Part shown: one piece after another, positions 1 through 64,000 of the stretch
Numbering within the stretch: position 1 is the stretch's first letter
Layout: each line of letters starts with the position of its first letter
From: Jiangella mangrovi
GTDB taxonomy: Bacteria > Actinomycetota > Actinomycetes > Jiangellales > Jiangellaceae
Length of the DNA: 64,000 nucleotides
Direction of reading: 5' to 3'
NCBI RefSeq assembly: GCF_014204975.1
Contig: NZ_JACHMM010000001.1
Coordinates: 1,736,001-1,800,000, forward strand
Notes under the pieces: generated by a model
The model's database searches: none
The model's input: only the letters and a program-made list of their open reading frames with translations
What the model was told of the DNA's origin: nothing
Program-made: the position numbers and the translations under genes

Positions 1-942
1 CCGGCGCCGCCCGACGACGAGGTCGAGGTCCTCGAGCACGACCAGCGCGGGCGAGAGCCGGGTGAGCTCCTCGTACACCGCCTCGATGGAGTCGACGATG
101 GTGCGGGCGTCGCAGAACACGACCGTGACCTCGCCGGCCAGCTCGGCCGCGAGCACCCGGCAGAGCGCCGACTTGCCCGTGCCCGGCGCGCCGAACAGCA
201 GCAGCCCGCGGTTGGTGCCCAGGCCCAGCTCTTCGAGCAGGGCACGACGGCGGAACAGCCCGGCGACGTTGAGGTCGATCTCGGCCCACACCGCCGCCGG
301 CACGATGACGCCGTCGCGCGTCGCCTCGGGCACCGGGACCGTGCCGACCTGGAAGCCGCTGTGGTCGGCGCGGACCTGCAGGCAACGGCCCTTGAAGTAG
401 TTGCGCGGGCCGCGGCCGCGCTCGACCACGCTGTGGAGATACGCCTCGGCCGCCTCGACGTCGCCCGCGCGGGCGTGCACGATCAGCTCCTTGGACGACC
501 ACCGCGCGTCGATGGCCACGACCAGCGGCGCCGTCGCGTCGAGCGTTCCCGCCGCGAACGCCGCGACCAGCGACGTCGGCACCGTCTCGACGGCGTCGGC
601 GAGCTGGAGGCGGTCCCAGCGAGGGCTCTCGTCGCTCTCGAGTCCGGCGAGGGCGAACGGCGGGTGTGCGCGCAGGTCCTCGGCGAGCACCCGGGCCACC
701 AGCGGCGCGGTGAACGGGCCGAGCTGCTCGCGGACGGCGACGACTCCGGCGCCGTCGGCGCTCGTGGTGCCGCTCAGCACGCGGCGGGCGAACTCGTCGT
801 GGTCCTCGGCCGCACGCAGCGGCAGCGTCGCGTCCAGCACGTGCGCCAGCCACGACAGCGTGTCCCTGACGCTCGCCGGCATGCGCCGGGTCGCGTCGTC
901 GATGCGCCTCACGTCATCGGTCGGTTCCTGCTCGGCGTCCAT
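1..942 (-). CDS. AAA family ATPase, C-terminus outside window
   Basis: The ORF starts at an ATG at 942, preceded by a strong GGAGGTGAAG ribosome site, and stays open to the window edge, so only the first 314 residues are visible. Residues about 1-215 are an unrecognised N-terminal region. An AAA core follows, with a Walker A motif GAPGTGKS near residue 259 and a Walker B-like strand ALVVLEDLDL near residue 303. The spacing resembles CbxX/SpoVK or proteasomal-ATPase-type AAA proteins, which remodel protein complexes. The sensor and arginine-finger region is missing, so the subfamily cannot be fixed. It is divergent from the gene at 1168. The ATPase call is firm; the function is unknown. Confidence 0.85.
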   Translation of the reverse strand, partial: MDAEQEPTDDVRRIDDATRRMPASVRDTLSWLAHVLDATLPLRAAEDHDEFARRVLSGTTSADGAGVVAVREQLGPFTAPLVARVLAEDLRAHPPFALAGLESDESPRWDRLQLADAVETVPTSLVAAFAAGTLDATAPLVVAIDARWSSKELIVHARAGDVEAAEAYLHSVVERGRGPRNYFKGRCLQVRADHSGFQVGTVPVPEATRDGVIVPAAVWAEIDLNVAGLFRRRALLEELGLGTNRGLLLFGAPGTGKSALCRVLAAELAGEVTVVFCDARTIVDSIEAVYEELTRLSPALVVLEDLDLVVGRRR

Positions 943-1167
943 CGCCTTCACCTCCCTGGGCGTTGAAGCGCACCACCTCCTGCCGCGGGCTCCCCCATGG
1001 AGCCGCTGGTCGTTGCGGGGCCGGATGCCATGGTTCGACGATACGGGCGGCCTCCGACAGAACTCCATCGGATTTCCGCGCGCGGGGACGCGGCGCGTGC
1101 GGGCCGCGGAACAGGACGACCGTTAGCGTCGGACCGGAGGTTCGAGCATCTGCGTCGAGGAGTGACC

Positions 1168-1773
1168 ATGCACCGAAGCACCGGAATCCGGCACCTGCGC
1201 ACCACGCTCGAGCTCTGTGATCGGACGGCTCAGCGGGCCGAGGAGGGTCGCGTGCTGGTGGCGGCCTACGCGTTCGGCCAGATCCTGGAAGACGCCGGCG
1301 ACCTCGACGTCGTGCAGGTTGCGATCGTCCTCGACCTACCCGCAGCACAACTGACCTGGGGCGCCCAGCCCGCGGCGTGCCGATGGCTCCGCTACGTCCT
1401 GGATCTCGGCAGGAACCCGGTGTCGGCTCGGTGGCGACCGGCGGCCTGGCCGGTGTGGAATCACAGGATCCAGCGTCCGCTGCGGCTCTGGTCGGCCGCC
1501 GACGGCATCGACTCGGCGGCACTCGACGCTCTGTCGCGGGGGAAGGCAGAGTCTTTCCGGCTGCCGAGCCCTCCGCACGAAGAGCGGGCCGAGCAGTATC
1601 GGCTCGAGCTGACCGCCTGTCGCGATCACCTGCGTACCGTCCGCGACCACTACTGGGACCGCGACTGGCGACGTGAACACCACGGTGACGGTGACTACCC
1701 CGATCAGCAGCTGTGGAGTGCGACGGATGGCTACCTGGAGATGGTTGACGTCGTCCACAGCCTCGCCGACTAG
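1168..1773 (+). CDS. Conserved actinobacterial hypothetical protein (DUF7711-like)
   Basis: This 201-residue protein has no signal peptide or membrane segment. I chose the ATG at 1168 because a GAGGAGTG site lies just upstream; the same frame is open back to 997. The stretch around residues 30-60 (AYAFGQILE, then DLDVVQVAIVLDLP) has a nucleotidyltransferase-like feel. It is followed by a Trp-rich motif (WPVWNHRIQRPLRLWS) and a C-terminal YWDRDWRREHHG segment. From memory this matches the DUF7711 type of actinobacterial proteins, whose function is unknown. The assignment is by pattern only. It sits alone between the divergent AAA ATPase and the first WYL pair. Confidence 0.7.
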   Translation: MHRSTGIRHLRTTLELCDRTAQRAEEGRVLVAAYAFGQILEDAGDLDVVQVAIVLDLPAAQLTWGAQPAACRWLRYVLDLGRNPVSARWRPAAWPVWNHRIQRPLRLWSAADGIDSAALDALSRGKAESFRLPSPPHEERAEQYRLELTACRDHLRTVRDHYWDRDWRREHHGDGDYPDQQLWSATDGYLEMVDVVHSLAD

Positions 1774-1954
1774 CCTCGGAAGGCGAGGAGCAGCTACACG
1801 AGCCCGCCGCGAACCGTACGGGTCGGTCCACGGACGAACTCCCTGCCGGGTTGCGCGGCGAGCGGCCGGCGACGAGCGTTGCGTCGCCTGCCACGTTCCG
1901 TCCGGGGTGGCGCCTAGGCTGCGGCTCGACCCCGTCGGGCGGCGAAGGGCATGC

Positions 1955-2914
1955 ATGCCAGGAGGACGTGACCAGCTCGGTCCGCTGGAGCGGCTGACCC
2001 GGCTGCTGCTGGTGCTCGAGTCCGCCGAGCCGGCCGGGCTGCCCGCCGCGCGGCTGGTCGCCGTCGGCCGGTACGGCGCCGACTCCGCCTACGACGCGCA
2101 GCGCCAGCTCGCCCGCGACGTCACCGCGCTCACGGCCATCGGCTGGGACATCCGCAACGTCGCCGGGCCGGGCGTCGACGCCGTCTACCGATTGCACGCG
2201 CGCGACACCCGGCTGCGAGTCGAGCTGGCGCCGGAGCACCAGGTCGAGCTGGTCCGGGCGGCGCTCGTCGCCGGCGACGCCGGGTTCCGCGACCGGCTCG
2301 GCGACCTGCCGGAGCCGGGTTCCGACGAGGCCGGCCTCGTCCGCTCGGGGACGCCCGCCTCCGCCGCACCGGACCCGCTCACCGAGGCCGCCTACGCCGT
2401 CGAGCGGCGCTGCCTCATCCATTTCACCTACAAGGGGCGCCCGCGCGTGGTGCGCCCGCAACTGGTCCGCCCCGGCGCGTCGGGCTGGTACCTGTACGGC
2501 CACGAGATCGGGTCGGCCGACACCAAGTGGTTCGTCACCGACCGCATGTCCGACGTGTCGCTCGACCCACCCGGCACCGTCGGCCCGCTCCGCGACGTCA
2601 CGGCCGACCAGCTCAACCCCATCACGTGGAACCGCGACCCGCGCGTCGACGTCACCGTCGAGACCACGGCCGAGCACGAGCCGCAGGTCGCGACCATGCT
2701 GGGCACGCCGTCGGCTCGCAACGTTGTCTTTGGAGACGGCGACGACGACGACGGCGTGCGGCTGACCGTGCCGGTCACCAATCGCGCGGCGTTCCGGGCC
2801 CGCCTCTACGAGCTCGGCCGCCGAGCCCGTGTCGTCGCGCCGCCCGAGGTCGTCGCCGAGATCGTCGCCGAGCTGCGCCGGTTCGTCGGCCCGACCGCTC
2901 CGGAACGACGGTGA
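1955..2914 (+). CDS. WYL-domain transcriptional regulator (PafB-like member of pair 1)
   Basis: This 319-residue protein has an N-terminal winged helix (about residues 1-65), a linker and a WYL domain (about 140-215, including the WYLYGHE core and a TDRMSDV segment). A C-terminal WCX-like extension follows. The start at 1955 is chosen because its paralog at 9843 begins with nearly the same residues (GGRDQLGPLERxTR). The family comprises DNA-binding regulators whose WYL domain senses a ligand or nucleic acid; PafB/PafC pairs activate DNA-damage genes. It is followed 19 bp later by a second WYL gene, so the two probably act as a heterodimer. Whether these are true PafBC orthologs is uncertain. 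Confidence 0.85.
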   Translation: MPGGRDQLGPLERLTRLLLVLESAEPAGLPAARLVAVGRYGADSAYDAQRQLARDVTALTAIGWDIRNVAGPGVDAVYRLHARDTRLRVELAPEHQVELVRAALVAGDAGFRDRLGDLPEPGSDEAGLVRSGTPASAAPDPLTEAAYAVERRCLIHFTYKGRPRVVRPQLVRPGASGWYLYGHEIGSADTKWFVTDRMSDVSLDPPGTVGPLRDVTADQLNPITWNRDPRVDVTVETTAEHEPQVATMLGTPSARNVVFGDGDDDDGVRLTVPVTNRAAFRARLYELGRRARVVAPPEVVAEIVAELRRFVGPTAPERR

Positions 2915-2933
2915 TCCCCATGGTGAGCCCGGC

Positions 2934-3929
2934 ATGAGCACGCCGCAGTACGTCCGCCGGTTCGACCGCGTCACCCGGGCGCTCAATGAGCTGTCCCTGC
3001 ACGCCGGCGGCCTGCCCATCGCGGCCCTCGCCGAGCAGCTGGGGACCGACGCCGCGACGCTTCGGGCGGAGCTGCGCGCCTACTTCCGCGCCGACGTCGA
3101 CCCCGCCTTCAGCCCGAACGCGATCCGGCAGACCAGCATCCGCTTCCACGACGCCGACGGCGCCGACGTCGAGCCGACGGACGCGGAGTTCGTGTCTGCC
3201 TCGCCGCGGCCCACCGAGGAGATCGGCGCCGACTACGTCACCGTCGGCGAACTGGCCCGCATCTACCGCGCGGGACAGGACCTGCTCGCGGTGGAGCCCG
3301 GGAACTCCGCTCTGGAGGGCGCCCTCAACGCGCTGACGGCGACCGTGCTGGCCGGCCTCGGGACCGGTGTGTCCGGCCGGACCGCCTGGCTGGGCGACCT
3401 CGTGGCGTCCGTCGGCGACGCCCTGCGCTCGCGGCGGCGGATGTCGCTCACCTACGCCCGGGCCTGGCAGCCCGGCGTCCGCACCCACGTCGTCGAGCCG
3501 TACCGCCTGGTCAAGACCCGCCGTGGCTGGGAGCTCGACGCCGGCTTCGTCGAGGACGGCGCCTTCGACGGGCGGGTCGGCACCTTCCTGCTGTCGGGCG
3601 TGCGATCGGCGACGGTGCTGGCGGCCGGCTTCGACCGCCCCGCCAACGCGGACGACCTGATCGCCGCCAACCGCCGCACCGCCGCCGTCGACCTCGTCAC
3701 CCCTCAGGACAGCCGCTGGGTGGTCGACCGCTTCTCCGAGTCCGTCGAGGTGCTGGGCGCCGACGAGGACATGATCCGCATGCGGGCCCACCTCCTGCCC
3801 CCGGTCGAGCAGCGGCTCGGGCTGCTGCTCCTCGTCGCTGGGCCGGACACCTGGGTCAACTCCCCGACGGGGCTCAGGGACGCCGGCACCGATCTCGCCC
3901 GCGACCTCCTCGCCCACTACACGGACTGA
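2934..3929 (+). CDS. WYL-domain transcriptional regulator (PafC-like member of pair 1)
   Basis: This 331-residue protein begins at the ATG at 2934 (MSTPQYVRRFDRV), with an N-terminal helix-turn-helix-like region at about 10-60. The WYL-type core lies at about 155-225, where the canonical W-Y-L is degenerate (RRGWELDAGFVED). A C-terminal WCX-like domain follows (PQDSRWVVDRFSESVEVLG near 265). It lies 19 bp after its partner at 1955 and is surely co-transcribed. The end overlaps the convergent Nudix gene by 13 bp. Its closest relative in the window is the gene at 10758, so the two pairs arose by duplication or repeated acquisition. Confidence 0.82.
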   Translation: MSTPQYVRRFDRVTRALNELSLHAGGLPIAALAEQLGTDAATLRAELRAYFRADVDPAFSPNAIRQTSIRFHDADGADVEPTDAEFVSASPRPTEEIGADYVTVGELARIYRAGQDLLAVEPGNSALEGALNALTATVLAGLGTGVSGRTAWLGDLVASVGDALRSRRRMSLTYARAWQPGVRTHVVEPYRLVKTRRGWELDAGFVEDGAFDGRVGTFLLSGVRSATVLAAGFDRPANADDLIAANRRTAAVDLVTPQDSRWVVDRFSESVEVLGADEDMIRMRAHLLPPVEQRLGLLLLVAGPDTWVNSPTGLRDAGTDLARDLLAHYTD

Positions 3930-4333
3930 CTCCGAGCCAGTTGTTGCGCGAGCGGCACCAGCTCGGGCGGCCGCAGGTCGATCGTGTGCAGCAGGTCGAC
4001 GGGGACGTGGTCGACGAGGTGGCCGGCGGTGAGCTCGGGGCCGCAGCGCAACGACGGGTCCATCGTCAGCAGCTGGGCGAGGAAGACGTGCTGGCGAGTC
4101 GGGTGCTCAGTGGTCGGCTCGACGACGTGGACCCGGCCGAGCACCTGCGCCGTCGCGCCGAGCTCCTCCATGAGCTCTCGGTGCAGCGCCGCCTCGAGCG
4201 AGTCGTCCGACGGCTCGAGCTTGCCGCCCGGTGTCGTCCAGTACGGCCCCCGTCCCGGCCGCACCCGTTTGATCAGCACCAGCCGGCCGCCGTCGTCGAA
4301 GAGGAGGGCCCGGGCCGATCGCACCGCCGTCAT
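3917..4333 (-). CDS. NUDIX hydrolase
   Basis: This 138-residue protein starts at the ATG at 4333. Nudix enzymes hydrolyse nucleoside diphosphates linked to another moiety, using a metal held by the Nudix box. The box is visible as GGKLEPSDDSLEAALHRELM followed by EELGA at about residues 38-62; it keeps the REL-x-EE-x-G core. There is one extra residue between the leading glycine and the RE pair, and Asp replaces the first Glu. The substrate cannot be inferred. The 3' end overlaps the WYL gene ending at 3929, and the start is 40 bp from the divergent OGG-fold gene at 4373. Confidence 0.88.
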   Translation of the reverse strand: MTAVRSARALLFDDGGRLVLIKRVRPGRGPYWTTPGGKLEPSDDSLEAALHRELMEELGATAQVLGRVHVVEPTTEHPTRQHVFLAQLLTMDPSLRCGPELTAGHLVDHVPVDLLHTIDLRPPELVPLAQQLARSQSV

Positions 4334-4372
4334 GATCACGATCCTGTCAGTGCCTCCGCCTACGTTGAGCCC

Positions 4373-5122
4373 ATGAGCATGCCGCCGCCGGTGTTGCGCG
4401 ACCTTCTCGACCGGTACGCCGGCGTCGAGCAGAAGCCCGTGCGCATCCGGCCCAGCACGTGGCAGAACGCCCTCATCCGCGTCCCTGAGTCGCTCGAGGT
4501 GACGTCGCTGCTGACGCACCGGCGCTTCACCCGCGCCGTTCCGGGGTCGAAGACGCACGACCGCACCATCGGCCGCGACGGCGTGCGCGCGGCCTGCGCC
4601 GCCCTCAACGTCGACGACACCAAGGAGGTGCTCCGGACGTTCGTGCTGGTCATGGCGTGGGGCTCCGGGCTGGTGGGCGGCCGCAACCAGGCCAACACCG
4701 CGAAGGCCGTCCTCGACCCCGGTCGAGCGTTCCGCGTGCTCAGCGACTCCGCCAAGGTCCTGCGCCACGCCGCCGGCTTCCACGACGGCGCGCTGGAAGA
4801 GGTGCACCGCTGGTGGTCGCTCCCAGGCGTCGGGCAGTCGTTCGCGAGCAAGTGGTGGGCCTTCGCCGGCCACACCGCCGGGCGCGAGTGGCAGCCGCTC
4901 ATCCTCGACAGCCGGGTCTACGCCACGCTCAACGACACCCTGCGCATCGGCGGGACCACCCGGCTGGCCGGCTCGCGCCGCCGGGCCGACCGCTACCGCG
5001 CCTACGTCGAGACCGTCCACCGCTGGGCGCTCGAGTTCCAGATGTCCGGCCTCGACATCGACGCCGAGCGCATCGAGTTCGTGCTGTTCCACCACAACGG
5101 AGGCGCCCCACCCAGCCGCTGA
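4373..5122 (+). CDS. HhH-GPD/OGG-fold protein, copy 1
   Basis: This 249-residue protein has no signal or membrane segment. Around residues 145-185 it carries SLPGVGQSFASKWWAFAG followed by a conserved ILDSRVYATL. LPGVG is the hairpin of helix-hairpin-helix DNA glycosylases, and the Asp in LDSRV sits where OGG1-type enzymes carry the catalytic Asp (PVDVHV). The RRADRYRAYVE segment resembles the last helix of that fold. This matches the poorly studied actinobacterial 8-oxoguanine-glycosylase-OGG-fold family. Activity is unproven, because the Lys of the K-x-G...D pair is not clearly in place. A tandem paralog follows 71 bp later. An alternative start is the ATG at 4379. Confidence 0.7.
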   Translation: MSMPPPVLRDLLDRYAGVEQKPVRIRPSTWQNALIRVPESLEVTSLLTHRRFTRAVPGSKTHDRTIGRDGVRAACAALNVDDTKEVLRTFVLVMAWGSGLVGGRNQANTAKAVLDPGRAFRVLSDSAKVLRHAAGFHDGALEEVHRWWSLPGVGQSFASKWWAFAGHTAGREWQPLILDSRVYATLNDTLRIGGTTRLAGSRRRADRYRAYVETVHRWALEFQMSGLDIDAERIEFVLFHHNGGAPPSR

Positions 5123-5193
5123 ATTCGGAGGCCATCATTCGGCGCCAGGCGTAATGTCCTGATTGCACACATCCGCGGCCCACGGGGGACGCC

Positions 5194-5961
5194 ATGGCGC
5201 GCATCGTCAGCACCGCGCTGCCCGCCGCCCTTCCGGCGCTCATCGACAAGTATCGCGACGTCCAGCCGAGGCCGGTGCGGTTCCGGCCGGCGACGTGGAA
5301 GGGCGTGCTCTACCACGCGCCGGCCGGGCTCGACATCACAGCGTTGCTGCGCAGCCGGCAGTACACCGCGCCGCTCGCGGAGTCGAAGGCCAAGGACCGC
5401 ACCGTCACGCTCGCCGACGTGCGGGCGGCCTGCCGGGCCATGGACGTCGCCGACGAGCGCGAGGTGCTGCAGGCGTTCGTCCTGACCATGGCCTGGGCGT
5501 CGGAAGGCGCGGCGGCCAACCCGACGCTGCGGGCGACGGCGCGAGCCCTCACCGATCCCGGCCGCGCGCACCGGATCCTGAGCGACGCCGTCCGCACGCT
5601 CCGGTCGGCCCAGAGCATCCAGGACGGGAGCCTCGAGGCCGCCCACCGGGCGTGGACGCTGCGTGGCGTCGGCCAGTCGCAGGCGAGCCGGTGGTGGGCC
5701 TGCGCGGGCTACGTCGCCGGCCGCACCTGGCAGCCGCTGGTCCTCGACGACCGGGTGTACGCGACGTTGAACAGAACTCTCATGATCGGCGGGACGACCC
5801 GGCTGGCGAGCTCGCGGCGCCGCGCGGACCGCTACCGCGCCTACGTCGAGGCGATCCACCGCTGGGCCGTTGAGCTGCGGCTCGAGGGCCGCGACGCCGA
5901 CGCCGAGCGCATCGCGTTCGTGCTCGGCCGGCACGACGGCGGAGCGGTCCCGACACCCTGA
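5194..5961 (+). CDS. HhH-GPD/OGG-fold protein, copy 2
   Basis: This 255-residue protein is collinear with the gene at 4373 over its whole length. Shared blocks include the opening DKYRDVQxRPVRFRPxTWK, the middle VLQAFVLTMAW, and the C-terminal VYATLNxTLxIGGTTRLA then SRRRADRYRAYVE. The hairpin here is LRGVGQSQASRWWACAG, so the Pro of LPGVG is replaced and the following Lys (SKWW) is Arg. The putative catalytic Asp is kept in VLDDRVYATL. The start ATG at 5194 follows a GGGGGA-type ribosome site. The two copies probably arose by tandem duplication and diverged, and one may have lost catalysis. The function remains unknown. Confidence 0.68.
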   Translation: MARIVSTALPAALPALIDKYRDVQPRPVRFRPATWKGVLYHAPAGLDITALLRSRQYTAPLAESKAKDRTVTLADVRAACRAMDVADEREVLQAFVLTMAWASEGAAANPTLRATARALTDPGRAHRILSDAVRTLRSAQSIQDGSLEAAHRAWTLRGVGQSQASRWWACAGYVAGRTWQPLVLDDRVYATLNRTLMIGGTTRLASSRRRADRYRAYVEAIHRWAVELRLEGRDADAERIAFVLGRHDGGAVPTP

Positions 5962-6117
5962 CGAGGTCACTGGAAGCCATCTTTCCGATCGTTCGCCTGA
6001 CCCGGACGGGGATCTGCGCAATCATGGTCAAATACCGCAACGGCGCGGGAGGTTCCGCGGGGTAGGTCGCCAGCTGTCGACGTCGAACCCGGCACATCGT
6101 GGTGAGGAAGGACAGAC

Positions 6118-7944
6118 GTGACGACACACCCTGCTCTCGACGACGAGCAGCAGCGGCTCGACCGCTCGTATGCCCTTCTCGGTGACGACGCGCCGGACCG
6201 GCCGCTGATCTTCGGCCGGGTCGACGACGCCGGCGGCTCACGTTACGTGGGTCGCATCGAGGTCCGCGACGACGCCGGCGACTCCGTCGTCATCGCCTGG
6301 CACTCGCCCAAGGCCGGCGCGTTCTACCAGGCCTGCGCCACCGACCCGGCCGGCGTCACGCTCAAGCGCGTCGTGACCGTCAGCGGCCGCCAGGTCATCG
6401 CCGTCCACGACGAGATCGCCGACGGAGTCCCCGCCGACGTCAGCCCCGACCGCGACCAGCGCCCCGTCGTCGGCAAGGTCGTCGTCGCCGCGCTCGAGCA
6501 GTTCCGCACCGGGACCATCGCTGAGGCCACGGCCACCCTCCGGCCCGAGCAGTACCGCATCGTCCGCGAGCCGGCCGACGGCGTCCTGGTCGTCCGCGGC
6601 GGGCCCGGCACCGGCAAGACCATCACCGCGCTGCACCGCGCCGCATGGCTGGCCACCAACGACGACGGCGTCCGCTCGGCCGGGCTGCTGGTCGTGGTGC
6701 CGACCCCGGCGCTGCGCAGCTACATCGGCGACGCCCTGCCGTGCCTCGGCGTCGACGCGGTCACGGCCGACATCGCGTCGCTGTACGCCGGCCCGGCGCG
6801 CCGGCGCGGCCGCGACACGAAGGCCGAGGCCGCACGGGTCAAGGGCTCCGCCGTCATGGCCATGGTGCTGCGCCGCCTGGTCGAGTCGATCGACGACCCT
6901 GCCGGGCCCGGCACTCCCGAAGGCCTGCTGCGCGACCTCTACGCCGACCCTGCCCTGCTCGAGCGCCTGGCCGACGACCTCCTCAAGGTGGGCCAGCGCG
7001 ACGTCCTGTACCGCGAGCCGGCCGCGTCCGCCGACGACGAGCCGTGGACCGTCGACGACCTCGTGCTGCTCGACGAGCTGTCGTACCTGCTGGGCCGGGC
7101 GCCGCGGCGCTATGGGCACGCCGTCGTCGACGAAGCACAGAACCTGTCGCCCATGCAGGCGCGCGCCATCGCCCGCCGCTGCCGCGACGTCACGCTCGTC
7201 GGCGATCTCGAGTGCTCCACCGGACCCGGCAAGCACGACACCTGGAGCGAGCTGACCAGCTACTTCGCGTCCGAGGCTCGCGAGGCGACGCTGAGCCTCG
7301 GCTACCGCGTCCCACGCCCGGTCGTCGAGCTGTCGCGCCGGCAGCTGGCCGACGGCGGCACGCTCGACCTCGCACAGTCCTTGCGCGACGGCCTCGGCAC
7401 CCCGCTCGTCCGCCGGGTCGACCCCGGCGACGCCGTCGCGGTGGCGATCTCCGCGGGCGAAGCGGCGGCCGGGACGGGGTTCAAGGTCGGCGTCGTCGTG
7501 GCACCGGCGCGCTACGACGAGGTCCTGCGCTACTGCAGCGCGGCCGGCATCAAGGCCGGCGACGGCCGCGACGGCGACCTCGGCCAACCGGTCACGCTGC
7601 TCCCCGCCGACCAGGTCAGCGGGCTCGAGTTCGACGCCGTGGCGCTGGTCGAGCCGGCCGAGATCGGCGACGGCACCGAGCTCGGCCGGCGGCTGCTGTA
7701 CGTCGCCATGACCCGCTGCACGCAGTCGCTCGCGGTCTTCCACTCCGCACCCCTGCCGGCCGGCATGGAGCATCTCGAGGGCCCGGCGCCGTCACGCGAG
7801 CCCGAGGTGGAGCACCGGCCCAAGCCGGCCCGCACCCAGGACCTCGTCGACCTGTTCGAACTCCTCCGCGACGACGACCGCATGCTCGTCGAGGTCCTCA
7901 TCCGGCGCCTCGTCCGCGACTCCCTCGAGCGCGACGACGACTGA
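6118..7944 (+). CDS. HelD-like UvrD-family ATPase, short form
   Basis: The GTG start at 6118 has a GAGGAAGGAC site upstream; the product is 608 residues. The N-terminal part reads like HelD (RNA polymerase recycling motor), with YVGRIEVRDDAGDS, then AWHSPKAGAFYQA and a VVTVSGRQV segment. Superfamily 1 motifs follow: Walker A GGPGTGKT at 161-168, Walker B with VVDEAQNLSP near 340, GLEFD near 505, and a C-terminal LLYVAMTRC. Typical HelD is about 750 residues and opens with a long coiled-coil arm that enters the polymerase secondary channel. Here only about 30 residues precede the HelD-like region, so the arm is missing. It lies 45 bp upstream of the probable toxin gene and may share its transcript. 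Confidence 0.82.
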   Translation: MTTHPALDDEQQRLDRSYALLGDDAPDRPLIFGRVDDAGGSRYVGRIEVRDDAGDSVVIAWHSPKAGAFYQACATDPAGVTLKRVVTVSGRQVIAVHDEIADGVPADVSPDRDQRPVVGKVVVAALEQFRTGTIAEATATLRPEQYRIVREPADGVLVVRGGPGTGKTITALHRAAWLATNDDGVRSAGLLVVVPTPALRSYIGDALPCLGVDAVTADIASLYAGPARRRGRDTKAEAARVKGSAVMAMVLRRLVESIDDPAGPGTPEGLLRDLYADPALLERLADDLLKVGQRDVLYREPAASADDEPWTVDDLVLLDELSYLLGRAPRRYGHAVVDEAQNLSPMQARAIARRCRDVTLVGDLECSTGPGKHDTWSELTSYFASEAREATLSLGYRVPRPVVELSRRQLADGGTLDLAQSLRDGLGTPLVRRVDPGDAVAVAISAGEAAAGTGFKVGVVVAPARYDEVLRYCSAAGIKAGDGRDGDLGQPVTLLPADQVSGLEFDAVALVEPAEIGDGTELGRRLLYVAMTRCTQSLAVFHSAPLPAGMEHLEGPAPSREPEVEHRPKPARTQDLVDLFELLRDDDRMLVEVLIRRLVRDSLERDDD

Positions 7945-7989
7945 GCCGATCCGCTGCATTGACGCAAGGCGTCGGTTATCGTCGGACCC

Positions 7990-9126
7990 GTGGCGCTGCC
8001 GAGCTCGACCGACCGCGGTGAGCTGCGATCGGCCGTCGAAGGCCTGCTGCGCACCTGTGTGGAAGTGGAACGCGGCACGGCCGACATGGTGGCGCGGATC
8101 GAGCAGCGGGTGCGCCGGGTGACGGGCGAGCTCGCGGCGGTCCGGCTGCCGGCGCACGTCATCGACGTGGCCGCCCTCGCCCAGGAGGTCGACGGCGTCG
8201 GGCGCGGGCTGGGCGGCGATCTCGACGGCCTGCTGGCCGAGGCGCGGCAGCCGTACGTGACGCAGATCCACGCCCTGCTCGCGCTGCTGGCGCCGCTGCA
8301 CGGCCTCGGGCCCGTCGCGCCGCTCACCCCCGTCGCCCCGGCCACGAGCCTCGACGGATTGTTCCCCGACGGGTTCGCCCGCGAGTACGTGGCCGACCTG
8401 CTCGCCGGCGTCCACCGCGGCGCCACCCTTACCCGCGACGACGCCACCGGCGTCGCGACGGTCCTCCAGCGCGACGCCGACGAGGCGATCGCCGCCTCCC
8501 GAGCTGGCTTCACCGACGACCATCGGTCAGGCGGCGTCGAGTTGCTCGCCGCCGACGAGTGCCACGCGGTCGAGCAGCACGGGCCGCAGATCCCCGACCA
8601 GGCCCAGCTGGCGCGGCTGCTCTGGCTCAAGGACCCCACCGGCGAGTGGCCGTGGCACGTCGACCCGTCGGGAGCTGTCGTCACAGAGCACTGGTCCGGC
8701 CCGGCGACCGGCGGCTTCACCTCCCCCGAGGCGATGGCGAAGCCGCTACAAGCACTGTTGGAGCACGCACGTACCGCCGCCGGCGGCCTGGACGCGTATC
8801 TCACCGACAACACGGACGACGAGACCAAGGTCGCGCTGCACATCTCAGCCGAGCAGGCCGATCTGAGAGCCGGCGACGCCTTCGGGTACCGGGCCGCCGG
8901 CGCCGGCACCAAGACGACGAGACGTGATTGGCTCGCCGCGCGAAAGTACGCCATGCGCCGGGGCCACGGGCAGGTCTATGGCGTGCCCGACGACCCGATC
9001 GCCAGCGGCGACGATCCGGGAGCGACGATCATCTTGACGAGAACGGGGAACGGGTGGCGGCTGACCACCTGCTATCCGGTGGACCGGCAGAGACCCTCGA
9101 CCATACGCCTGGAGGACTTCGGATGA
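7990..9126 (+). CDS. Probable polymorphic toxin with C-terminal RNase A-like (CdiA-CT type) domain
   Basis: This 378-residue protein has a GTG start at 7990. Residues 1-105 are predicted helical, then come a Pro/Val linker (108-120) and a second helical part. The last 155 residues (about 220-372) follow the layout of bacterial RNase A-like contact-inhibition toxins. An early His lies in WHVDPSGAVVTEHW (223). A GGFTSPEAMAKPLQALLEHA helix is followed by a DAYL turn, a KVALHI strand and an AFGYRA segment. The terminal ATIILTRTGNGWRLTTCYPV strand carries the T-x-Y signature (360-362). Family toxins cut tRNA or other RNA. No secretion signal is visible. The gene ends in an ATGA overlap with the next, as in toxin-immunity pairs. 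Confidence 0.6.
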   Translation: MALPSSTDRGELRSAVEGLLRTCVEVERGTADMVARIEQRVRRVTGELAAVRLPAHVIDVAALAQEVDGVGRGLGGDLDGLLAEARQPYVTQIHALLALLAPLHGLGPVAPLTPVAPATSLDGLFPDGFAREYVADLLAGVHRGATLTRDDATGVATVLQRDADEAIAASRAGFTDDHRSGGVELLAADECHAVEQHGPQIPDQAQLARLLWLKDPTGEWPWHVDPSGAVVTEHWSGPATGGFTSPEAMAKPLQALLEHARTAAGGLDAYLTDNTDDETKVALHISAEQADLRAGDAFGYRAAGAGTKTTRRDWLAARKYAMRRGHGQVYGVPDDPIASGDDPGATIILTRTGNGWRLTTCYPVDRQRPSTIRLEDFG

Positions 9127-9665
9127 TCCCCTGGAGCAGGAGGTTCCAACTGATCTTCGGCGGCGGATTCGCGCTGGCGGACGATGAGCCGGCCCTGTAC
9201 ATCGAGGCTGTCGAGGAGGCGCCCGTGCGTCTGGCCAACGACGCGTCCGGGAGCTACCACGCCTTCCGTGAGGAGTTCGCCGTCCATATCCGGGAGTCGT
9301 CCTTCCCTCCGGAGTCGGAGGCCGAGTCGCAGTGGATGACCGACGAGTGGCTGCGCGACGTCTGGTACGACGCCTTCGGACCCGAGCCCGCCCCCGGCGA
9401 CCCCTTCCCCGTGCCTCAGGAGGACTGGGGTCACAGTCGGCTGACCGACTACATGCTGCACGCGATCAACCAGACGCTGGAGACCAGCGCCCCCGGCGCG
9501 GCGGAGTGGCTGGCGGCTCGGGGCCTGACGGTCGAGGACATCGGCGCGGCCGTCGACCGGTCCCCCACACAGTCGGTCGGGTTCCGGTCGGCGCCGGAGG
9601 GATGGCTGGACCATCTGCACGACCTGACGGCTCGCGGCCTGCGCGAAGCACAGCCGGGCGAGTGA
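9123..9665 (+). CDS. Putative immunity protein for the upstream toxin
   Basis: The ATG at 9123 overlaps the toxin stop codon (ATGA), so translation is probably coupled. The 180-residue product is acidic (many Asp/Glu, with EAVEEAP, EREEFAV-like and ESEAESQW stretches). It has no signal peptide or membrane helix, as expected for a cytoplasmic antidote that binds a basic RNase. I do not recognise a named immunity family. The call rests on position, coupling, size and charge rather than homology. The gene is followed by a 177-bp AT-richer gap before the second WYL pair. Confidence 0.5.
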   Translation: MIPWSRRFQLIFGGGFALADDEPALYIEAVEEAPVRLANDASGSYHAFREEFAVHIRESSFPPESEAESQWMTDEWLRDVWYDAFGPEPAPGDPFPVPQEDWGHSRLTDYMLHAINQTLETSAPGAAEWLAARGLTVEDIGAAVDRSPTQSVGFRSAPEGWLDHLHDLTARGLREAQPGE

Positions 9666-9842
9666 ATAGTTCATTAGGTGAAACCGTCACCACCTTGTGC
9701 CTATCGAAACCTCCGTGGCTAACCGGCATTTGGGGCAATACACCGGAGTAATTCGACCCAAAATGAGAAATGACGAACTACTCTGGCCTTTCACATGACA
9801 CGGGCATAGCATGATCGTCCGATGTTGCTGTGGAGGGGCGCC
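9666..9842 (+). promoter_or_regulatory. AT-richer promoter region of the second WYL pair
   Basis: This gap is visibly poorer in G+C than its surroundings. It contains a short hairpin GGTGA-AACCG-TCACC (9677-9691) just after the putative immunity gene, which could be a weak terminator. A ribosome site GGAGGGG at about 9832-9838 fixes the start of the next gene at 9843. No convincing -35/-10 pair was found, although CATAGCATGAT near 9805-9815 could hold a -10 element. Confidence 0.35.
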
Positions 9843-10754
9843 ATGGCTGGAGGACGGGACCAACTCGGTCCATTGGAACGGGTGACCCGAGTGCTGGTCG
9901 CGCTGGTCGCGGCCGAGCCCAAGGGGATCCCGACGCCGCGACTGCTGAAGATCGCGGCGTTCGGTGGGGGAGAAGAGCATCATGTACGACAGTTGAAGCG
10001 GCTGATCGAAGATCTCAACGCGGCCGGGTGGAACATCCGCAACACCGCGCCACCCGGGCAGACCGCGGTCTATCGCGCGTTCGCCGGCGACAATCGGCTC
10101 CGGCTGACATTGACTCCGGCTCAGCAGGCCGAACTGGCCCGCGCCGCGCTCATTGCCGGCGACGCCGAGTTCGCCGAGCGCGCCGGCATCGAGGGCACCC
10201 GCGCCGAGCCGATCCCGGAGCTGCGCACGGCGCAGAACGCGCAGCGCGACGATGCCCTCGACAAGGTGCTGTACGCGCTGGAGCGACGGTGCCGGCTGCG
10301 GTTCGTCTACAAGCAGCGGCTCCGCGTCGTGCATCCGCACTTCGTCTATCCGGGCACGTCGGGCTGGCACCTGGTCGGCCATGAGGACGGCAGCGAGAAG
10401 GACAAGCAGTTCGTCACCGATCGCATGTCCGCCGTCCGCGTCGACCTGCCGCGCACCGCGGACCCGCGGCACGAGCCGTACCGCGATGAGCTCGACCCGC
10501 TGACCTGGGGGGTCGACGAGCCGGTCGACGTCACCGTCGAGACGACCCCGGCGCACCGCAACCAGGTCGAGACGCTGCTGGGCACGCCGTCGTACCGCGA
10601 GGTCGACGACGACGTGGTCCGGCTGACGATCCGGGTGACGCACCGGTCGGCGTTCCGCAACCGCGTCTACGAACTCGGCCCGCGCGTCCGCGTGCTCGGG
10701 CCCGAGAGCATCCGCAGCGAGCTCCTCACGGAGCTGGAATCCCTCCTGGACTGA
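9843..10754 (+). CDS. WYL-domain transcriptional regulator (PafB-like member of pair 2)
   Basis: This 303-residue paralog of the gene at 1955 shares the opening GGRDQLGPLERVTR, the WNIRN motif near residue 60, and the HPHFVYPGTSGWHLVGHED form of the WYL core, where HLV replaces WYL. The TDRMSAV segment and a C-terminal VYELGPRVRVLGPE are also kept. The ATG at 9843 is preferred over an upstream ATG at 9822 because a GGAGGGG site sits at the right distance and the paralog starts identically. It is three bases from its partner's start region (10758), which makes a tight operon. It is likely to work with that partner as a PafBC-like activator, with unknown targets. Confidence 0.85.
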   Translation: MAGGRDQLGPLERVTRVLVALVAAEPKGIPTPRLLKIAAFGGGEEHHVRQLKRLIEDLNAAGWNIRNTAPPGQTAVYRAFAGDNRLRLTLTPAQQAELARAALIAGDAEFAERAGIEGTRAEPIPELRTAQNAQRDDALDKVLYALERRCRLRFVYKQRLRVVHPHFVYPGTSGWHLVGHEDGSEKDKQFVTDRMSAVRVDLPRTADPRHEPYRDELDPLTWGVDEPVDVTVETTPAHRNQVETLLGTPSYREVDDDVVRLTIRVTHRSAFRNRVYELGPRVRVLGPESIRSELLTELESLLD

Positions 10755-10757
10755 CCC

Positions 10758-11783
10758 ATGACGATGACCACGCCCGTGTTCGTCCGCCGTTTCGAGCGGG
10801 TCGCGCACGCGCTCCAGATCCTGACCATGCACCCCGACGGCGTCCCGTTGAGCCGGCTGGCGGCCGAGCTGGACGTCGACGAGCAGACGTTGCGCGACGA
10901 GATCGTGGCGTTCTACTGCGCTGACAGCGCCGCGTTCGATCCCGGCCCGCTGCGGCAGGTGCGCATCGAGTTCCTCGACCGCGACGGCGAGGTCGACGAG
11001 GCCGACCCCGCGGTGGCCGAGCTGGTGCGCGCGTCGACCGAGCGGCCCGCGGCCGAGATCGGCGTGGTGCACACGTCGCCGGCCGAGCTGGCCAACATCT
11101 ATCGCGCCGGGCAGGCCTTGCTGTCGCTGGAGCCCGACAACGACGTGCTCGACGGCGCCCTGCGAGCGCTCGGCGGCACGATGCTGCGGGGCATCCGGCC
11201 GGTCGACGACCACTGGAAGGCCGAACTCGCCGGCCGGCTCGTCGAGGCGATCAAGCAGCGCCGCTGGGTGCGTATCGACTACACGCCCGTGTGGCGCGAC
11301 GACAGCCGCGAGCACCGCATCGCGCCATACCGTCTGCTGCGGACCCGGCGCGGCTGGGAGGTCGACGCCGGTATGTCCGCCGACGGGCGGGTCGTGGGCA
11401 GCTTCCTGCTCACCGGCATCCGCGAGGCGACGGTGCTCGACGAGACCTTCGAGCGCCCGCCCGAGATCGACGACCGGCTGGCGGGCACCCGGTACGAGCA
11501 GCAGGTCGAGCTGGTGGTCCCGCAGGACGCCCGCTGGGTGGTGGACCGGTTCGCCGAGGGCTCGGAGCTCCTGGACGAGGACGCGGAGTCGGTGAAGCTG
11601 CGGGTGCGGCTGCTGCCGCCGGTCGAGCGCCGGCTCGGCATCCTGCTGCTGACCGCCGGACCGGAGGCGTTCGTCACCGACCCGCCGGCGCTGGCCGACG
11701 CCGGACGGCAGGTCGCGCGCGAGTTGTTCGAGCACCACTCGACCATCGCCGGGCCGCTGCCCGGGCCCGAGCGGGGCGCGTGA
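10758..11783 (+). CDS. WYL-domain transcriptional regulator (PafC-like member of pair 2)
   Basis: This 341-residue paralog of the gene at 2934 has an N-terminal HTH-like region (VRRFERVAHALQILTMHPDG), a WYL-type middle part (IDYTPVWRDDSREHRIAPYR) and the C-terminal PQDARWVVDRFAEGSELLDE block. The last 20 residues (GPLPGPERGA end) are an unstructured tail absent from the first copy. It starts 3 bp after the preceding gene and lies 13 bp before an osmC-like gene, so transcription may continue. An alternative start is the ATG at 10764. Confidence 0.82.
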   Translation: MTMTTPVFVRRFERVAHALQILTMHPDGVPLSRLAAELDVDEQTLRDEIVAFYCADSAAFDPGPLRQVRIEFLDRDGEVDEADPAVAELVRASTERPAAEIGVVHTSPAELANIYRAGQALLSLEPDNDVLDGALRALGGTMLRGIRPVDDHWKAELAGRLVEAIKQRRWVRIDYTPVWRDDSREHRIAPYRLLRTRRGWEVDAGMSADGRVVGSFLLTGIREATVLDETFERPPEIDDRLAGTRYEQQVELVVPQDARWVVDRFAEGSELLDEDAESVKLRVRLLPPVERRLGILLLTAGPEAFVTDPPALADAGRQVARELFEHHSTIAGPLPGPERGA

Positions 11784-11796
11784 CAGGCTTGGCCGC

Positions 11797-12219
11797 ATGG
11801 CTGAGAACGCACGACGAACGGTGTCCCTGCGGCGGGTCGGCGAGCGCCGCTACGTCGCGACCAATGCCCGCGGCGGCGAGCTGTCCTTCGGGCAGGGCGA
11901 CGGTGGCGACTTCACGCCCGTCGAACTGCTGCTCACCGCGATAGCCGGCTGCTCGGCCATCGACATCGACCTCATCACGTCGCGCCGGGCCGAGCCCGAC
12001 GTGTTCGAGATGGAGACCACGGCGACCAAGATCCGCGACGAGCAGGGCAACCGGCTCGAGAACATCGAGGTGTCGATCCGGATCAGCTTCCCCGACGGCG
12101 ACGAGGGCGACGCCGCGCGCGAGGTGCTGCCCGACGCCGTCAAGAAGTCGCACGATCGCCTGTGCACGGTGAGCCGGACCGTCGAGATCGGCACCCCGGT
12201 GGCACTGAACCTGGAGTGA
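11797..12219 (+). CDS. OsmC/Ohr family protein
   Basis: This 140-residue protein matches the usual length of OsmC-type peroxidases, which reduce organic hydroperoxides with two cysteines. Both expected Cys are present: C52 in AIAGCSAIDIDL and C123 in SHDRLCTVSRT. The FTPVELLLTAIAGC stretch is the family hallmark. It follows the second WYL pair by 13 bp, and its stop codon overlaps a possible GTG start of the SWIM gene, so the four genes could form one operon. It is probably cytoplasmic. The exact substrate (organic peroxide or another electrophile) is not known. Confidence 0.9.
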   Translation: MAENARRTVSLRRVGERRYVATNARGGELSFGQGDGGDFTPVELLLTAIAGCSAIDIDLITSRRAEPDVFEMETTATKIRDEQGNRLENIEVSIRISFPDGDEGDAAREVLPDAVKKSHDRLCTVSRTVEIGTPVALNLE

Positions 12220-12227
12220 GCGCGGAC

Positions 12228-13760
12228 ATGTCCTGGATCGGCGCCCTCGGCGAGCTGGCCGACGCGCGCACCGTCGAGCGCGGCCGGGCCTACGCCGTCG
12301 GCGGCCGGGTGGTCGACCTGATCGACGACGGCGCCAGGCTCACCGCCGTGGTGCGCGGCACGGACGACTACCGGGTCGAACTGGTCGCGGCGAAGCAGAG
12401 CTGGTTCTGCGACTGCCCGGTCGGCGTCACCGGAGCGTTCTGCAAGCACTGCGTCGCGGTCGCCCTGGCGGCGTCCGGCGGCTCGGGCAGCGCAGCGCCC
12501 GCCGGCCCGGTCGAGCTCGACCGGTTCGAGCCGCGCCCCGCCGTCGGTGACGACGTCGGCGAGCTCGCCGACGAGGTGAGGCGCGTGTTCACCCCGCGAC
12601 GGCGCTTCTACGACTACGACCAGGCCAACGCCTACGCCGACGACGCCGAGGCGACCGTCCGGCTCCTCGAGGAGTGGTGCACCCGAGCGCCCTCGGCCGA
12701 GCTGCTGGTCGTCGTGCAGACCGCCATCGACCAAGCGATCCGCACCATCCTGCGCAGCGACGACTCGTCCGGCGGCCAGGGCATGCAGATCGGCCGGCTG
12801 CTCGATGCCCACGTGACCGCGGCCGTGCACGCGTCGCTCGACCGCAAGGCGTCGGCAGCGCTGGCCCGATGGCTGTTCCGCCTCATGTTCGCCGGCCCGC
12901 AGGACTTCGTCACCGTCGACATCGATCAGTATGCGGACGCCGTCGGGCCGGCCGGGATCGATCTCTACCGTCGCCTGGTCGACCGGGCCGACGAGCAGAG
13001 CCATGGGTCGGCGGTCCGCCATGCGCGCGGCCGGCTGGCGATCCTGAGCAGGGACCCGGCCGAGGTCATGGCGCACTTCGGCGCCGATCTGCGCCACGCC
13101 TTCCTGGTCGAAGACCTCGTGAGGGCGCTGGAGGAGGCCGGCCACGCCGACCTGGCCCTGGCGCAGGCCCGTGCGGGAGTCACCGCCGACCCGCTGTCGC
13201 CTGCCGTCGGACCACTGGTCGAGCGACTGGTCGCGGACGCGCGGCGGCGCGGTGCCGTGGACGAGGTCGCCCAGCTTCGTCGAGACGACTTCCACCACCG
13301 CCCGTCGACGACCACCTACGCGGCCTTCGAGCGCGCCGCGACCACCGCCGGCACGTGGGCGGCCGACCGCGAGAACGCGGACCCGGTGCTGCTCGCGGCC
13401 GATCCACGGGGCTGGGTGTCGACCCTGCTGCGCCAGGGCGACTCGGCCGCGGCGTGGGCCGCCGCCGAGACGATGCCCGAGCGCATCGACTTCGACCCCG
13501 ACCTGTGGCGGCGGCTGTTCCGCGCGCGGGTGCGAATCGACCCGGCGTCGACGCTGCCGCACTACCGCCGTCTCGTCGAGAAGTGCGTGCTCGCCGGCGA
13601 TCGCGGCAACTACCAGACGGCCGCACGGTTCCTGCGGAGCATGCGCGACGCCGCGGCCAAGGCGGACTCGCGGGAGTTCGACGCGTACGTCGCCGAACTG
13701 CGCGACCGCTACCGCCGACGCCCGGCGCTGCTCGACGAGCTGCGCCGGGGCGGAGTGTGA
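12228..13760 (+). CDS. SWIM zinc-finger protein
   Basis: This is a 510-residue protein. The SWIM motif (C-x-C...C-x-H) is seen near residues 58-75 as WFCDCPVGVTGAFCKHCVAVAL; such zinc fingers bind DNA or protein partners. The remaining 430 residues look like all-helical repeats with an Arg-rich C-terminal LRDRYRRRPALLDELRR segment, typical of actinobacterial SWIM proteins of unknown role. The ATG at 12228 was chosen. A GTG at 12216, overlapping the osmC stop, is in the same frame and is an alternative coupled start. Confidence 0.82.
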   Translation: MSWIGALGELADARTVERGRAYAVGGRVVDLIDDGARLTAVVRGTDDYRVELVAAKQSWFCDCPVGVTGAFCKHCVAVALAASGGSGSAAPAGPVELDRFEPRPAVGDDVGELADEVRRVFTPRRRFYDYDQANAYADDAEATVRLLEEWCTRAPSAELLVVVQTAIDQAIRTILRSDDSSGGQGMQIGRLLDAHVTAAVHASLDRKASAALARWLFRLMFAGPQDFVTVDIDQYADAVGPAGIDLYRRLVDRADEQSHGSAVRHARGRLAILSRDPAEVMAHFGADLRHAFLVEDLVRALEEAGHADLALAQARAGVTADPLSPAVGPLVERLVADARRRGAVDEVAQLRRDDFHHRPSTTTYAAFERAATTAGTWAADRENADPVLLAADPRGWVSTLLRQGDSAAAWAAAETMPERIDFDPDLWRRLFRARVRIDPASTLPHYRRLVEKCVLAGDRGNYQTAARFLRSMRDAAAKADSREFDAYVAELRDRYRRRPALLDELRRGGV

Positions 13761-13770
13761 CCGGCAGCCG

Positions 13771-14052
13771 TCAGCGCGGCGCGCCGGCCGCGATGCGCGC
13801 CTCGTAGCGCGCCCGCGCCTTGGCGGCCTCGACCTCGCGGTCGCGCGGCGGGGCGTTGGTGACGAGGGCGTCGAGCAGGTGCCGCGTGGTGTGCGCGATC
13901 TCCTCGACGGCGTGGTCGAACGCCTCGCGGTTGGCCTGCGACGGGGTACGGGTGCCGGCCAGCTTGCGCACGAACTGCAGCGCGGCGTCGTACACCTCGT
14001 CGTTGGTGGCCGGCGGGGCGAGATTGTTGAGCGGTCTGATGTTGCGGCACAT
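13771..14052 (-). CDS. DUF2277 family protein
   Basis: This 93-residue protein opens with the signature MCRNIRPLNNLAPPATNDEV found in DUF2277 proteins. The rest is helical and basic, ending in a KARARYEARIA segment. The function of the family is unknown. The ATG at 14052 is the only sensible start because the MCRNI opening is conserved. It is convergent with the SWIM gene (10 bp apart) and lies downstream of the ArsR-type regulator on the same strand. Confidence 0.88.
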   Translation of the reverse strand: MCRNIRPLNNLAPPATNDEVYDAALQFVRKLAGTRTPSQANREAFDHAVEEIAHTTRHLLDALVTNAPPRDREVEAAKARARYEARIAAGAPR

Positions 14053-14092
14053 GCCCCGAGCCTAGGCGCAGCCGCCGACAGCGTGCACGCGG

Positions 14093-15079
14093 TCAGTCGC
14101 CGACCAGCACGTCGCCACGGGTGCTGCGCTGGTAGCGGACCACGCGCCCGTCCCGGGTCCGGTGGACGAGCCCGGCGCGCAGCAGGACGCCCAGGTGGTG
14201 CGAGACGGTGGCCGGCGAGAGGCCGTGCCGCGTGCTGAGGTCGCCGGTCGACCGCGCCTCGGCGAGGTCGCAGAGCAGTGCGCCACGGGTGGTCCCGAGC
14301 AGCGCCGACACCGCCCGGCGATGACGGCGCCCCACGGCACCCGCCGGGGCCGCGGCGTCCGCGCCCAGGCCGTCGGCCGGATAGCAGAGGACGGCGTTGC
14401 CGGGTGCGCAGACCTGCACGCTCAGCGCCGGCCAGCGCAGGGCCGACGGTGCCAGCACGAGCTCGTCGTCGTGCAGGGCGAGCCGCTCGTGGTACGGCTT
14501 GCGCACCTCGAGCCGGCCGGCCGACCAGCGCAGATCCCGGTGCAGGCCAGCGAGCACGTCGCCGACGCCGTACTCGGCCAGCCGGTGCGAACGGACGCGG
14601 ATGTCGGCGTCGAGCGTGCCCTGCAGCGCACCCCAGCCGTCGGCGAGCGTCGCGCGCCAGAACGCCCGCATGCCCTCGGCGACGCGGGAGGCGAACGTGC
14701 CGGTCAGGGCGGCCGCGCGCACCTCGCCCGGCAGCGCCCGCTCGGCCGCGCACCACTCCAGCTGCTGCGCGACGACGTCCGGTGGCGTGGCGGCGACGGC
14801 GTCGAGCTGGGCCGCGAGCAGATGCGCCCGGCGCCCGGCCGGGGGCTGCGGCGTGAGGAGGTCGGGGATGTAGCCGCGGCCCGCCTGCGGCAGCACCGCC
14901 GCGACCAGCGCCGTCCGCGGATCGCGCAGCGCCGTCCGCGCCGCCGGACCGGGGTCGCCGAAGACGGGGTGCCGTCGCCCCTGCGCCGCGAGCATCAGCC
15001 AGCCGACCAGCTCATAGGCCGGCGACGGCGTCAACCGCACCTTCGCGAGGCTGGCGCTGTCGACGTCCACCACGATCAC
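14093..15079 (-). CDS. ArsR-type winged-helix regulator with DUF5937-like N-terminal domain
   Basis: This is a protein of about 328 residues. The C-terminal 75 residues form an ArsR-like winged helix (RRHRRAVSALLGTTRGALL, then DLSTRHGLSPATVSHHLGVL and a GRVVRYQRS wing). The long N-terminal part (about 240 residues, including LRWSAGRLEVRKPYHERLAL) resembles the DUF5937 arrangement of actinobacterial regulators. The start is probably the GTG at 15079; GTGs at 15073 and 15070 are alternatives. It is divergent from the secreted protein at 15187, with 107 bp between, so that gene is a plausible target. Confidence 0.8.
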   Translation of the reverse strand: MIVVDVDSASLAKVRLTPSPAYELVGWLMLAAQGRRHPVFGDPGPAARTALRDPRTALVAAVLPQAGRGYIPDLLTPQPPAGRRAHLLAAQLDAVAATPPDVVAQQLEWCAAERALPGEVRAAALTGTFASRVAEGMRAFWRATLADGWGALQGTLDADIRVRSHRLAEYGVGDVLAGLHRDLRWSAGRLEVRKPYHERLALHDDELVLAPSALRWPALSVQVCAPGNAVLCYPADGLGADAAAPAGAVGRRHRRAVSALLGTTRGALLCDLAEARSTGDLSTRHGLSPATVSHHLGVLLRAGLVHRTRDGRVVRYQRSTRGDVLVGD

Positions 15080-15186
15080 GACTGCACGATAACCCCGGCC
15101 GTCCCGATTCGACCCAGGTCGAATCTCTTCGCCGACCGCGGCGGGCTGCTCTTGACTCGGGCGCACCGTCCCCGAGAGGAGCACCC

Positions 15187-15690
15187 ATGAAGATCCGCGC
15201 CCGCATCGCGCTGCCGGCCATCGCCGTCCTCGCCGCCGCAGCACTGCCCGCCGCCTCGCACGCCGACGCCGGCGCCGAGGCGTCAAGCACGGGACTGCCG
15301 CACCGGCTGTGCGCCAAGGCGTTCGACCGCGCCGTCGACGCCTACGTGCAGACGACGTACGACCGCGACGCCGAGGGGTTCGCCGCGGTCCTGCACGAGG
15401 ACGTCACCGCGATCTTCGCGACCGGCGACGTCCTGTACGGCAAGGACCAGACGATGGGCTTCATCGAGCGGTTCTTCGCCGTGCCGGACTGGACCCAGAC
15501 CTTCGACGAACTGACCCGCGAGGTCCGCGGCTGCAGCACGGGCTTCGTGCTGTTCGACTCCGTCTACACGCCGTCGCCGGGCGCGCACCCGGAGCCGCTG
15601 GTCATCGGCGTGACGTTCGTCTTCGAGCGGGGCCGCTGGCTGGCACTGCACAACCAGGACAGCACCGGCCCGGCCACGAGGACGCCCTGA
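15187..15690 (+). CDS. Secreted SnoaL/NTF2-like protein
   Basis: This 167-residue protein has an N-terminal Sec signal peptide (MKIRARIALPAIAVLAAAAL), probably cleaved after SHADA. The mature part has the alpha+beta arrangement of NTF2/SnoaL-like proteins (DRAVDAYVQTTYDRDAEGFA, FATGDVLYGKDQTMGFIE, VTFVFERGRWLALHNQD). Such domains bind small ligands or act as isomerases, but no catalytic residues can be assigned. The ATG at 15187 has a good GAGAGGAGC site. It is divergent from the ArsR-type regulator at 15079, which may control it. Confidence 0.78.
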   Translation: MKIRARIALPAIAVLAAAALPAASHADAGAEASSTGLPHRLCAKAFDRAVDAYVQTTYDRDAEGFAAVLHEDVTAIFATGDVLYGKDQTMGFIERFFAVPDWTQTFDELTREVRGCSTGFVLFDSVYTPSPGAHPEPLVIGVTFVFERGRWLALHNQDSTGPATRTP

Positions 15691-15693
15691 CCG

Positions 15694-16878
15694 TCAGCCG
15701 GCGAGCTCGCGTTCCAGCGGGGTGCGGAAGCTGGGGATGACCGTGGCGCCGCCCAGCCGAGGCTCGAGCTCGCCGGCCGCCTGCTCGACGGCGGCCGCGG
15801 CCTCGGCGCCGGCGTCCTCGAGCAGCCGCCACCGGACGGTGCCCTGGCCCATGCCCCAGCCGCCGACCACCCGCCCGCCCCACCACACCGTCGGCCCGAT
15901 GTTGCCGTTGCGGTCGAACAGGGCGTCGCGGTGCGGGCCGAGGTACCAGTCGCGCTGCTGCCAGCCCATGGGCGTGGGGTCGAGGGCGGGCAGCAGCGTG
16001 GCCACCGGAGCGACGTCGGCCTCGGGCTCGGTGTCGTCGGCCAGGACGACCCCCGCCGCGCCGTCGAGGTCGGCGTCGACGGTGTCGAGTGCGGCCAGGA
16101 CCTGCCGCGTGACCCCGAGCGTCCACCCCGTCCACCACTGCAGGTCGGTGACCGTGGCCGGGCCGAACACCTGCAGCCAGCGCCGGGCCAGCGCCACGCG
16201 GGCCTCGGCCTCGGGGAGGTCGGGCAGGCCGTCGGGCCAGAGGCCGCGCACCGACGCCCACCGGTGCTGCCGCGACAGCCAGGTGCCCGCGGGGCGCCCG
16301 CGCACGATGCGGCCGTCGGCGCCCATGAGCGTGAGCACGCGGCTGGTGATGTTCTGCTTGACGTCCCACTTCTTCTCGGTGGTGGGCAGGATGGCGGTGC
16401 GCAGCCGGGGCTCGGCCTTGGCCAGCTCGGTGGCCAGTGCCTCGCCGCGTTCGTCGAGCGCCTTCTCGGTGCTGGTCTCGACGTCGGCCAGCCAGGCGGC
16501 GACGTCGCCCTCGAGCGGAGGGTCGGTGGGCAGCGTGCTCAGGTGCTGGACCAGTTGCTTGCGCAGCCGCTGGGCGATGGCCAGCCCGGCCGCGCTGTGC
16601 ACGACCGGCACGAAGTCGGCCGGCGTCACGAACATGGTGCGGCGCATGGCGATGAGCTTGACCACCGACCGGTCCTCGTAGAGCGCGGCGGAGACGTCGT
16701 CGAGCGTGGCCGTGGGCACCCTGGCCAGCGCGGACAGGTACACCGACGCCTGGTCGGTGGCGTGCAGGACGACCATGCCTGCGACGGCTTGGGCGACCGT
16801 CGCCGCCTGGGCCTCGCGCGCCAACCGGTGGCGGCGCAGCAGTCGCAGGCGGCGCTGTTCGGGGCTGATGGTGAGCAC
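15694..16878 (-). CDS. HTH_42 winged-helix protein (AlkZ-superfamily), non-QxQ motif
   Basis: This protein of about 394 residues belongs to the HTH_42/AlkZ superfamily of winged-helix DNA glycosylases. It shows tandem winged-helix segments, the ALPxV/ARVPTATLDDV motif, MRRTMFVTPAD near 80, RWASVRGLWP and a C-terminal LYLGPHRDALFDRNGNIGPTVWW-type block. AlkZ uses a Q-x-Q motif after VALQ. At the aligned place this protein reads VVLHATDQAS, so His-Ala-Thr replaces Gln-x-Gln. It probably forms a different branch and might unhook other lesions or be non-catalytic. The GTG at 16878 is preferred; a TTG at 16908 is in frame. A Q-x-Q paralog is at 42559. Confidence 0.8.
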   Translation of the reverse strand: MLTISPEQRRLRLLRRHRLAREAQAATVAQAVAGMVVLHATDQASVYLSALARVPTATLDDVSAALYEDRSVVKLIAMRRTMFVTPADFVPVVHSAAGLAIAQRLRKQLVQHLSTLPTDPPLEGDVAAWLADVETSTEKALDERGEALATELAKAEPRLRTAILPTTEKKWDVKQNITSRVLTLMGADGRIVRGRPAGTWLSRQHRWASVRGLWPDGLPDLPEAEARVALARRWLQVFGPATVTDLQWWTGWTLGVTRQVLAALDTVDADLDGAAGVVLADDTEPEADVAPVATLLPALDPTPMGWQQRDWYLGPHRDALFDRNGNIGPTVWWGGRVVGGWGMGQGTVRWRLLEDAGAEAAAAVEQAAGELEPRLGGATVIPSFRTPLERELAG

Positions 16879-17033
16879 GGATCCGATCCTGGCACGGGCG
16901 TCCGACAACGTCGGGATGTCCAGGATTCAGTGGACCACGAAACGGGAATGATCTCCGCGTTTCGGTTGACAGTGTTCGTAAAGTATGACCTTGGGACGAA
17001 TCTTCTCAGTACGTGGACTTCTCGGGGGGCACC

Positions 17034-17198
17034 GTGAGTCAGCACAAGGCATCGGAAGAACGCCGCTACCGGACGGAGCTGGCGGTCGTCATCCTCATCG
17101 GCCTCGCCATCGCCGTCGGCGCAGTCGTCGCGATCATGAGTCTGGGCGGGTCCTCGGACGACCCGCCGCAGCAGTTCAACGGCCAGTCCGCCCTCTGA
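17034..17198 (+). CDS. Small single-pass membrane protein
   Basis: This 54-residue protein has a GTG start at 17034, eight bases after a GGGGGGC ribosome site; a GTG at 17013 is also in frame. A basic N-terminus (KASEERRYR) precedes one hydrophobic helix (LAVVILIGLAIAVGAVVAI) and a short Pro/Gln-rich outer tail. This suggests N-in topology. The function is unknown. A perfect TTGACA lies at 16966-16971 upstream but has no well-spaced -10. Confidence 0.6.
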   Translation: MSQHKASEERRYRTELAVVILIGLAIAVGAVVAIMSLGGSSDDPPQQFNGQSAL

Positions 17199-17213
17199 TG
17201 CGCGGGCGCCGGG

Positions 17214-17987
17214 TCAGCTCCAGCGCACCCGCACCTGCGCCCGCCAGTCGCGCAGCACGTTCGCCCGCCCGGTGGCCGTGAGTTCGTCGCCGCGGTTCCA
17301 CAGGCCCAGGTAGAGCTGCAGCGCGGTCCCGGACAGCTCCGCGTCCGCGGGCCCGCCCGCGCCGGCGCCCGCCGTCGTCGTCAGGGAGTCCGGCTCGACC
17401 CGCAGCGTCCACGCGTCACCGGTGTCGGTGGCCCGCACGGCGATCGTGTAGGGCTCGTCGGTGCTCAGCTTGCCGCGGCCGCGGGTGATGAAGCCGCTCA
17501 GCAGCTCGTCGACGCCGTCGGCCGCCAGCTCCGCCGCGATGTCCAGGTCGGCCGCGACCGGCACCCGGCCGAGCGCCGCCGCCAGCGCGTCCGCGCTGTG
17601 GATGGTGGTCTCGTGCGCCTGCCGGCGAGCCCAGAACCGGCGCGGCGGCGGCGCGTCCTTCAGGAAGACCATGGCTTCGGCGTCGTCGGGCGTGGCCGCG
17701 ATGGTCGCCGTCAGCGCGTCGAGGCCGGCGGCGAACCAGGCGAGCAGGTCCGGCGCCGCCGCTGCCGCCGTCACCGAGGCCTGGGTGTCGTGGTCCTTCT
17801 CGCCGCGCAGGTGCGCCGCGGCCCAGCGGTGCACCATGCCCTGGTGGGTGACGAGCGCCCGCACGTCCCACCTGGGGCAGGTGGGCACCGGCGCGCCGAG
17901 CCCTGCCCGGCCCGCCGCGTCATGCAGCACCGCGCCGCTGTGCAGCAGCAGCGTCACATGGTCGTCGAGCCCCAGCCGGGTCGCCAC
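17214..17987 (-). CDS. Maleylpyruvate isomerase family mycothiol-dependent enzyme
   Basis: This 257-residue protein has a GTG start at 17987. The N-terminal DinB-like four-helix domain carries the family pattern CPRWDVRALVTHQGMVHRW, with its His ligand, plus ARRQAHETTIHSADALAALG-like residues near 135 that supply further metal ligands. The C-terminal SCP2-like half includes LELSGTALQLYLGLWNRG-type residues. Known members use mycothiol to isomerise maleylpyruvate or transfer the thiol to substrates. The specific reaction here is not deducible. The gene stands alone between a small membrane protein and dgoD. Confidence 0.85.
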   Translation of the reverse strand: MATRLGLDDHVTLLLHSGAVLHDAAGRAGLGAPVPTCPRWDVRALVTHQGMVHRWAAAHLRGEKDHDTQASVTAAAAAPDLLAWFAAGLDALTATIAATPDDAEAMVFLKDAPPPRRFWARRQAHETTIHSADALAAALGRVPVAADLDIAAELAADGVDELLSGFITRGRGKLSTDEPYTIAVRATDTGDAWTLRVEPDSLTTTAGAGAGGPADAELSGTALQLYLGLWNRGDELTATGRANVLRDWRAQVRVRWS

Positions 17988-18027
17988 GAGCGCATCGTAG
18001 ACGCCGTCGCCGACACCCCCACCGCCC

Positions 18028-19173
18028 TCACCACTCGGCGAACGAGCCGTCGCGATGCCGCCAGACCGGGGCGCGCCAGCGGTGCCCGGCCTCGTCGGCG
18101 CGGCGGACGGCGGCCTCGTCGATCGCGATGCCGAGACCTGGGGCCATCGGCCGCTCCACGTATCCGTCGACGAAGCGGAAGACGGCGGGGTCGACGAGGT
18201 AGTCGAGCAGGTCGTTCCCGACGTTGTAGTGGATGCCGAGGCTCTGCTCCTGGATGAGGAAGTTCGGCGTCGCGAACGCCACCTGCAGGCTCGCGGCCAG
18301 CGCGATCGGGCCGAGCGGGCAGTGCGGCGCCAGACTCGCGCCGGCCACCTCGGCCTGCGCGGCGATGCGGCGGACCTCGGAGATGCCGCCCGCGTGCGAG
18401 ATGTCCGGCTGAACGACGCTGACCCCGGCGGCCAGCGGCTCGACGAACTCGCGCCGGCCGAACAGCCGCTCGCCGGTCGCGATGGGCACCGAGCTGCACG
18501 CGACGACCGAGGCGAACTGCGCCCCGAGCTCCGGCAGGACCGGCTCCTCGACGAACAGCGGGTGCAACGGCGCCATCAGCGGCAGCAGCCGGCGCGCGTT
18601 GGCCGGCGAGACCCGGCCGTGGAAGTCGACGGCGACGTCGCGGTCCGGGCCGAGCGCCTCGCGGGCCGCGGCCAGCCGCTGCAGCACGTCCTCGGTCTCG
18701 GCGACGGTGCCGATGGGGCCGAGCGCCGCCGTCCCGTTCATCTTCACGGCGGTGAACCCCTCGGCGACCTTGGCCGCGATGCCGTCGGCGACCTCGGCCG
18801 GCTCGTCGCCGCCGACCCAGGTGTACATGCGGACGCGGTCGCGCACGGGGCCGCCGAGCAGCGCGTGCACCGGCGCGCCGTACACCTGGCCGGCGATGTC
18901 CCAGAGCGCCTGGTCGAGGCCCGCGACCGCGCTGGAGAGCACCGGCCCGCCACGGTAGAACGTCGACTTCGTCATGACCTGCCAGTGGTCCTCGATGCGC
19001 AGCGGGTCCTGGCCGACCAGGTAGTCGGCGAGCTCGTGGACGGCGGTGCGGACGGTGTCGGCGCGGCCCTCGATCACCGGCTCGCCCCACCCGACGACCC
19101 CCTCGCCGGTGGCGACGCGGCAGAACAGCCAGCGCGGCGCGACCAGGAACGTCTCGATCTCGGTGATCTTCAT
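18028..19173 (-). CDS. dgoD: D-galactonate dehydratase (enolase superfamily)
   Basis: This 381-residue protein is collinear with E. coli DgoD (382 residues), including the ends (MKITEIET... and WRHRDGSFAEW). It dehydrates D-galactonate to 2-keto-3-deoxy-D-galactonate in the De Ley-Doudoroff route. The expected catalytic and metal residues are present: D183 and H185 (AVDFHGRVS), E209 (LFVEEP), E235 (ATGERLF) and H284 (LAPHCPLGPIAL). Its start codon overlaps the stop of the upstream FadR-type regulator by 4 bp (ATGA), so it is the last gene of a three-gene operon. The kinase and aldolase that finish the pathway are not in this window. Confidence 0.92.
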   Translation of the reverse strand: MKITEIETFLVAPRWLFCRVATGEGVVGWGEPVIEGRADTVRTAVHELADYLVGQDPLRIEDHWQVMTKSTFYRGGPVLSSAVAGLDQALWDIAGQVYGAPVHALLGGPVRDRVRMYTWVGGDEPAEVADGIAAKVAEGFTAVKMNGTAALGPIGTVAETEDVLQRLAAAREALGPDRDVAVDFHGRVSPANARRLLPLMAPLHPLFVEEPVLPELGAQFASVVACSSVPIATGERLFGRREFVEPLAAGVSVVQPDISHAGGISEVRRIAAQAEVAGASLAPHCPLGPIALAASLQVAFATPNFLIQEQSLGIHYNVGNDLLDYLVDPAVFRFVDGYVERPMAPGLGIAIDEAAVRRADEAGHRWRAPVWRHRDGSFAEW

Positions 19174-19880
19174 GGCGTCTCCTCTTCGGCGGTGATCGCG
19201 TGGACGTCGCGATCGGCCTGGGTCAGCAGGTCACGGACGGCCCGCTCGGCGCCGTCGGCGTCCCCGGCGGCGACGGCGTCGAGGACGGCACGATGGGCGG
19301 GGACGCTGTCCGCCCACGGGCCGCGGCCGTGAACCAGCAGGTCGCGGGCGCGCAGCCCGGTCGCGATGACCTGCTCCATCTGCCGCAGCAGCTCGTTGCC
19401 CGCGGCGGCGAGCAGCGCCCGGTGGAACACGAGGTCGGCCTCGACGACGGCGTCGACCGACGCCTCCGGATCGGCCATGATCGCCAGCGCGCCGGTCAAC
19501 GTGGCGAGGTCGGTGTCGGTCCGGCGGGTGGCCGCGAGCCGCGCCCCGGCCGGCTCGACGATGCCGCGCACCTCGGCGAGGTCGGCCAGGAACGCGTCGT
19601 CGGCGCGGTGCTCCGCCTGCCAGCGCAGGACGTCGGCGTCGAGCAGCGACCACTTCTCGCGTGAGCGGACGACGGTGCCGCGCTTGGGCCGGGCGTCGAC
19701 CAGGCCCTTGGCGGACAGGACGCGCAGGGCCTCGCGGACGACGGTGCGGCTCACGCCCAGCTCGCGCTCCAGCTGGGCGGGGTCGAGCGTGGCCCCGGGC
19801 GCGACGTCGCCGCGGACGATCAGCTCGCCGAGGTGCGCGACGACCGCCCCGTGGATGCCGCGAAACGGCGACCCGCTCAC
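19170..19880 (-). CDS. FadR-subfamily GntR regulator (DgoR-like)
   Basis: This 236-residue protein has an N-terminal winged helix of GntR type (IVRGDVAPGATLDPAQLERE, then LGVSRTVVREALRVLSAKGL and a KRGTVV wing) and a C-terminal FadR-like all-helical ligand domain (FCD). The GTG at 19880 is preferred because it makes a 4-bp GTGA overlap with the upstream SDR gene; an in-frame GTG lies at 19904. Its stop overlaps dgoD. Location inside the galactonate operon suggests it senses galactonate or a related aldonate. A TNGTNNNACNA operator candidate sits at 20709-20719. Confidence 0.88.
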   Translation of the reverse strand: MSGSPFRGIHGAVVAHLGELIVRGDVAPGATLDPAQLERELGVSRTVVREALRVLSAKGLVDARPKRGTVVRSREKWSLLDADVLRWQAEHRADDAFLADLAEVRGIVEPAGARLAATRRTDTDLATLTGALAIMADPEASVDAVVEADLVFHRALLAAAGNELLRQMEQVIATGLRARDLLVHGRGPWADSVPAHRAVLDAVAAGDADGAERAVRDLLTQADRDVHAITAEEETP

Positions 19881-20707
19881 GCCGAGTCCGCCGTCACGCT
19901 CCACCCGCCGTCGACGACCAGACTCGCCCCGGTGACGTAGGACGCGTCATCGGAGCCCAGGAAGGCGACCACCGACGCGACCTCGTCGGGGCGGCCGAAC
20001 CGCTCGAGCGTCGTCGCGCGGATGCTGCGCTCGCGGTCGGTGTCAGTGACCTCGTCCCAGGCGGGCGAGAGGATGGGGCCGGGGACGACGGTGTTCACCC
20101 GCAGCTCGGGTCCGTAGTCGGCGGCGAGCTGGCGGCCCAGCGAGAGCAGCGCGCCCTTGGTCGCCGCGTACGCCGGCCGCCCGGGCAGCCCTCGATGCGC
20201 GTGTACCGACGACGTCAGCACGATCGACCCTCGCGACGCGCGCAGCAACCCGGCCAGCGACCGCACCGCCAGGAACGTCGCCGTCAGGTTGACCGCCACC
20301 TGCCGGTCCCAGTCCGCGATCGCCAACTCGTCGGCCGGCGAGATGACCGCGATGGCGGCGTTCGAGTGCAGCAGATCCAAGCGGCCGTGCGAACCAGCCA
20401 GCCGCCCGGCCACACCCGCCCACCCGTCCGCGTCGGCGACGTCCAGCACCACGCTCGACGCACCGCCACCGAACCCGGACGCCGACGCGGCCTCGGCCGC
20501 CGACCCGGCAGCGGCACCCACCGCGTCCTCGTCGACGTCCGCCAGCACGACGTGCGCCCCCTCGGCCGCCAGACGGGCCGCCGTCGCCGCCCCGATGCCC
20601 GACGCGGCACCGGTGACCAGTGCCACCCTGCCGCGGTACCGCGGCGCCAGCACGACGCCGTCGCTCACCCGAACCTCGCTCACGCGGCGCAACTTACCAT
20701 TCATCAT
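19877..20707 (-). CDS. SDR-family dehydrogenase (candidate galactose/arabinose dehydrogenase)
   Basis: This 276-residue classical short-chain dehydrogenase has the cofactor motif TGAASGIG at 32-39, a NAA motif (SNAAIAV), a catalytic Ser in VLTSSVHAH, YAATKGALL with the Tyr/Lys pair, and a C-terminal YVTGASLVVDGGW. It heads the operon with the FadR-type regulator and dgoD. An inferred role is oxidation of a sugar such as D-galactose (or L-arabinose) to its lactone. The first ATG is at 20707, with another at 20704, directly after a -10-like element, so the mRNA may be leaderless. A GTG further in (near 20683) is an alternative start. Confidence 0.82.
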   Translation of the reverse strand: MMNGKLRRVSEVRVSDGVVLAPRYRGRVALVTGAASGIGAATAARLAAEGAHVVLADVDEDAVGAAAGSAAEAASASGFGGGASSVVLDVADADGWAGVAGRLAGSHGRLDLLHSNAAIAVISPADELAIADWDRQVAVNLTATFLAVRSLAGLLRASRGSIVLTSSVHAHRGLPGRPAYAATKGALLSLGRQLAADYGPELRVNTVVPGPILSPAWDEVTDTDRERSIRATTLERFGRPDEVASVVAFLGSDDASYVTGASLVVDGGWSVTADSA

Positions 20708-20708
20708 T

Positions 20709-20719
20709 TTGTATGACTA
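20709..20719 (-). promoter_or_regulatory. Candidate FadR/GntR operator overlapping operon promoter
   Basis: TTGTATGACTA (plus strand) matches the FadR-subfamily consensus TNGTNNNACNA at every fixed position. On the minus strand, TATAGT (plus-strand 20716-20721) could be the -10 element. That would place the transcript start only a few bases before the ATG at 20707. A regulator bound here would block polymerase directly, consistent with autorepression by the FadR-type protein encoded in the operon. Confidence 0.55.
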
Positions 20720-20752
20720 TATGCGTGACGCCCGTCACCGGTTGACGAACCG

Positions 20753-20770
20753 AATGTGATGGTTCACATT
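20753..20770 (+). promoter_or_regulatory. LacI-type operator upstream of the lacI-family gene
   Basis: AATGTGATGGTTCACATT is an inverted repeat with perfect 7-bp arms (AATGTGA/TCACATT) around TGGT. It lies 7 bp before the ATG of the LacI-family gene at 20778. An imperfect second copy (14 of 18 identical) precedes the ABC-transporter operon at 21886. The size and symmetry suit a LacI-family dimer, so autoregulation is likely. Confidence 0.7.
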
Positions 20771-20777
20771 TGCTCCC

Positions 20778-21818
20778 ATGACCGAGCGACCCGCAGACGG
20801 CAAGGCGAACCGCCCGCCGGACATCCATGCGGTCGCCCGGCATGCCGGGGTCTCGCACCAGACGGTGTCGCGCGTGCTCAACGAGAGCCCGCGGGTTCGC
20901 CCCGCCACCCGGGAACGGGTGCGCGAGGCGATGCGGGTGCTCGGCTACTCCCCCAACGTCGCCGCCCGCACGCTGATCACCAGAAGGTCCCGCACGCTCG
21001 GCCTGGTGGTGCTGAACGAGGAGCTGTACGGCCCGGCGTCGGCACTGCGCCACGTCGAGCAGGACTCACGCTCGGCCGGCTACGGGCTGCGCATCCTCAA
21101 CCTCCCGCCGATGGCCCGCAGCACCCTGCGCGAGGCCGTTGAGTCGCTGCGACAGCAGCTGGTCGACGCCGTCATCGTGGTCGACCCGCACCCGGAGGAC
21201 CAGCCGCTGCTCGGCCCGCTGCCGTCCGACCTGCCGCTGGTGACGGTGGGCGGGCTGCGCTCCACGGGCGTGCCGAGCGTCTCCTACGACTCCGGACCCG
21301 GCGTCAGCCAGGCGGTGAACTACCTGCTCAGCCTGGGTCACCGGACGGTACACCACATCGCCGGGCCGGCCGGCTGGGCCGAGGCCGACATCCGGCGCAC
21401 CGTCTGGGAGCAGACGCTGCGCAAGGCCGGCCGCGAGGTCCCACCCCCCGTCGAGGGCGACTGGACGGCGCGGTCGGGGTACGCGGCGGGGCTGGCCCTG
21501 GCCGGTCGCGACGACGTCACCGCGGTGTTCAGCGCCAACGACCAGATGGCACTCGGGCTGTTCCACGCGCTGGCCGAGCGCGGCATCACCAGCCCCGAGG
21601 ACGTCAGCGTCGTCGGCTTCGACGACGTCCCCGACGCCGCGTACTACCGGCCGGCGCTCACCACGCTGCGCCAGGACTTCGCCGAGCTGGGCCGGCACAC
21701 CGTCCGGCTGGCGCTGCGCCAGATCGAGAGCGGCACGCGCGAGGGTGTCGAGAGCGTGACCCTCGCGCCGCCGAGCCTGATCCTGCGCGCCAGCACCGCC
21801 CCACCCCCGTCCAACTGA
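20778..21818 (+). CDS. LacI-family transcriptional regulator of the sugar-uptake operon
   Basis: This 346-residue protein has an N-terminal LacI helix-turn-helix (DIHAVARHAGVSHQTVSRVL) and hinge (PNVAARTLITRRSRTLGLVV). A periplasmic-binding-like sugar domain follows, with the usual FSANDQMALGLFHALAERG and GFDDVPDAAYYRPALTTLRQ blocks. It is the first gene of the plus-strand locus and is followed by the ABC sugar importer. Operator-like repeats before this gene (20753) and before the importer (21886) suggest that it represses both and is released by the imported or released sugar. The inducer is not known; an arabinose- or galactose-containing sugar is plausible. Confidence 0.92.
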   Translation: MTERPADGKANRPPDIHAVARHAGVSHQTVSRVLNESPRVRPATRERVREAMRVLGYSPNVAARTLITRRSRTLGLVVLNEELYGPASALRHVEQDSRSAGYGLRILNLPPMARSTLREAVESLRQQLVDAVIVVDPHPEDQPLLGPLPSDLPLVTVGGLRSTGVPSVSYDSGPGVSQAVNYLLSLGHRTVHHIAGPAGWAEADIRRTVWEQTLRKAGREVPPPVEGDWTARSGYAAGLALAGRDDVTAVFSANDQMALGLFHALAERGITSPEDVSVVGFDDVPDAAYYRPALTTLRQDFAELGRHTVRLALRQIESGTREGVESVTLAPPSLILRASTAPPPSN

Positions 21819-21835
21819 GGCCCGACGGGCGGGCC
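21819..21835 (+). terminator. Hairpin directly after the lacI-family gene
   Basis: GGCCCG-ACGGG-CGGGCC begins one base after the stop codon and could form a 6-bp stem with a 5-nt loop. There is no U-tract. It may attenuate read-through from the regulator gene into the importer operon. Confidence 0.3.
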
Positions 21836-21885
21836 GAACCACCCCGGAACAACGCAATCCATCCCAGTACCGCATGCATCGCCAA

Positions 21886-21903
21886 AATGTTAAGGATCAC
21901 ATC
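21886..21903 (+). promoter_or_regulatory. Second LacI-type operator, before the importer operon
   Basis: AATGTTAAGGATCACATC matches the operator at 20753 in 14 of 18 positions and keeps the outer AATGT...TCACAT arms. It ends right before the AGGAGGAG ribosome site of the substrate-binding protein gene at 21915. The position suits repression of the ABC importer, GH127 and cupin genes. Confidence 0.62.
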
Positions 21904-21914
21904 AGGAGGAGATC

Positions 21915-23234
21915 ATGGCTCAACGACGAGCCCGCCTCGCCGCGGCCATCGCGGCGACGGCACTGCTGCTGGCCGCCTGCGGCTCCGACGGCGACTCGGC
22001 CAGCACCGACGAGCAGACCGGCGGCAGCACGGACGACGGCGCCGCGCCCGAGAGCGGCGACACCGGCGCCACCCTCACCATGTGGGCCCGCTCGGTCACC
22101 GCACCGCAGACCGAGGCCCTGGTCGAGGCGTACAACGCCACCCATGAGAACCAGATCGAGCTGACCGTCGTCCCCTTCGACAGCTACCTGCAGAAGGTGA
22201 CCGCGGCCGCCGGCGGCGGTGAGCTGCCCGACCTGCTGGCCGCCAACGTCGTCGAGGCGCCCAACTACGCGCAGCTCGGCCTCTGGCAGGACATCGGCGA
22301 CCGCATCGACTCGCTCGACTACGCCGACGCGCTGGCGCCGTCGCACATCGACGCGGGCACGGTCGATGACCAGCGCTACGCCGTTCCGCACGTCGTCGAC
22401 ACCTCGGCGCTCTACGTCAACACGAAGATCCTCGAGGCCGCCGGCGTCGACCCGGCCGATCCCGCCCCGACGCTGCAGGCGCTCGCGGACAACATCGCCA
22501 CCATCCAGGCGGCGAATCCGGACGTCCAGGGCCTCTACGTCGCCGGCAACTGCGGCGGCTGCCTGGTCTTCACCATCTGGCCGTCCATCTGGGCGTCCGG
22601 CGCCGAGGTCCTCAGCGAGGACGGCACCGAGTCGCTGCTGGACCAGCCGGAGGCGCTGGAGGTCTTCGAGGCCTACAACCAGATGGTCGCCGACGGCGCC
22701 ATCCCGGAGGCCGCGCGCAACGAGGCCGGCCCGACCCAGAACGAGCCGTTCGCCACCGGCCAGGCCGCGTTCTCGCTGCTCGGCTCCAAGGCGCTGGCCA
22801 CCATTCCCGAGAGCGACGCGCTCAGCATCGGCGTCGTCCCCATCCCGGGCGTCGACGGCGGCCGCTCGTCCTTCGTGGGCGGCGACGTGCTCGGCATCTC
22901 CTCGTCGTCGGAGCAGGCGGACGCCGCCTGGGACTTCGTCCAGTGGACGCTGAGCGAGGAGGCGCAGCTCGAGGTCATGGCCAAGGGCAAGAACCTCACC
23001 GTCCGCACCGACCTCGCGTCGAACCAGTACTCCGAGCAGGACCCGCGACTGGTGCTGCTCAACGAGCTGGTCGGCGAGGGCCGCACGCCGTACGCCGTGA
23101 ACTTCTTCCAGACGTTCAACGACCCCAACGGGCCGGGGCTGCCGCTGATCCGGGCCGGGCTGTTCGGCGACGACCCGGGCTCGGAGGTGCCGGAGCTCAA
23201 CGGCGCCGTGAACGACTCGCTGCAACGGAACTGA
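21915..23234 (+). CDS. ABC sugar transporter, solute-binding lipoprotein
   Basis: This 439-residue protein has a lipoprotein signal peptide (lipobox LLAAC, mature Cys at 21), an acidic Ser/Thr/Gly linker, then a type-1 extracellular sugar-binding fold. Typical family blocks are TLTMWARSVTAPQTEALVEA at the start, GGGELPDLLAANV, and TGQAAFSLLGSKAL. It would capture an oligosaccharide or monosaccharide outside the membrane for the permeases encoded next. The start ATG at 21915 has a strong AGGAGGAG site. No ATPase gene is present in the operon, so a shared MsiK-type ATPase probably energises uptake. Confidence 0.92.
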   Translation: MAQRRARLAAAIAATALLLAACGSDGDSASTDEQTGGSTDDGAAPESGDTGATLTMWARSVTAPQTEALVEAYNATHENQIELTVVPFDSYLQKVTAAAGGGELPDLLAANVVEAPNYAQLGLWQDIGDRIDSLDYADALAPSHIDAGTVDDQRYAVPHVVDTSALYVNTKILEAAGVDPADPAPTLQALADNIATIQAANPDVQGLYVAGNCGGCLVFTIWPSIWASGAEVLSEDGTESLLDQPEALEVFEAYNQMVADGAIPEAARNEAGPTQNEPFATGQAAFSLLGSKALATIPESDALSIGVVPIPGVDGGRSSFVGGDVLGISSSSEQADAAWDFVQWTLSEEAQLEVMAKGKNLTVRTDLASNQYSEQDPRLVLLNELVGEGRTPYAVNFFQTFNDPNGPGLPLIRAGLFGDDPGSEVPELNGAVNDSLQRN

Positions 23235-23244
23235 TCGGAGCCAC

Positions 23245-24150
23245 GTGAGCGCGATCGCCCTCACCCGGCGGCGCGGACGGCGGCACAGCATCCGCCGTCC
23301 GCGCACCGGATTCCTGCTCGTCCTGCCCGCCCTGCTGGTGGCGCTCGGCCTGTTCGTCGTGCCGCTGCTGCTGGCCGCGCGGATGTCGGTGTCGGACTGG
23401 CCGCTGCTGGGCGAGCCGTCCTTCACCGGCCTGGAGAACTACCGCGGCATCGCCGACAACGACCTCGTCGGCCAGGCGCTCGGGTTCACCGCCAAGTACG
23501 CCGCGGTGATCCTGGTCGTGCTGCTCGCGGTGGCGCTCGGGCTGGCGATGCTGGTCCGGCGTCCGCGGCGCGGCGTCGGCCTGCTGCGGACGGCGTTCTT
23601 CCTGCCGGCCGCGGTGGGCCTGACGTCGGCGGCGCTGCTCTTCTACGAGCTGTACTTCGCCGGGCTGTCGCCGGTGGACGACGCGCTCACGGGCCTCGGC
23701 TTCATCGACGAACCCATCGACTGGCTCGGCCAGCCGGGGACGGCGTTCCTCTCGGTCGTCATCATGATGACCTGGCGGTTCGCCGGGTTCTACATGCTGA
23801 TCCTGCTGGCCGGGCTGCAGTCGATCCCCGACGACGTCTACGAGGCGGCCCGCCTCGACGGCGCGAACCGGTGGCAGACGCTGCGGCACGTGACGCTGCC
23901 GCTGCTGCGTCCGTCGCTGGCGCTGTGCACGATCCTCATCATCACCGGCGCGCTGCTGGCGTTCGAGCAGTTCTACGTGCTGACCAACGGCGGCCCGGAC
24001 AACGCGACCGTCACGTTGGTGATCGTCATCGTGCGCGAGGCGTTCTCGTTCCTCGACCTGGGCTCGGCCGCCGCCATCTCGATGGTCGTGCTCGCCGGCC
24101 TGATCGTCCTCAACCTCGTCCAGCTACTCGCCCTGCGCCGGGAGAGGTGA
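23245..24150 (+). CDS. ABC sugar transporter permease (MalF/UgpA type)
   Basis: This 301-residue protein has a GTG start at 23245, ten bases after the binding-protein gene. Six transmembrane helices are apparent, beginning with TGFLLVLPALLVALGLFVVPLL. The EAA loop is seen as VYEAARLDGANRWQTLRHVTLPLL near residue 215, the docking site for the ATPase. The C-terminal helix ends in LALRRER. It pairs with the second permease, whose GTG start region overlaps its stop codon. Confidence 0.93.
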   Translation: MSAIALTRRRGRRHSIRRPRTGFLLVLPALLVALGLFVVPLLLAARMSVSDWPLLGEPSFTGLENYRGIADNDLVGQALGFTAKYAAVILVVLLAVALGLAMLVRRPRRGVGLLRTAFFLPAAVGLTSAALLFYELYFAGLSPVDDALTGLGFIDEPIDWLGQPGTAFLSVVIMMTWRFAGFYMLILLAGLQSIPDDVYEAARLDGANRWQTLRHVTLPLLRPSLALCTILIITGALLAFEQFYVLTNGGPDNATVTLVIVIVREAFSFLDLGSAAAISMVVLAGLIVLNLVQLLALRRER

Positions 24151-24155
24151 CCGCC

Positions 24156-25025
24156 GTGACCACCCTGACCTCCCCATCGACGACGGCGAACGGCTCGCCC
24201 GCCGCTGTGGCCCGGCCGAGGCGCCGGTGGGGCCGCACCACCGGTGTCGCCGGCGGCGTGCTGGCCGCACTGCTCGCACTGCTGTTCGCGTTCCCGCTGC
24301 TGCGCGCCGCGATTCTGTCGCTGACCGACGGTGGCAGCCTCACCACGGCCAACTACGGCAAGCTGGCCGACTTCGGCGCCGGGTTGCTGACGTACCTGTG
24401 GAACAGCGCCGTCGTCACCGTCATCACGGTGGCGGGGTCGCTGGCGCTGGCGATCCCGGCCGGCTACGGGTTCGCCCGCTACTCCTTCCGCGGCAAGAAC
24501 CTGATCTTCGTGCTGATCCTGGCGATCCTCATGATCCCGCACCCGACGATCCTGATCCCGCTCTACGTGCTGCTCGGCGACCTCGGCCTGCAGAACACGC
24601 TGATCGGCGTCGCGCTGGTGATGATCATGTTCCAGCTGCCGTTCTCGGTGTTCATGATGCGCATCGCGTTCTCCGCGGTGCCGGAGGAGCTCGAGGAGGC
24701 GGCCATGCTGGACGGCTGCTCGGAGACGCGGGCCATGCTTCGGGTGTCGCTCGCGGCCGTCGTACCGAGCGTCGTCACCGTCGGGCTGTTCGCGTTCTTC
24801 GCCGCCTGGAACGAGTTCCTCACCCCGCTCATCCTGCTCAACGACGGCTCGCGGTTCACGCTGCCGATCGCGCTGGTCAGCCTGCGCTCGGGCGACTTCG
24901 GCGCCGTCGACCTCGGCGCGCTGCAGGCCGGCGTCATCGTGTCGGCGCTGCCCTGCGTCGTGCTGTTCCTGCTGCTGCAGCGGCACTACGTCCGCGGCCT
25001 GCTCGCGGGGGCGCTGCGTGGCTGA
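24156..25025 (+). CDS. ABC sugar transporter permease (MalG/UgpE type)
   Basis: This is a protein of about 289 residues with six hydrophobic helices and the EAA loop ELEEAAMLDGCSETRAMLRV near residue 190. The GTG at 24156 is placed 9 bases after GGGAGAGG. An in-frame GTG at 24147 overlaps the preceding stop (GTGA) and would make a coupled start. The family is the second membrane subunit of carbohydrate importers. Its 3' end overlaps an in-frame upstream extension of the GH127 gene. Confidence 0.92.
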   Translation: MTTLTSPSTTANGSPAAVARPRRRWGRTTGVAGGVLAALLALLFAFPLLRAAILSLTDGGSLTTANYGKLADFGAGLLTYLWNSAVVTVITVAGSLALAIPAGYGFARYSFRGKNLIFVLILAILMIPHPTILIPLYVLLGDLGLQNTLIGVALVMIMFQLPFSVFMMRIAFSAVPEELEEAAMLDGCSETRAMLRVSLAAVVPSVVTVGLFAFFAAWNEFLTPLILLNDGSRFTLPIALVSLRSGDFGAVDLGALQAGVIVSALPCVVLFLLLQRHYVRGLLAGALRG

Positions 25026-25068
25026 GCCGTCCGCCGTCCCCGACTCCCCTCACCTGCCAGGAGACTCC

Positions 25069-27006
25069 ATGCCCGACCCGTCCCACCCGCAGCGCGGCCT
25101 GCCGGTCGCTCCGTCGCGCGGGCGGCTGACCCCGGTCCCGGCCGGCGACGTCGTCCTCGAGGACGGGTTCTGGAAGGCCCGGCAGGACCTCAACGCGAGC
25201 ACCGTCCTGCCGCACGCGCTGGACTGGATCGACCGGCTGGGCTGGACGGACGCGTTCCGGCGGGCGGCGGCGGGCGAGGACGCGCGGCCGCGTCAGGGCA
25301 AGCTGTTCACCGACGCCGACGTGTACAAGACCGCCGAGGCGCTGGCCTGGGAGGCGAGCCGCACGCCGGAGGGTCCCGCGGGCGAGCGGCTGGCCGATCT
25401 GGGTGCGTTGATCCGCTCGGCCCAGGAGCCCGACGGCTACCTCAACACCTGGTTCGGGCACCGCCACGCCGCGGAGAAGTACACGAACCTCAGCCACGGC
25501 TTCGAGCTGTACTGCTACGGCCACCTCATCCAGGCCGGTGTGGCGCGGCTGCGGGGCGGGGTCGAGGACGACCTGACGGCGGCCGTGCTCGCCGCCGCCG
25601 ACCACGCCGTCGCGACGTTCGGCGATACCGATGACACTCGGATCGACGGCCACCCCGAAGTCGAGGCCGCGCTGGTCGAGCTGGCCCGGGCCACCGGCCG
25701 CGAGCGCTACCTCGACCTCGCCGGGAAGTTCCTGGCCCGCCGCGGCCACGACACCCTCGAGCACCACGCCATCGGCCCCGAGTACTACCTCGACGACCGG
25801 CCGCTCCGCGACGTCGACGTCCTGCGCGGGCACGCCGTCCGGGCGCTCTACCTGACGGCGGGCGCCGTCGACCACGCCGTCGAGACCGGCGACGACGCGC
25901 TGGTCGACCACCTCGTCGGCCAGTGGGACCACACCATCGCCACGCGCACCTACCTGCACGGGGGCATGGGCTCGCGCCACCTCGGCGAGTCGTTCGGCAA
26001 CGACTACGAACTGCCCACCGAGCGGGCCTACGCCGAGACCTGCGGCGCCATCGCCGGCGTCATGGCGGCCTGGCGGTTCACGCTGGCCACCGGCGAGCCG
26101 CGGTTCGCCGACTACGCCGAGCGCGCGCTGTTCAACATGGTCGCGACGGCGCTGCACCCCAGCGGGCAGCGGTTCCTGTACGTCAACCCGCTGCAGGTCC
26201 GGCACCCGCTGCCCGAGCCCGGCGACGACGAGGCGCCGTTCCGCAAGGACACGCCCCGCGCGCCCTGGTTCTGGGTGTCCTGCTGCCCGACGAACCTGGC
26301 CCGGCTGTTCGCGTCGTTCTCGGGGTACGTGGCGACGACCGACGCCGGCGGGCTGCAGCTGCACCAGCTGACGGCGTCGCGGATCGCGACCGACGTCGCC
26401 GGCCAGCGGGTCGTCCTGCGCGTGCACACGTCCTACCCGTGGGACGGCACCGTCGAGATCGAGGTGGTCGAGGCCGACGGACGCGACTGGGAGCTCGCGC
26501 TGCGGGTCCCGGCATGGGCGCGGTCGGCCCGGATCGAGGTGGCGGGCGACGTCCGCGCCGTCGTGCCGGGGATGGCGCGGGCGCGGCGCAACTGGCGGCC
26601 CGGCGACCGGCTGCGGCTGACGCTGGACGTCGAGCCCCGGCTGACGGTCCCGGACCCGCGGGTCGACGCGGTGCGCGGGACGGTCGCCGTCGAGCGCGGT
26701 CCGCTGGTCTACTGCGCCGAGGTGCCCGGCGGCGTCGCCGAGGCCCGGCACACGCTGCCGGACCCGCGGCCCAAGCTCACCGAGGTCCCCGCCGGCGTCG
26801 CCGGACTGGACCCGGGCGCCGTCGGCATCGCCACCACCGTCCGCACGACCGTCGAGACCACGGTGCCGGCCTGGCCGTACGGCCCGGAGGCGCCTCCGGC
26901 CTCGGCGGGCGACGAGGAGCTGACGCTGGTGCCGCTGTACCTGTGGGGGCTGCGCGGACCGTCGACCATGCGGGTGTTCCTGCCCGTGGAAGGGACTCAG
27001 GGATGA
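25069..27006 (+). CDS. Beta-L-arabinofuranosidase family glycoside hydrolase (GH127)
   Basis: This 645-residue protein has no signal peptide, so it acts in the cytoplasm on imported oligosaccharides. The N-terminal (alpha/alpha)6 barrel and following beta domains fit the DUF1680/GH127 layout. The zinc-thiolate active site is visible: E323 and C325 in AYAETCGAIAG, then C405 and C406 in FWVSCCPTNLARL. These correspond to E338, C340, C417 and C418 of the Bifidobacterium enzyme HypBA1. The ATG at 25069 follows a CAGGAGA site; a GTG at 25018 would extend it 17 residues and overlap the permease. Expected activity is release of L-arabinose from beta-arabinofuranosides; other GH127-clan specificities are possible. 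Confidence 0.9.
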   Translation: MPDPSHPQRGLPVAPSRGRLTPVPAGDVVLEDGFWKARQDLNASTVLPHALDWIDRLGWTDAFRRAAAGEDARPRQGKLFTDADVYKTAEALAWEASRTPEGPAGERLADLGALIRSAQEPDGYLNTWFGHRHAAEKYTNLSHGFELYCYGHLIQAGVARLRGGVEDDLTAAVLAAADHAVATFGDTDDTRIDGHPEVEAALVELARATGRERYLDLAGKFLARRGHDTLEHHAIGPEYYLDDRPLRDVDVLRGHAVRALYLTAGAVDHAVETGDDALVDHLVGQWDHTIATRTYLHGGMGSRHLGESFGNDYELPTERAYAETCGAIAGVMAAWRFTLATGEPRFADYAERALFNMVATALHPSGQRFLYVNPLQVRHPLPEPGDDEAPFRKDTPRAPWFWVSCCPTNLARLFASFSGYVATTDAGGLQLHQLTASRIATDVAGQRVVLRVHTSYPWDGTVEIEVVEADGRDWELALRVPAWARSARIEVAGDVRAVVPGMARARRNWRPGDRLRLTLDVEPRLTVPDPRVDAVRGTVAVERGPLVYCAEVPGGVAEARHTLPDPRPKLTEVPAGVAGLDPGAVGIATTVRTTVETTVPAWPYGPEAPPASAGDEELTLVPLYLWGLRGPSTMRVFLPVEGTQG

Positions 27007-27419
27007 GCGAGGCGAGCGTGCGGCTGGTCCGCCGCGGCGAGCTGTCCGGCAACACCGCCCAGACGGCGGGCGGGCTAGTCCGCCTGTCCGCCGTCTCGAC
27101 GTCGATGACCGGGTCGTCCGGCCTCTGGATGGGGATCGCCGAGCTGCCCGCCGGCCACGCGACCGAGGTGCACCACCACGGCGACTCCGAGACCGGCGTC
27201 CTGGTGCTCGACGGCGTCACACGCTGGTGGTTCGGCCCCGGCCTGACGGAGCACGTCGTGGCCGAGGCCGGCGACTTCGTCTACGTACCGGGCGGGGCGA
27301 TCCACGTCGAGGAGAACCCGGCGCTGACCGAGATCGCGCGGATCGTGGTCGCGCGCACCAGCGGCGAGGCGATCGTCGTCAACCTGCCCGACCATCCGGC
27401 GAACGCCCGGTTCCGCTGA
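27003..27419 (+). CDS. Cupin-domain protein
   Basis: This 138-residue protein starts with an ATGA overlap on the GH127 stop codon, so it belongs to the same operon. It is a single-domain cupin. Motif 1 is seen as GHATEVHHHGDSETGVLVLDG near residue 52, with metal-binding His, and motif 2 as GDFVYVPGGAIHVEENP near 93. Cupins of this kind may be sugar isomerases or ligand-binding proteins. The context suggests a role with the arabinoside or galactoside hydrolase, but the reaction is not known. Confidence 0.85.
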   Translation: MSEASVRLVRRGELSGNTAQTAGGLVRLSAVSTSMTGSSGLWMGIAELPAGHATEVHHHGDSETGVLVLDGVTRWWFGPGLTEHVVAEAGDFVYVPGGAIHVEENPALTEIARIVVARTSGEAIVVNLPDHPANARFR

Positions 27420-27724
27420 CGGCGGCAGCGGCCGCGCGCTCGGCGAAGGCGCGCACGGCGGGTGGCCAGGCAACGGTGTGAGATCAGTGCACTGAGTGTG
27501 TGAAGAAAATGTCGTTGGAGCGACAGCATCGCCACACAGATCACGCAGTGATCTCCCACCCACGCTGTCCGTACGCGCACCCATCGGGCCTTGGCACGTT
27601 GCAGCGCTCTACACATGGGACGAATCAGGCGCATGGGCTCATGCCCCACGTGCCAAGGGGTCGCCGTCAACGTGCCAAGCACGAACCGCATCCAGCTAGC
27701 TCCTCTGATCCCGCCGGACGTACC
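27420..27724. repeat. Palindrome-rich intergenic stretch before the IS element
   Basis: No convincing gene is present. The stretch is lower in G+C than its neighbours and holds several symmetric elements: TCAGTGCACTGA at 27484-27495 and AGATCACGCAGTGATCT at 27538-27554. There is also a 12-bp inverted repeat, CTTGGCACGTTG (27590-27601) and CAACGTGCCAAG (27668-27679), with a related CACGTGCCAAGG at 27648-27659. These could be regulator-binding sites or remnants of an older mobile element. Short open frames on both strands (for example minus 27281-27691) show no recognisable protein. Confidence 0.5.
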
Positions 27725-27726
27725 TA

Positions 27727-28853
27727 GTGTCGTGAGTCAATAGTTCGTATTTAGTGGGTAGGCTTTGCGGGTGCCGAGTCCGGTTGCCCCTGTTGTGACG
27801 TTGACTGATGAGGAGCGGTCGCAGCTGTTGACGTGGTCGCGGCGGCCGACGAGCGCGAATGCGTTGGCGGTGCGGTCGCGGATCGTGCTGGCCGCTGGTG
27901 ACGGGCTGGGGAACACCGCGATCGCGCAGAAGCTCGGGATCGCGGTGTCGAGTGCGCGTAAGTGGCGCTCGCGGTTCGTCGCCGACCGACTCGATGGCCT
28001 GCTTGATGAACCGCGCCCTGGCCGGCCCCGCACGGTTGGTGACGAGCAGGTCGAGGCGGTGATCACCCGGACGCTGGAGACGACGCCGAAGGATGCGACG
28101 CACTGGTCGACTCGGTCGCTGGCGGCCGAGCTGGGCCTGTCGCAGTCCGCGGTCTCGCGGATCTGGCGGGCCTTCGGCCTGCAGCCGCACCGGCAGGAGT
28201 CGTGGAAGCTGTCCAAGGACCCGCTGTTCGTCGACAAGGTCAAAGACGTCGTGGGTCTCTACCTCGACCCGCCCGAGCGGGCCGTGGTGCTGTGCGTGGA
28301 CGAGAAGTCCCAGATCCAGGCCCTGGACCGCACGGCCCCGATCCTGCCCATGCTCCCGGGCACCCCGCAGCGCGCCACCCATGACTACAAGCGCTACGGC
28401 ACGTCCAGCCTCTACGCCGCCCTCGACCTCGCCACCGGCCAGGTCATCGGCTCGCTGCACGCCCGCCACCGAGCGATCGAGTTCAAGAAGTTCCTGGCCA
28501 AGATCGACGCCGAGGTGCCCGCGGAACTCGACGTGCACGTCGTGCTCGACAACGCCTCGACCCACAAGACACCGGCCGTGAAGCGATGGCTGATCGAACA
28601 CCCCCGCTTCACGCTCCACTTCACCCCGACCAGCTCCTCATGGCTCAACCTGGTCGAACGCTGGTTCGGCGAGCTGACCACGAAGAAACTCCAACGCGGC
28701 ACCCACCGGTCAGTCCGCGAACTCAACACCGACATCCGCGCCTGGATCGACACCTGGAACGACAACCCCAGGCCCTACGTGTGGACCAAGACCGCCGACC
28801 AGATCCTCGAATCCATCGCCAGATACTGCACGCGAATTAACGACTCAGGACAC
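27727..28853 (+). mobile_element. IS630-family insertion sequence, complete (1127 bp)
   Basis: The ends are imperfect terminal inverted repeats. The left end is GTGTCGTGAGTCAATAGTTC and the inverted right end is GTGTCCTGAGTCGTTAATTC. Each end is flanked by a TA dinucleotide (27725-27726 and 28854-28855), the usual IS630/mariner target duplication. It carries one intact transposase gene that fills nearly the whole element. The insertion is precisely at the stop codon of the minus-strand regulator ending at 28853. Confidence 0.92.
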
Positions 28854-28856
28854 TAG
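27771..28856 (+). CDS. IS630-family transposase
   Basis: This is a protein of about 361 residues. The N-terminal helix-turn-helix region (AIAQKLGIAVSSARKWRSRF, then GLSQSAVSRIWRAFGL) binds the terminal repeats. The DDE catalytic triad is complete: D177 (LCVDEKSQ), D260 (VVLDNASTH) and E296 (WLNLVERWFGEL), so it looks active. The GTG at 27771 is preferred; a TTG at 27765 is in frame. The stop codon TAG (28854-28856) is made of the TA target duplication plus one host base, so termination depends on where the element lands. Confidence 0.93.
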   Translation: MPSPVAPVVTLTDEERSQLLTWSRRPTSANALAVRSRIVLAAGDGLGNTAIAQKLGIAVSSARKWRSRFVADRLDGLLDEPRPGRPRTVGDEQVEAVITRTLETTPKDATHWSTRSLAAELGLSQSAVSRIWRAFGLQPHRQESWKLSKDPLFVDKVKDVVGLYLDPPERAVVLCVDEKSQIQALDRTAPILPMLPGTPQRATHDYKRYGTSSLYAALDLATGQVIGSLHARHRAIEFKKFLAKIDAEVPAELDVHVVLDNASTHKTPAVKRWLIEHPRFTLHFTPTSSSWLNLVERWFGELTTKKLQRGTHRSVRELNTDIRAWIDTWNDNPRPYVWTKTADQILESIARYCTRINDSGH

Positions 28857-29929
28857 CCGACCGCGGCGGCCGCGCGGGCGGCGAGGGCGCGCACGGCGGC
28901 GACCAGTTCGTCCGGCCCATCGACGGTGAAGGGGTGGCCGAGCGTGACCAGGCGAGCGGCCAGCCAGTCCATCGAGTCGTCGCGGCGGGCGTGGAGCCGG
29001 CAGCGCGCCTCGTCGACGGCGACGACCTGACCGGGCGGATCGCCGAGCCGGCCGGCCACCGCGCTCACGGGCGCCTCGAACGTCACCACGACGTGCAGCT
29101 CGGGCGTGCCCCAGTCGGTCCGCCGCCCGGCGACGTAGGCCGCGGCGTCGGCGGCCGGCAGCGCCCGCTCCTCGCGCACCCGGACCCCCGTCGGCTGCAC
29201 CCGGGTGATCCGGTCCACCCGGAACGTCCGCCAGCCGTCGCGGTCGCCGTCGTGCCGGGAGGCGGCGTGACCTGCGCGGCCACGGTTGTCGGTACCCGCC
29301 CGTAGGGTGGGAGGACCCTCCCGACCGGGCGGGGTCTGGCCAGGCGAACCGTCGACGTTCCAGGCGACGAGGTACCAGCGGCGGCCCGACGGGACCAGCG
29401 CGAGCGGCTCGACCAGCCGGCCGGACTCCGTCGCGTCGCCTGCGGTGTAGCGGAACCGCACCCGCTCGCGGGTCGCGGCGGCCGCCGCCAGCGCCGTCAG
29501 CACCTCCGGGTCGACCACCGGCCCGGCACCGTCCGGCCCGACCGGCAGGGTCGCCGCGCCGAGCGTCCGCACCCGGTGCCGCAGCCGCGACGGCAGCACC
29601 TGCTCGAGCTTGCCGAGCGCCCGCACGGACGCCTCCTCGATGCCCGCGACGGCGGACCCGGCGGCCGCCCGCAGGCCTACCGCGATGGCCACCGCCTCCT
29701 CGTCGTCGAGCAGCAGGGGCGGCAGCGCGGCGCCCGCCACGAGGCGATACCCGCCCGCCGCGCCCAGCGTCGCCTCGACCGGGTAGCCGAGGTCGCGCAG
29801 CCGGTCGACGTCGCGGCGGACGGTGCGCGGGGTGACGCCGAGGCGGTGCGCCAGCTCGCTGCCGGGCCATTCGCGCGGCGTCTGCAACAGAGACAGCAGC
29901 GCGAGCAGCCGGGCCGGTGTATGGCTCAT
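28853..29929 (-). CDS. YafY-type HTH/WYL transcriptional regulator
   Basis: This 358-residue protein has an N-terminal HTH_11 winged helix (LALLSLLQTPREWPGSELAH, LGVTPRTVRRDVDRL) and a WYL domain (GRRWYLVAWNV near 182, TFRVDRI near 236). A C-terminal WCX part follows. It is paralogous to the gene at 58339 but carries about 36 extra residues (193-232) in the middle of the WYL domain. The IS630 element inserted at its stop codon; TAG is preserved because the element ends in the right base. It is divergent from the epoxide hydrolase at 29994, its likely target, with a CTAGGAC/GTCCTAG repeat between. Confidence 0.9.
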   Translation of the reverse strand: MSHTPARLLALLSLLQTPREWPGSELAHRLGVTPRTVRRDVDRLRDLGYPVEATLGAAGGYRLVAGAALPPLLLDDEEAVAIAVGLRAAAGSAVAGIEEASVRALGKLEQVLPSRLRHRVRTLGAATLPVGPDGAGPVVDPEVLTALAAAAATRERVRFRYTAGDATESGRLVEPLALVPSGRRWYLVAWNVDGSPGQTPPGREGPPTLRAGTDNRGRAGHAASRHDGDRDGWRTFRVDRITRVQPTGVRVREERALPAADAAAYVAGRRTDWGTPELHVVVTFEAPVSAVAGRLGDPPGQVVAVDEARCRLHARRDDSMDWLAARLVTLGHPFTVDGPDELVAAVRALAARAAAAVG

Positions 29930-29951
29930 GAAGGACAGAATGCCCGCAGAA

Positions 29952-29983
29952 CTAGGACAAGTACAGACCTAGATGCGTCCTAG
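29952..29983. promoter_or_regulatory. Inverted-repeat operator between regulator and epoxide hydrolase
   Basis: CTAGGAC (29952-29958) and GTCCTAG (29977-29983) are perfect inverted 7-bp arms separated by 18 bp. A further CCTAG lies between them (29968-29972). The site lies in the 64-bp divergent gap, a natural place for the YafY-type regulator to control its own gene and the hydrolase. Confidence 0.55.
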
Positions 29984-29993
29984 CGTCGGCGAC

Positions 29994-31106
29994 ATGACAC
30001 CTTTCACCATCGACATCCCGCAGTCCGACCTCGACGACCTGCGCGAGCGGCTGACCCGCACGCGATGGACGCCGCAGCTGCCCGGCGACGGGTGGGACCG
30101 CGGTGTTCCCGCCGACTGGCTGCGCGACACCGCCGAGTACTGGCGAACCGGCTACGACTGGCGCGCCCGCGAGGCCCGGCTGAACGAGTTCCCGCAGTTC
30201 ATCGAGGAGATCGACGGTCTCGGCCTGCACTACCTGCACGTCCGCTCGCCCGAGCCGGACGCGCTGCCGCTGATCCTCGCCCACGGCTGGCCGAACTCGT
30301 TCGTCGAGTTCGCGCGCACGATCCCTCTGCTCGCGCAGACCTTCCACGTGGTGGTGCCGTCGGTGCCCGGCTTCGGCTTCTCCGCGGCCCCGCGCACGAC
30401 GGGGTTCGGCATCGGTGCGGTCGTGGCGATGTACGGGCGGCTGATGGAGCGGCTCGGCTACGACCGCTACGGCACGCAGGGCGGCGACCTCGGCGCGTAC
30501 GTCGCGCCGGAGCTCGCCCGGCTGCACCCGGACCGTGTCGTCGGCGTGCACATCGACGGCGGCTTCGGCTTCCCGACCGAGGACGACGTACCCGGCATGA
30601 CGGCGGACGAGCGGGCCGAGTGGGACCTGATGCAGCAGTGGATGTCCGGCGGCGTCGACCACCACGCGCTGCTCCGGGTCGCGCCGCAGACCTTCGGGCA
30701 CGGCTGGCACGACTCGCCGGTGGCGCTGCTGGCCTGGCACGCACAGAAGTTCCAGGAGTTCTCGATGTCCGACCAGCCGCTGTTCGACGTCATCGACCGC
30801 GATCTGTTCCTCGACAACGTCAGCCTCTACTGGTTCACCAAGACCGCCGCGACGTCGTCGTGGCCGATGTACGAAGGGCTCGCCGGCGCCGCGGACCGAC
30901 CGCGGTTCGAGTGGCCGAAGGGACAGAAGGCGGTGCCGTCGGGCGTCTACGCGGGCGGGTCGGCGCTGATGCGGCGGCTGGCCGAGCGGGACAACACGAT
31001 CACGCACTGGCCCGAGGGCAATCCGGGCCGGCACCACTTCGTCGCCATGGAGGAGCCGGCCGCGCACGTCGCGGACATCCGGGCGTTCTACGCCGGGCTC
31101 CGGTGA
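29994..31106 (+). CDS. Epoxide hydrolase (EHN plus alpha/beta-hydrolase)
   Basis: This 370-residue protein has an N-terminal epoxide-hydrolase domain (FTIDIPQSDLDDLRERLTRT, ending with WRAREARLNEFPQF). The alpha/beta-hydrolase core shows the oxyanion motif HGWPNSF and the nucleophile elbow in GTQGGDLGAYVAPEL, with the Asp as nucleophile. A catalytic His is probable in GRHHFVAMEEP near the C-terminus. The family converts epoxides to diols in the cytoplasm. The ATG at 29994 was chosen; an ATG at 29973 is in frame but lies inside the operator-like repeat. It is divergent from the YafY-type regulator. Confidence 0.9.
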   Translation: MTPFTIDIPQSDLDDLRERLTRTRWTPQLPGDGWDRGVPADWLRDTAEYWRTGYDWRAREARLNEFPQFIEEIDGLGLHYLHVRSPEPDALPLILAHGWPNSFVEFARTIPLLAQTFHVVVPSVPGFGFSAAPRTTGFGIGAVVAMYGRLMERLGYDRYGTQGGDLGAYVAPELARLHPDRVVGVHIDGGFGFPTEDDVPGMTADERAEWDLMQQWMSGGVDHHALLRVAPQTFGHGWHDSPVALLAWHAQKFQEFSMSDQPLFDVIDRDLFLDNVSLYWFTKTAATSSWPMYEGLAGAADRPRFEWPKGQKAVPSGVYAGGSALMRRLAERDNTITHWPEGNPGRHHFVAMEEPAAHVADIRAFYAGLR

Positions 31107-31158
31107 GTCCGCAGCCGAGCCGGGCGGAATTCACAGTGTCACTGACTACCCTCGGAGC

Positions 31159-32100
31159 ATGCGCCCCAACTCGCCCCGGCCCGGAGGTGTCGTCCTCGGC
31201 CTGCTCATGTTCGTGGCCGGCGCTCTCGGCACGTGGGCGAGCTGGCGGTGGTTCGTCGACACCGCCGTCGGGCAGCGCATCGACCAGGTGGCGTTCCGCG
31301 GGTCCGGCATCGGCCGGTCCACGCTCTGGTCCGGCGCGGAGCGGGTCCTCGACGTCGTCTCGGTCCCGTTCGTCGTCGTGGTGCTCGGCGCCGTCGCCCT
31401 GATCGCCCTGCTGCGCCAGCGCTGGCTGCTGGCGCTGCAGGTCATCGTCCTGGTCGGCGGTGCCAACCTGACGACCCAGGTGCTCAAGCACGCGGTCCTC
31501 GACCGGCCGCGGCTGGCCGAGGACACCGGGCCGCTGGGCAACTCGCTGCCCAGCGGGCACACGACGGTCGCGGCAAGCGTCGCGGCCGCACTGGTGCTGG
31601 TGGTGCCGCGACGGGCCCGGCCGGCGGTCGCCGTCGTCGGCGCCGGGTACACCGCCCTCACCGGCGTCTCGACCATGGTCGGCGGCTGGCACCGTCCGTC
31701 CGACGTCGTCGCCGCTGTCACGGTCGTGCTCGCGTGGGCCGGGCTGACGACCGTCCTCACCGCCATCAGCAGCCCCGAGAAGATGCCGGTGCCGTCCGTC
31801 GGCAGCACCCCGACGGCGGTCGTCACCGGCCTGTTCGCGGTCGCGGCGGGCGTGGCGGGTGCCATGGCCGCGTCGGCGCTGCTGCGCACCCGCGACGTCC
31901 TGAACACCGCCGGAGCGGTGACGGAACGGTCCGACCTGGCGACGGCGTACGTCGGTGCGGCGCTCGGGGTGGTGGCCGTCACGGCGCTCGCCTTCGCGGC
32001 GATCCTGGTCGCACACCAGGTCGCCAGCCGGCCGCTGTCCGCTCAGGGGAAATCGGCGGGCCGGACCACCACGGCCCGGGTTTCCGGTACGGTGTCCTAG
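31159..32100 (+). CDS. PAP2-superfamily membrane phosphatase
   Basis: This 313-residue protein has multiple transmembrane helices and the three phosphatase motifs: KHAVLDRPRL near residue 112, SLPSGHTTVAAS near 129, and GGWHRPSDVVAAVT near 175. Such enzymes dephosphorylate lipids such as undecaprenyl pyrophosphate or phosphatidate on the outer face of the membrane. About 120 residues follow the catalytic part and hold two or three more hydrophobic helices of unknown role, ending in a Ser/Thr/Arg-rich tail. Confidence 0.88.
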   Translation: MRPNSPRPGGVVLGLLMFVAGALGTWASWRWFVDTAVGQRIDQVAFRGSGIGRSTLWSGAERVLDVVSVPFVVVVLGAVALIALLRQRWLLALQVIVLVGGANLTTQVLKHAVLDRPRLAEDTGPLGNSLPSGHTTVAASVAAALVLVVPRRARPAVAVVGAGYTALTGVSTMVGGWHRPSDVVAAVTVVLAWAGLTTVLTAISSPEKMPVPSVGSTPTAVVTGLFAVAAGVAGAMAASALLRTRDVLNTAGAVTERSDLATAYVGAALGVVAVTALAFAAILVAHQVASRPLSAQGKSAGRTTTARVSGTVS

Positions 32101-32180
32101 CCGTTCGGTGCTGTCACAGCAGCGTGCCGGAGGACGGGGAACACCTGTTCAACGCTGCCCGCCGAAGTGATGGTCAAGAG

Positions 32181-32210
32181 TTGACATAGTCTTCCAAAGA
32201 GGGCTACACA
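32181..32210 (+). promoter_or_regulatory. Sigma-70-like promoter of the 32240 small gene
   Basis: A perfect -35 box TTGACA (32181-32186) is followed after 18 bp by TACACA (32205-32210), an acceptable weak -10. It lies 30 bp upstream of the small gene's ATG. The call is from pattern only. Confidence 0.45.
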
Positions 32211-32239
32211 ACGGCGTCCCCGAGCGGCAGACTGGCGCA

Positions 32240-32464
32240 ATGACCTCTCGCACACCGGCCGCGAGGCCTGTTTTTCCTTCGAGTCCGTTCCGCCCCATCG
32301 CCCCCGCCCCCCTCGAGAAGTTCTCCGTCGATGACCTGCTCACTCACGACCGCCACGGCTTGGGCCGCGTGGTCAGTGTTCCCGGCGAGCACGAGGTACA
32401 CGTCGATTTCGGCACCGCGGTCCGTCGCATCGCACTGCCGAACCCCAAGGTGACCCGGCTCTGA
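32240..32464 (+). CDS. Small helicase-tail/CarD-like beta protein
   Basis: This 74-residue protein has a Pro-rich N-terminus (about 25 residues). The remainder, FSVDDLLTHDRHGLGRVVSV and VHVDFGTAVRRIALPNPKV, is like the small Tudor-like beta domain at the C-terminus of PcrA/UvrD helicases (VxHDxxGxGxV ... VDFG). That helicase tail contacts RNA polymerase, so this free-standing domain might also bind polymerase or nucleic acid. Free-standing copies are common in actinobacteria. The start ATG at 32240 has no obvious ribosome site. Confidence 0.7.
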   Translation: MTSRTPAARPVFPSSPFRPIAPAPLEKFSVDDLLTHDRHGLGRVVSVPGEHEVHVDFGTAVRRIALPNPKVTRL

Positions 32465-32575
32465 GCCGTCACCTTTCTGAAAACACCGCAAAACATCACC
32501 GAAACGTCCTGGCATCCGGCCGCCCGGCATCGGGTGTGTCAATATCCGCCATGCCGGCCGGCCGGGGCGGGACGC

Positions 32576-33445
32576 TCATCGATCCGCCCGCCCCAGGCCA
32601 CTGTGCCGGTCCGGGTTCTGGAACGACAACAGCCGGGTGACCCGGCCGTCCGCGGTCTCGACGATCGCCGCCACGGCCACCTGGTCGCCCAGCCAGCCGA
32701 CGAACCCCAGCTGGCCGTTGAGCTCCACCGCCTCGAAGCGGAAGCCGGTCAGCTCGCCCCGGTCGCGGATGCCCAGGATGAACCGCGCCACGCGGTCGGC
32801 GCCCACCACCGGCCGCAGCGCCGCGCGCGCCTTGCCGCCGCCGTCGTTCGTCATGACGACGTCCGGCGCCAGCACCTCGAGCAGGGCCGTCAGGTCGCCC
32901 TCGAAGCAGGCCCGCAGGAACCGCTCGGTGACCTCGGCCCGCTGGCCCGGGTCGGTGTCGAACCGCGGCCGCCGCGCCTGCACGTGCTCGCGGGCCCGGT
33001 GCGCGACCTGCCGCACCGACGCCTCGCTGCGCTCCAGTGAGGTGGCGATCTCCGCGTACGGGAAGCCGAACACCTCGCGCAGCACGAACACCGCCCGCTC
33101 GATGGGCGTGAGCGTCTCGAGCACGACGAGCATCGCCATCGAGACGTCCTCGGCCACCTCGACCGGGCGGGCGGCGTCAGGCCCGGTCAGCAGGGGCTCC
33201 GGCAGCCACGGCCCGACGTAGGTCTCGCGGCGGGTGCGCAGGGTCCGCAGCCGGTTCAGCGCCAGCCGCGTCGCGATGCGCACGAGATACGCCTTGGGCT
33301 CGAGCACGTCGTCGCGGTCGTCGGCGGACCAGCGCAGCCAGGTGTCCTGCACGACGTCCTCGGCGTCGGCGACGCTGCCCAGCAGCTCGTAGGCGACGGT
33401 GAACAGCAGGCCGCGGTGACGCTGGAAGGGATCGACCACCGTCAT
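32576..33445 (-). CDS. ECF41-type sigma factor with SnoaL-like C-terminal domain (SigJ-like), copy 1
   Basis: This 289-residue protein has sigma region 2 at 1-75 (LLGSVADAEDVVQDTWLRW), a linker with GPWLPEPL at 78-84, and region 4 at about 105-160 (TPIERAVFVLREVFGFPYAE). A C-terminal NTF2/SnoaL-like domain follows. The ECF41 signatures DGGGK (201-205) and NPDR (277-280, usually NPDK) are visible; this extension tunes the sigma factor in place of an anti-sigma factor. Its ATG overlaps the stop of the carboxymuconolactone decarboxylase-family gene (ATGA), the classic ECF41 arrangement. The inducing signal is unknown, possibly redox. Confidence 0.92.
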   Translation of the reverse strand: MTVVDPFQRHRGLLFTVAYELLGSVADAEDVVQDTWLRWSADDRDDVLEPKAYLVRIATRLALNRLRTLRTRRETYVGPWLPEPLLTGPDAARPVEVAEDVSMAMLVVLETLTPIERAVFVLREVFGFPYAEIATSLERSEASVRQVAHRAREHVQARRPRFDTDPGQRAEVTERFLRACFEGDLTALLEVLAPDVVMTNDGGGKARAALRPVVGADRVARFILGIRDRGELTGFRFEAVELNGQLGFVGWLGDQVAVAAIVETADGRVTRLLSFQNPDRHSGLGRADR

Positions 33446-33993
33446 GGCGCCGGCACCTCGCAGCGGTCCTTGAAGCCCTGGCCGGTCAGCCCCAGCGCGG
33501 CATTGGTGCGGTTGCGCAGGTTCTCGAGCGCGACCGTCGCCGTCAGCTCGACCAGCTCGGCCTCGCTGAGGTCCGTCCTCAACTGCGCCACCATCGCGTC
33601 GGTCACCTCCGGTGGCGTGGCCGTCATGGCCTCGGCGTAGACCATCACCCGGCGTTCCAGCGCAGTGTAGAGATCGCTGTCGCGCCAGCGGGTCACCTCG
33701 CGCAGCTTGGCCGGGTCGACACCGGCGTGGTGGTTCTCCCAGTAGCCGAAGTCCATGCACCACGCACAGCCGGTCCGCGCCGACGTCGCCAGGATCGCCA
33801 GCGCCCTGAGGTCGCGGTCGAGGACCCGCCACTTCTCGGCGCCGGCCTCGAGCAGGCTCAGGGTCCGCATGACCCGCGGCTGGTGCGCCGCGGCCGTGAT
33901 CGGGTCGAGCATGACGCCGTAGCGCCGGCGCAGGAACAGCCGGACCAGGCGATAGCCGAGCGTGGGCTTCGGATCGAGGGAGATGCGTGCCAT
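33442..33993 (-). CDS. Carboxymuconolactone decarboxylase/AhpD-family protein, copy 1
   Basis: This 183-residue protein is chosen to start at the ATG at 33993 (MARISLDPKPTLG). The helical AhpD-like core carries a C-x-x-C motif in ARTGCAWCMDFGYWENHHAG near residue 87, with the nearby acidic and His residues expected for a thiol peroxidase or disulfide-exchange site. Members next to ECF41 sigma factors are thought to belong to their regulon. It is co-transcribed and translationally coupled with the sigma factor. The upstream in-frame stretch to 34065 is unlikely to be translated. Confidence 0.85.
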   Translation of the reverse strand: MARISLDPKPTLGYRLVRLFLRRRYGVMLDPITAAAHQPRVMRTLSLLEAGAEKWRVLDRDLRALAILATSARTGCAWCMDFGYWENHHAGVDPAKLREVTRWRDSDLYTALERRVMVYAEAMTATPPEVTDAMVAQLRTDLSEAELVELTATVALENLRNRTNAALGLTGQGFKDRCEVPAP

Positions 33994-34054
33994 ACCCCTG
34001 AGACACGCGCCGGTGCCCGGTTGTGACATCGGGCTGTGGCAGAGTCTGGCGCTG

Positions 34055-34576
34055 ATGTCCTTCACCTATCCCGAGGTCGGCGCCACCCGCGACGGCGGGC
34101 CGCTGCCGGCCGGCTACCACCACGGCCGCGTCCGCGAGCGCATCGGCCACGGCCGGGCCGCCTTCGAGGCCGCCGTCGAGGGCGTCGTCACCTTCGAGGT
34201 GCACCGCGCGTTCGGCCTGCGGGTCGAGTCGTCCCAGCCGCGCGCCGCAGCCGGGGTGCGGGTCACCAGCACGCTGGCGCTCGGCCCGCTCCGACTGCTG
34301 CACGCGCCGTGCGAGGTGGTCTGGGCACTGGACGAGCCGGCCCGCGGCGGCTACGCCTATGGGACGCTGCCGGGCCATCCGGCCTCCGGCGAGGAGGCCT
34401 TCCTCGCCGAACTGGACGACCACGACGACGTCTGGTTCACGGTGACGGCGTTCAGCCGGGCCTCCGCCTGGTACGCCAGGCTCGGCGGGCCGCTCACCCG
34501 CGCCGCCCAGGACCGTGCCCTGCACCGCTACGTGACGGTGGCACGCCGCATCGCCGCCCGCGCGTCACAGGCCTGA
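34055..34576 (+). CDS. DUF1990 family protein
   Basis: This 173-residue protein matches DUF1990 proteins: the opening FTYPEVGATRDGGPLPAGYHH, VEGVVTFEVHRAFGLRVESS in the middle, and FTVTAFSRASAWYARLGGPL near the end. The function of the family is unknown; the fold may be lipocalin-like or START-like. The ATG at 34055 (MSFTYPEVG) is the conserved start. It is divergent from the CMD/ECF41 pair with a 61-bp gap. Confidence 0.85.
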   Translation: MSFTYPEVGATRDGGPLPAGYHHGRVRERIGHGRAAFEAAVEGVVTFEVHRAFGLRVESSQPRAAAGVRVTSTLALGPLRLLHAPCEVVWALDEPARGGYAYGTLPGHPASGEEAFLAELDDHDDVWFTVTAFSRASAWYARLGGPLTRAAQDRALHRYVTVARRIAARASQA

Positions 34577-34591
34577 CCAGCGTCTTCCGAA

Positions 34592-34608
34592 CGGGCAACC
34601 GTTGCCCG
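34592..34608 (+). terminator. Hairpin after the DUF1990 gene
   Basis: CGGGCAA-CCG-TTGCCCG forms a 7-bp stem with a 3-nt loop, 16 bp beyond the stop at 34576. It has no U-tract, but this is common in high-GC actinobacteria. Two GTTAGCCC direct repeats follow at about 34609-34628. Confidence 0.5.
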
Positions 34609-34690
34609 GTTAGCCCGGAAGTTAGCCCTACCCGCTTCGGCCCGTCGCGGCACCCATCCTCGAATGACAACCGAGCCCGAGGAGGGCACC

Positions 34691-35248
34691 ATGACAACCA
34701 TGCTGGAGCAGCGCCGTGCAAGTGACGCTTGGACCGTGGACGACCTCGACCAGTTCCCCGAGAACGACGGCAATCGCTACGAGCTCGTCGACGGCGTACT
34801 CGTCGTGAGCCCGTCTCCCCGGCCGAAGCACCAGTGGATCAGCACCGAGCTCTTCCGAGCGCTCGACCGAGCGTGTCCGGCCGACCTGAAAGTGTTCTAC
34901 GCGCCGCTGGACTGGCAGCCGAATCAGCGGAACTCGCTGCAACCGGACCTCCTGGTGGTGGCCAGGGACGACGTCCGCGATGGGCCGCTCACCAGGCCGC
35001 TGCGGCTGGCGGTGGAGATCCTGTCGCCGAGCAGCCGGCTCTACGACACCAAGGTCAAGTTCGCGAAGTACGCCGAGGGAGGCGTCACGTCGTACTGGAT
35101 CGTCGACCCCGACGGCGGACCGTCGATCGTCGCCTACGAGCTGCGCGACGGTGACTATGTGGAGACCGCCCGGGGCAGCGGCGACGACGAGGTCCACCTC
35201 GAGCTGCCGTACCCGGTGACCGTCCGGCCGTCGACCCTGCTCGCGTGA
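34691..35248 (+). CDS. Uma2 family (DUF820) endonuclease-fold protein
   Basis: This 185-residue protein has the PD-(D/E)xK-like core of Uma2 proteins: NRYELVDGVLVVSPSP near 24-39, SLQPDLLVVARDDV near 77 (Asp), RLAVEILSPSSRLYDTKVKF near 100 (the E-x-L with a following Lys), and SYWIVDPDGG. The residues needed for metal-dependent nuclease activity appear intact. Uma2 proteins are abundant in cyanobacteria and actinobacteria, but their biological role is unclear. The ATG at 34691 has a GAGGAGGGC site; an in-frame ATG at 34664 is less likely. Confidence 0.88.
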   Translation: MTTMLEQRRASDAWTVDDLDQFPENDGNRYELVDGVLVVSPSPRPKHQWISTELFRALDRACPADLKVFYAPLDWQPNQRNSLQPDLLVVARDDVRDGPLTRPLRLAVEILSPSSRLYDTKVKFAKYAEGGVTSYWIVDPDGGPSIVAYELRDGDYVETARGSGDDEVHLELPYPVTVRPSTLLA

Positions 35249-35638
35249 ACCCTCGTGGACGTCCGCACATCGAGATGATCAGCGGGTGAACGTGACCTGG
35301 ACCTCGACGATCTGTCCGGTATGGTGTAGGAATCGAAGAAGAGATCGTGTCGTCGTCGGCGCGTTCTCGCCCTTCCGGCGGTCGACCACCGGACCGAAGG
35401 GTCCAGCGACGGCATCGGGTGGAGGCCCGGTGTCCCCACACCAAGCCACATCGCGGTCCACTTCGACGAGTGCCGTGGAGTCCGAACACCGGCGGGGGTC
35501 AAGCAAGAGCCGCCGACCCACCGGAGCCACGGCGCGTTCGGGTACCGGTTGCGGCCCCGGCTCGCTGCGGAGGCCGGGGTCGCAACCTCCCGGACCACCC
35601 CACCCACACCTCGGGCCCTGACAGGGCATCCTCGTCGC
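35249..35638. other. Intergenic region with no clear gene
   Basis: This 390-bp gap has open frames on both strands but none with a recognisable protein or ribosome site. The minus-strand frame ending at 35279 finishes with a protein-like HHTGQIVEVQVTFTR, and the plus-strand frame starting near 35286 is rich in Arg/Ser/Pro. A decayed gene is possible. No terminator, tRNA or repeat was seen. Confidence 0.4.
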
Positions 35639-36298
35639 ATGCCCGAACGCGTCCTCACCGTCTCGCCCGAGCGCCTCGACGGCTGGCTGGCCGGCTTCGC
35701 CCAGCGCCACGGCGCCACCACGCACCGGGCCGGGCCTGACGTCGTCGTCGTCGAGGCCGCGGACGGAGCGGTCGCGAGCTGCGCCGTCCCGTTCCCGCCG
35801 CTCGAGAACGACGACACCGAACAGCCCTACGACGGCCTGATCGCGCACGCGACCCGTGAGCGCCGCATCGCCGTCCTGCTGGTCCGCCGCGGCGGCTACG
35901 CGGCCGGCGTCTTCGCCGGGACGCGGCTCGTGGCGTCGAAGGTCGGCTCGCGGCACGTCCAGGGCCGCACGGCCGCCGGCGGCCAGTCGCAGCAGCGGTT
36001 CGCCCGGCGGCGCGAGAAGCAGACCCGCGAGGCGTTCGAGGCCGCCGCCGACGTCGCGGCACGTGTGCTGCTGCCCCACGTGGCCGGGCTCGACGCCGTC
36101 GTCACCGGAGGCGACCGTGCCGCTGTCGACCACGTGCTCGCGGACCGCCGGTTGACGGCGCTGGCGACGCTCCGCGACCGCACGCGGAACGCGCCGCACC
36201 TGGCCGTCCCGGATCCGAAGCTGGCCGTCCTGGAGGCGACTCCGGCGACATTCCGGGCGGTCCGGATCACCCTGTCCGAACCGGACGTCGCACCGTGA
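35639..36298 (+). CDS. acVLRF1-family peptidyl-tRNA hydrolase (Vms1-like release factor)
   Basis: This 219-residue protein has an eRF1/Vms1-like core with the catalytic loop region GSRHVQGRTAAGGQSQQRFA near residues 102-121, where GGQSQQR is the GxxQ-type hydrolysis motif. It is followed by a basic helix RRREKQTREAFEAAA. Eukaryotic Vms1 frees nascent chains from stalled 60S subunits; the actinobacterial relative is named for this similarity and is expected to release peptidyl-tRNA from obstructed large subunits. The ATG at 35639 was chosen. No partner gene (RqcH-like) is seen in the window. Confidence 0.85.
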   Translation: MPERVLTVSPERLDGWLAGFAQRHGATTHRAGPDVVVVEAADGAVASCAVPFPPLENDDTEQPYDGLIAHATRERRIAVLLVRRGGYAAGVFAGTRLVASKVGSRHVQGRTAAGGQSQQRFARRREKQTREAFEAAADVAARVLLPHVAGLDAVVTGGDRAAVDHVLADRRLTALATLRDRTRNAPHLAVPDPKLAVLEATPATFRAVRITLSEPDVAP

Positions 36299-36412
36299 TC
36301 AGCCCGACACCACACAGTGCGGACCGTTTGTGGTCGCGCCCTCTGGGCAGGCGTAGGTTAGCCAGTGACAGGTTCCGCGCCTGACGATGTCGTCGAGAGG
36401 AAGCTCAGAAGC

Positions 36413-37036
36413 ATGGCCGCCTATTCTCTGCCGGATCTCCCTTACGACTACGGTGCGCTCGAGCCGCACATCGCCGGTCAGATCATGGAGCTCCACCACT
36501 CCAAGCACCACCAGACGTACGTCAGCGGCACCAACACCGCGCTCGAGCAGCTCGAGGAGGCGCGCGCCACCAACAAGCTCGACACGGTCAACCAGCTGCA
36601 GAAGAACCTGGCCTTCAACCTCGCGGGCCACGTCAACCACACCGTCTTCTGGAACAACATGTCGCCCGAGGGCGGCGACAAGCCCGACGGTGAGCTGGGC
36701 GCCGCGGTCGACGAGTTCTTCGGCTCCTTCGACGGCTTCCGCGCGCACTACACCGCGGCCGCGCTGGGCATCCAGGGCTCGGGCTGGTCCATCCTGGCGT
36801 GGGAGAGCATCGGCCAGCGCCTGGTCATCGAGCAGCTCTACGACCACCAGGGCAACCTGGCGGCCGGCACCGTCCCGCTGCTCATGCTCGACATGTGGGA
36901 GCACGCCTTCTACCTGCAGTACAAGAACGTCAAGCCCGACTACGTGGCGGCGTTCTGGAACATCGTCAACTGGCCCGACGTCGCCACGCGCTTCGAGGCG
37001 GCCCGGACGAAGACCACGGGGCTCATCACGCCCTGA
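36413..37036 (+). CDS. Superoxide dismutase, Fe/Mn type
   Basis: This 207-residue protein converts superoxide to oxygen and peroxide in the cytoplasm. The metal ligands are visible: His in [11 protein letters not shown] (28-36), His in NHTVFWNNM (near 82), and Asp and His in [14 protein letters not shown] (near 165). Lengths and blocks match the family. The start [13 protein letters not shown] at 36413 is the conserved one; the frame is open back to a GTG at 36365. A strong hairpin at 37048-37076 ends the transcript. Mn versus Fe preference cannot be settled by eye; actinobacterial homologs are usually Mn or cambialistic. Confidence 0.95.
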
Positions 37037-37047
37037 CCGCTGCTCGC

Positions 37048-37076
37048 GAGGGCGCCGGCAGCCGGCCGGCGCCCTC
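37048..37076 (+). terminator. Strong hairpin terminator after superoxide dismutase
   Basis: GAGGGCGCCGGC-AGCCG-GCCGGCGCCCTC is a perfect 12-bp GC stem with a 5-nt loop, starting 12 bp after the stop codon at 37036. Confidence 0.8.
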
Positions 37077-37093
37077 CACCGCCGGAGGTTCGC

Positions 37094-37207
37094 GTGTTCA
37101 AGCCACCGTCGCAGCCCAGCCGGCGCGCCACGGCCGTCAAGGTCGGCATCGCCGCCCTGTGCGTGGGCTACGCCTCGGTGCTCGCGGGCCTGCTGCTGGG
37201 CTTCTAG
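37094..37207 (+). CDS. Tiny membrane protein (37 aa)
   Basis: The GTG at 37094 is preceded by GGAGG (37083-37087) at proper spacing. The product has a basic N-terminus (FKPPSQPSRRATAVK) and a single hydrophobic helix (VGIAALCVGYASVLAGLLLGF) reaching the C-terminus, a tail-anchored or N-in layout. Its position just after the superoxide dismutase terminator, and the clear ribosome site, argue for a real gene. The function is unknown. Confidence 0.5.
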   Translation: MFKPPSQPSRRATAVKVGIAALCVGYASVLAGLLLGF

Positions 37208-37313
37208 CCCGGCGCCCGCCGCCCGTGTGGGCGGCCTCACACCCGGTTCCGTCACGCCGGCCGGGTCCCCTCGCGTCGTCTCGGTGACATCCCACCCACC
37301 GAGAGGAACGACG

Positions 37314-37757
37314 ATGACGCAACGCCTGAACGTCTCCGCAGTGGCTCCCGAGGGCTACCGCGCGGTGGCCGGCCTGGCCGCCTACGTCAAGGCGAACGTC
37401 GACCGGACGCTCATGCACCTGATCGAGCTGCGCGCCTCGATCATCAACGGCTGCTCCTACTGCGTCGACATGCACAGCCGCGACGCCCTGGCCGCCGGCG
37501 AGGACGCCCGCCGGCTCTTCGCCGTCGGCGCCTGGGAGGACGCTCCGTTCTTCACCGAGCGCGAGCGGGCGGCGCTCGCACTCACCGACTCCGCCACCCG
37601 GCTGGGCCCCGGTGGCGTGCCCGACGACGTCTGGGACATGGCCGCGAAGCTGTTCACCGAGAAGGAACTGGCCGATCTGCTGCTGACCATCGGCACAATC
37701 AACGTGTGGAACCGGATCACCGTACCGACCCGGACCGAGCCGCCGACGACGGTGTGA
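37314..37757 (+). CDS. Carboxymuconolactone decarboxylase/AhpD-family protein, copy 2
   Basis: This 147-residue alkylhydroperoxidase-like helical protein has the active-site motif NGCSYCVDMHSRDALAAGED near residue 50 (C-x-x-C then His), as in AhpD-type peroxidases. The ATG at 37314 has an AGAGGAACG site. The gene's stop codon overlaps the GTG start of the second ECF41 sigma factor (GTGTGA region), repeating the arrangement found at 33442-33445 but in the opposite gene orientation. Confidence 0.88.
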   Translation: MTQRLNVSAVAPEGYRAVAGLAAYVKANVDRTLMHLIELRASIINGCSYCVDMHSRDALAAGEDARRLFAVGAWEDAPFFTERERAALALTDSATRLGPGGVPDDVWDMAAKLFTEKELADLLLTIGTINVWNRITVPTRTEPPTTV

Positions 37758-38626
37758 TCGACACCGCGTCCGCCGACGCGGCCGTCGAGGTCCAGCGGCA
37801 CCGGCCGATGCTCCTCGGCCTGGCCTACCGGATGCTGGGCTCGACCGGCGACGCCGAGGACGTCGTGCAGGACGCCTACCTGCGCTGGCGTGACGTCGAC
37901 CGGTCGGAGGTGCGCGAGCCGCGCCGCTACCTGTCCCGGACGGTGACCCGGCTCGCCCTCGACCGGCTGCGCGAGCGGAAGGCGCACGCGAGCTACGTGG
38001 GGCCGTGGCTGCCGGACCCGGTGGCCACGGCCCCGTCGCCGTTCGACCCGCTCGAGACCGTCGAGCAGCGCGACTCGGTGTCGACGGCGACCCTCTACCT
38101 GATGGAGCGGCTGGACCCGGTCGAGCGCGCCGTGTTCGTGCTGCGCAGCGCGTTCGACCTGCCCTACGCGGAGATCGCCGAGATCGTCGACCGCACGCCC
38201 GAGCACAGCCGCCAGCTCTACCACCGAGCGGCCGCCCGGCTGGGCGACGACCGCCGCCGGTTCGCGCCCAGCCGCCGCGAGCACGCCGTCCTGCTCGAGC
38301 GCTTCCTCGTGGCGGCTCGCGAGGGCGACCTCGCCACGCTGCGGTCCCTGCTCCACGACGACGCGGTCGCCTGGACCGACGGCGGCGGCCGGGCGAAGGC
38401 GGCCCGCAACCCGGTGTCCGGTGCGGACAAGGTGGCCCGGTTCTTCGCCGGCATCCACACCCGCAGCCGTCCGGCGTACGAGCTGCTCGAGCTCAACGGC
38501 GCCCCCGGCGCGATCCTCCAGCTGTACGGCGGCCCCCAGACCCTCACCTTCAGCATCGACGACGGCAGGATCAGCGCGCTCTTCCTCGTCACCAATCCGG
38601 ACAAGCTCGGCTGGCTCGGCCGGTAA
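37754..38626 (+). CDS. ECF41-type sigma factor with SnoaL-like C-terminal domain, copy 2
   Basis: This 290-residue protein has a GTG start at 37754, overlapping the upstream stop by 4 bp. Region 2 (MLGSTGDAEDVVQDAYLRW) and region 4 (DPVERAVFVLRSAFDLPYAE) flank a linker GPWLPDPV. The C-terminal NTF2-like domain carries DGGGR (209-213) and the full NPDKL motif (281-285) with a terminal GWLGR. These signatures define ECF41 factors, whose C-terminal domain both activates and restrains the sigma core. It is similar to, but clearly diverged from, the copy at 32576. It probably controls the coupled AhpD-family gene. Confidence 0.92.
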   Translation: MIDTASADAAVEVQRHRPMLLGLAYRMLGSTGDAEDVVQDAYLRWRDVDRSEVREPRRYLSRTVTRLALDRLRERKAHASYVGPWLPDPVATAPSPFDPLETVEQRDSVSTATLYLMERLDPVERAVFVLRSAFDLPYAEIAEIVDRTPEHSRQLYHRAAARLGDDRRRFAPSRREHAVLLERFLVAAREGDLATLRSLLHDDAVAWTDGGGRAKAARNPVSGADKVARFFAGIHTRSRPAYELLELNGAPGAILQLYGGPQTLTFSIDDGRISALFLVTNPDKLGWLGR

Positions 38627-38636
38627 CGTCGGCACC

Positions 38637-39515
38637 GTGATCGCATCGCTCGCCCGCCGGGCCCTCTATGCCCTCGCGACCAGCACCGAGCTGGAGTCCG
38701 TCGTCCGCGCCGTCCCGCCGGTCCAGGACCTCGCGCTGTCCCAGGCGCGCCGCTACGTCGCCGGCACCACACTGGACGAGGCGCTGGTCACCGTCCGGCG
38801 GCTGGTCGGCGACGGCCTCGCGGTCAGCCTCGACCTGTTCGGCGAGGGCGCGGCCGACGAGGAGGCGCTGGCGGCAACGGTGGACGGCTACCGCGAGGCG
38901 GCGGCCGCGCTGGCCGACGTGGGCGGCGACGTGTACCTCGAGATCGTGCCGTCGCACCTCGGGCTGGACCTCGGGCTCGACGTCTGCCGCCGACACGTGG
39001 AGCAGCTGGTCGAGTTCCTGCCGGCCGGGTCGCGGCTCGAGATCAGCGCCGAGGAGGCCGAGCGCACGCCGCACATCATGGACCTCACGATCGCGCTGGC
39101 CGAGGCGGGCGCGCCGGTCCTGGCGACGGTCCAGGCGAACCTGCGCCGCAGCCCCGGCGACGTCGACCGGCTGCTGGCCGCCGGGGTCCCGGTCCGGCTG
39201 GTCAAGGGCGCCTACCTCGAGGCCGCCGACATCGCCCACCGCTGGGGCGACGAGACCGGCGTCGCATTCGTGCGGCTCGCGCACCGGATCCACGCGGGCG
39301 GCACGCCGCCGCTGCTGGCCACGCACGACCGGGTGCTGCTAGAGGCCCTGCTCGAGGCGCTGCCCGGCGCCGGGGTCGAGATGCTGCTCGGCGTCCGCGA
39401 GGACGACGCCCGCGAGCTGGCCGGCCGCGGCGTGCCGGTGCGCGTCTACGCACCGTACGGCGACAGCTGGTTCCGCTACTGGATGCGCCGGGTGGCCGAG
39501 GCGCAAGGGGCGTGA
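38637..39515 (+). CDS. Proline dehydrogenase (monofunctional)
   Basis: This 292-residue protein has a GTG start at 38637, ten bases after the sigma factor. It is a flavin-dependent TIM barrel that oxidises proline to pyrroline-5-carboxylate. Family blocks are VRLVKGAYLEAADIAHR near 185, the LATHDRVLLEALL segment near 222, and the C-terminal RVYAPYGDSWFRYWMRRVAE that binds substrate. The length fits monofunctional enzymes of actinobacteria. The P5C dehydrogenase partner is not adjacent. It may be co-transcribed with the ECF41 sigma factor gene. Confidence 0.92.
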   Translation: MIASLARRALYALATSTELESVVRAVPPVQDLALSQARRYVAGTTLDEALVTVRRLVGDGLAVSLDLFGEGAADEEALAATVDGYREAAAALADVGGDVYLEIVPSHLGLDLGLDVCRRHVEQLVEFLPAGSRLEISAEEAERTPHIMDLTIALAEAGAPVLATVQANLRRSPGDVDRLLAAGVPVRLVKGAYLEAADIAHRWGDETGVAFVRLAHRIHAGGTPPLLATHDRVLLEALLEALPGAGVEMLLGVREDDARELAGRGVPVRVYAPYGDSWFRYWMRRVAEAQGA

Positions 39516-39543
39516 CCCGCGGCCACCCGGCAGCTCCTCGGCC

Positions 39544-39852
39544 TCACACCGGCTGCAGGGTGCTCGTCTCGTAGAGCCGGTCGGCCACGCGCTCGCCGTC
39601 GTGCACGAACGCCACGAGATAGGTGCGCAGCTCGCGGGCGAACTCGGCGACGTCCGCCGGCCCGAACCCGGCGATCGACGCCAGGGCGATGACATCGGCG
39701 GTCTCCGCGTCGACGATCGCCTCCGTCATCAGGTCCGGGTCGAGTCCGCAGGCCAGCGCGAGGGTGCGGATCGTCTCGCCGCGTTCGAGGGCGGCCTCCA
39801 GGGCCGCGGGGGTGACGCCGAGGATCTGTGCCGCCGTCGGGATCGCGTACAT
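39544..39852 (-). CDS. Small hypothetical protein
   Basis: This 102-residue protein has an ATG at 39852 with a clear GGAGGCGG site. It is mostly helical: an N-terminal part with repeated AALEAALERGETIRTLALA, which may form a LysM- or HTH-like bundle, then an acidic middle and a C-terminal FARELRTYLVAFVHDGERVA. I do not recognise the family. It is divergent from phosphoketolase, 156 bp away, and convergent with proline dehydrogenase. Confidence 0.6.
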   Translation of the reverse strand: MYAIPTAAQILGVTPAALEAALERGETIRTLALACGLDPDLMTEAIVDAETADVIALASIAGFGPADVAEFARELRTYLVAFVHDGERVADRLYETSTLQPV

Positions 39853-39905
39853 GGCCGCCTCCGGGTGAGGGTCGTGTCGTTCGTGAGACCGATCCTGTCC
39901 GGCGT

Positions 39906-39936
39906 TCCTGAGAACATCCGGAGACGGTCCTGAGAA
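39906..39936. promoter_or_regulatory. Direct repeats in the phosphoketolase promoter region
   Basis: TCCTGAGAA occurs at 39906-39914 and 39928-39936, 22 bp start to start, which is two helical turns. It lies in the divergent gap between the hypothetical gene (start 39852) and phosphoketolase (start 40009). The spacing suits a dimeric activator or repressor. No regulator gene is adjacent. Confidence 0.4.
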
Positions 39937-40008
39937 ACCTGTATGAGTCCGCGGGCACCGGGTACATGCTGGTCCTTGACGAGCAGCCCCAACCGAGGAG
40001 CGGCGACG

Positions 40009-42486
40009 ATGCTCGACGAGGCCCGCCACACCATCGACGACGCCCTGCTCACCCGCATCGACGCGTGGTGGCGGGCGGCCAACTATCTCTCCGTCGGCCA
40101 GATCTACCTGCTGGACAACCCGCTGCTGCGCGAGCCGCTGCGCGCCGAGCACGTCAAGCCGCGGCTGCTCGGCCACTGGGGCACGTCGCCCGGGCAGAAC
40201 TTCCTGTACGCGCACCTCAACCGGGCGATCGTCCAGCGCGACCTCGACATGATCTACCTCTCCGGCCCGGGGCACGGCGGCCCGTCGCTGGTGTCGGCGG
40301 CCTGGCTCGACGGCACCTACAGCGAGGTCTACTCCGGCGTCGGCGACGACGAGGCGGGCCTGCGCGAGCTGTTCCGCCAGTTCTCCTTCCCCGGCGGCAT
40401 CCCCAGCCACGTGGCGCCCGAGACGCCCGGCTCGATCCACGAGGGCGGCGAGCTGGGCTACGTGCTGTCGCACGCCTACGGCGCCGCTTTCGACAACCCC
40501 GGGCTGATCGTGGCGGCCTGTGTCGGCGACGGCGAGGCCGAGACCGGCCCGCTGGCCACGGCCTGGCACAGCAACAAGTTCCTCAACCCGGCCACCGACG
40601 GCGCCGTGCTGCCGATCCTGCACCTCAACGGCTACAAGATCGCCAACCCGGCGGTGCTGGCCCGCATCCCGCGGCGCGAGCTGGAGCACCTCATGGTCGG
40701 CTACGGGTACACGCCCTACTGGTTCGAGGCCGGCTTCGACGACGAGGACCACCTGTCGATCCACCGCCGGTTCGCCGACCTGCTGAACCATGCGCTGGAC
40801 CAGATCGCGGCCGCCCAGAACGACTTCCGCGCCGGCGAGTACGACCACCGGCCGGACTGGCCGATGATCGTCTTCAAGACGCCCAAGGGCTGGACCGGCC
40901 CGCGCGAGGTCGACGGCCACCAGGTCGAGGACACCTACCGGTCGCACCAGGTACCCATGAGCGCCGTCCGCGGCAACGACGAGTACACCCGGCTGCTGGA
41001 GCAGTGGATGCGCTCCTACCGGCCCGAGGAGCTGTTCGACGACGACGGCCGGCTCCGCGCCGACCTGCGCGAGCTGTCGCCGTCGGGACCCCGGCGGATG
41101 AGCGCGAACCCGCACGCGAACGGCGGTGTCCTCACCCGCGACCTGCGGCTGCCGGAGTTCCGCGAGTTCGCCGTCGACGTGCCGGTGCCCGGCGGGGTGA
41201 TCGACGAGCCGACGACGGTGCTGGGCCGGTGGCTCGCCGGCGTCGTCAGCGCCAATCCGGACAACTTCCTCATCATGGGGCCGGACGAGACGGCGTCCAA
41301 CCGGCTGTCGGCGGCCGTGGCGGCCGGCGGCAAGCGCTGGCTGGGCGAGACGCTGCCCACCGACGACTCGCTGTCGCCCACGGGCCGGGTGTTCGAGATG
41401 CTGTCGGAGCACCAGTGCCAGGGCTGGCTCGAGGGATACCTGCTGACCGGCCGGCACGGGCTCTTCAACTGCTACGAGGCGTTCATCCACATCATCGACG
41501 CCATGTTCAACCAGCACGCGAAGTGGCTGAAGGTGACCCGCGAGATCCCCTGGCGCGCGCCCGTCCCCTCGCTGAACTACCTGCTGTCGTCGCACGTCTG
41601 GCGCCAGGACCACAACGGCTTCTCGCACCAGGACCCCGGCTTCATCGACCACGTCGTCAACAAGAAGGCCGACGTCATCCGGGTCTACCTGCCGCCGGAC
41701 ACCAACACGCTGCTGTCCACGTACGACCACTGCCTGCGCAGCCGCGACTACGTCAACGTCGTCGTCTCCGGGAAGCAGCCCGGGCCGCAGTGGCTGACCA
41801 TGGACGAGGCGATCGCCCACTGCACGCGCGGCATCGGCATCTGGGAGTGGGCCAGCACCGACGGCGGCGAGGGCGAGCCCGACGTCGTCATGGCCTGCGC
41901 CGGCGACGTGCCCACGGTCGAGACGCTGGCCGCCGTCGACCTCATGCGCCAGCACCTGCCGGAGCTGCGGGTGCGCGTCGTCAACGTCGTCGACCTCATG
42001 CGGCTGCAGGACGAGCACGAGCACCCGCACGGGCTGAGCGCCCGCGAGTTCGACGCGCTGTTCACCACGGACAAGCCGGTCGTGTTCGCCTACCACGGCT
42101 ACCCGTGGCTGATCCACCGGCTGACCTACCGCCGCACCAACCACGACAACATCCACGTCCGCGGCTACAAGGAGGAGGGCACCACCACGACGCCGTTCGA
42201 CATGGTGATGCTCAACGACCTCGACCGGTACCACCTGGTCATGGACGTCATCGACCGCGTGCCCGGGCTGGCCGGCGAGCGGGCGGTGCTGCGCCAGCGC
42301 ATGGCCGACGCGCGCCTGCGGGCCCGCCAGTACACCCGCGAGCACGGCACCGACCTCCCCGAGGTGGCCGACTGGGCCTGGCCCGACGCGCGCGCCCGGG
42401 GGCTGCCGAAGCGGGGCGGCGAGGACACGGCGGCCGACTTCGCCGCGACGCCCGGCCCGGTGCAGGGCGAGCAGACGGAGGGTTGA
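40009..42486 (+). CDS. xfp: Phosphoketolase (xylulose-5-phosphate/fructose-6-phosphate)
   Basis: This 825-residue TPP-dependent enzyme of central carbon metabolism splits xylulose 5-phosphate and/or fructose 6-phosphate to acetyl phosphate plus an aldose phosphate. Family blocks are [20 protein letters not shown] near 44, [14 protein letters not shown], the TPP-binding [20 protein letters not shown] near 180, [20 protein letters not shown] near 470, and the C-terminal [19 protein letters not shown]. The length agrees with known enzymes (about 800-825). The start ATG at 40009 follows a GAGGAG site; the frame is open upstream to 39943. No acetate kinase gene is nearby. Confidence 0.96.
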
Positions 42487-42509
42487 CGAGGGTTCGCCCG
42501 ACGGGGTCC

Positions 42510-42543
42510 GGCTGTCGGTGGCGCGGGGCTGTCGGTGGCTCGG
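42510..42543 (+). repeat. Two 17-bp tandem repeats after phosphoketolase
   Basis: GGCTGTCGGTGGCGCGG and GGCTGTCGGTGGCTCGG are adjacent copies with one mismatch. They lie between the phosphoketolase stop and the next gene. They could be a slippage-prone spacer; no function is evident. Confidence 0.6.
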
Positions 42544-42558
42544 GGCACAATGCCCGGC

Positions 42559-43701
42559 ATGACGATGACCGTCCGGGCGCTCAACCGTGCCACGCTGGCC
42601 CGGCAGCTGCTGCTGGAGCGCGCGTCCACCGACGTGGCCGGCGCGGTCCGGCAGCTGGTCGCGCTGCAGGCCCAGCACCCGGCCTCGCCGTACCTCGCGC
42701 TGTGGAACCGGGTCGACGGCTTCGACCCTGCCGCCCTCGACGCCGCGTTCGCCGACGCGACTGTGGTCAAGGCGACCCTCATGCGCGTCACGCTGCACGC
42801 GGTGGACGCCGGCGACCACCTCACCTTCAAGCAGGCCATGCAGCCGACGCTGCGCGGAGCCCGGCTCAACGATCGCCGCTACGCCGGCGCCGGCCTGAGC
42901 CATGCCGACGCCGAGGCCGCCATCCCCCAGGTGCTCGAGTTCCTCGCATCACCGCGCTCCAACGCCGAGTGCGAGGCCTGGCTGACCGCACGCCGGGGCG
43001 AGCCCAGCACGTGGCTGTGGTGGGCGCTGCGGCAGTTCGGGCCGGTGGTGCACGCACCCACCGGCCCGCCGTGGTCGTTCGGCGCCCGGCCGTCGTACGT
43101 CGCGCCCGCCCACCCGCCGCCGCTCGCCGACGACGCCACCGCCGCGGCCGCCCTGGCCGAGCTGTTCCGCCGCTACGTCGCCGGCTTCGGGCCCGTGACG
43201 ATGCCCGACTTCGCCCAGTTCGCGCTGGTCTACCGGCCGCAGGCCAAGGCGGCGGTCGAGGCCCTCGCGGACGAGCTGGAGGAGCTGGCCGGACCCGGGG
43301 GCACCGTGCTCCACGACCTGCCCGGCGCGCCCCGCCCGGGCGAGCACGTCCCCGCGCCGCCGCGGTTGCTGGGCATGTGGGACAGCCTGCTGCTGGCGCA
43401 CGCCGACCGCGGCCGCGTACTCCCGCCCGAGTACCGCAAGCTGGTCATCCGCAGCAACGGCGACACCCTGCCGGCGCTGCTCGTCGACGGGTTCGTGGCC
43501 GGCGTGTGGCGCCCGGCCGACGGCGGCGGCATCGAGGCGGCCGCGTTCCACCCGCTGCCGGCGGCCGACTGGGCCGGGCTCTCGGCCGAGGCGGCCGCGC
43601 TGACGGCGCTGCTGGCCGAGCGCGACCCCACCGTCTACCGCCGCTACGACCGCTGGTGGACGGGGTTGCCGGCGGCCGAGGTGCGCGTGATCGGCCGCTA
43701 G
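42559..43701 (+). CDS. HTH_42 winged-helix DNA glycosylase (AlkZ-like, Q-x-Q motif)
   Basis: This protein of about 380 residues belongs to the AlkZ/YcaQ superfamily. The N-terminal NRATLARQLLLERASTDVAG is followed by the catalytic Q-x-Q motif in LVALQAQHPASPYLALWNR near 40. Further blocks are VVKATLMRVTLHAVDAGDHL near 78, SFGARPSYV, and a C-terminal LVIRSNGDTLPALLVDGFVA. AlkZ excises bulky or crosslinked bases, such as azinomycin crosslinks in Streptomyces, often protecting the producer. No biosynthetic cluster is visible here. Nearby in-frame ATGs at 42550 and 42565 are alternative starts. Confidence 0.87.
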   Translation: MTMTVRALNRATLARQLLLERASTDVAGAVRQLVALQAQHPASPYLALWNRVDGFDPAALDAAFADATVVKATLMRVTLHAVDAGDHLTFKQAMQPTLRGARLNDRRYAGAGLSHADAEAAIPQVLEFLASPRSNAECEAWLTARRGEPSTWLWWALRQFGPVVHAPTGPPWSFGARPSYVAPAHPPPLADDATAAAALAELFRRYVAGFGPVTMPDFAQFALVYRPQAKAAVEALADELEELAGPGGTVLHDLPGAPRPGEHVPAPPRLLGMWDSLLLAHADRGRVLPPEYRKLVIRSNGDTLPALLVDGFVAGVWRPADGGGIEAAAFHPLPAADWAGLSAEAAALTALLAERDPTVYRRYDRWWTGLPAAEVRVIGR

Positions 43702-44667
43702 CTACCGGACCACGTCGATGACGACGTTGCCGATCTTGGCGCCGATGTCGACGTAGCGGTGCGCCTCGACGATCCGCTCCAGGGGGTAGTGCCGGTCGAT
43801 CACGGGCCGGAACTCCCCCGAGGCCAGCAGGTCGCGCAACTGCTCGATCATCTCCCGCCTCTGCAGCGGCACCGGGAACACCACGCGACGACGTCGCAGC
43901 AACGGCGTGACCAGGGCCAGGCCGAGGTTCTGCGCGAACGGGCCGAGCTCGGAGCTCACGTAGACGCCGCCGGGGCGCAGCAGCCGACGGCAGCGCCCGA
44001 ACGTCGCCTTGCCGACGGCGTCGAAGACCGCGTCGAACCCGCCGCCGGCAGAACGGGTGAAGTCCTCGGCGGTGTAGTCGATGACGTGACGCGCCCCCAG
44101 CGAGCGGACCAGCTCGACATGCGGCGTGGCGCAGACCGCCGTGACCGCCACGTCCATGGCCGCCAGCAGCTGGACGGCCGCCGAGCCGATGCCGCCGGTC
44201 GCCCCGTTGACCAGCACCGCCATGCCGGGCTCGATGCGGGCGCGGCGGATGAACGACTGCGCGTAGTGGGCGCCCTCGGTGGCCGGGGCCGCCTGCGCGA
44301 AGGTGACGCCGTCCGGGATCGCGGCCAGGAAGCCGTCCGCCTCGACCGTGAGGTACTCGGCGTGGGCGCCGAACCCGCCCTCGTGGTAGCCGAAGACGCG
44401 GTCCCCGGCGGCGTAGCCCGTGACGCCGGCGCCGGTCTCCTCGACCACCCCGGCGTACTCCGTGCCCAGGATCCGCCCGCGCGGGCGGACGACCCGCAGG
44501 AACACCGGCGTGCCCGCCCGGTACGCCGTGTCGGTGCGGTTCACCGTCGTCGCGTGCACCCGGACCAGCAGTTCGCCCGGGCCCGCGACCGGCCGGTCCG
44601 CGTCGGTCAGACGGACGACCTCGGGCCCGCCGTAGGCCGTCTGCGCCGCCGCTCGCACGCTCCGCAC
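43702..44667 (-). CDS. Zinc-independent MDR-family (quinone) oxidoreductase
   Basis: This 321-residue medium-chain dehydrogenase/reductase has a GTG start at 44667. The N-terminal GroES-like domain lacks the Cys/His zinc ligands of alcohol dehydrogenases (NRTDTAYRAGTPVFLR). The Rossmann motif is seen as VLVNGATGGIGSAAVQLLAA near 150. The C-terminal PLERIVEAHRYVDIGAKIGN is typical of NADPH quinone reductase/zeta-crystallin-type enzymes. It probably reduces quinones or alkenals with NADPH. Its stop abuts the AlkZ-like gene, and the two are convergent. Confidence 0.88.
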   Translation of the reverse strand: MRSVRAAAQTAYGGPEVVRLTDADRPVAGPGELLVRVHATTVNRTDTAYRAGTPVFLRVVRPRGRILGTEYAGVVEETGAGVTGYAAGDRVFGYHEGGFGAHAEYLTVEADGFLAAIPDGVTFAQAAPATEGAHYAQSFIRRARIEPGMAVLVNGATGGIGSAAVQLLAAMDVAVTAVCATPHVELVRSLGARHVIDYTAEDFTRSAGGGFDAVFDAVGKATFGRCRRLLRPGGVYVSSELGPFAQNLGLALVTPLLRRRRVVFPVPLQRREMIEQLRDLLASGEFRPVIDRHYPLERIVEAHRYVDIGAKIGNVVIDVVR

Positions 44668-44764
44668 AGTAGCGTGTGACGCCCGCGACTCGCGGAACCG
44701 CCATCCCCGTCACGCAGTTCCTCGTATAACAAGCAGTCGGGCCACACTGCTGGAGGTCTTTCGG

Positions 44765-45451
44765 ATGTCGTTCTTCACCCGCCGCCGGGTCCTCATCGGC
44801 GTCGGCGGCCTTGCCGCACTCGTGGTGCTGGTGATCGGCGGGACGTATCTCTACGTCAACGTCATCAGCGGCGACGCGCCCGATCCCCTGGCCCTCGAGA
44901 CGAACCCGCCGCCCGCCAGCGGCGGCGATGTGGACCTCGACGGCACCTGGACGGTCGCCGGCGGCTCCGAGGCCGGCTACCGCGTCGACGAGGTGCTCAA
45001 CGGCCAGGACAACACCGTCGTCGGCCGGACCAGCGACGTCACGGGCGACATCACCGTCGCCGGCGGCTCGGCCACCGAGGGCGAGATCACCGTCGACACG
45101 ACGACCATCACCACGGACAGCGGCAGCCGCGACAGCCAGTTCCGCGGCCCGATCCTGCAGACCGACGAGTTCCCGACCTCGACGTTCACGCTCACGTCGC
45201 CGGTCTCGCTGGACGGTCTCGAGGACGGCGGCCCGATCACCGTCAGCGCCACCGGCGACCTCAAGGTCCGCGACGTCACGCACTCCATCGAGGTCCAGCT
45301 CGACGTGCAGCGCTCCGGCGACGGCGTCCAGGTGGCGGGGTCCGGCGAGATCCAGTTCGCCGACTTCGACGTCGACCCGCCGAACCTCGGCTTCGTGAAG
45401 GTCGAGGACCATGGCACCGTCGAGTTCCTCCTGACGCTCAGCAAGGGCTGA
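44765..45451 (+). CDS. YceI-family protein, membrane-anchored
   Basis: This 228-residue protein has an N-terminal Arg-rich stretch (FFTRRRV) and a transmembrane helix (LIGVGGLAALVVLVIGGTYL), then a YceI-type lipocalin-like barrel outside the membrane. The blocks are GTWTVAGGSEAGYRVDEVL near 58, GSRDSQFRGPILQTDEFPTS near 120, GDLKVRDVTHSIEVQL near 160, and a C-terminal KVEDHGTVEFLLTLSKG. YceI proteins bind isoprenoid or other amphipathic ligands. The ATG at 44765 has a TGGAGG site. A strong shared terminator follows. Confidence 0.9.
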   Translation: MSFFTRRRVLIGVGGLAALVVLVIGGTYLYVNVISGDAPDPLALETNPPPASGGDVDLDGTWTVAGGSEAGYRVDEVLNGQDNTVVGRTSDVTGDITVAGGSATEGEITVDTTTITTDSGSRDSQFRGPILQTDEFPTSTFTLTSPVSLDGLEDGGPITVSATGDLKVRDVTHSIEVQLDVQRSGDGVQVAGSGEIQFADFDVDPPNLGFVKVEDHGTVEFLLTLSKG

Positions 45452-45459
45452 ACCGGCGA

Positions 45460-45505
45460 ACGACGGCGCTCGCCGTGCGGTGGTGCGCACGACGAGCGCC
45501 GTCGT
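45460..45505. terminator. Bidirectional hairpin between YceI and LppM-like genes
   Basis: ACGACGGCGCTCG and CGAGCGCCGTCGT are perfect 13-bp arms (45460-45472 and 45493-45505) with an inner GTGCG/CGCAC stem in the 20-nt loop. It lies 8 bp after the YceI stop and 21 bp from the end of the convergent gene, so it can serve both. Confidence 0.8.
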
Positions 45506-45526
45506 CGGTTCGTGAAGCGAACGGGG

Positions 45527-46510
45527 TCAGCGCGGCGCGGCCGGCGGCTCCTGGCCCGGCGTCCCGCCCTGGCCCGGCGTCCCGCCCTGGCCCGGCGTCC
45601 CGCCCTGGGCCGGCGGATCCGTCGGCAACGGCGTCGTCTGCTGCGTGGGCGCGGCGGCCTGGTCCGGAGGCGGCGGCTGGACCGCGGTCGGGGCCTCGGT
45701 GGTGACGGTCGGCGCGTCGGCGGCGCTTCCCGGCCCGAACGGCGCGCCACCGGGCGGCGGCGGGACCGCGCCCGGGTAGCCGGCGGCGGACTCGTCGGCC
45801 GGCGGCGCCTGGTTGCGGTTGCGCGACAGGAAGAACAGCAGCGCCGCCAGACCCAGCACCACGACGACGATGAGGATCCAGATCCAGACCGGGATGCCGT
45901 CGCCGCCCCCGCCACCGGAGTCGGCGGACCGGGCGCTGATCTCGTTGGCCTCCCCGGGGACCGGGGTCCAGGTGACGGTGGTGCCGTCGAGCTCGCCGTT
46001 GTGCTCGGTGACCTCGCCCGGGAACGTGATGGCGACGCGCATCTCGAGCGACTCCATGAGCTGGTCCATGTCGCCGAGCTCACCGGCGTCGCCGCCCAGG
46101 CCGCCGAGCTCGCCGGCCATGGTCTCGGGGTCGAACTCGGTCATGTCGAGGGAGCCGTCGACGATGATCTCCTCGCCCTCGTGGGCGATGGTGAACTCGT
46201 TGCCCTCGGAGAACTCCGACAGCGCGATGTCCTCGAAGGTCACTCGCTGCCCGACGAAGTCGTCGTCCTCGTACTCCTCGACCTGCGCGCCCTCGGGCAT
46301 GTCCTCGCTGAGGTCGCCGAAGGCCTCGCTCGGGTCCTCGCCCATGGCCTCGGCCATCGCGGACACGTCACGGCTGAGCGCGAAGATGATCTCGCCGCCG
46401 ACCGTGTCGCTGTCGGACACATCCAGCTGCATATCCACCTTGATGCACCCGGTGAGGGCCACCGCCATGGCAGCCACCGCCAGAGCGCGCACTGGTCTCA
46501 TTCGCTTCAT
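45527..46510 (-). CDS. LppM-like lipoprotein with transmembrane helix and Gly/Pro-rich tail
   Basis: This 327-residue protein has a lipoprotein signal with lipobox VALTGC (mature Cys at 22), and the LppM domain follows to about 195 (KVDMQLDVSDSDTVGGEIIF at its start). A Gly-rich spacer leads into a transmembrane helix (IPVWIWILIVVVVLGLAALL, near 205). The cytoplasmic tail of about 100 residues is Pro/Gln/Thr-rich and ends in three GGTPGQ repeats. Lipid at one end and a transmembrane helix later mean both ends of the LppM domain are tethered. LppM in mycobacteria influences cell-surface properties and phagocytosis; here the role is unknown. Confidence 0.82.
   Translation of the reverse strand: MKRMRPVRALAVAAMAVALTGCIKVDMQLDVSDSDTVGGEIIFALSRDVSAMAEAMGEDPSEAFGDLSEDMPEGAQVEEYEDDDFVGQRVTFEDIALSEFSEGNEFTIAHEGEEIIVDGSLDMTEFDPETMAGELGGLGGDAGELGDMDQLMESLEMRVAITFPGEVTEHNGELDGTTVTWTPVPGEANEISARSADSGGGGGDGIPVWIWILIVVVVLGLAALLFFLSRNRNQAPPADESAAGYPGAVPPPPGGAPFGPGSAADAPTVTTEAPTAVQPPPPDQAAAPTQQTTPLPTDPPAQGGTPGQGGTPGQGGTPGQEPPAAPR
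45551..45604 (-). repeat. Three perfect 18-bp tandem repeats encoding GGTPGQ
   Basis: CTGGCCCGGCGTCCCGCC (plus strand) is repeated three times without mismatch at 45551-45568, 45569-45586 and 45587-45604. It lies in the coding end of the LppM-like gene and keeps the reading frame, so copy number can change tail length without frameshift. Confidence 0.9.
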
Positions 46511-46584
46511 GGGGCGCAGCCTGGCACAACGATCATGGTTTCGGCACCTCCGGACGGGTCCGGTGTCCCGGCTACGGTGGACCG

Positions 46585-47472
46585 ATGCGGATCGTGTCGC
46601 TCCTCCCGTCGACGACGGAGATCATCTTCGCCCTGGGCGCGGGCGACGACGTCGTCGGCGTGACGTTCGAGTGCGACTTCCCGCCCGAGGCACGCAGCCG
46701 TCGCATCGTCTCGACCAGCACCCTCTCCGAGGGCCTGACGCCCGCGGAGATCGACCGCCTCGTCGCCCGGCGCATGGCGGCCGGCGAGGACCTCTACCAC
46801 CTCGACGAGGGCGCCCTGGCCGGGCTCGACGCCGACCTCGTCGTCACGCAGGACCTCTGCGCGGTGTGCGCCGTCGACGTCACCGAGGTGCGCGATGCCC
46901 TGGCCCACCTGCGCTGCACCGCCGACGTGCTCACCGTCGACCCGCAGGACCTCGGTGAGGTGCTCGGGTCGATCCGCCTCATCGGCGCCGCCACTGGCAC
47001 GCCGGACCGGGCCGATGCGCTGGTACGCGAGCTGACCGGCCGCCTCGACGCCGTGCGGGCGAAGGTCGCCGGGCGCGCGCCGGTGCCCGCCCTGGTGCTG
47101 GAGTGGACCGACCCGCCGTTCGCGCCGGGGCACTGGGTGCCGGACATGGTGACGGCGGCCGGCGGCGCCTGCGTCCTGGGCACGGCGGGCGAGCGCTCCT
47201 ACCGCCTCGATCCGGGCGTGCTCGCGGGCTGCGGCGCCGACGTCGCCGTGTGCGCACCCTGCGGCTTCGGCCTGGACGAGTCCGCGCGGCTGGCAACTGA
47301 GCTGGTCCGGGCCGGCGGGCTGCCCGACGTGCCGGTCTGGGCGGTCGACGCCAACGCCTCGTTCGCCCGGCCCGGCCCGCGCCTGGTCGACGGCGTCGAG
47401 GCGCTCGCGGCGATCCTGCACCCGGACGCCGCCGGCGAGCCCGACCCCGCGCTGGCGCGGCGGATCGCCTGA
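46585..47472 (+). CDS. Cytoplasmic BtuF-like cobalamin-binding protein
   Basis: This 295-residue protein has the fold of periplasmic cobalamin/iron binding proteins: the opening MRIVSLLPSTTEIIFALGAG, DLVVTQDLCAVCAVDVTEVR near 90, ALVLEWTDPPFAPGHWVPDM near 168, and a C-terminal DANASFARPGPRLVDGVEAL. There is no signal peptide, as usual in the cytosolic members of this family in actinobacteria, so it is not simply an ABC transporter subunit. No permease or ATPase genes are nearby. The true ligand is not established. The CAVCAVD motif could bind metal. Confidence 0.85.
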   Translation: MRIVSLLPSTTEIIFALGAGDDVVGVTFECDFPPEARSRRIVSTSTLSEGLTPAEIDRLVARRMAAGEDLYHLDEGALAGLDADLVVTQDLCAVCAVDVTEVRDALAHLRCTADVLTVDPQDLGEVLGSIRLIGAATGTPDRADALVRELTGRLDAVRAKVAGRAPVPALVLEWTDPPFAPGHWVPDMVTAAGGACVLGTAGERSYRLDPGVLAGCGADVAVCAPCGFGLDESARLATELVRAGGLPDVPVWAVDANASFARPGPRLVDGVEALAAILHPDAAGEPDPALARRIA

Positions 47473-47485
47473 GACCGGCGGTCCG

Positions 47486-47938
47486 TCAGGCGGCCGCGCG
47501 CAGGATCTCGAGGGCGCGGTCGGCGTGCTTCTCCATGGCCAGCTCGCTGCGCACGACACCCAGCACGCGCGCATCGGTGCCGATGACGAACGTCTGCCGC
47601 TTCACCGGGAGCGCGCCGAAGCGCCGGGCGACGCCGAACTGCGCCGCCACCGTCCGGCCGGGGTCGCTGAGCAGCGGGAAGCCGAGGTCGTTGCCGGAGT
47701 CGAAGGCCTGCTGCCGCTCGACGGCGTCGGCGCTGATGCCGACGGGCTGCGCACCGGCGACGGCGAACTCGGCGGACAGGTCGCGGAAGTGGCAGGCCTC
47801 GGCCGTGCAGCCGCGGCTCATGGCGGCGGGATAGAAGAACAGCACGACCGGACCGGAGGCCAGCAGCTCGCTGAGCCGGCGCGGGGTGCCGGACTGGTCC
47901 GGCAGGACGAAGTCGTCGACGGTGTCACCGGCATCCAT
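47486..47938 (-). CDS. Peroxiredoxin, Bcp/PrxQ type
   Basis: This 150-residue thiol peroxidase has the peroxidatic Cys C44 in FYPAAMSRGCTAEACHFRDL and a resolving Cys five residues later (C49), as in the Bcp/PrxQ group. An FVIGTDARVLGVVRSELAM block near 120 fits the family. It reduces peroxides with thioredoxin-type donors in the cytoplasm. The ATG at 47938 is the conserved start. It lies convergent to the cobalamin-binding protein gene (14 bp apart) and downstream of the PH-domain gene on the same strand. Confidence 0.92.
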   Translation of the reverse strand: MDAGDTVDDFVLPDQSGTPRRLSELLASGPVVLFFYPAAMSRGCTAEACHFRDLSAEFAVAGAQPVGISADAVERQQAFDSGNDLGFPLLSDPGRTVAAQFGVARRFGALPVKRQTFVIGTDARVLGVVRSELAMEKHADRALEILRAAA

Positions 47939-47964
47939 GCCTCCATCCTGCCATCGCGTCGTGG

Positions 47965-48528
47965 TCAGCCCGTGAGGGCCGCCGTCACCAGCAGGACGGC
48001 CGAGGACGCCAGCACGGCGATGCTCGCGACCGCCGGCGCCACCGTCAGCCCGCCCGGAGCCACCGCCCGCCGTGCCTCCCACCGCTGCCGCACCGCCAGC
48101 AGCGCCGGTGCCGGCCGCTGCCCCGCCCGGGCGACGGCGTCGCGTTCGAGCACCCCGCCCGCAGTGACGTGCCGGTCGTACAGCGCCGACATCGACGCCG
48201 GGCCGGGCGCGGCGGCCGCGTGCCAGGTGACGTCGCCGGCGCGCAGCCACAGCGACCAGCCGAAGCCGGCCTCGTCGAGCGCGGCCCAGCCGGCCCGCAC
48301 GTCGCGGAGCGGGTTGCGGACGGTGACGCCGTCGTCGTCGAGGACCACGGCCGGGCGCCAGCAGAGCGCCCAGAGCAGGCCGCTCGCCCCCGCGGCGAAC
48401 AGCAGGCCGGTGCCGCCCGGCGGCCGCGCGGCGACCAGCCAGCCCAGCGCCGCCGTCCAGCCCACGACGGCCACGGCGCGGCCGAGCGCGTGGCGCAGGA
48501 CGACCGGTTCCGTGACTGCTGTCGTCAT
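47965..48528 (-). CDS. Membrane-associated PH-domain protein
   Basis: This 187-residue protein has two N-terminal transmembrane helices (AVAVVGWTAALGWLVAA and GLLFAAGASGLLWALCW), then a bacterial PH-like domain (PAVVLDDDGVTVRNPLRDVR, AGFGWSLWLRAGDVTWHAAA). A last C-terminal hydrophobic helix (APAVASIAVLASSAVLLVTA) follows. This arrangement is common in actinobacterial proteins of unknown function. The ATG at 48528 was chosen (MTTAVTEPVVLRH). Confidence 0.8.
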   Translation of the reverse strand: MTTAVTEPVVLRHALGRAVAVVGWTAALGWLVAARPPGGTGLLFAAGASGLLWALCWRPAVVLDDDGVTVRNPLRDVRAGWAALDEAGFGWSLWLRAGDVTWHAAAAPGPASMSALYDRHVTAGGVLERDAVARAGQRPAPALLAVRQRWEARRAVAPGGLTVAPAVASIAVLASSAVLLVTAALTG

Positions 48529-48627
48529 CGCTCGATGGTGGCACAGTCGTTGATGCAACGGTTTGGTCCGGCCCATGCGTCATCCTGCTGAGAGGTGTTC
48601 CGGCGACGGGGAGGAGGTGGTCACGCC

Positions 48628-49575
48628 ATGCGGGTCCGGTCCATTGCGGCCTTCGCCCTGGTGCTGGCCGCCTGCGGATCCGGCGCCGGCCCCGCCGCCG
48701 ACACCGCCACGGCCGCCAAGACCGGCAGCGAGCCCTCGGCCCGGCGTGTCTGCGACCTGCTCGACCCGGCCGAGGTCCGCGCCGTCTACAGCGGCGGCGA
48801 GGTCCGCCTCAGCGACTACGCCGGTCCGGTCGGCGACCCGTCCTTCGAGAGCTGCTACGTCACCATCGACTACGGCACCACCACCCGGCCGCCGAAGCCG
48901 TTCCCGCTGATGGTGTCCATGGACCCGGTCTCGGCCGAAGAGCACCTCGCCATGCTCGAGGAGGACGCCGAAGAAGGCATCGGCCCGCGCACCGTGGTGC
49001 CCGGCCTCGGCGACGTCGCCTACATCGCCCCCGGGCTCCTGCACGTCTACGCCGGCGACCGCGTGGTGCGCATCCACGGCGGGGGCGACGACAACGCCGT
49101 CGACCTCGCCGCCCTGGTGGTCCCGCGGCTGGCCGAGCTGGCGCCGTCGCCCGACCCCGGCAGCACCCAGCCCGCCTGCGACGCCGTCACCCCAGAGGCC
49201 GAGGCCGTGCTGGGCGAGCCGGCCACCGGACGCCGCGACCGCCGCACGCAGGACGAGCTGCGCTGCGAGTGGACGGCCGGCGAGACCGTCCTCACCGCCA
49301 CGCTGCGCGGGCGCGGCGACGAGGTGGGCCGGGTCTGGGCCATGGACCGGCCCGGCGCCGAGGTCGTGCACGTCGGCGGACTGCACGACAACGGCGTCTA
49401 CGTTCCCAGCGGCCGCGTCTACTTCTGGATGGGCCACCAGCAGGTCGGCATGCTCCTGCGGCAGCGTCCGCACGACCCCGGGCGCGACCGCGACCACCTG
49501 GTGGCGCTGGCCGACGCGTTCGCGCCGTCGCTGCTCGACGTCGCGCCGCGGGTCGGTCCGGCGCCCACGCGCTGA
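48628..49575 (+). CDS. DUF3558-like lipoprotein, single two-part unit
   Basis: This 315-residue protein has a lipoprotein signal with lipobox LVLAACGSG (Cys at 16). Two related halves follow: one starting CDLLDPAEVRAVYSGGEVRL and one starting CDAVTPEAEAVLGEP. Each half has a Cys shortly after (SCYVTIDYG; CEWTAGE), so two disulfides are likely. The first half resembles DUF3558 lipoproteins of actinobacteria. The ATG at 48628 has a GGGGAGGAGG site. It is a paralog of the double-length lipoprotein at 52992. The ligand is unknown. Confidence 0.8.
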   Translation: MRVRSIAAFALVLAACGSGAGPAADTATAAKTGSEPSARRVCDLLDPAEVRAVYSGGEVRLSDYAGPVGDPSFESCYVTIDYGTTTRPPKPFPLMVSMDPVSAEEHLAMLEEDAEEGIGPRTVVPGLGDVAYIAPGLLHVYAGDRVVRIHGGGDDNAVDLAALVVPRLAELAPSPDPGSTQPACDAVTPEAEAVLGEPATGRRDRRTQDELRCEWTAGETVLTATLRGRGDEVGRVWAMDRPGAEVVHVGGLHDNGVYVPSGRVYFWMGHQQVGMLLRQRPHDPGRDRDHLVALADAFAPSLLDVAPRVGPAPTR

Positions 49576-49593
49576 CGGCTCAGTTCGGGCGGC

Positions 49594-50580
49594 TCACCAC
49601 TGGGCGTGCACGAGCGGGCGGATGCGCGCGTCGTAGATGCGCCCGATGGCGGCCGAGGTCGCCCCGTCGAGCGGCGCCAGGTCCGCCGCGGCCGCGTTGG
49701 CCCTGGCCTGCTCCGGGTTGCGGGCGCCGGGGATGACCACCGAGACGCCCGGCTGGTCGAGGATCCAGCGCAGCGCCAGCTGGGCCGTGGTGGCGCCGGA
49801 CGGGGTCAGCGCGGCGATCTCGCGCGCCGCCTCGACGCCCACCTCGAACGGGACGCCCGAGAACGTCTCGCCGACGTCGAAGGCCTCGCCGGCGCGGTTG
49901 AACGTGCGGTGGTCGTTCGGCCCGAAGGTCGTCGACGCGTCGTAGCGGCCCGACAGCAGGCCGCTGGCCAGCGGCACCCGGGCGATGATGCCGACGCCGG
50001 CCGCCACGGCCGCGGGCAGCACCTCGTCCAGCGGCTTCTGCCGGAAGCAGTTGAGGATGATCTGGATGCTGGCCACGCCCGGCCGGCGGATCGCCGCGAG
50101 CGCCTCGTCGCAGGTCTCGACGCTGACCGCGTAGGCCCGCAGGCGCTTCTCCTCGACCAGCGTGTCCAGTGCGTCGAAGACGGCGTCGCGCGAGTAGACC
50201 TCGGTGGGCGGGCAGTGCAGCTGCACCAGGTCGAGGGTGTCGACGCCGAGGTTCTCGCGGCTGCGGTCGTTCCACGCCCGGAAGGCGTCCAGCGTGTACG
50301 CACCCGGCACGTGCGGATTCGCCCGCCGGCCCATCTTGGTGGCCACCGTGAGCCCGGCGTCGGGCCGGCGCCGCAGCAGCTCGCCGACGAACCGCTCGCT
50401 GCGCCCGTCGCCGTACACGTCCGCGGTGTCGATGAACGTCACGCCCGCGTCGACCGCGGCCTCGAGCGCCGCCATCGCGGCGTCCTCGTCGACCGTGCCC
50501 CAGTCGGCGCCGATCTGCCACGCGCCGAACCCCACCACACCGACCTGCCGGCCGGTCCGCCCCAGCTGTCTCGTCTCCAC
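49594..50580 (-). CDS. Aldo/keto reductase
   Basis: This 328-residue (beta/alpha)8 NADPH-dependent oxidoreductase has a GTG start at 50580 (VETRQLGRTGRQVG). The conserved tetrad region shows GVTFIDTADVYGDGRSERFV with Asp and Tyr near residue 50, TVATKMGRR with Lys near 83, and DLVQLHCPP with His near 120. Cofactor-binding ends in VSVVIPGARNPEQARANAAA near 290. The substrate range is broad in this family. It is convergent with the lipoprotein gene at 49575 and lies downstream of the glutathione peroxidase gene. Confidence 0.93.
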   Translation of the reverse strand: METRQLGRTGRQVGVVGFGAWQIGADWGTVDEDAAMAALEAAVDAGVTFIDTADVYGDGRSERFVGELLRRRPDAGLTVATKMGRRANPHVPGAYTLDAFRAWNDRSRENLGVDTLDLVQLHCPPTEVYSRDAVFDALDTLVEEKRLRAYAVSVETCDEALAAIRRPGVASIQIILNCFRQKPLDEVLPAAVAAGVGIIARVPLASGLLSGRYDASTTFGPNDHRTFNRAGEAFDVGETFSGVPFEVGVEAAREIAALTPSGATTAQLALRWILDQPGVSVVIPGARNPEQARANAAAADLAPLDGATSAAIGRIYDARIRPLVHAQW

Positions 50581-50612
50581 GAGACGCGACAGTAGCGGGC
50601 GGGCGGCAGGGG

Positions 50613-51104
50613 TCAGCGCGGCAGGTTGGCCTCGATGGCCCCGACCAGCTCGTCGGACTCCGGCAGCACGCCCGGGCGGAACCGGCCCAGCACGGCGCCG
50701 TCGGCCGAGACCAGGAACTTCTCGAAGTTCCACTGCACGTCACCGGCCTCGCCCTCGGCGTCGGCGACCTGCGTCAGCTCCGCGTACAGCGGCTGCTGCG
50801 ACGGTCCGTTGACGTCGGCCTTCCGGTACAGCGGGAAGGTCACGCCGTAGGTCGTGGAGCAGAACTCCTGGATCTCCTCGGCGGTGCCGGGCTCCTGGCC
50901 GCCGAACTGGTTGCACGGGAAGCCGAGCACCGTGAACCCGCGGCCGGCGTAGCGCTCGTGCAGGCGCTCGAGGCCCTCGTACTGCGGGGTCAGGCCGCAC
51001 TTCGAGGCGACGTTGACGAGCAGCAGGAGGCTGCCCTTGTGGTCGCCGAGCGAGGCGTCCACCCCGTCGATGGTCTGCAGCGGAATGTCGTACAGGCTGG
51101 TCAA
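50613..51104 (-). CDS. Glutathione peroxidase-family thiol peroxidase
   Basis: This 163-residue protein has the catalytic tetrad C36 (NVASKCGLTPQY), Q70 (FGGQEPG), W125 and N126 (QWNFEKFLV). Cys replaces selenocysteine, so it probably uses thioredoxin. The likely start is a TTG at 51104, seven bases after AGGAG; the nearby ATG upstream reads quickly into a stop, so the ribosome site decides the TTG. It lies 32 bp upstream of the aldo/keto reductase on the same strand. It is a peroxide defence enzyme in the cytoplasm. Confidence 0.92.
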   Translation of the reverse strand: MTSLYDIPLQTIDGVDASLGDHKGSLLLLVNVASKCGLTPQYEGLERLHERYAGRGFTVLGFPCNQFGGQEPGTAEEIQEFCSTTYGVTFPLYRKADVNGPSQQPLYAELTQVADAEGEAGDVQWNFEKFLVSADGAVLGRFRPGVLPESDELVGAIEANLPR

Positions 51105-51160
51105 CGCCGTCTCCTCATGCCTGGCTGATGTCGTCCCAGAAGGAAGCCTAGGCTCGCGGC

Positions 51161-51649
51161 ATGGAGATCCGGGACGCCCGCGACGACGACTGGCCGGCCG
51201 TCTGGCCGATCCTGCGGGGCATCGTCGCGGCGGGCGAGACGTACACGCTCCCCCGCGACCTCGACGTCGAGCTGGGGCGGCGGATCTGGATGCTGGCGCC
51301 TCCGGACCGCACGGTCGTCGCGGTCGGCGACGACGGCACGGTGCTGGGCTCGGCGAAGATGAACCGCAACCACCTGGGCCCGGGCGACCACATCGCCAGC
51401 GCGAGCTTCATCGTCGCGCCGGAGCACTCCGGGCGCGGCGTCGGGCGGGCGCTGGGCGAGCACGTCCTCGACTGGGCGCGCGCCGCCGGCTACCGCGCCA
51501 TGCAGTTCAACGCGGTGGTCGAGACGAACACGCGGGCGGTCGCGCTGTGGCGGTCGCTCGGGTTCGAGGTCGTCGGGACGCTCCCGGAGGCGTTCCGGCA
51601 CCCGGACCGGGGCTACGTCGGGCTGCACATCATGTACCGCCGTCTGTAG
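51161..51649 (+). CDS. GNAT-family N-acetyltransferase
   Basis: This 162-residue protein has an acetyl-CoA-binding motif A seen as IVAPEHSGRGVGRALGEHVL near residue 85 (R-G-x-G-x-A), with HIASASFI as the preceding strand and ETNTRAVALWRSLGFEVVGT as motif B. The substrate cannot be predicted. The start ATG at 51161 (MEIRDARDDDW) is well placed. It is divergent from the glutathione peroxidase gene. Confidence 0.92.
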   Translation: MEIRDARDDDWPAVWPILRGIVAAGETYTLPRDLDVELGRRIWMLAPPDRTVVAVGDDGTVLGSAKMNRNHLGPGDHIASASFIVAPEHSGRGVGRALGEHVLDWARAAGYRAMQFNAVVETNTRAVALWRSLGFEVVGTLPEAFRHPDRGYVGLHIMYRRL

Positions 51650-51674
51650 CCCCGGCCGGGTGCCGTGAGGGGCG

Positions 51675-51830
51675 CTACCAGTAGTGCTTGCGGCCGGCCA
51701 GCGGACGGCCGGCGGCGCCCAGGACGTACAGCACCGCACCGACGATCAGCAGGATGATGCCGATGGTCGTCAGGATGCCCACGCCCGCGAGCAACCCGAT
51801 CAGCAGCAGAACGACACCCAGGATGATCAT
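51675..51830 (-). CDS. DUF6131 small membrane protein
   Basis: This 51-residue protein has an ATG at 51830 with an AGGAGCTGGG site. It is almost entirely hydrophobic with two helices (IILGVVLLLIGLLAGVGIL and IGIILLIVGAVLYVLGAAG), ending in the conserved GRPLAGRKHYW. This is the DUF6131 pattern found across actinobacteria. The function is unknown. Confidence 0.82.
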   Translation of the reverse strand: MIILGVVLLLIGLLAGVGILTTIGIILLIVGAVLYVLGAAGRPLAGRKHYW

Positions 51831-51910
51831 CCCAGCTCCTTCGTCCCCGTTCATCGGACTTTCGTGACGTAGCGGACTTACCCTGCTGATCACGGTCCAA
51901 TCGGGCAGAG

Positions 51911-52825
51911 TCAGGAGCTCGCGTCGAGGTCGCGTCGGCGCAGGTCGCTGAGCCAGGCGTCGACGCGCGAGATGTCGGGGCCGGGCGGCAGGAACGACGC
52001 CGCGGCGACGTCGTCGAGCTGCTGCTGCAGCTCGAGGCGGTAGGAGTCGACCTGGTCCCAGGGCAGTGCGCCGGCCCGCACCGACGCCAGGCGCTCCTGG
52101 TGCTCGGCGGACGGCACGCCGGTGTCGCCCGTCAGCAGCAGGGCGAGGCCGTCGACCAGCAGCCGCAGCAGATCGGCCGCGCCGGAGTCGCGCGGCTCGC
52201 CCTGGACGTGCTCGTCGTCGAAGCGCTTGAACCCGGCCAGCACGTGGTCGGCATAGGCGGCGGAGATGGTCTGCGACAGGAACGCCGGCCGGAGGTCGAG
52301 CAGCTCGCGGCCTGCCTCGCTCACCCAGATGGGGCGGGCCGACCACAACAGCTCGAGGCATTCGGGGTCGGCGTCGAGCGCGAGCCGGCAGAAGTGCTCG
52401 ACCTCCCACGAGAGCCAGGACGGTCCCGGCCCGGTGACCTGCTCGGGCGGCTTGCGCAGCGACCAGAACGCCGCCGTCGGCGCCTGGAAGACGCCGCGGA
52501 CGGTCAGCGGCGCGGCGGGGTCGGCGGACGGCCGGCCCACCGCGGCGGCGTACAGGGTGCGGGTGGTGACCAGGTCGCGCGGGGCGCCGGAGCGCACCGG
52601 CTCGGGCAGCCGGGAGAGCGGGTCGGCGAGTGCGGTCAGCTGGTCGGGGTCGGCATCGACCAGGCGCCCGTCGCCGATCGCGACGGTGTAGGTGCCGTCG
52701 GCCTCGCGGACGACACGTCCGGCGAGACCACGGCCGGAGCCGGGGGCAGCGGCGTCGGCCGGCGTGCCGTGCACGACGACCTGTGTGCCGACCGGCACTC
52801 GCGTGGGGGCGCTCAGGCGAGACAT
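51911..52825 (-). CDS. Degenerate nucleotidyltransferase-like protein
   Basis: This 304-residue protein has an N-terminal stretch of about 75 residues that looks like a small beta domain (VGTQVVVHGTPADAAAPGSG). The rest follows the layout of YcgL-type nucleotidyltransferases (LTVRGVFQAPTAAFWSLRKP, then EVEHFCRLALDADPECLELL and ISAAYADHVLAGFKRF). However, the catalytic GSxxxG and the Asp before RGVF are missing (PLTVRGVF), so catalysis is unlikely. It may have become a binding protein. It is divergent from the lipoprotein gene at 52992. The ATG at 52825 was chosen; an ATG at 52834 is in frame. Confidence 0.7.
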   Translation of the reverse strand: MSRLSAPTRVPVGTQVVVHGTPADAAAPGSGRGLAGRVVREADGTYTVAIGDGRLVDADPDQLTALADPLSRLPEPVRSGAPRDLVTTRTLYAAAVGRPSADPAAPLTVRGVFQAPTAAFWSLRKPPEQVTGPGPSWLSWEVEHFCRLALDADPECLELLWSARPIWVSEAGRELLDLRPAFLSQTISAAYADHVLAGFKRFDDEHVQGEPRDSGAADLLRLLVDGLALLLTGDTGVPSAEHQERLASVRAGALPWDQVDSYRLELQQQLDDVAAASFLPPGPDISRVDAWLSDLRRRDLDASS

Positions 52826-52991
52826 GGCGCCCATTCTCCCGCGTCGGCGCAGGGCCCGCCCGGCAACCGACCGGGTTTCAACCGTTTGGACCGAATCTTG
52901 CGCCAGCAGGCAGTTCCGGACCGTGCAACCGCCGCGGGCGGGCGGGCCGTCTTCATGGCACAGGGTTCGAGGTCGGGACGGGTGATCATCG

Positions 52992-54815
52992 ATGCGGCTC
53001 CGGTCCGCCGTTGCCGGCGCAGCGGTCCTCCTCGCGGCGGCCGCGTGCGGGTCCGGGGCGCAGGACGACACGGGGCCGGACGCACCGGCCGGGACGCACG
53101 TGTGCGAGTTGCTCCGCGCCGACGAGGTCCGGACGGCGCTCGGTGCGGCCGACGTGACCCTGACGGAGGAGCCGGGCCCGCTGGAGGAGGACTGGTCGTT
53201 CGACAACTGCCGCATCACCGTCGACGAGGCCGGCACCGATCCGACGTACGAGCTGCTGCTCCGGGTGTCGCTCGACCGGGCCGAGCTCGCCGACCACGAG
53301 GCGATGGCCGCGGACTGGGGCACGATCGAGGTGCCCGGACTCGGCACCGCGGCCGACCTCTTCACCCCGACCTGGCTGCAGGTGCTCGCCGGCGACCGGC
53401 TGGTCCGGCTGTCCGGCCGGTACCACCTCCCGGAGATCCCGGTGCTGAGCGAGGTCGTCCGGCCGGTGCTGTCGCGCCTCGGCGGCTATCGGCCCGCGCC
53501 GGCGGAGGTCGCGCTGCCCGCCTGCGACGCCGTCACCCCGCAGGCGGAGACCCTGCTCGGCGGCGAAGCCGACCGGCGGCGCGACCGTGCCGACGACCGG
53601 CTGCTCTGCTCCTGGTCCCGCGGCGGCGACGTGATCCAGGCGCACACCACCCTGGGCGACCGGAGTGTGCTCGAGGGCGCCGCCGACGCGACCGAGGACG
53701 AGAGCCTGGACCTCGGCGGCGCGCCCGCCAGGTACCTCTCGCACGAGGACGCCTTCGGCACGGTCCAGTTCGTGGTCGACGGCTGGCGTCTGGGCGGCTA
53801 CGTCCAGCACCAGCCGCACGACCACGGCACCGACCACGACCCGCTGATCGCGCTGGCCCGGGCGTTCGCCGCCGAACTGCCCGAGGCCGCACCCGAACCG
53901 CCGGTCGCGTACCCGGTCGACCGCAATCGTCTCCCGGACCGGGCGACGGCCGGGATCTGCGAGCTGATCGGCGCCGACGAGGCGGGCGAGATCCTCGGAG
54001 GCGAGGTCGAGCTGGTCGAGCGGCCCGGGCCCGTCGACGTCCAGACGTTCGACGGATGCGACCTCGTCCTCGGCGGCGGCCCGTCAGCGGCCGGCTCGAC
54101 CGTCCGCATCGACGTCTCGGCCCAGCCGATGACCCTGGCCGACCACGAGCTGCTCTACCGGCAGGCCGTCGCGCCTGCCGGGCCACCGCCCGGCGCCGAG
54201 GTGCCGGGGCTGGGCGAAGACGCCCGCTTCGTCTCGGACGGAAGCCTGCAGGTGTTCGAGGATGGCCGTGTGCTCCGGCTCCGGGACCTCCCCGGCCACG
54301 ACGAGGCGATCGCCCTGGCCGAGCTGGTGCTGCCGCGGCTCCCGGACCTGCCGGAGCCGCCCGAGGTGGTCGCCCTGCCCGAGTGCGACGCGCTGACGGA
54401 CAGCGCCGCGGCCGTGCTCGGCGAACGGCCGGAGCTGCGCCGCGACAACGTCTCGTTCTACGGCCTGGTCTGCGGCTGGGCCACCGAGACCGGCTCGCTG
54501 TCGGCCCGGACGACGTCGGGCGAGGTGGCGGGGCTGGTGTGGACGATGGACGCCCCCGGCGCAGAGGTGCTCGACCTGGCGGGTGGGACGGAGAACGCCG
54601 TCTACTTCGAGGTGATCGGTTCCACGCCCCCGACGGCCGGCGTCGACGTCGTGGTCGTCCCCCAGGAACTGGGCCTGGCCGTGGAGCACAGGCCCCACGA
54701 CCCGGAACGCGACCGCGACGCCCTGGTGGCCTTCGCCGACGAGCTGGCCACCCTGCTTCCGGAGATCGCGCCGGACTGTCCCCAGCCGGGCAGCGACTGC
54801 GTCCGCCGTCCGTGA
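52992..54815 (+). CDS. DUF3558-like lipoprotein, duplicated unit (four halves)
   Basis: This 607-residue protein has a lipobox LLAAAAC (Cys at 20). It consists of two consecutive units of about 290 residues, each equal to the whole mature lipoprotein at 48628. The halves start CELLRADEVRTALGAADVTL, CDAVTPQAETLLGGE, CELIGADEAGEILGGEVELV and CDALTDSAAAVLGERPE. Each unit ends with a QPHDHGTDHDPLIALARAFA or RPHDPERDRDALVAFADELA segment. It probably arose by tandem duplication of a whole gene without its signal. It is cell-surface exposed; the ligand is unknown. Confidence 0.82.
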   Translation: MRLRSAVAGAAVLLAAAACGSGAQDDTGPDAPAGTHVCELLRADEVRTALGAADVTLTEEPGPLEEDWSFDNCRITVDEAGTDPTYELLLRVSLDRAELADHEAMAADWGTIEVPGLGTAADLFTPTWLQVLAGDRLVRLSGRYHLPEIPVLSEVVRPVLSRLGGYRPAPAEVALPACDAVTPQAETLLGGEADRRRDRADDRLLCSWSRGGDVIQAHTTLGDRSVLEGAADATEDESLDLGGAPARYLSHEDAFGTVQFVVDGWRLGGYVQHQPHDHGTDHDPLIALARAFAAELPEAAPEPPVAYPVDRNRLPDRATAGICELIGADEAGEILGGEVELVERPGPVDVQTFDGCDLVLGGGPSAAGSTVRIDVSAQPMTLADHELLYRQAVAPAGPPPGAEVPGLGEDARFVSDGSLQVFEDGRVLRLRDLPGHDEAIALAELVLPRLPDLPEPPEVVALPECDALTDSAAAVLGERPELRRDNVSFYGLVCGWATETGSLSARTTSGEVAGLVWTMDAPGAEVLDLAGGTENAVYFEVIGSTPPTAGVDVVVVPQELGLAVEHRPHDPERDRDALVAFADELATLLPEIAPDCPQPGSDCVRRP

Positions 54816-54961
54816 TCCGGCCGCGCAGCGGCTGGCGGCGAACGTTCCGCGACGCCCGCTCGACGGGTCGGTGAATCCTTGATACATCCCTTTTGCGGCC
54901 TCCGGACCGGTTCCTACGGTGATCTCCGACCATCCATCGGAGACCATCACGGAGGCACGGC

Positions 54962-56776
54962 ATGCGCGACGCTGCCACGACGGAGAACGACGGGGCGGTC
55001 TCGCGCCGGACCCTGCTGGCGACGGCCGGCGGCGCGGCAGCCGCGGGGCTCGCCCTCCCGCTCGTCCAGGCCCTGCCCGCGGCCGCTGCGGCCCGCGACC
55101 TCCGTCCGGTCAGCATGGCGATGCACATCCACGGCTCGTTCAGCGAGGGCACCGCCAGCTACGAGACGCACCTGCGGCAGGCGCGGCTGAACGCCGTCGA
55201 CGTCATCTGGTGGACCGACCACGAGTTCCGGGTGGGCGCGCACGACCACCGCCGCGAGGTCCGCTTCGAGGGCCTGCGCGAGGTCGTCAACACCATGGAG
55301 TGGACCTGGACGCGCTCCACCGAGGGCGCGGTGACCAGCGGCGCGGCCGAGTTCGTCGACGACCCGCACTCGCCGGACGAGCCCGGCAAGGCCATGCGCC
55401 TGACGGCGGCCGGCACCGGCTGGGGGATCCTCTGGTACACCGCCGCGGCGTGGAACCAGACCTTCAGCGGCTCGCTCGCCGACTCCACGCTCCAGCTGGA
55501 CGTGCTGGCCGAGCAGACCGGCCCGGGCCGTGAGCTGGTCCTCGAGCTGAACACCTCGTACCACCCGGCGCGCGGCGGCCGGGCCGCCGGTCGCTACCTG
55601 CTGCAGTACCGCATCGGCGGCAGCACCTCGGGCGCGATCGTCCGGCGCGCCGAGGGGCTGCGCGGCTACGTCGAGATCCCCGTCCCGCAGAACCAGTGGC
55701 AGCGTGTCACGCTGCGCCCCGTCGACGACATGCGGGCGATCTGGCCGGACCTGGTCGCGGCGGACAACTCGATGCACCAGCTGCGCCTCGGCGTCCGCGT
55801 CACGGGCCAGGCACCGACCCAGGTGGTCGCGGACCGGCTGCGCATCGACTACGGCCGCCGCGACGGCGCCGGCGGCATCGAGCTGCGCCGCGAGGTCCTG
55901 GCGAACTACGCCGGCGAGTTCGCGGACGTCACGCACTACGAGGCATTCGAGATGTCGATGGTCCGCCACCTCAACTGGATCGGCGGCGAGCTCGCGATGC
56001 CGGAGCTGCCCAGCCCGCCGCGGCGGAACAACGACCCGGACCTCACCGAAGAGATGATCGAGTTCATGCACGCCCACGGCGCGCTGGTCCAGTGGAACCA
56101 CCCGCTCGACGCCGCGACGCCGGAGGAGCTGGTCCGGCTGATGATCGAGCGGAACAGCCTGGGCGCGGACCTCATGGAGATCGGCCGCACCCCGTTCGAC
56201 GACCTGCGGTGGGTGTTCGACGCCGCGGCCCGCAACGCGCTGTTCATCACCGGGGTCGGCGTCAGCGACGACCACGCCGGCCAGAACTGGGCGAACCTCG
56301 CCGACAACAACATCACCTATGTCTGGGCGGCGTCGAAGGCGAAGAACGACCTGGTCGACGCGTTGCGGGCGGGCCGCGCGTGGTGGGTGGACCCGGTCCG
56401 CTGGCGCGGCGCCATGGACATCGAGTTGGCCGGACGGCGAGCGCTCGGCTCGGCGCTGGTGACGACCGCGGCCCGGCTCAACGTGCGGCTGACGGCGACC
56501 GGCCTGCCCGACGGCGGTGCGCTGCACATCATCGAGAGCCCGGTCGACCTCCCCGGCGTCGCCGACCCGTCGCCGGCCACGACGAGCACCGTCGTGCCGG
56601 CCGCGTCGCTGGTGAACGGGCGGGTCGACCACCTCGTGGTCCCCGGCGACGGCTCCTTCGTGCGACTGCAGGCCCGCGACGCGCAGAACCGCGTCATCGG
56701 CGAGAGCAACCCTTTCTGGATCCTGCGCGACGAGCCCCCGCACGGCATTCCCGCCGCCCGCCGCCTCCGCGGCTGA
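54962..56776 (+). CDS. Tat-exported PHP-type metallophosphoesterase-like protein
   Basis: This 604-residue protein has a Tat signal (SRRTLLATAGGAAAAGLALP, cleaved near AAAA at 44). The mature part opens with a PHP-like metal motif H55-x-H57 (MAMHIHGSFSEG) and then D86-H87 in WWTDHEF; later blocks are LVQWNHPLDAATPEELVRLM and GVGVSDDHAGQNWANLAD. A long beta-sandwich-like insertion (residues about 110-290) splits the PHP core. PHP enzymes hydrolyse phosphoesters with bound metals. It lies 13 bp upstream of the PhoD gene and is probably co-transcribed; a role in extracellular phosphate scavenging is inferred. Confidence 0.75.
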   Translation: MRDAATTENDGAVSRRTLLATAGGAAAAGLALPLVQALPAAAAARDLRPVSMAMHIHGSFSEGTASYETHLRQARLNAVDVIWWTDHEFRVGAHDHRREVRFEGLREVVNTMEWTWTRSTEGAVTSGAAEFVDDPHSPDEPGKAMRLTAAGTGWGILWYTAAAWNQTFSGSLADSTLQLDVLAEQTGPGRELVLELNTSYHPARGGRAAGRYLLQYRIGGSTSGAIVRRAEGLRGYVEIPVPQNQWQRVTLRPVDDMRAIWPDLVAADNSMHQLRLGVRVTGQAPTQVVADRLRIDYGRRDGAGGIELRREVLANYAGEFADVTHYEAFEMSMVRHLNWIGGELAMPELPSPPRRNNDPDLTEEMIEFMHAHGALVQWNHPLDAATPEELVRLMIERNSLGADLMEIGRTPFDDLRWVFDAAARNALFITGVGVSDDHAGQNWANLADNNITYVWAASKAKNDLVDALRAGRAWWVDPVRWRGAMDIELAGRRALGSALVTTAARLNVRLTATGLPDGGALHIIESPVDLPGVADPSPATTSTVVPAASLVNGRVDHLVVPGDGSFVRLQARDAQNRVIGESNPFWILRDEPPHGIPAARRLRG

Positions 56777-56789
56777 GAGGACCCGCCCC

Positions 56790-58337
56790 ATGGAGCAGAA
56801 GCTCACCCGCCGCCGGGTCCTGCAGCTCGGCGGCGCGACGGCCGCCGCGCTGGTCGGCACCGCCGCCACCGGCGGCATCGCCTGGGCCTCGCCCACCCCG
56901 GCGCCGGCCAAGCTGACCGACGGCGTCTTCACGCTCGGCGTCGCGTCCGGCGACCCCCTGCACGACCGCGTCGTCATCTGGACCCGGCTGGCGGCCGACC
57001 CCGTCGCGCTCGACGGCGCGGGCGGCATGCCGTCGCGGCCGGTCGCGGTGTCGTGGGAGGTCGCGCACGACGAGCTGTTCACGCGCCTGGTCCGCCGCGG
57101 CATGACGATGGCCCGGCGCGAGGACGCACACACCGTCCACGTCGACGTCGCCGGGCTGGAGCCGGACCGCTGGTACTTCTACCGGTTCCGCGCCGAGGGC
57201 CAGCTCAGCCCCGTCGGGCGCACCCGCACCGCCCCGGCGCCGGACGCCCTGCCGTCGTCCTGGAGGTTCGCGATCGCGAGCTGCCAGAACTACACGGCCG
57301 GCTACTACACCGCCTACCAGGACATGCTGGCCGGGAACCCGGACATCGTGTTCCACCTGGGCGATTACATCTACGAGGGCGGCGGCCAGGGCAACCTCGG
57401 GCGCGGCCACCTGCCCGACGCCAAGCTGGCCACGCTCGCGGACTACCGCGTCCGGCTCGGGCAGTACCACAGCGACCCGGACCTGCAGGCCGTCCACGCG
57501 GCCGTCCCGTTCGGCATCACCTGGGACGACCACGAGCTGGAGAACAACTGGGCCGGCGACGACGCCGACCCGGACCGCCCCGCCGACGAGTTCGCCGCGC
57601 TCAAGGTCGCGTCGTTCCAGGCGTACTGGGAGCACATGCCCTTCCGCGCGGCACAGCGCCCGGACGGCCCGAGCATCCAGCTCTACCGGCGGCTGCAGTG
57701 GGGGCGGCTGGCGACGATCAACATCCTCGACACCCGGCAGTACCGCACCGACCACGTGGCCGACATCGAGGCCGACGGCCCCGAGGCCTGGGAGCCCGGC
57801 CGCACGATCCTCGGCGCCGAGCAGACGCGGTGGCTGCTCGACGGGCTCAACGGCAGCACGAGCACGTGGAACGTGCTGGCCCAGCAGGTGCCGTTCTTCG
57901 AGGACCCCGACGTGGGTGCGGAGAACGACAAGTGGGACGGCTACCGCGTCTCGCGCCAGCAGGTGCTCGAGGCGATGGCGTCGGGCCGGCCGCGCAACCC
58001 GATCGTGCTCTCCGGCGACATCCACGCCAACCGGGCGGCCGACCTCAAGCTCGACTTCGACGACCCGTCGTCGCCGACGGTCGGCGTCGAGTTCACCGGC
58101 ACCTCGATCACCAGCGGCGGCCAGGTCGCGGGCTCCGTCCAGCACGACCCGGACCCCGAGAACCCGCACTTCCGGATGGCCGGTGCAGGCCGTGGGCACG
58201 TCCTGATCACGGTCACGCCGGAGCTGGCCCGCGCGGACTACCGCGTGGTCGACACCGTCCGGCAGCGGACGTCGCCCGCGCGCACCGTCACGTCGTACGT
58301 CGTCGAGGAGGGGGTCCCCGGGCTGAGCCGGGCCTGA
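56790..58337 (+). CDS. PhoD-family alkaline phosphatase, Tat-exported
   Basis: This 515-residue protein has a Tat signal (TRRRVLQLGGATAAALVGTA). The PhoD N-terminal beta domain (FTLGVASGDPLHDRVVIWTR) is followed by the metallophosphatase core with RFAIASCQNY, VFHLGDYIYEG, ITWDDHELENNW and VLSGDIHANRA. These carry the Fe/Ca ligands of PhoD enzymes. The enzyme releases phosphate from extracellular phosphodiesters and monoesters. It follows the PHP-type gene by 13 bp. Phosphate-starvation control is likely, but no clear PHO box was identified. Confidence 0.92.
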   Translation: MEQKLTRRRVLQLGGATAAALVGTAATGGIAWASPTPAPAKLTDGVFTLGVASGDPLHDRVVIWTRLAADPVALDGAGGMPSRPVAVSWEVAHDELFTRLVRRGMTMARREDAHTVHVDVAGLEPDRWYFYRFRAEGQLSPVGRTRTAPAPDALPSSWRFAIASCQNYTAGYYTAYQDMLAGNPDIVFHLGDYIYEGGGQGNLGRGHLPDAKLATLADYRVRLGQYHSDPDLQAVHAAVPFGITWDDHELENNWAGDDADPDRPADEFAALKVASFQAYWEHMPFRAAQRPDGPSIQLYRRLQWGRLATINILDTRQYRTDHVADIEADGPEAWEPGRTILGAEQTRWLLDGLNGSTSTWNVLAQQVPFFEDPDVGAENDKWDGYRVSRQQVLEAMASGRPRNPIVLSGDIHANRAADLKLDFDDPSSPTVGVEFTGTSITSGGQVAGSVQHDPDPENPHFRMAGAGRGHVLITVTPELARADYRVVDTVRQRTSPARTVTSYVVEEGVPGLSRA

Positions 58338-58338
58338 T

Positions 58339-59289
58339 CTAGGCCGAGCGGAGGAACAGCTCGCCCATGCCGCGGACGTAGTCGCGCAGCTCGGCCGGCG
58401 CCACGACGTCGAACTCGGCGCCGATCGAGCCCAGCGCGAACGCCGGCCAGTCCAGGGTGTCGACGTTCATGGTGAGCCGGCAGGTCGCCTCGCCGGTCGG
58501 CTCGATCGTGCCCCACCCCCACACCTGCCGCTTCACCCGGTCGGCCGGCGCCTTCACGTCGACCACCACCTGGTAGCGGGTCGGGATGGCGGCCAGCCGC
58601 TCGCTGAGGAAGGTGGCGGCGTCCTCGGCCGGCAGCTCGCGCGGGCGGAAGCGCTGGCCCGTCGTCGCCGGGTCGGAGAGCCGGTCGACGCGGAACGTGC
58701 GCCAGTCGTGCCGCTCGACGTCCCACGCGACGAGGTACCAGCGCCGTCCCCGCGACACCAGCCGGTACGGCTCGACCAGCCGGCCGGCCGGCTCGCCCTC
58801 GCGGGGCGCGTACCGGAACCGCAGCCGCTCGTCGTCGCGGCAGGCCTGCGCGAGGACGGTGAGCGCGGCGGAGTCGACGCGCGGTCCGCCGCCCGCGATG
58901 GACGGGACGGTGTAGGTGTGCAGCGCGTCGACCCGGCGGCGCAGCCGGGGCGGCAGCACCTGGACCACCTTGGTGAGTGCCCGCACCGACGTCTCCTCGA
59001 TGCCGGCGACGGCGCCACCGGCGGCCGTGCGCAGGCTCACCGCGATGGCCACGGCCTCTTCGTCGTCGAGCAGCAGCGGCGGCAGCGCGGCCCCCGCCTG
59101 CAGCTGGTAGCCGCCGGCCACGCCCCGGGCCGCGTCGACGGGGTAGCCGAGCTCGCGCAGCCGGTCGACGTCGCGACGCAGCGTGCGCGGGCTGACGCCG
59201 AGCCGGTCGGCCAGCTCCTCCCCTGGCCAGTACCGATGCGTCTGCAGCAGGGACAGCAGCCGGAGCATTCGAGCACTCGTGTTCGCCAT
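58339..59289 (-). CDS. YafY-type HTH/WYL transcriptional regulator
   Basis: This 316-residue protein has an N-terminal HTH_11 winged helix (RLLSLLQTHRYWPGEELADR, LGVSPRTLRRDVDRL), a WYL core (GRRWYLVAWDVERHDWRTFR near 183) and a C-terminal WCX domain. It is closely similar along its full length to the regulator at 28853, except that it lacks the WYL-domain insert of that protein. It is divergent from the DrrAB-like exporter at 59352, with a 62-bp gap containing CCTC-N6-GAGG (59301-59314), so it probably controls exporter expression. Confidence 0.92.
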   Translation of the reverse strand: MANTSARMLRLLSLLQTHRYWPGEELADRLGVSPRTLRRDVDRLRELGYPVDAARGVAGGYQLQAGAALPPLLLDDEEAVAIAVSLRTAAGGAVAGIEETSVRALTKVVQVLPPRLRRRVDALHTYTVPSIAGGGPRVDSAALTVLAQACRDDERLRFRYAPREGEPAGRLVEPYRLVSRGRRWYLVAWDVERHDWRTFRVDRLSDPATTGQRFRPRELPAEDAATFLSERLAAIPTRYQVVVDVKAPADRVKRQVWGWGTIEPTGEATCRLTMNVDTLDWPAFALGSIGAEFDVVAPAELRDYVRGMGELFLRSA

Positions 59290-59351
59290 GTCTTCAGCGT
59301 CCTCGCAATTGAGGTCAGAAAGTGGCCGGAATGGATTCTAGCGTGGATCCC

Positions 59352-60365
59352 ATGAACGCCACCATGATCCAGACCAACGGTCTGACCAGGCACTTCACGG
59401 TCAAGAAGGAGACGGTCGAAGCCGTTCGCGGGCTCGACCTGCACGTCGCGGAGGGCGAGCTGGTCGCCCTGCTGGGGCCGAACGGCGCAGGGAAGTCGAC
59501 GACGCTGCGCATGCTGACGACGCTGATCCCGCCGACCTCGGGCACGGCGACGGTCGCCGGGTTCGACGTGGTCGCCCAGCAGCGCGACGTGCGCCGGGTC
59601 ATCGGCTACATCGGCCAGGGCAACGGCGCGGCGCTCAGCCAGCGCGGCCGCGACGAGCTGGTCAGCCAGGGCCGCGCCTACGGCATGAGCGTCCGCGACG
59701 CCAAGGCCCGGGCCGACGAGCTCGTCGCCTCGCTCGACCTCGCCGCCGTCGCCGACCGGCCGACGTCGTCGCTGTCCGGCGGGCAGAAGCGGCGGCTGGA
59801 CATCGCGATGGGCCTCATCCACGCCCCGCGGCTGCTCTTCCTCGACGAGCCGTCGACCGGCCTGGACCCGCAGAACCGGGCCAACCTGCAGGAGCACATC
59901 CTGAAGCTGCGCGCCGAGCACGGCACGACGATCGTGCTGACGACGCACTACCTCGACGAGGCCGACGCCATGGCCGAGCGGGTCATCGTCATCGACCACG
60001 GCACTGTCATCGCCGACGACACCCCGGCCCGGCTCAAGGCCGACCACGCGGGCGACCGGATCACGCTCGGCTTCGGGTCCGCGTCCGATGCCGGGCAGGC
60101 GGCCGCGCGGCTGGCGTCCCTGGCCGGCGCGACGGTGACCGTCGACGGCGCGTCGCTCGAGGTGCGGGCCGCCGGCGGGCCGCGCCTGGTCCCCGGGATC
60201 ATTCGCGACCTCGACGCCGCCGGGATCGCCGTCGAGTCCACCGCCGTCAGCCGCCCCACTCTCGACGACGTCTTCCTCAACCTCACCGGCCGGAGCCTCC
60301 GCGAGGGCGGCACCGCAGCCGACACCGTCACCGACACCGCTATCGCCGAGGAGGTCGTGGCATGA
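59352..60365 (+). CDS. ABC exporter ATPase (DrrA-like)
   Basis: This 337-residue protein has all ATPase motifs: Walker A GPNGAGKST near 43, Q-loop in YIGQGNGAALS, signature LSGGQKRRLDIAMG near 141, Walker B LLFLDEPSTGLDP near 160, and the H-loop TTHYLDEAD. A C-terminal regulatory extension follows (RPTLDDVFLNLTGRSLRE), as in DrrA/NodI-type exporters of drugs. The ATG at 59352 is chosen; an ATG at 59364 is possible. It is coupled to the permease by an ATGA overlap at 60362. It is divergent from the YafY-type regulator. Confidence 0.95.
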   Translation: MNATMIQTNGLTRHFTVKKETVEAVRGLDLHVAEGELVALLGPNGAGKSTTLRMLTTLIPPTSGTATVAGFDVVAQQRDVRRVIGYIGQGNGAALSQRGRDELVSQGRAYGMSVRDAKARADELVASLDLAAVADRPTSSLSGGQKRRLDIAMGLIHAPRLLFLDEPSTGLDPQNRANLQEHILKLRAEHGTTIVLTTHYLDEADAMAERVIVIDHGTVIADDTPARLKADHAGDRITLGFGSASDAGQAAARLASLAGATVTVDGASLEVRAAGGPRLVPGIIRDLDAAGIAVESTAVSRPTLDDVFLNLTGRSLREGGTAADTVTDTAIAEEVVA

Positions 60366-61117
60366 GCAGCACGACTCTGGTCACCGACACCGTCACCGTC
60401 TTCAGCCGCGAGCTGCGGCCCGTCCTGCGCGACCCGTTCTCCGTCGTCTTCAGCATGATCCAGCCGCTGGTGTTCCTCGGGCTGTTCGCGCCGCTCCTTC
60501 CCGAGGTCGAGGGCGGCGGATCGGCGCTGCAGTGGTTCGTGCCCGGCATCGTGGTGATGTCGTGCCTGTTCAGCACCTCGTTCACCGGGTCGAACCTGCT
60601 GTTCGAGATCCAGACCGGGGCGCACGAGCGCATGCTGGTCACTCCGCTGCGGCGGCCGGCGCTCATCATCGGCCGGGCGCTCAAGGAGATCGTCCCGATG
60701 ATCGTGCAGACGGCGATCATCGTGCTGGTGTGCGTGCCGTTCGGCTTCGACCTGCACGTCCTGGGCGTCGTCGTCGGCGTGGCGATCCTGTCCGTCATGG
60801 CCGTCGGGCTGGGCGCGCTGTCGTACACGCTGGCGCTGGCGTCGAAGAACACCGAGTGGCTGTTCTGGACGGTGCAGCAGACCGTGCTGTTCCCGTTGCT
60901 GCTCCTGGCCGGTATCCTGCTCCCGGTCGACGACGGTCCCGGCTGGCTGCGCGCGCTGTCGAGCGCCAACCCGCTCACCTACGTCGTCGACGCCGAGCGA
61001 GCCCTCTTCAACGGCGAGTTCCCCGCGTCGACGGTGCTGGCCGCGATGGTCGCGTCGGCGGCGGTCGCGGCCCTCGGCCTGGCGGTCGGCACCCGCGCGA
61101 TGCGCCGCTCGTCCTGA
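60362..61117 (+). CDS. ABC-2 type exporter permease (DrrB-like)
   Basis: This 251-residue protein has six predicted membrane helices and the ABC-2 signature near the C-terminus (LLAGILLPVDDGPGWLRALS, then SANPLTYVVDAERALF). The start ATG overlaps the ATPase stop. It works with the preceding ATPase as a drug/lipid exporter of the daunorubicin-resistance type; the substrate is not known. A strong hairpin follows at 61128-61164. Confidence 0.93.
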   Translation: MSSTTLVTDTVTVFSRELRPVLRDPFSVVFSMIQPLVFLGLFAPLLPEVEGGGSALQWFVPGIVVMSCLFSTSFTGSNLLFEIQTGAHERMLVTPLRRPALIIGRALKEIVPMIVQTAIIVLVCVPFGFDLHVLGVVVGVAILSVMAVGLGALSYTLALASKNTEWLFWTVQQTVLFPLLLLAGILLPVDDGPGWLRALSSANPLTYVVDAERALFNGEFPASTVLAAMVASAAVAALGLAVGTRAMRRSS

Positions 61118-61127
61118 CTGCGATATC

Positions 61128-61164
61128 GAGGCCGGTCACGACGGACACCGTCGTGACCGGCCTC
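61128..61164 (+). terminator. Perfect 17-bp stem terminator after the ABC exporter
   Basis: GAGGCCGGTCACGACGG-ACA-CCGTCGTGACCGGCCTC gives a 17-bp stem with a 3-nt loop, 10 bp beyond the permease stop. No U-tract follows. It is the strongest hairpin in the window. Confidence 0.85.
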
Positions 61165-61261
61165 TCCGGCTCAGGTGATCAGGTTCCCTGGCGGCGTCTC
61201 AGTGACCGCAGACGAACATGATCACGCGGAGACACGGCACACATGGGCCGGGAAACCTCAT

Positions 61262-61462
61262 TCATTCCGCTCGACGGCGCTCCCACCGGACGTAGTCCCA
61301 GTCCGCCGCAAGGACGGCGAACTGGTCGAGGGCGATACGGCGACGGCGAGTGACATATTCGCGAAGCGCGATGGTGACAGCGTGCTCTGCAGATGCAACG
61401 CCGGATCGGCGGTGGACTTCAGCGACGAGGTCCTGATCGAGGAGGATACGGGTCACCGGCAT
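61262..61462 (-). CDS. VapB-type antitoxin, orphan
   Basis: This 66-residue protein has an ATG at 61462 with a GGGAGGTC site. The opening MPVTRILLDQDLVAEVHRRS fits the ribbon-helix-helix VapB antitoxins, followed by TIALREYVTRRRRIALDQFA and a C-terminal WDYVRWERRRAE like the toxin-binding tail. VapB normally precedes a VapC PIN-domain RNase. Here the downstream region (minus strand, 61170-61262) contains only frames of under 30 codons, so the toxin is missing. The gene may be a relic or act in trans. Confidence 0.72.
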   Translation of the reverse strand: MPVTRILLDQDLVAEVHRRSGVASAEHAVTIALREYVTRRRRIALDQFAVLAADWDYVRWERRRAE

Positions 61463-61530
61463 GTCGACCTCCCGATGTTGCTGGTAGACACAGGAAGTAT
61501 GGACCTGGCCGTTCCGAGAACGCCAACGGT

Positions 61531-62067
61531 ATGAGTGAGCCGGCCGTCGAGCTGCTGGAGCCGGAGGCGGCGGACGATGCCGCGCTGGTGGATCGACTGA
61601 CCGGTCTGGTCAACGAGGTCTACGCCGCCTCAGAGACCGGGCTGTGGCTCGACGGCGCCAGCCGGACGTCCGCGGCCGAGATGGCGGGGTTCATAAGGGC
61701 CGGCGAGATCGCCGTCGCCCGCGTCGGGGACCGGACGATCGGGTGCGTGCGGATCCAACGCTGGGACGCCAGCACCGGCGAGTTCGGCATGCTCGCCGCC
61801 GACCCCGATCACCGGGGCGGCGGCGTCGGGCGGGCGCTGGTCCGCTTCGCCGAGGAGCAGAGCCGCGGCGAGGGCCGCACGATCATGCGGCTGGAGCTGC
61901 TGGTGCCGCGGACGTGGACGCACCCGGCGAAGGCCTTCCTCGCCCAGTGGTACGAGCGCCGCGGCTACCGGGTGGTCCGGCGCGGCACCATCGACGAGGA
62001 CTATCCGCACCTGGCGCCGCTGCTCGCGACGCCGTGCGACTTCCTCGTCTGGCACAAGCCCCTCTAG
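61531..62067 (+). CDS. GNAT-family N-acetyltransferase
   Basis: This 178-residue protein has acetyl-CoA motif A seen as MLAADPDHRGGGVGRALVRF near 95 (H-R-G-G-G-V-G-R), preceded by strand GDRTIGCVRIQRWDASTGEF. The C-terminal YERRGYRVVRRGTIDEDYPH is motif B-like. The substrate is unknown. The ATG at 61531 (MSEPAVELL) was chosen. Its stop overlaps that of the convergent methyltransferase. Confidence 0.9.
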   Translation: MSEPAVELLEPEAADDAALVDRLTGLVNEVYAASETGLWLDGASRTSAAEMAGFIRAGEIAVARVGDRTIGCVRIQRWDASTGEFGMLAADPDHRGGGVGRALVRFAEEQSRGEGRTIMRLELLVPRTWTHPAKAFLAQWYERRGYRVVRRGTIDEDYPHLAPLLATPCDFLVWHKPL

Positions 62068-62729
62068 GCGTCGCCGGGCTTCTGGAACACCAGGCAGTAG
62101 TCGCCGGTGAGCCACTCGGGCTGCTCGTCCCAGCACAGGAACGTCTCCTGCCGGAACGTCAGATGCTTGCCGACTATCTTCCCCACGTCCCACGCCAACG
62201 TCGTCGCGATGCCGTCGTCGATCATGTTGCCGACGTTGAGGACGAGGTGCCCCCAGGGCCGCAGCAGCCCGGCCACCTGGCCGAAGATCGCGTCCAGCTC
62301 GGACAGGTATGTGGTGTAGTCGCCGTCGAGGGTCTCGTAGGCGTTGAGCGGGTTCTCGGGGTGGTTCATCAGAGTCATGTACGGCGGCGACGTCAGGCAC
62401 AGGTCGACCGGCCGGTCCACCAGCGCCGCGACCTTGCGGGCGTCGCCGGTGATGACCTCGCCGCGGCCCCCGAGCCGGCGCCGGACCATGTCCGCGCGCT
62501 CGGGCAGCAGCTCGACGCCCAGCCCGGACCGGCCCATCCGCTCGGCCACGACCAGCGTGGTGCCGAATCCCGTGAACGGGTCGAGGACCAGCTGGCCGGG
62601 CAGGGAGTACTCGGCGATCACGGTCTCGGCCAGGTTCTCGGTGAAGTGGACGTTCTCGTCGGCTTCGGAGTAGCGCTCGTTCTCGAGGTCGTCCATCCAC
62701 TGTTGCAGCCAGGGCCTCATGCGCACCAT
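62064..62729 (-). CDS. Solitary DNA methyltransferase (TSPPY class)
   Basis: This protein of about 221 residues has the S-adenosylmethionine motif DPFTGFGTT at 50-58, followed by the catalytic TSPPY at 113-117, as in N6-adenine/N4-cytosine methyltransferases. Motif I precedes motif IV. No restriction endonuclease or other modification gene is adjacent, so it would be an orphan enzyme acting in epigenetic control or protection. The ATG at 62729 is preferred, with an ATG at 62720 possible. The end overlaps the acetyltransferase stop codon. A very small target-recognition region is left. Confidence 0.82.
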   Translation of the reverse strand: MVRMRPWLQQWMDDLENERYSEADENVHFTENLAETVIAEYSLPGQLVLDPFTGFGTTLVVAERMGRSGLGVELLPERADMVRRRLGGRGEVITGDARKVAALVDRPVDLCLTSPPYMTLMNHPENPLNAYETLDGDYTTYLSELDAIFGQVAGLLRPWGHLVLNVGNMIDDGIATTLAWDVGKIVGKHLTFRQETFLCWDEQPEWLTGDYCLVFQKPGDA

Positions 62730-62784
62730 CTTGCCGACCCGGCCGCCGACGCGCTCCCCGGACCCGGGCCGTACGCTGCTCGCT

Positions 62785-64000
62785 GTGAGCGCGGAACGGA
62801 CGAACTGGGCGGGCAACCTCACCTATGCGGCCACGCGGGTGCACACCCCGGGCACGGTGCAGGAGCTGCAGGACCTCGTCGCACGCAGCGACCGCATCCG
62901 GGCGCTGGGCAGCCGGCACTCGTTCAGCGACGTCGCCGACACGACGGCCGAGCTGGTGTCGCTGGCCGGCCTGCCGTCGCACATCGAGGTCGACCGCGCG
63001 CACCGGACGGTGACCGTCGCGGCCGGCCTGCGCTACGGCGACCTCGCCACCCAGCTGCAGCGCAAGGGCTGGGCGCTGCACAACCTCGGCTCGCTGCCGC
63101 ACATCTCGGTGGCGGGGGCGGTCGCCACGGGCACGCACGGGTCCGGCGACGGCAACGGCAACCTCGCGACGGCCGTGTCCGCCGTGCAGCTGGTGGGCGG
63201 CGACGGCGAGCTGGTCACCCTGCGCCGCGGCGAGCCGGACTTCGACGGCGCCGTCGTGGCGCTGGGCGCGCTGGGCGTCGTCGTGTCGCTGACGCTCGAC
63301 CTCGAGCCGGCCTTCGAAGTGCGGCAGGTGGTCTATGACGACCTCGCGCTCAGCACCGCCGCGGAGCGGTTCGACGACATCTTCGCCACCGCCTACAGCG
63401 TCAGCATCTTCACCGACTGGGCCAGCGGGACGGCGCTCAGCTGGGTCAAGCACCGGGTGAGCGAGAGCGACGACTGGACGCCCGAGCCGTCCTGGATGGG
63501 CGCGACGCTGGCCGACGGCCCCCGGCACCCGGTGCCGGGCATGCCCGCCGAGTTCTGCACCGAGCAGCTGGGCGTCCCCGGACCCTGGTACGACCGGCTG
63601 CCGCACTTCCGGCTCGAGTTCACCCCCAGCAGCGGCGAGGAGCTGCAGTCGGAGTACCTCGTGCCGCGCGAGCACGCGGTCGAGGCGTTCGGCGCCGTCG
63701 CGAAGCTGGCAGACCGGATCGCGCCGGTGCTGCACATCTCCGAGATCCGCACCGTCGCCGCCGACGACCTGTGGCTCAGCTCGTCGTACGGCCGCGACGT
63801 CGCCGGCTTCCACTTCACGTGGAAGAAGGATCCGGACGGCGTCCGCCCGGTCATGGCCGAGATCGAGCGCGCGCTGGCCCCGTACGACGTCCGCCCGCAC
63901 TGGGGCAAGCTGTTCACCGTCGACTCCGCCCAGGTGCGCGAGCGCTACCCGCGGCTGGACGACTTCCGCCGGCTGCGGGCCGACTACGACCCCGACGACA
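62785..64000 (+). CDS. Alditol oxidase (FAD-dependent), C-terminus outside window
   Basis: About 405 residues are visible from the GTG at 62785, and the frame is open to the end. It is very close to Streptomyces AldO along its length: NWAGNLTYAA at the start, LGSRHSFSD with the His (45) that covalently holds FAD, SLPHISVAGAVATGTHGSGD, HPVPGMPAEFCTEQLGVPGP, EFTPSSGEELQSEYLVPREH and RPHWGKLFTV. The family oxidises alditols such as xylitol and sorbitol to aldoses, producing hydrogen peroxide. It is divergent from the methyltransferase gene. AldO has about 418 residues, so the end is nearly reached. Confidence 0.92.
   Translation, partial: MSAERTNWAGNLTYAATRVHTPGTVQELQDLVARSDRIRALGSRHSFSDVADTTAELVSLAGLPSHIEVDRAHRTVTVAAGLRYGDLATQLQRKGWALHNLGSLPHISVAGAVATGTHGSGDGNGNLATAVSAVQLVGGDGELVTLRRGEPDFDGAVVALGALGVVVSLTLDLEPAFEVRQVVYDDLALSTAAERFDDIFATAYSVSIFTDWASGTALSWVKHRVSESDDWTPEPSWMGATLADGPRHPVPGMPAEFCTEQLGVPGPWYDRLPHFRLEFTPSSGEELQSEYLVPREHAVEAFGAVAKLADRIAPVLHISEIRTVAADDLWLSSSYGRDVAGFHFTWKKDPDGVRPVMAEIERALAPYDVRPHWGKLFTVDSAQVRERYPRLDDFRRLRADYDPDD

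Follow-up and report, generated by a model that had tools for sequence, protein, structure and literature searches.

Do two adjacent glycosylase-like genes of Jiangella mangrovi encode an active enzyme and an inactive companion, or two maintained proteins of the same kind? The genes, called A and B here, lie on the same strand, 71 bases apart, near the start of the analysed stretch of 64,000 nucleotides (the window). An earlier note on this DNA described them as paralogous OGG-fold proteins and proposed that B, in which a proline of the hairpin and the lysine that follows it are missing, might be the non-catalytic member of a pair.

Duplication and losses of a PF21790 gene in Jiangella

Both open reading frames are intact, and the proteins share 57% identity across 245 residues (BLASTP E = 3e-89), so the paralogy is beyond doubt, as the earlier note had held. 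Both match PF21790 over the full length and above its curated gathering cut-off of 27 bits. Pfam names this family "OGG", "Putative 8-oxoguanine DNA glycosylase OGG-like protein". No further PF21790 copy was found in the 7.16-Mb genome, neither A nor B had a match in NCBIfam, PADLOC or PHROGs, and a search of the open-access literature found no published function or activity for a member of the family. The pair is a tandem duplication within a known but uncharacterised family.

Table 1. Features of the gene pair and its neighbours, in window positions
Feature	Position	Strand	Evidence and remarks
OGG-like copy A, 249 aa (PF21790)	4373..5122	+	ATG 4373 to stop ending 5122; Pfam 108 bits, cut-off 27; dN/dS about 0.25 in genus
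Copy A hairpin LPGVGQSFASK, residues 150-160	4820..4852	+	Ser156 at canonical Lys position, Lys160 the family-conserved Lys; alignment of 59 members
Copy A Asp179, proposed catalytic Asp	4907..4909	+	Asp in 58/59 aligned members
OGG-like copy B, 255 aa (PF21790)	5194..5961	+	ATG 5194 to stop ending 5961; Pfam 73 bits; 57% identical to A; dN/dS about 0.28 in genus
Copy B hairpin LRGVGQSQASR, residues 156-166	5659..5691	+	Arg for both Pro and family Lys; alignment
Copy B Asp185, proposed catalytic Asp, kept	5746..5748	+	Alignment
Short HelD/HelR-like ATPase, 608 aa	6118..7944	+	NCBIfam HelR/HelD matches below cut-off; directly downstream of OGG-like gene(s) in 12/12 Jiangella
NUDIX-like protein, divergent from A	3917..4333	-	Named by motif recognition; synteny in 5/12 Jiangella (window genome, G001, G003, G007, G010)

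Jiangella is a genus of soil bacteria, and the history of the pair was followed in 12 of its species genomes, the window genome and 11 others. The locus is present and syntenic in all 12, with the OGG-like gene or genes, the short HelD-like ATPase, a WYL pair and usually an OsmC gene, and among named relatives Jiangella muralis (L003) is the closest, with a protein 82% identical to A. Eight species carry A and B side by side. In G004 only A is present, G002 and G005 each carry a single copy that falls on the B side of the tree, and G011 has B together with a frameshifted A remnant lacking the hairpin. In the tree, the A clade is supported by an SH-aLRT of 100 and the B clade by 98; the copies of G002 and G005 branch as sisters of the B clade (98), and L205, a relative with one copy, falls outside both A and B (98). 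A single duplication, at or close to the root of the Jiangella sampled, and the later loss of A or of B in some species account for this pattern. Since four of the 12 species have one intact copy, A and B are not obligate partners, and the heterodimer suggested earlier is not obligatory. Additional distant PF21790 copies were seen in G011 and G003 at another genomic place common to the two (L058 9395-10075, L059 9456-10133).

Averaged over pairs, dN/dS comes to 0.25 for A (36 pairs); for B it is 0.28 over the nine core copies, or 0.32 when G002 and G005 are included, and so both proteins are maintained; purifying selection acts on both genes, and on B to a similar degree as on A. Thirteen sites are fixed differently between the A and B clades, and the Pro, the Lys and the Asp discussed below are not among them. 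The Jiangella copies stand apart from the family at large by ASK or ASR in place of the FTK of most members, by additional residues close to the N-terminus, and by the tandem duplication itself.

The flanking genes were compared in the same way. A functional tie of the OGG-like genes to the HelD-like gene was considered, but G016 and G018, which belong to the same taxonomic family, have related HelD-like genes and no PF21790 beside them, so the linkage in Jiangella may come from shared descent. Several longer HelD paralogues of the 608-aa protein are present in the window genome. A partnership with the NUDIX (MutT-like) protein as a general feature was rejected, because NUDIX is found at this locus in only five of the 12 species. 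Beyond the ATPase lie two overlapping genes of no recognised family (7990-9126 and 9123-9665; 378 and 180 aa), which are missing from most other Jiangella; in G018 (L288) they are linked to the HelD-like gene and in G016 (L289) they share a contig stretch with it, in both cases with no PF21790 gene present, and both of these genomes have a second copy of the 180-aa protein nearby. Two separate tandem pairs of WYL-domain genes flank the locus (1703-3929 and 9822-11783), an arrangement that we take to resemble PafB/PafC.

The hairpin, the lysine and the aspartate

In OGG1 and Nth, the catalytic lysine directly follows LPGVG-x (LPGVGxK) and is K249 in OGG1. In an alignment of 59 PF21790 members, 20 of them from the Jiangella locus and 39 from elsewhere, no member has Lys at this position when the hairpins are kept in register: A (S156) and B have Ser, the Jiangella copies have Ser or, once, Pro, and the other members have mostly Ala or Ser. 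The lysine that B has lost (K160 in A, R166 in B) is a different one, six residues past the second hairpin glycine. It is kept in 33 of the 39 members outside the Jiangella locus and is Arg in four, while 11 of the 20 Jiangella copies have Arg, one of these being the A copy of G004, and one has Cys. Thus B-type copies have Arg at the family Lys position in all but one case (Cys), and after the hairpin, where the family motif is T/S-K, A keeps S-K and B has S-R. The hairpin glycines themselves vary within PF21790, and the Pro of LPGVG is present in only 12 of the 39 other members; its replacement in B is therefore ordinary.

The aspartate behaves differently from these residues in being nearly invariant. 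It is found after the hairpin in 20/20 Jiangella copies and 38/39 others, and the stretch that leads from hairpin to Asp reads SLPGVGQSFASKWWAFAG...WQPLILD in A and TLRGVGQSQASRWWACAG...WQPLVLD in B. The glycosylase-like hairpin followed by a conserved Asp, reported from the first reading of the DNA, is thereby confirmed in both copies. Its account of the losses in B is right, with one correction: Pro and Lys are indeed both replaced by Arg, but this Lys lies away from the canonical lyase position, where A and B alike have Ser. Judged from the aligned sequences, neither residue lost by B is a canonical catalytic residue.

A second register could be considered. The distance from K160 to the Asp in A is 19 residues, the same as from K249 to D268 in OGG1, and 18 in the Nth proteins read, so that K160 could be aligned to the catalytic Lys by its distance to the Asp, with the hairpin slipping. 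Profile alignment favours the hairpin register, in which the K160-type Lys falls on Cys253 of OGG1. An OGG1 variant in which the lysine was moved to this position (K249C/C253K) kept glycosylase and lost lyase activity (PMC12499884). Whichever register applies, the Asp is all that a monofunctional glycosylase would require, and B keeps it.

Fold and a proposed mechanism

A, B and 18 family members all lacked a direct match to PF00730 (HhH-GPD) at E-values up to 1, and searches of the PDB by sequence with A, B and the family profile returned no relevant chain. In a profile comparison, the family profile scored 24.7 against an actinobacterial MutY profile, the best profile-profile score obtained, at a probability of only 4.75%, whereas 200 column shuffles averaged 12.4 (sd 2.3) and reached at most 23.3, and scores of 9.6-15.3 were seen for seven unrelated local families in the same test. 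In this alignment, hairpin falls on hairpin and Asp on Asp. When subsets were used, the test was weaker: 2/200 shuffles scored as high for the non-Jiangella members and 14/200 for the Jiangella copies alone, the latter not being convincing.

An AlphaFold model of A itself, built from five sequences, was poor (pLDDT 48). A better AlphaFold2 model (pLDDT 78, pTM 0.78) was obtained for L081, a member from a viral contig, from an alignment that also included A and B, the orthologues of both in J. muralis, and L247; the hairpin stretch appears in it as one helix. In a Foldseek search of the PDB, the top seven matches of this model were mouse and human OGG1, MutY and a P. furiosus hypothetical protein, which we believe to be an archaeal 8-oxoG glycosylase, and OGG1 appeared again at ranks 9, 12 and 15. 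The best E-value was 0.52 at a TM of about 0.3, none fell below 0.5 and none is individually significant. Taken together, profile and model give moderate, indirect support for an HhH-GPD-like fold in PF21790. The OGG fold claimed earlier thus comes down to a weak, above-chance similarity to HhH-GPD by profile and by fold, and lacks both a PF00730 match and a significant Foldseek E-value.

With OGG1 and archaeal OGG/AGOG, which provide the top Foldseek matches of the family model, PF21790 shares a hairpin-like GxG followed by a conserved Asp; unlike them, it has no Lys at the K249 position and no sequence match to them. Compared with Nth, its loop from the hairpin helix to the Asp is about 5 residues longer. 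MutY and AlkA likewise have the Asp without a catalytic Lys, and MutY gives the best profile-profile score, but A and B (249-255 aa) have no recognised FeS cluster or C-terminal NUDIX-like domain, and their identity to these enzymes is very low.

Based on these comparisons, we infer, with a probability of about 0.55, that A and B are duplicated, probably monofunctional DNA-glycosylase-like proteins with an HhH-GPD-type fold. In the proposed mechanism, the helix-hairpin-helix would hold the DNA, and the pocket would take up a flipped-out base that is modified or damaged; the conserved Asp would then activate water or stabilise the sugar cation, so that the glycosidic bond is broken. Since no Lys is present at the canonical position, A and B would be monofunctional, leaving an abasic site and an uncut strand as MutY or AlkA does. 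The conserved Lys (K160 in A), one helical turn further and at the OGG1 Cys253 position, may shape the pocket without forming a Schiff base. B would then be no dead subunit but a copy that has diverged while being maintained, its base preference or its regulation probably changed. A narrower version, in which the Lys of an HhH-GPD-like PF21790 is naturally one turn off as in OGG1 K249C/C253K and the Jiangella copies A and B have split their substrates through the Lys-to-Arg change at that pocket position, seems unlikely.

Alternative readings and significance

The proposal from which this analysis started, that A is an active glycosylase and B a non-catalytic partner binding DNA or A, draws on the Arg or Cys of B-type copies at a position where most other members keep Lys, on the adjacency of the two genes in eight species, and on the register by Asp distance, under which K160 would be the catalytic Lys. 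It is set against the retention of the Asp in every B copy, the variability of the Pro across the family, the Arg of the G004 A copy in a genome without B, and the upkeep of B without an intact A in G002, G005 and G011; profile alignment moreover backs the hairpin register, and a monofunctional glycosylase requires no Lys. The dN/dS of B is similar to that of A; neither conservation nor selection nor gene content speaks for the split, and such a pair is decidedly improbable. It is quite unlikely, too, that the OGG label is wrong and PF21790 has another all-helical fold, the LPGVG motif of A being a coincidence. The missing direct sequence matches to HhH-GPD and the PDB, the insignificant Foldseek E-values and the variable hairpin glycines would agree with such a fold, but the profile score lies above the shuffles with hairpin and Asp in register, and HhH-GPD chains are concentrated at the top of the structure search.

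A role in defence is a tenable but doubtful alternative, in which PF21790 would be a nucleic-acid-base enzyme or reader of restriction and phage-defence islands, aimed at modified phage bases, rather than a DNA repair glycosylase. Glycosylases can act in antiviral defence, as found for Brig1 and Brig3 (PMC11078745, PMC13160076), and base excision in a defence setting would be a possible functional analogy. The fold would differ, as that of Brig3 is alpha/beta and AAG-like, with Brig1 modelled alike (PMC13160076), in contrast to the all-helical model of PF21790. Outside Jiangella the family is patchy, being found in 16/397 genomes across the phylum; in the class sample it occurs in 45/395 genomes, the 12 Jiangella included. 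Some members lie near HsdM (L074), a PD-(D/E)XK nuclease and an Eco57I methylase (L281), GmrSD-HNH (L072), an integrase (L279), or a transposase and a KAP NTPase (L285). However, the genes directly beside PF21790 members are mostly unrelated ones, none of the neighbouring families turns up at more than two independent loci once close relatives are set aside, and the Jiangella locus, fixed with conserved synteny in all 12 species, looks more like a core gene.

Searches of phages and PHROGs for PF21790 relatives gave no useful match, plasmid searches gave one significant match only, a partial one on a Rhodococcus plasmid, and scans of viral contigs gave two relatives, L081/L158 and L247. A UDG-superfamily gene was seen directly upstream of the PF21790 gene in two settings, L081/L286 (4185-4805 and 5004-5684 in L081) and L285 (6222-7307 and 7205-7963), a neighbour that counts for the glycosylase reading as well as for a role in defence. 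The restriction, mobile and UDG neighbours of PF21790 members are a lead only. In another relative (L246, genome G640), the PF21790 gene is in two pieces with an in-frame stop, which suggests that the family is decaying in certain lineages.

In the Jiangella duplication, near relatives that differ in having Lys or Arg at this position occur next to each other, which makes the locus a compact natural test of the role of the conserved Lys. Should A and B prove to excise bases, bacterial repair or defence would gain a further glycosylase family.

Follow-up and report, generated by a model that had tools for sequence, protein, structure and literature searches.

A probable toxin-immunity gene pair with a distant RNase A-like domain in Jiangella

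Jiangella is a soil actinobacterium. The window analysed here is a stretch of 64,000 nucleotides from Jiangella mangrovi (contig NZ_JACHMM010000001.1, positions 1,736,001 to 1,800,000), whose genome consists of a single contig of 7.16 Mb and whose relatives are the other Jiangella species and the sister genus Haloactinopolyspora. At positions 7990-9665 of the window, on the forward strand (+), lie two overlapping genes. The upstream gene (7990..9126, GTG start) encodes a putative toxin of 378 aa, a reading based on the open frame, an alignment of 47 full-length relatives and an AlphaFold model with a mean pLDDT of 94.7. The downstream gene (9123..9665, ATG start) encodes a putative immunity protein of 180 aa, called the partner below, which has a pI of 4.4, contains 32 D+E compared to 12 K+R residues and always adjoins the toxin. 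The toxin stop and the partner start share the sequence ATGA (9123..9126). Both this overlap and the acidic second protein had been pointed out in an initial annotation of the DNA, and both are confirmed.

Neither protein is recognised by standard libraries: hmmscan against Pfam, NCBIfam and PADLOC gave zero matches for the toxin or the partner, and single members of the toxin family, searched one by one against Pfam at E values up to 10, matched nothing. Apart from one weak match to something unrelated, profile searches of the PDB with the two proteins returned only artefacts of helical bundles or repeats. We also found no earlier work on Jiangella toxins in the papers searched.

A genome scan with a single sequence missed the family, and a scan with an alignment of the partner recovered it. 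The window genome contains four copies of the pair, and each of 12 Jiangella species contains 3-6. In total, family searches found pairs in 12/12 Jiangella genomes and 2/2 genomes of the sister genus, compared to 0/381 sampled genomes of other Actinomycetes. No relative was found on viral contigs or plasmids, nor any of the toxin in phages. As far as these searches reach, the family appears so far to be known only from Jiangella and its sister genus.

The partner gene is located directly 3′ of the toxin gene in all 47 full-length cases, with an overlap of 4 nt in 41 pairs, 1 nt in five and 26 nt in one. Because this two-gene layout is kept in all 47 relatives, the arrangement is not due to chance. 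In two copies the toxin frame is broken and the partner intact, and no intact toxin with a broken partner was seen in the family. Breakage of the toxin first is what would be expected of a toxin and its immunity protein, though the number of such cases is two. Separately, a partner-like (immunity-like) domain was observed in a protein of 426-433 aa that Haloactinopolyspora and a related MAG encode near the toxin pair (L087:3991-5289 and L015:158-1435). The C-terminus of the L087 copy also matches an M48 metallopeptidase region.

In the window, the pair corresponds to an accessory insertion (7945..9821, +) between a HelR-like gene that ends at 7944 and a WYL gene that starts at 9822. In 10 of the 11 other Jiangella genomes, nothing in the syntenic gap matches the toxin or the immunity gene. 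In the closest relative, whose WYL protein is 95% identical, only the first ~55 toxin codons remain (L216:8090-8251). The closest partner (73%) belongs to a pair in Haloactinopolyspora alba, where the same neighbouring genes adjoin the pair but are arranged in another order. Since the site is empty or remnant-bearing elsewhere, we describe the window pair as an accessory unit which has been gained or retained here and is decaying or absent in other genomes. Relics of the first 33-55 toxin codons, lacking an immunity gene, are present both at this syntenic site and at L086:1429-1527.

The neighbouring genes deserve a brief description. The HelR-like gene (6118-7944) encodes a 608-aa helicase which matches HelR/HelD models far below their cut-offs and may be a divergent factor for RNA polymerase recycling. 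The WYL gene downstream of the pair (9822-11783) is PafB-like, and a second WYL gene about 7 kb upstream (1946-2878) is about 52% identical to it. Several relatives carry a second WYL gene after each of the two, which gives PafBC-like pairs. Finally, two tandem OGG-like genes (PF21790 type) at 3941-5961 are found side by side in most Jiangella.

For the C-terminal domain of the toxin, we used a comparison profile of 24 PF18431 domains collected from other Actinobacteria. In hhalign, the C-domain matches PF18431 (RNAse_A_bac) end to end over 116 columns, with a probability of 92.7% and a score of 46.8 compared to 22.4 (5.7%) for the best of 400 column shuffles. A reversed profile reached 0.3%. 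An EndoU control against the C-domain profile gave 0.9%, and EndoU was rejected as an alternative fold on this basis. With random half-sets of PF18431 the probability ranged from 67 to 95%, and the most divergent toxin subfamily on its own did not reach PF18431 (probability 3%). The curated Pfam model PF18431 found 0 matches among the 47 members or in the whole window genome. Taken as sequence comparisons, these results support a distant relationship of the C-domain to the bacterial RNase A family represented by PF18431 and by CdiA-CT of Yersinia kristensenii (Ykris), a relationship which would be invisible to ordinary family searches or to Foldseek alone. The initial annotation had placed an RNase A-like domain in the last 155 residues. 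Its RNase A-like character is supported, and its extent is about residues 184-378 (8539..9123, +) based on the alignment to PF18431 members and the AlphaFold element order. The C-domain is mildly acidic (pI 5.3), which is unusual for an RNase toxin.

Across the 47 sequences, the residues H192, H197, G198, R209, W222, H234, W314, R318, G344, W356 and T360 are invariant. The active site of CdiA-CT Ykris is formed by H175, R186, T276 and Y278 (PMC9086364). Members of PF18431 match its solved chain, 5E3E, along which we counted the Ykris residue numbers with an offset of 167 (our own reading); with this offset, the second His of the N-terminal His-x4-His motif of Ykris corresponds to H175. In the alignment, these four residues share columns with H197 (codon 8578..8580, +), R209 (8614..8616, +), T360 and Y362 (T360-C361-Y362, codons 9067..9075, +), respectively, position 362 being Y in 40/47 and F in 7/47 sequences. 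The T-x-Y motif is therefore where the initial annotation had located it. The early His is not: the proposed H223 is a His in only 2/47 relatives, and it is H197, with H192 nearby, that aligns with the catalytic H175.

The AlphaFold model of the toxin consists of an N-terminal helical hairpin without a family match (residues 7-49 and 60-104; 8008..8301, +), small helices and then the C-domain, in the order alpha-alpha-(beta hairpin insert)-beta-alpha-alpha-beta-beta-(helix)-beta-beta-beta. CdiA-CT Ykris has the order alpha-alpha-beta-alpha-alpha-beta-beta-beta-beta-beta (PMC9086364), and the two agree once the inserts are left out. In the structural comparison that the initial annotation had called for, the element order agrees, and Foldseek gave no PDB match below E = 1 for the full-length toxin model, with 5E3E absent among the 50 matches listed. 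Accordingly, the fold is assigned from sequence profiles, the order of the elements and the aligned residues. The partner model is all-alpha with eight helices (pLDDT 93), and Foldseek found nothing below E = 1 for it in the PDB. CdiI-Ykris also has eight helices (PMC9086364, PMC9970974). The shared count may be a coincidence, since the sequence of the partner does not resemble that of any solved immunity protein.

Next, we examined how the pairs have diverged. Copies occupy fixed loci common to several species. Within three of these loci, the distances of the C-domain follow those of the partner (r = 0.80, 0.71 and 0.64 for loci B, C and D) and the distances of the N-domain do so weakly at best (0.30, -0.55 and 0.32, respectively); at locus A, no such decoupling of the N- and C-domains was seen in the distance comparison. 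For example, L031 and L022 are 80-97% identical over the flanks and the N-domain, drop to ~57-71% over the toxin core and the first part of the partner, and then return to 90-97%. A similar drop is found between L016 and L018. On average across the closely flanked pairs of four loci, nucleotide identity is 65-71% in the toxin core, at or near the minimum, compared to 81-92% in the flanks. The N-domain is the segment able to stay conserved while the C-domain and the partner change in one locus. The exchange of a variable toxin domain and its immunity gene behind a constant N-domain, as expected for polymorphic toxins, is found in loci B, C and D and in the L031/L022 and L016/L018 comparisons, and it involves alleles of one toxin family rather than unrelated toxin types. 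Ratios of dN/dS are about 0.2-0.5 for the C-domain; those for the partner range from 0.1 to 0.7 and mostly fall at 0.1-0.4. These values below 1 indicate that both proteins are kept functional under purifying selection. Judged from the alignments, the C-domain and the partner diverge between conserved flanks in the way a toxin-immunity specificity cassette does.

The toxin-immunity reading is therefore supported by the strict pairing, by the co-divergence of C-domain and partner in orthologous loci and by the two broken toxins with intact partners. Overall, we consider it highly probable that 7990-9665 encodes a toxin-immunity module whose C-domain is a distant RNase A-family endoribonuclease.

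How the toxin would leave the cell is less clear-cut. As the initial annotation had remarked, there is no secretion signal: no signal peptide is visible by eye, and family searches recognised no LXG, WXG100 or RHS delivery domain in the toxin. Comparison of the N-domain with the WXG100 protein of the same genome gave no detectable similarity (hhalign, 0.25%), and the idea that the N-domain is a WXG100 homologue found no support. EccB is absent from the window genome, though the same search finds it in 26/98 members of the class. On this basis we had considered that no type VII system was present, and we dropped this view once an EssC/WXG100 locus was found. A weak WXG100-like protein is present in every Jiangella; in the window genome it is adjoined by an EssC/EccC-like ATPase of 1554 aa (616 bits to TIGR03928, below the cut-off of 778). 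Besides these two proteins, this type VII-like locus (G000:C1:133532-141054, equivalent to L228:2533-10055) encodes one of 95 aa and a DUF6571 protein of 699 aa. It is possibly an unusual, EccB-less actinobacterial type VII system and is the leading candidate for delivery of the toxin; the N-terminal helical hairpin, in turn, is a possible export or targeting domain.

Based on these results, we infer RNase activity of the toxin, inhibition through binding of the partner, and use of the pair between cells. By analogy with CdiA-CT Ykris, the C-domain would be a metal-independent endoribonuclease in which H197 would act as the general base, T360 and Y362 would stand in for His119 of RNase A, and R209 would stabilise the transition state or intermediate (PMC9970974). 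The immunity gene would be translationally coupled to the toxin gene through the overlap, and its acidic, all-helical product would neutralise the toxin, most likely by covering the active-site groove. The module would serve antagonism between related Jiangella strains and would diversify by exchanging toxin core and immunity gene as one unit. A broader hypothesis, which we put forward tentatively and regard as doubtful in its entirety, is that these are polymorphic toxins restricted to Jiangellaceae, residing at several fixed chromosomal sites in each genome and exported through an EccB-less EssC-type VII system by means of a new helical N-domain. Kin-specific variants would then arise by swapping only the RNase core along with the N-terminal half of the immunity gene, so that specificity would reside in the first ~80 immunity residues.

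The main rival explanation concerns the place of action. The pair could be an intracellular toxin-antitoxin or abortive-infection unit, whose RNase, kept in check by the partner, would be freed on phage attack or stress without any export. The lack of a signal peptide and of a recognised LXG, WXG or RHS domain, the small two-gene operon with translational coupling and the absence of EccB are all compatible with such a unit. Nevertheless, we consider it unlikely: co-divergence of toxin core and partner with cassette-like exchange in fixed loci is the pattern of polymorphic toxins, and the toxin-first order, the large N-domain and the stable folded partner set the pair apart from classical type II antitoxins. 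PADLOC is also without a match, and the pair is not found on phages or plasmids.

Another alternative accepts a nuclease of a different kind, namely an RNase with the BECR fold from another clade (EndoU, Ntox or RelE type) which matches PF18431 by general fold similarity. The BECR and RNase A folds do overlap (PMC9086364), Foldseek gives no RNase A match, and a BECR nuclease with two His residues would also be compatible with H192, H197, H234 and T360. The end-to-end sequence match to PF18431 with all four active-site positions in register, together with the EndoU result (0.9%) and the failure of EndoU itself to match PF18431, makes this explanation improbable. Finally, the pair might contain no toxin at all and be a lineage-specific enzyme and regulator, such as a housekeeping RNase with a chaperone. 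Presence in every Jiangella genome, fixed loci, purifying selection and a partner more conserved than the enzyme would fit this description. It is nonetheless very improbable given that copy number varies, that most relatives have nothing at the window site and one retains a remnant there, that divergence is faster in the toxin core than in the flanks, and that the partner is retained beside broken toxins.

Under the favoured toxin-immunity reading, bacterial RNase A toxins would gain a family unseen by current libraries, and an uncharacterised actinobacterial type VII system would gain a candidate cargo. Each species supplies numerous natural alleles, the flanks are conserved and the boundaries of exchange are clear, so that the specificity and stepwise diversification of an RNase A-type toxin and its immunity protein can be tested directly with existing sequences.

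Among known systems, LXG/WXG type VII polymorphic toxins share with the Jiangella pair a long N-terminal helical hairpin, a C-terminal toxin, an adjacent immunity gene and a Gram-positive host with an EssC/WXG100 locus. The Jiangella pair differs from them in having no LXG/WXG100 family match and no Lap-like genes seen beside the toxin, and in not being encoded beside the type VII locus. MafB2-CT/MafI2 of Neisseria meningitidis B16B6, compared here by description, resembles the proposed Jiangella module as a polymorphic toxin of RNase A fold whose immunity protein, MafI2, blocks the substrate groove (PMC9970974); its acid residues and its secretion route are different. CdiA-CT/CdiI of Yersinia kristensenii (PDB 5E3E) resembles the Jiangella pair in element order, in the His/Arg/Thr/Tyr pattern and in having the immunity gene next, which encodes an eight-helix protein. 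Unlike CdiA-CT Ykris, the Jiangella toxin has no direct Pfam match, contains insertions around residues 215-235 and 304-340 and has the additional invariant residues H234, W314 and R318; it is a 378-aa protein with a helical-hairpin N-domain, whereas CdiA is a large exoprotein with CdiB. The Jiangella pair would be a new, lineage-restricted form of an already known toxin-immunity type.
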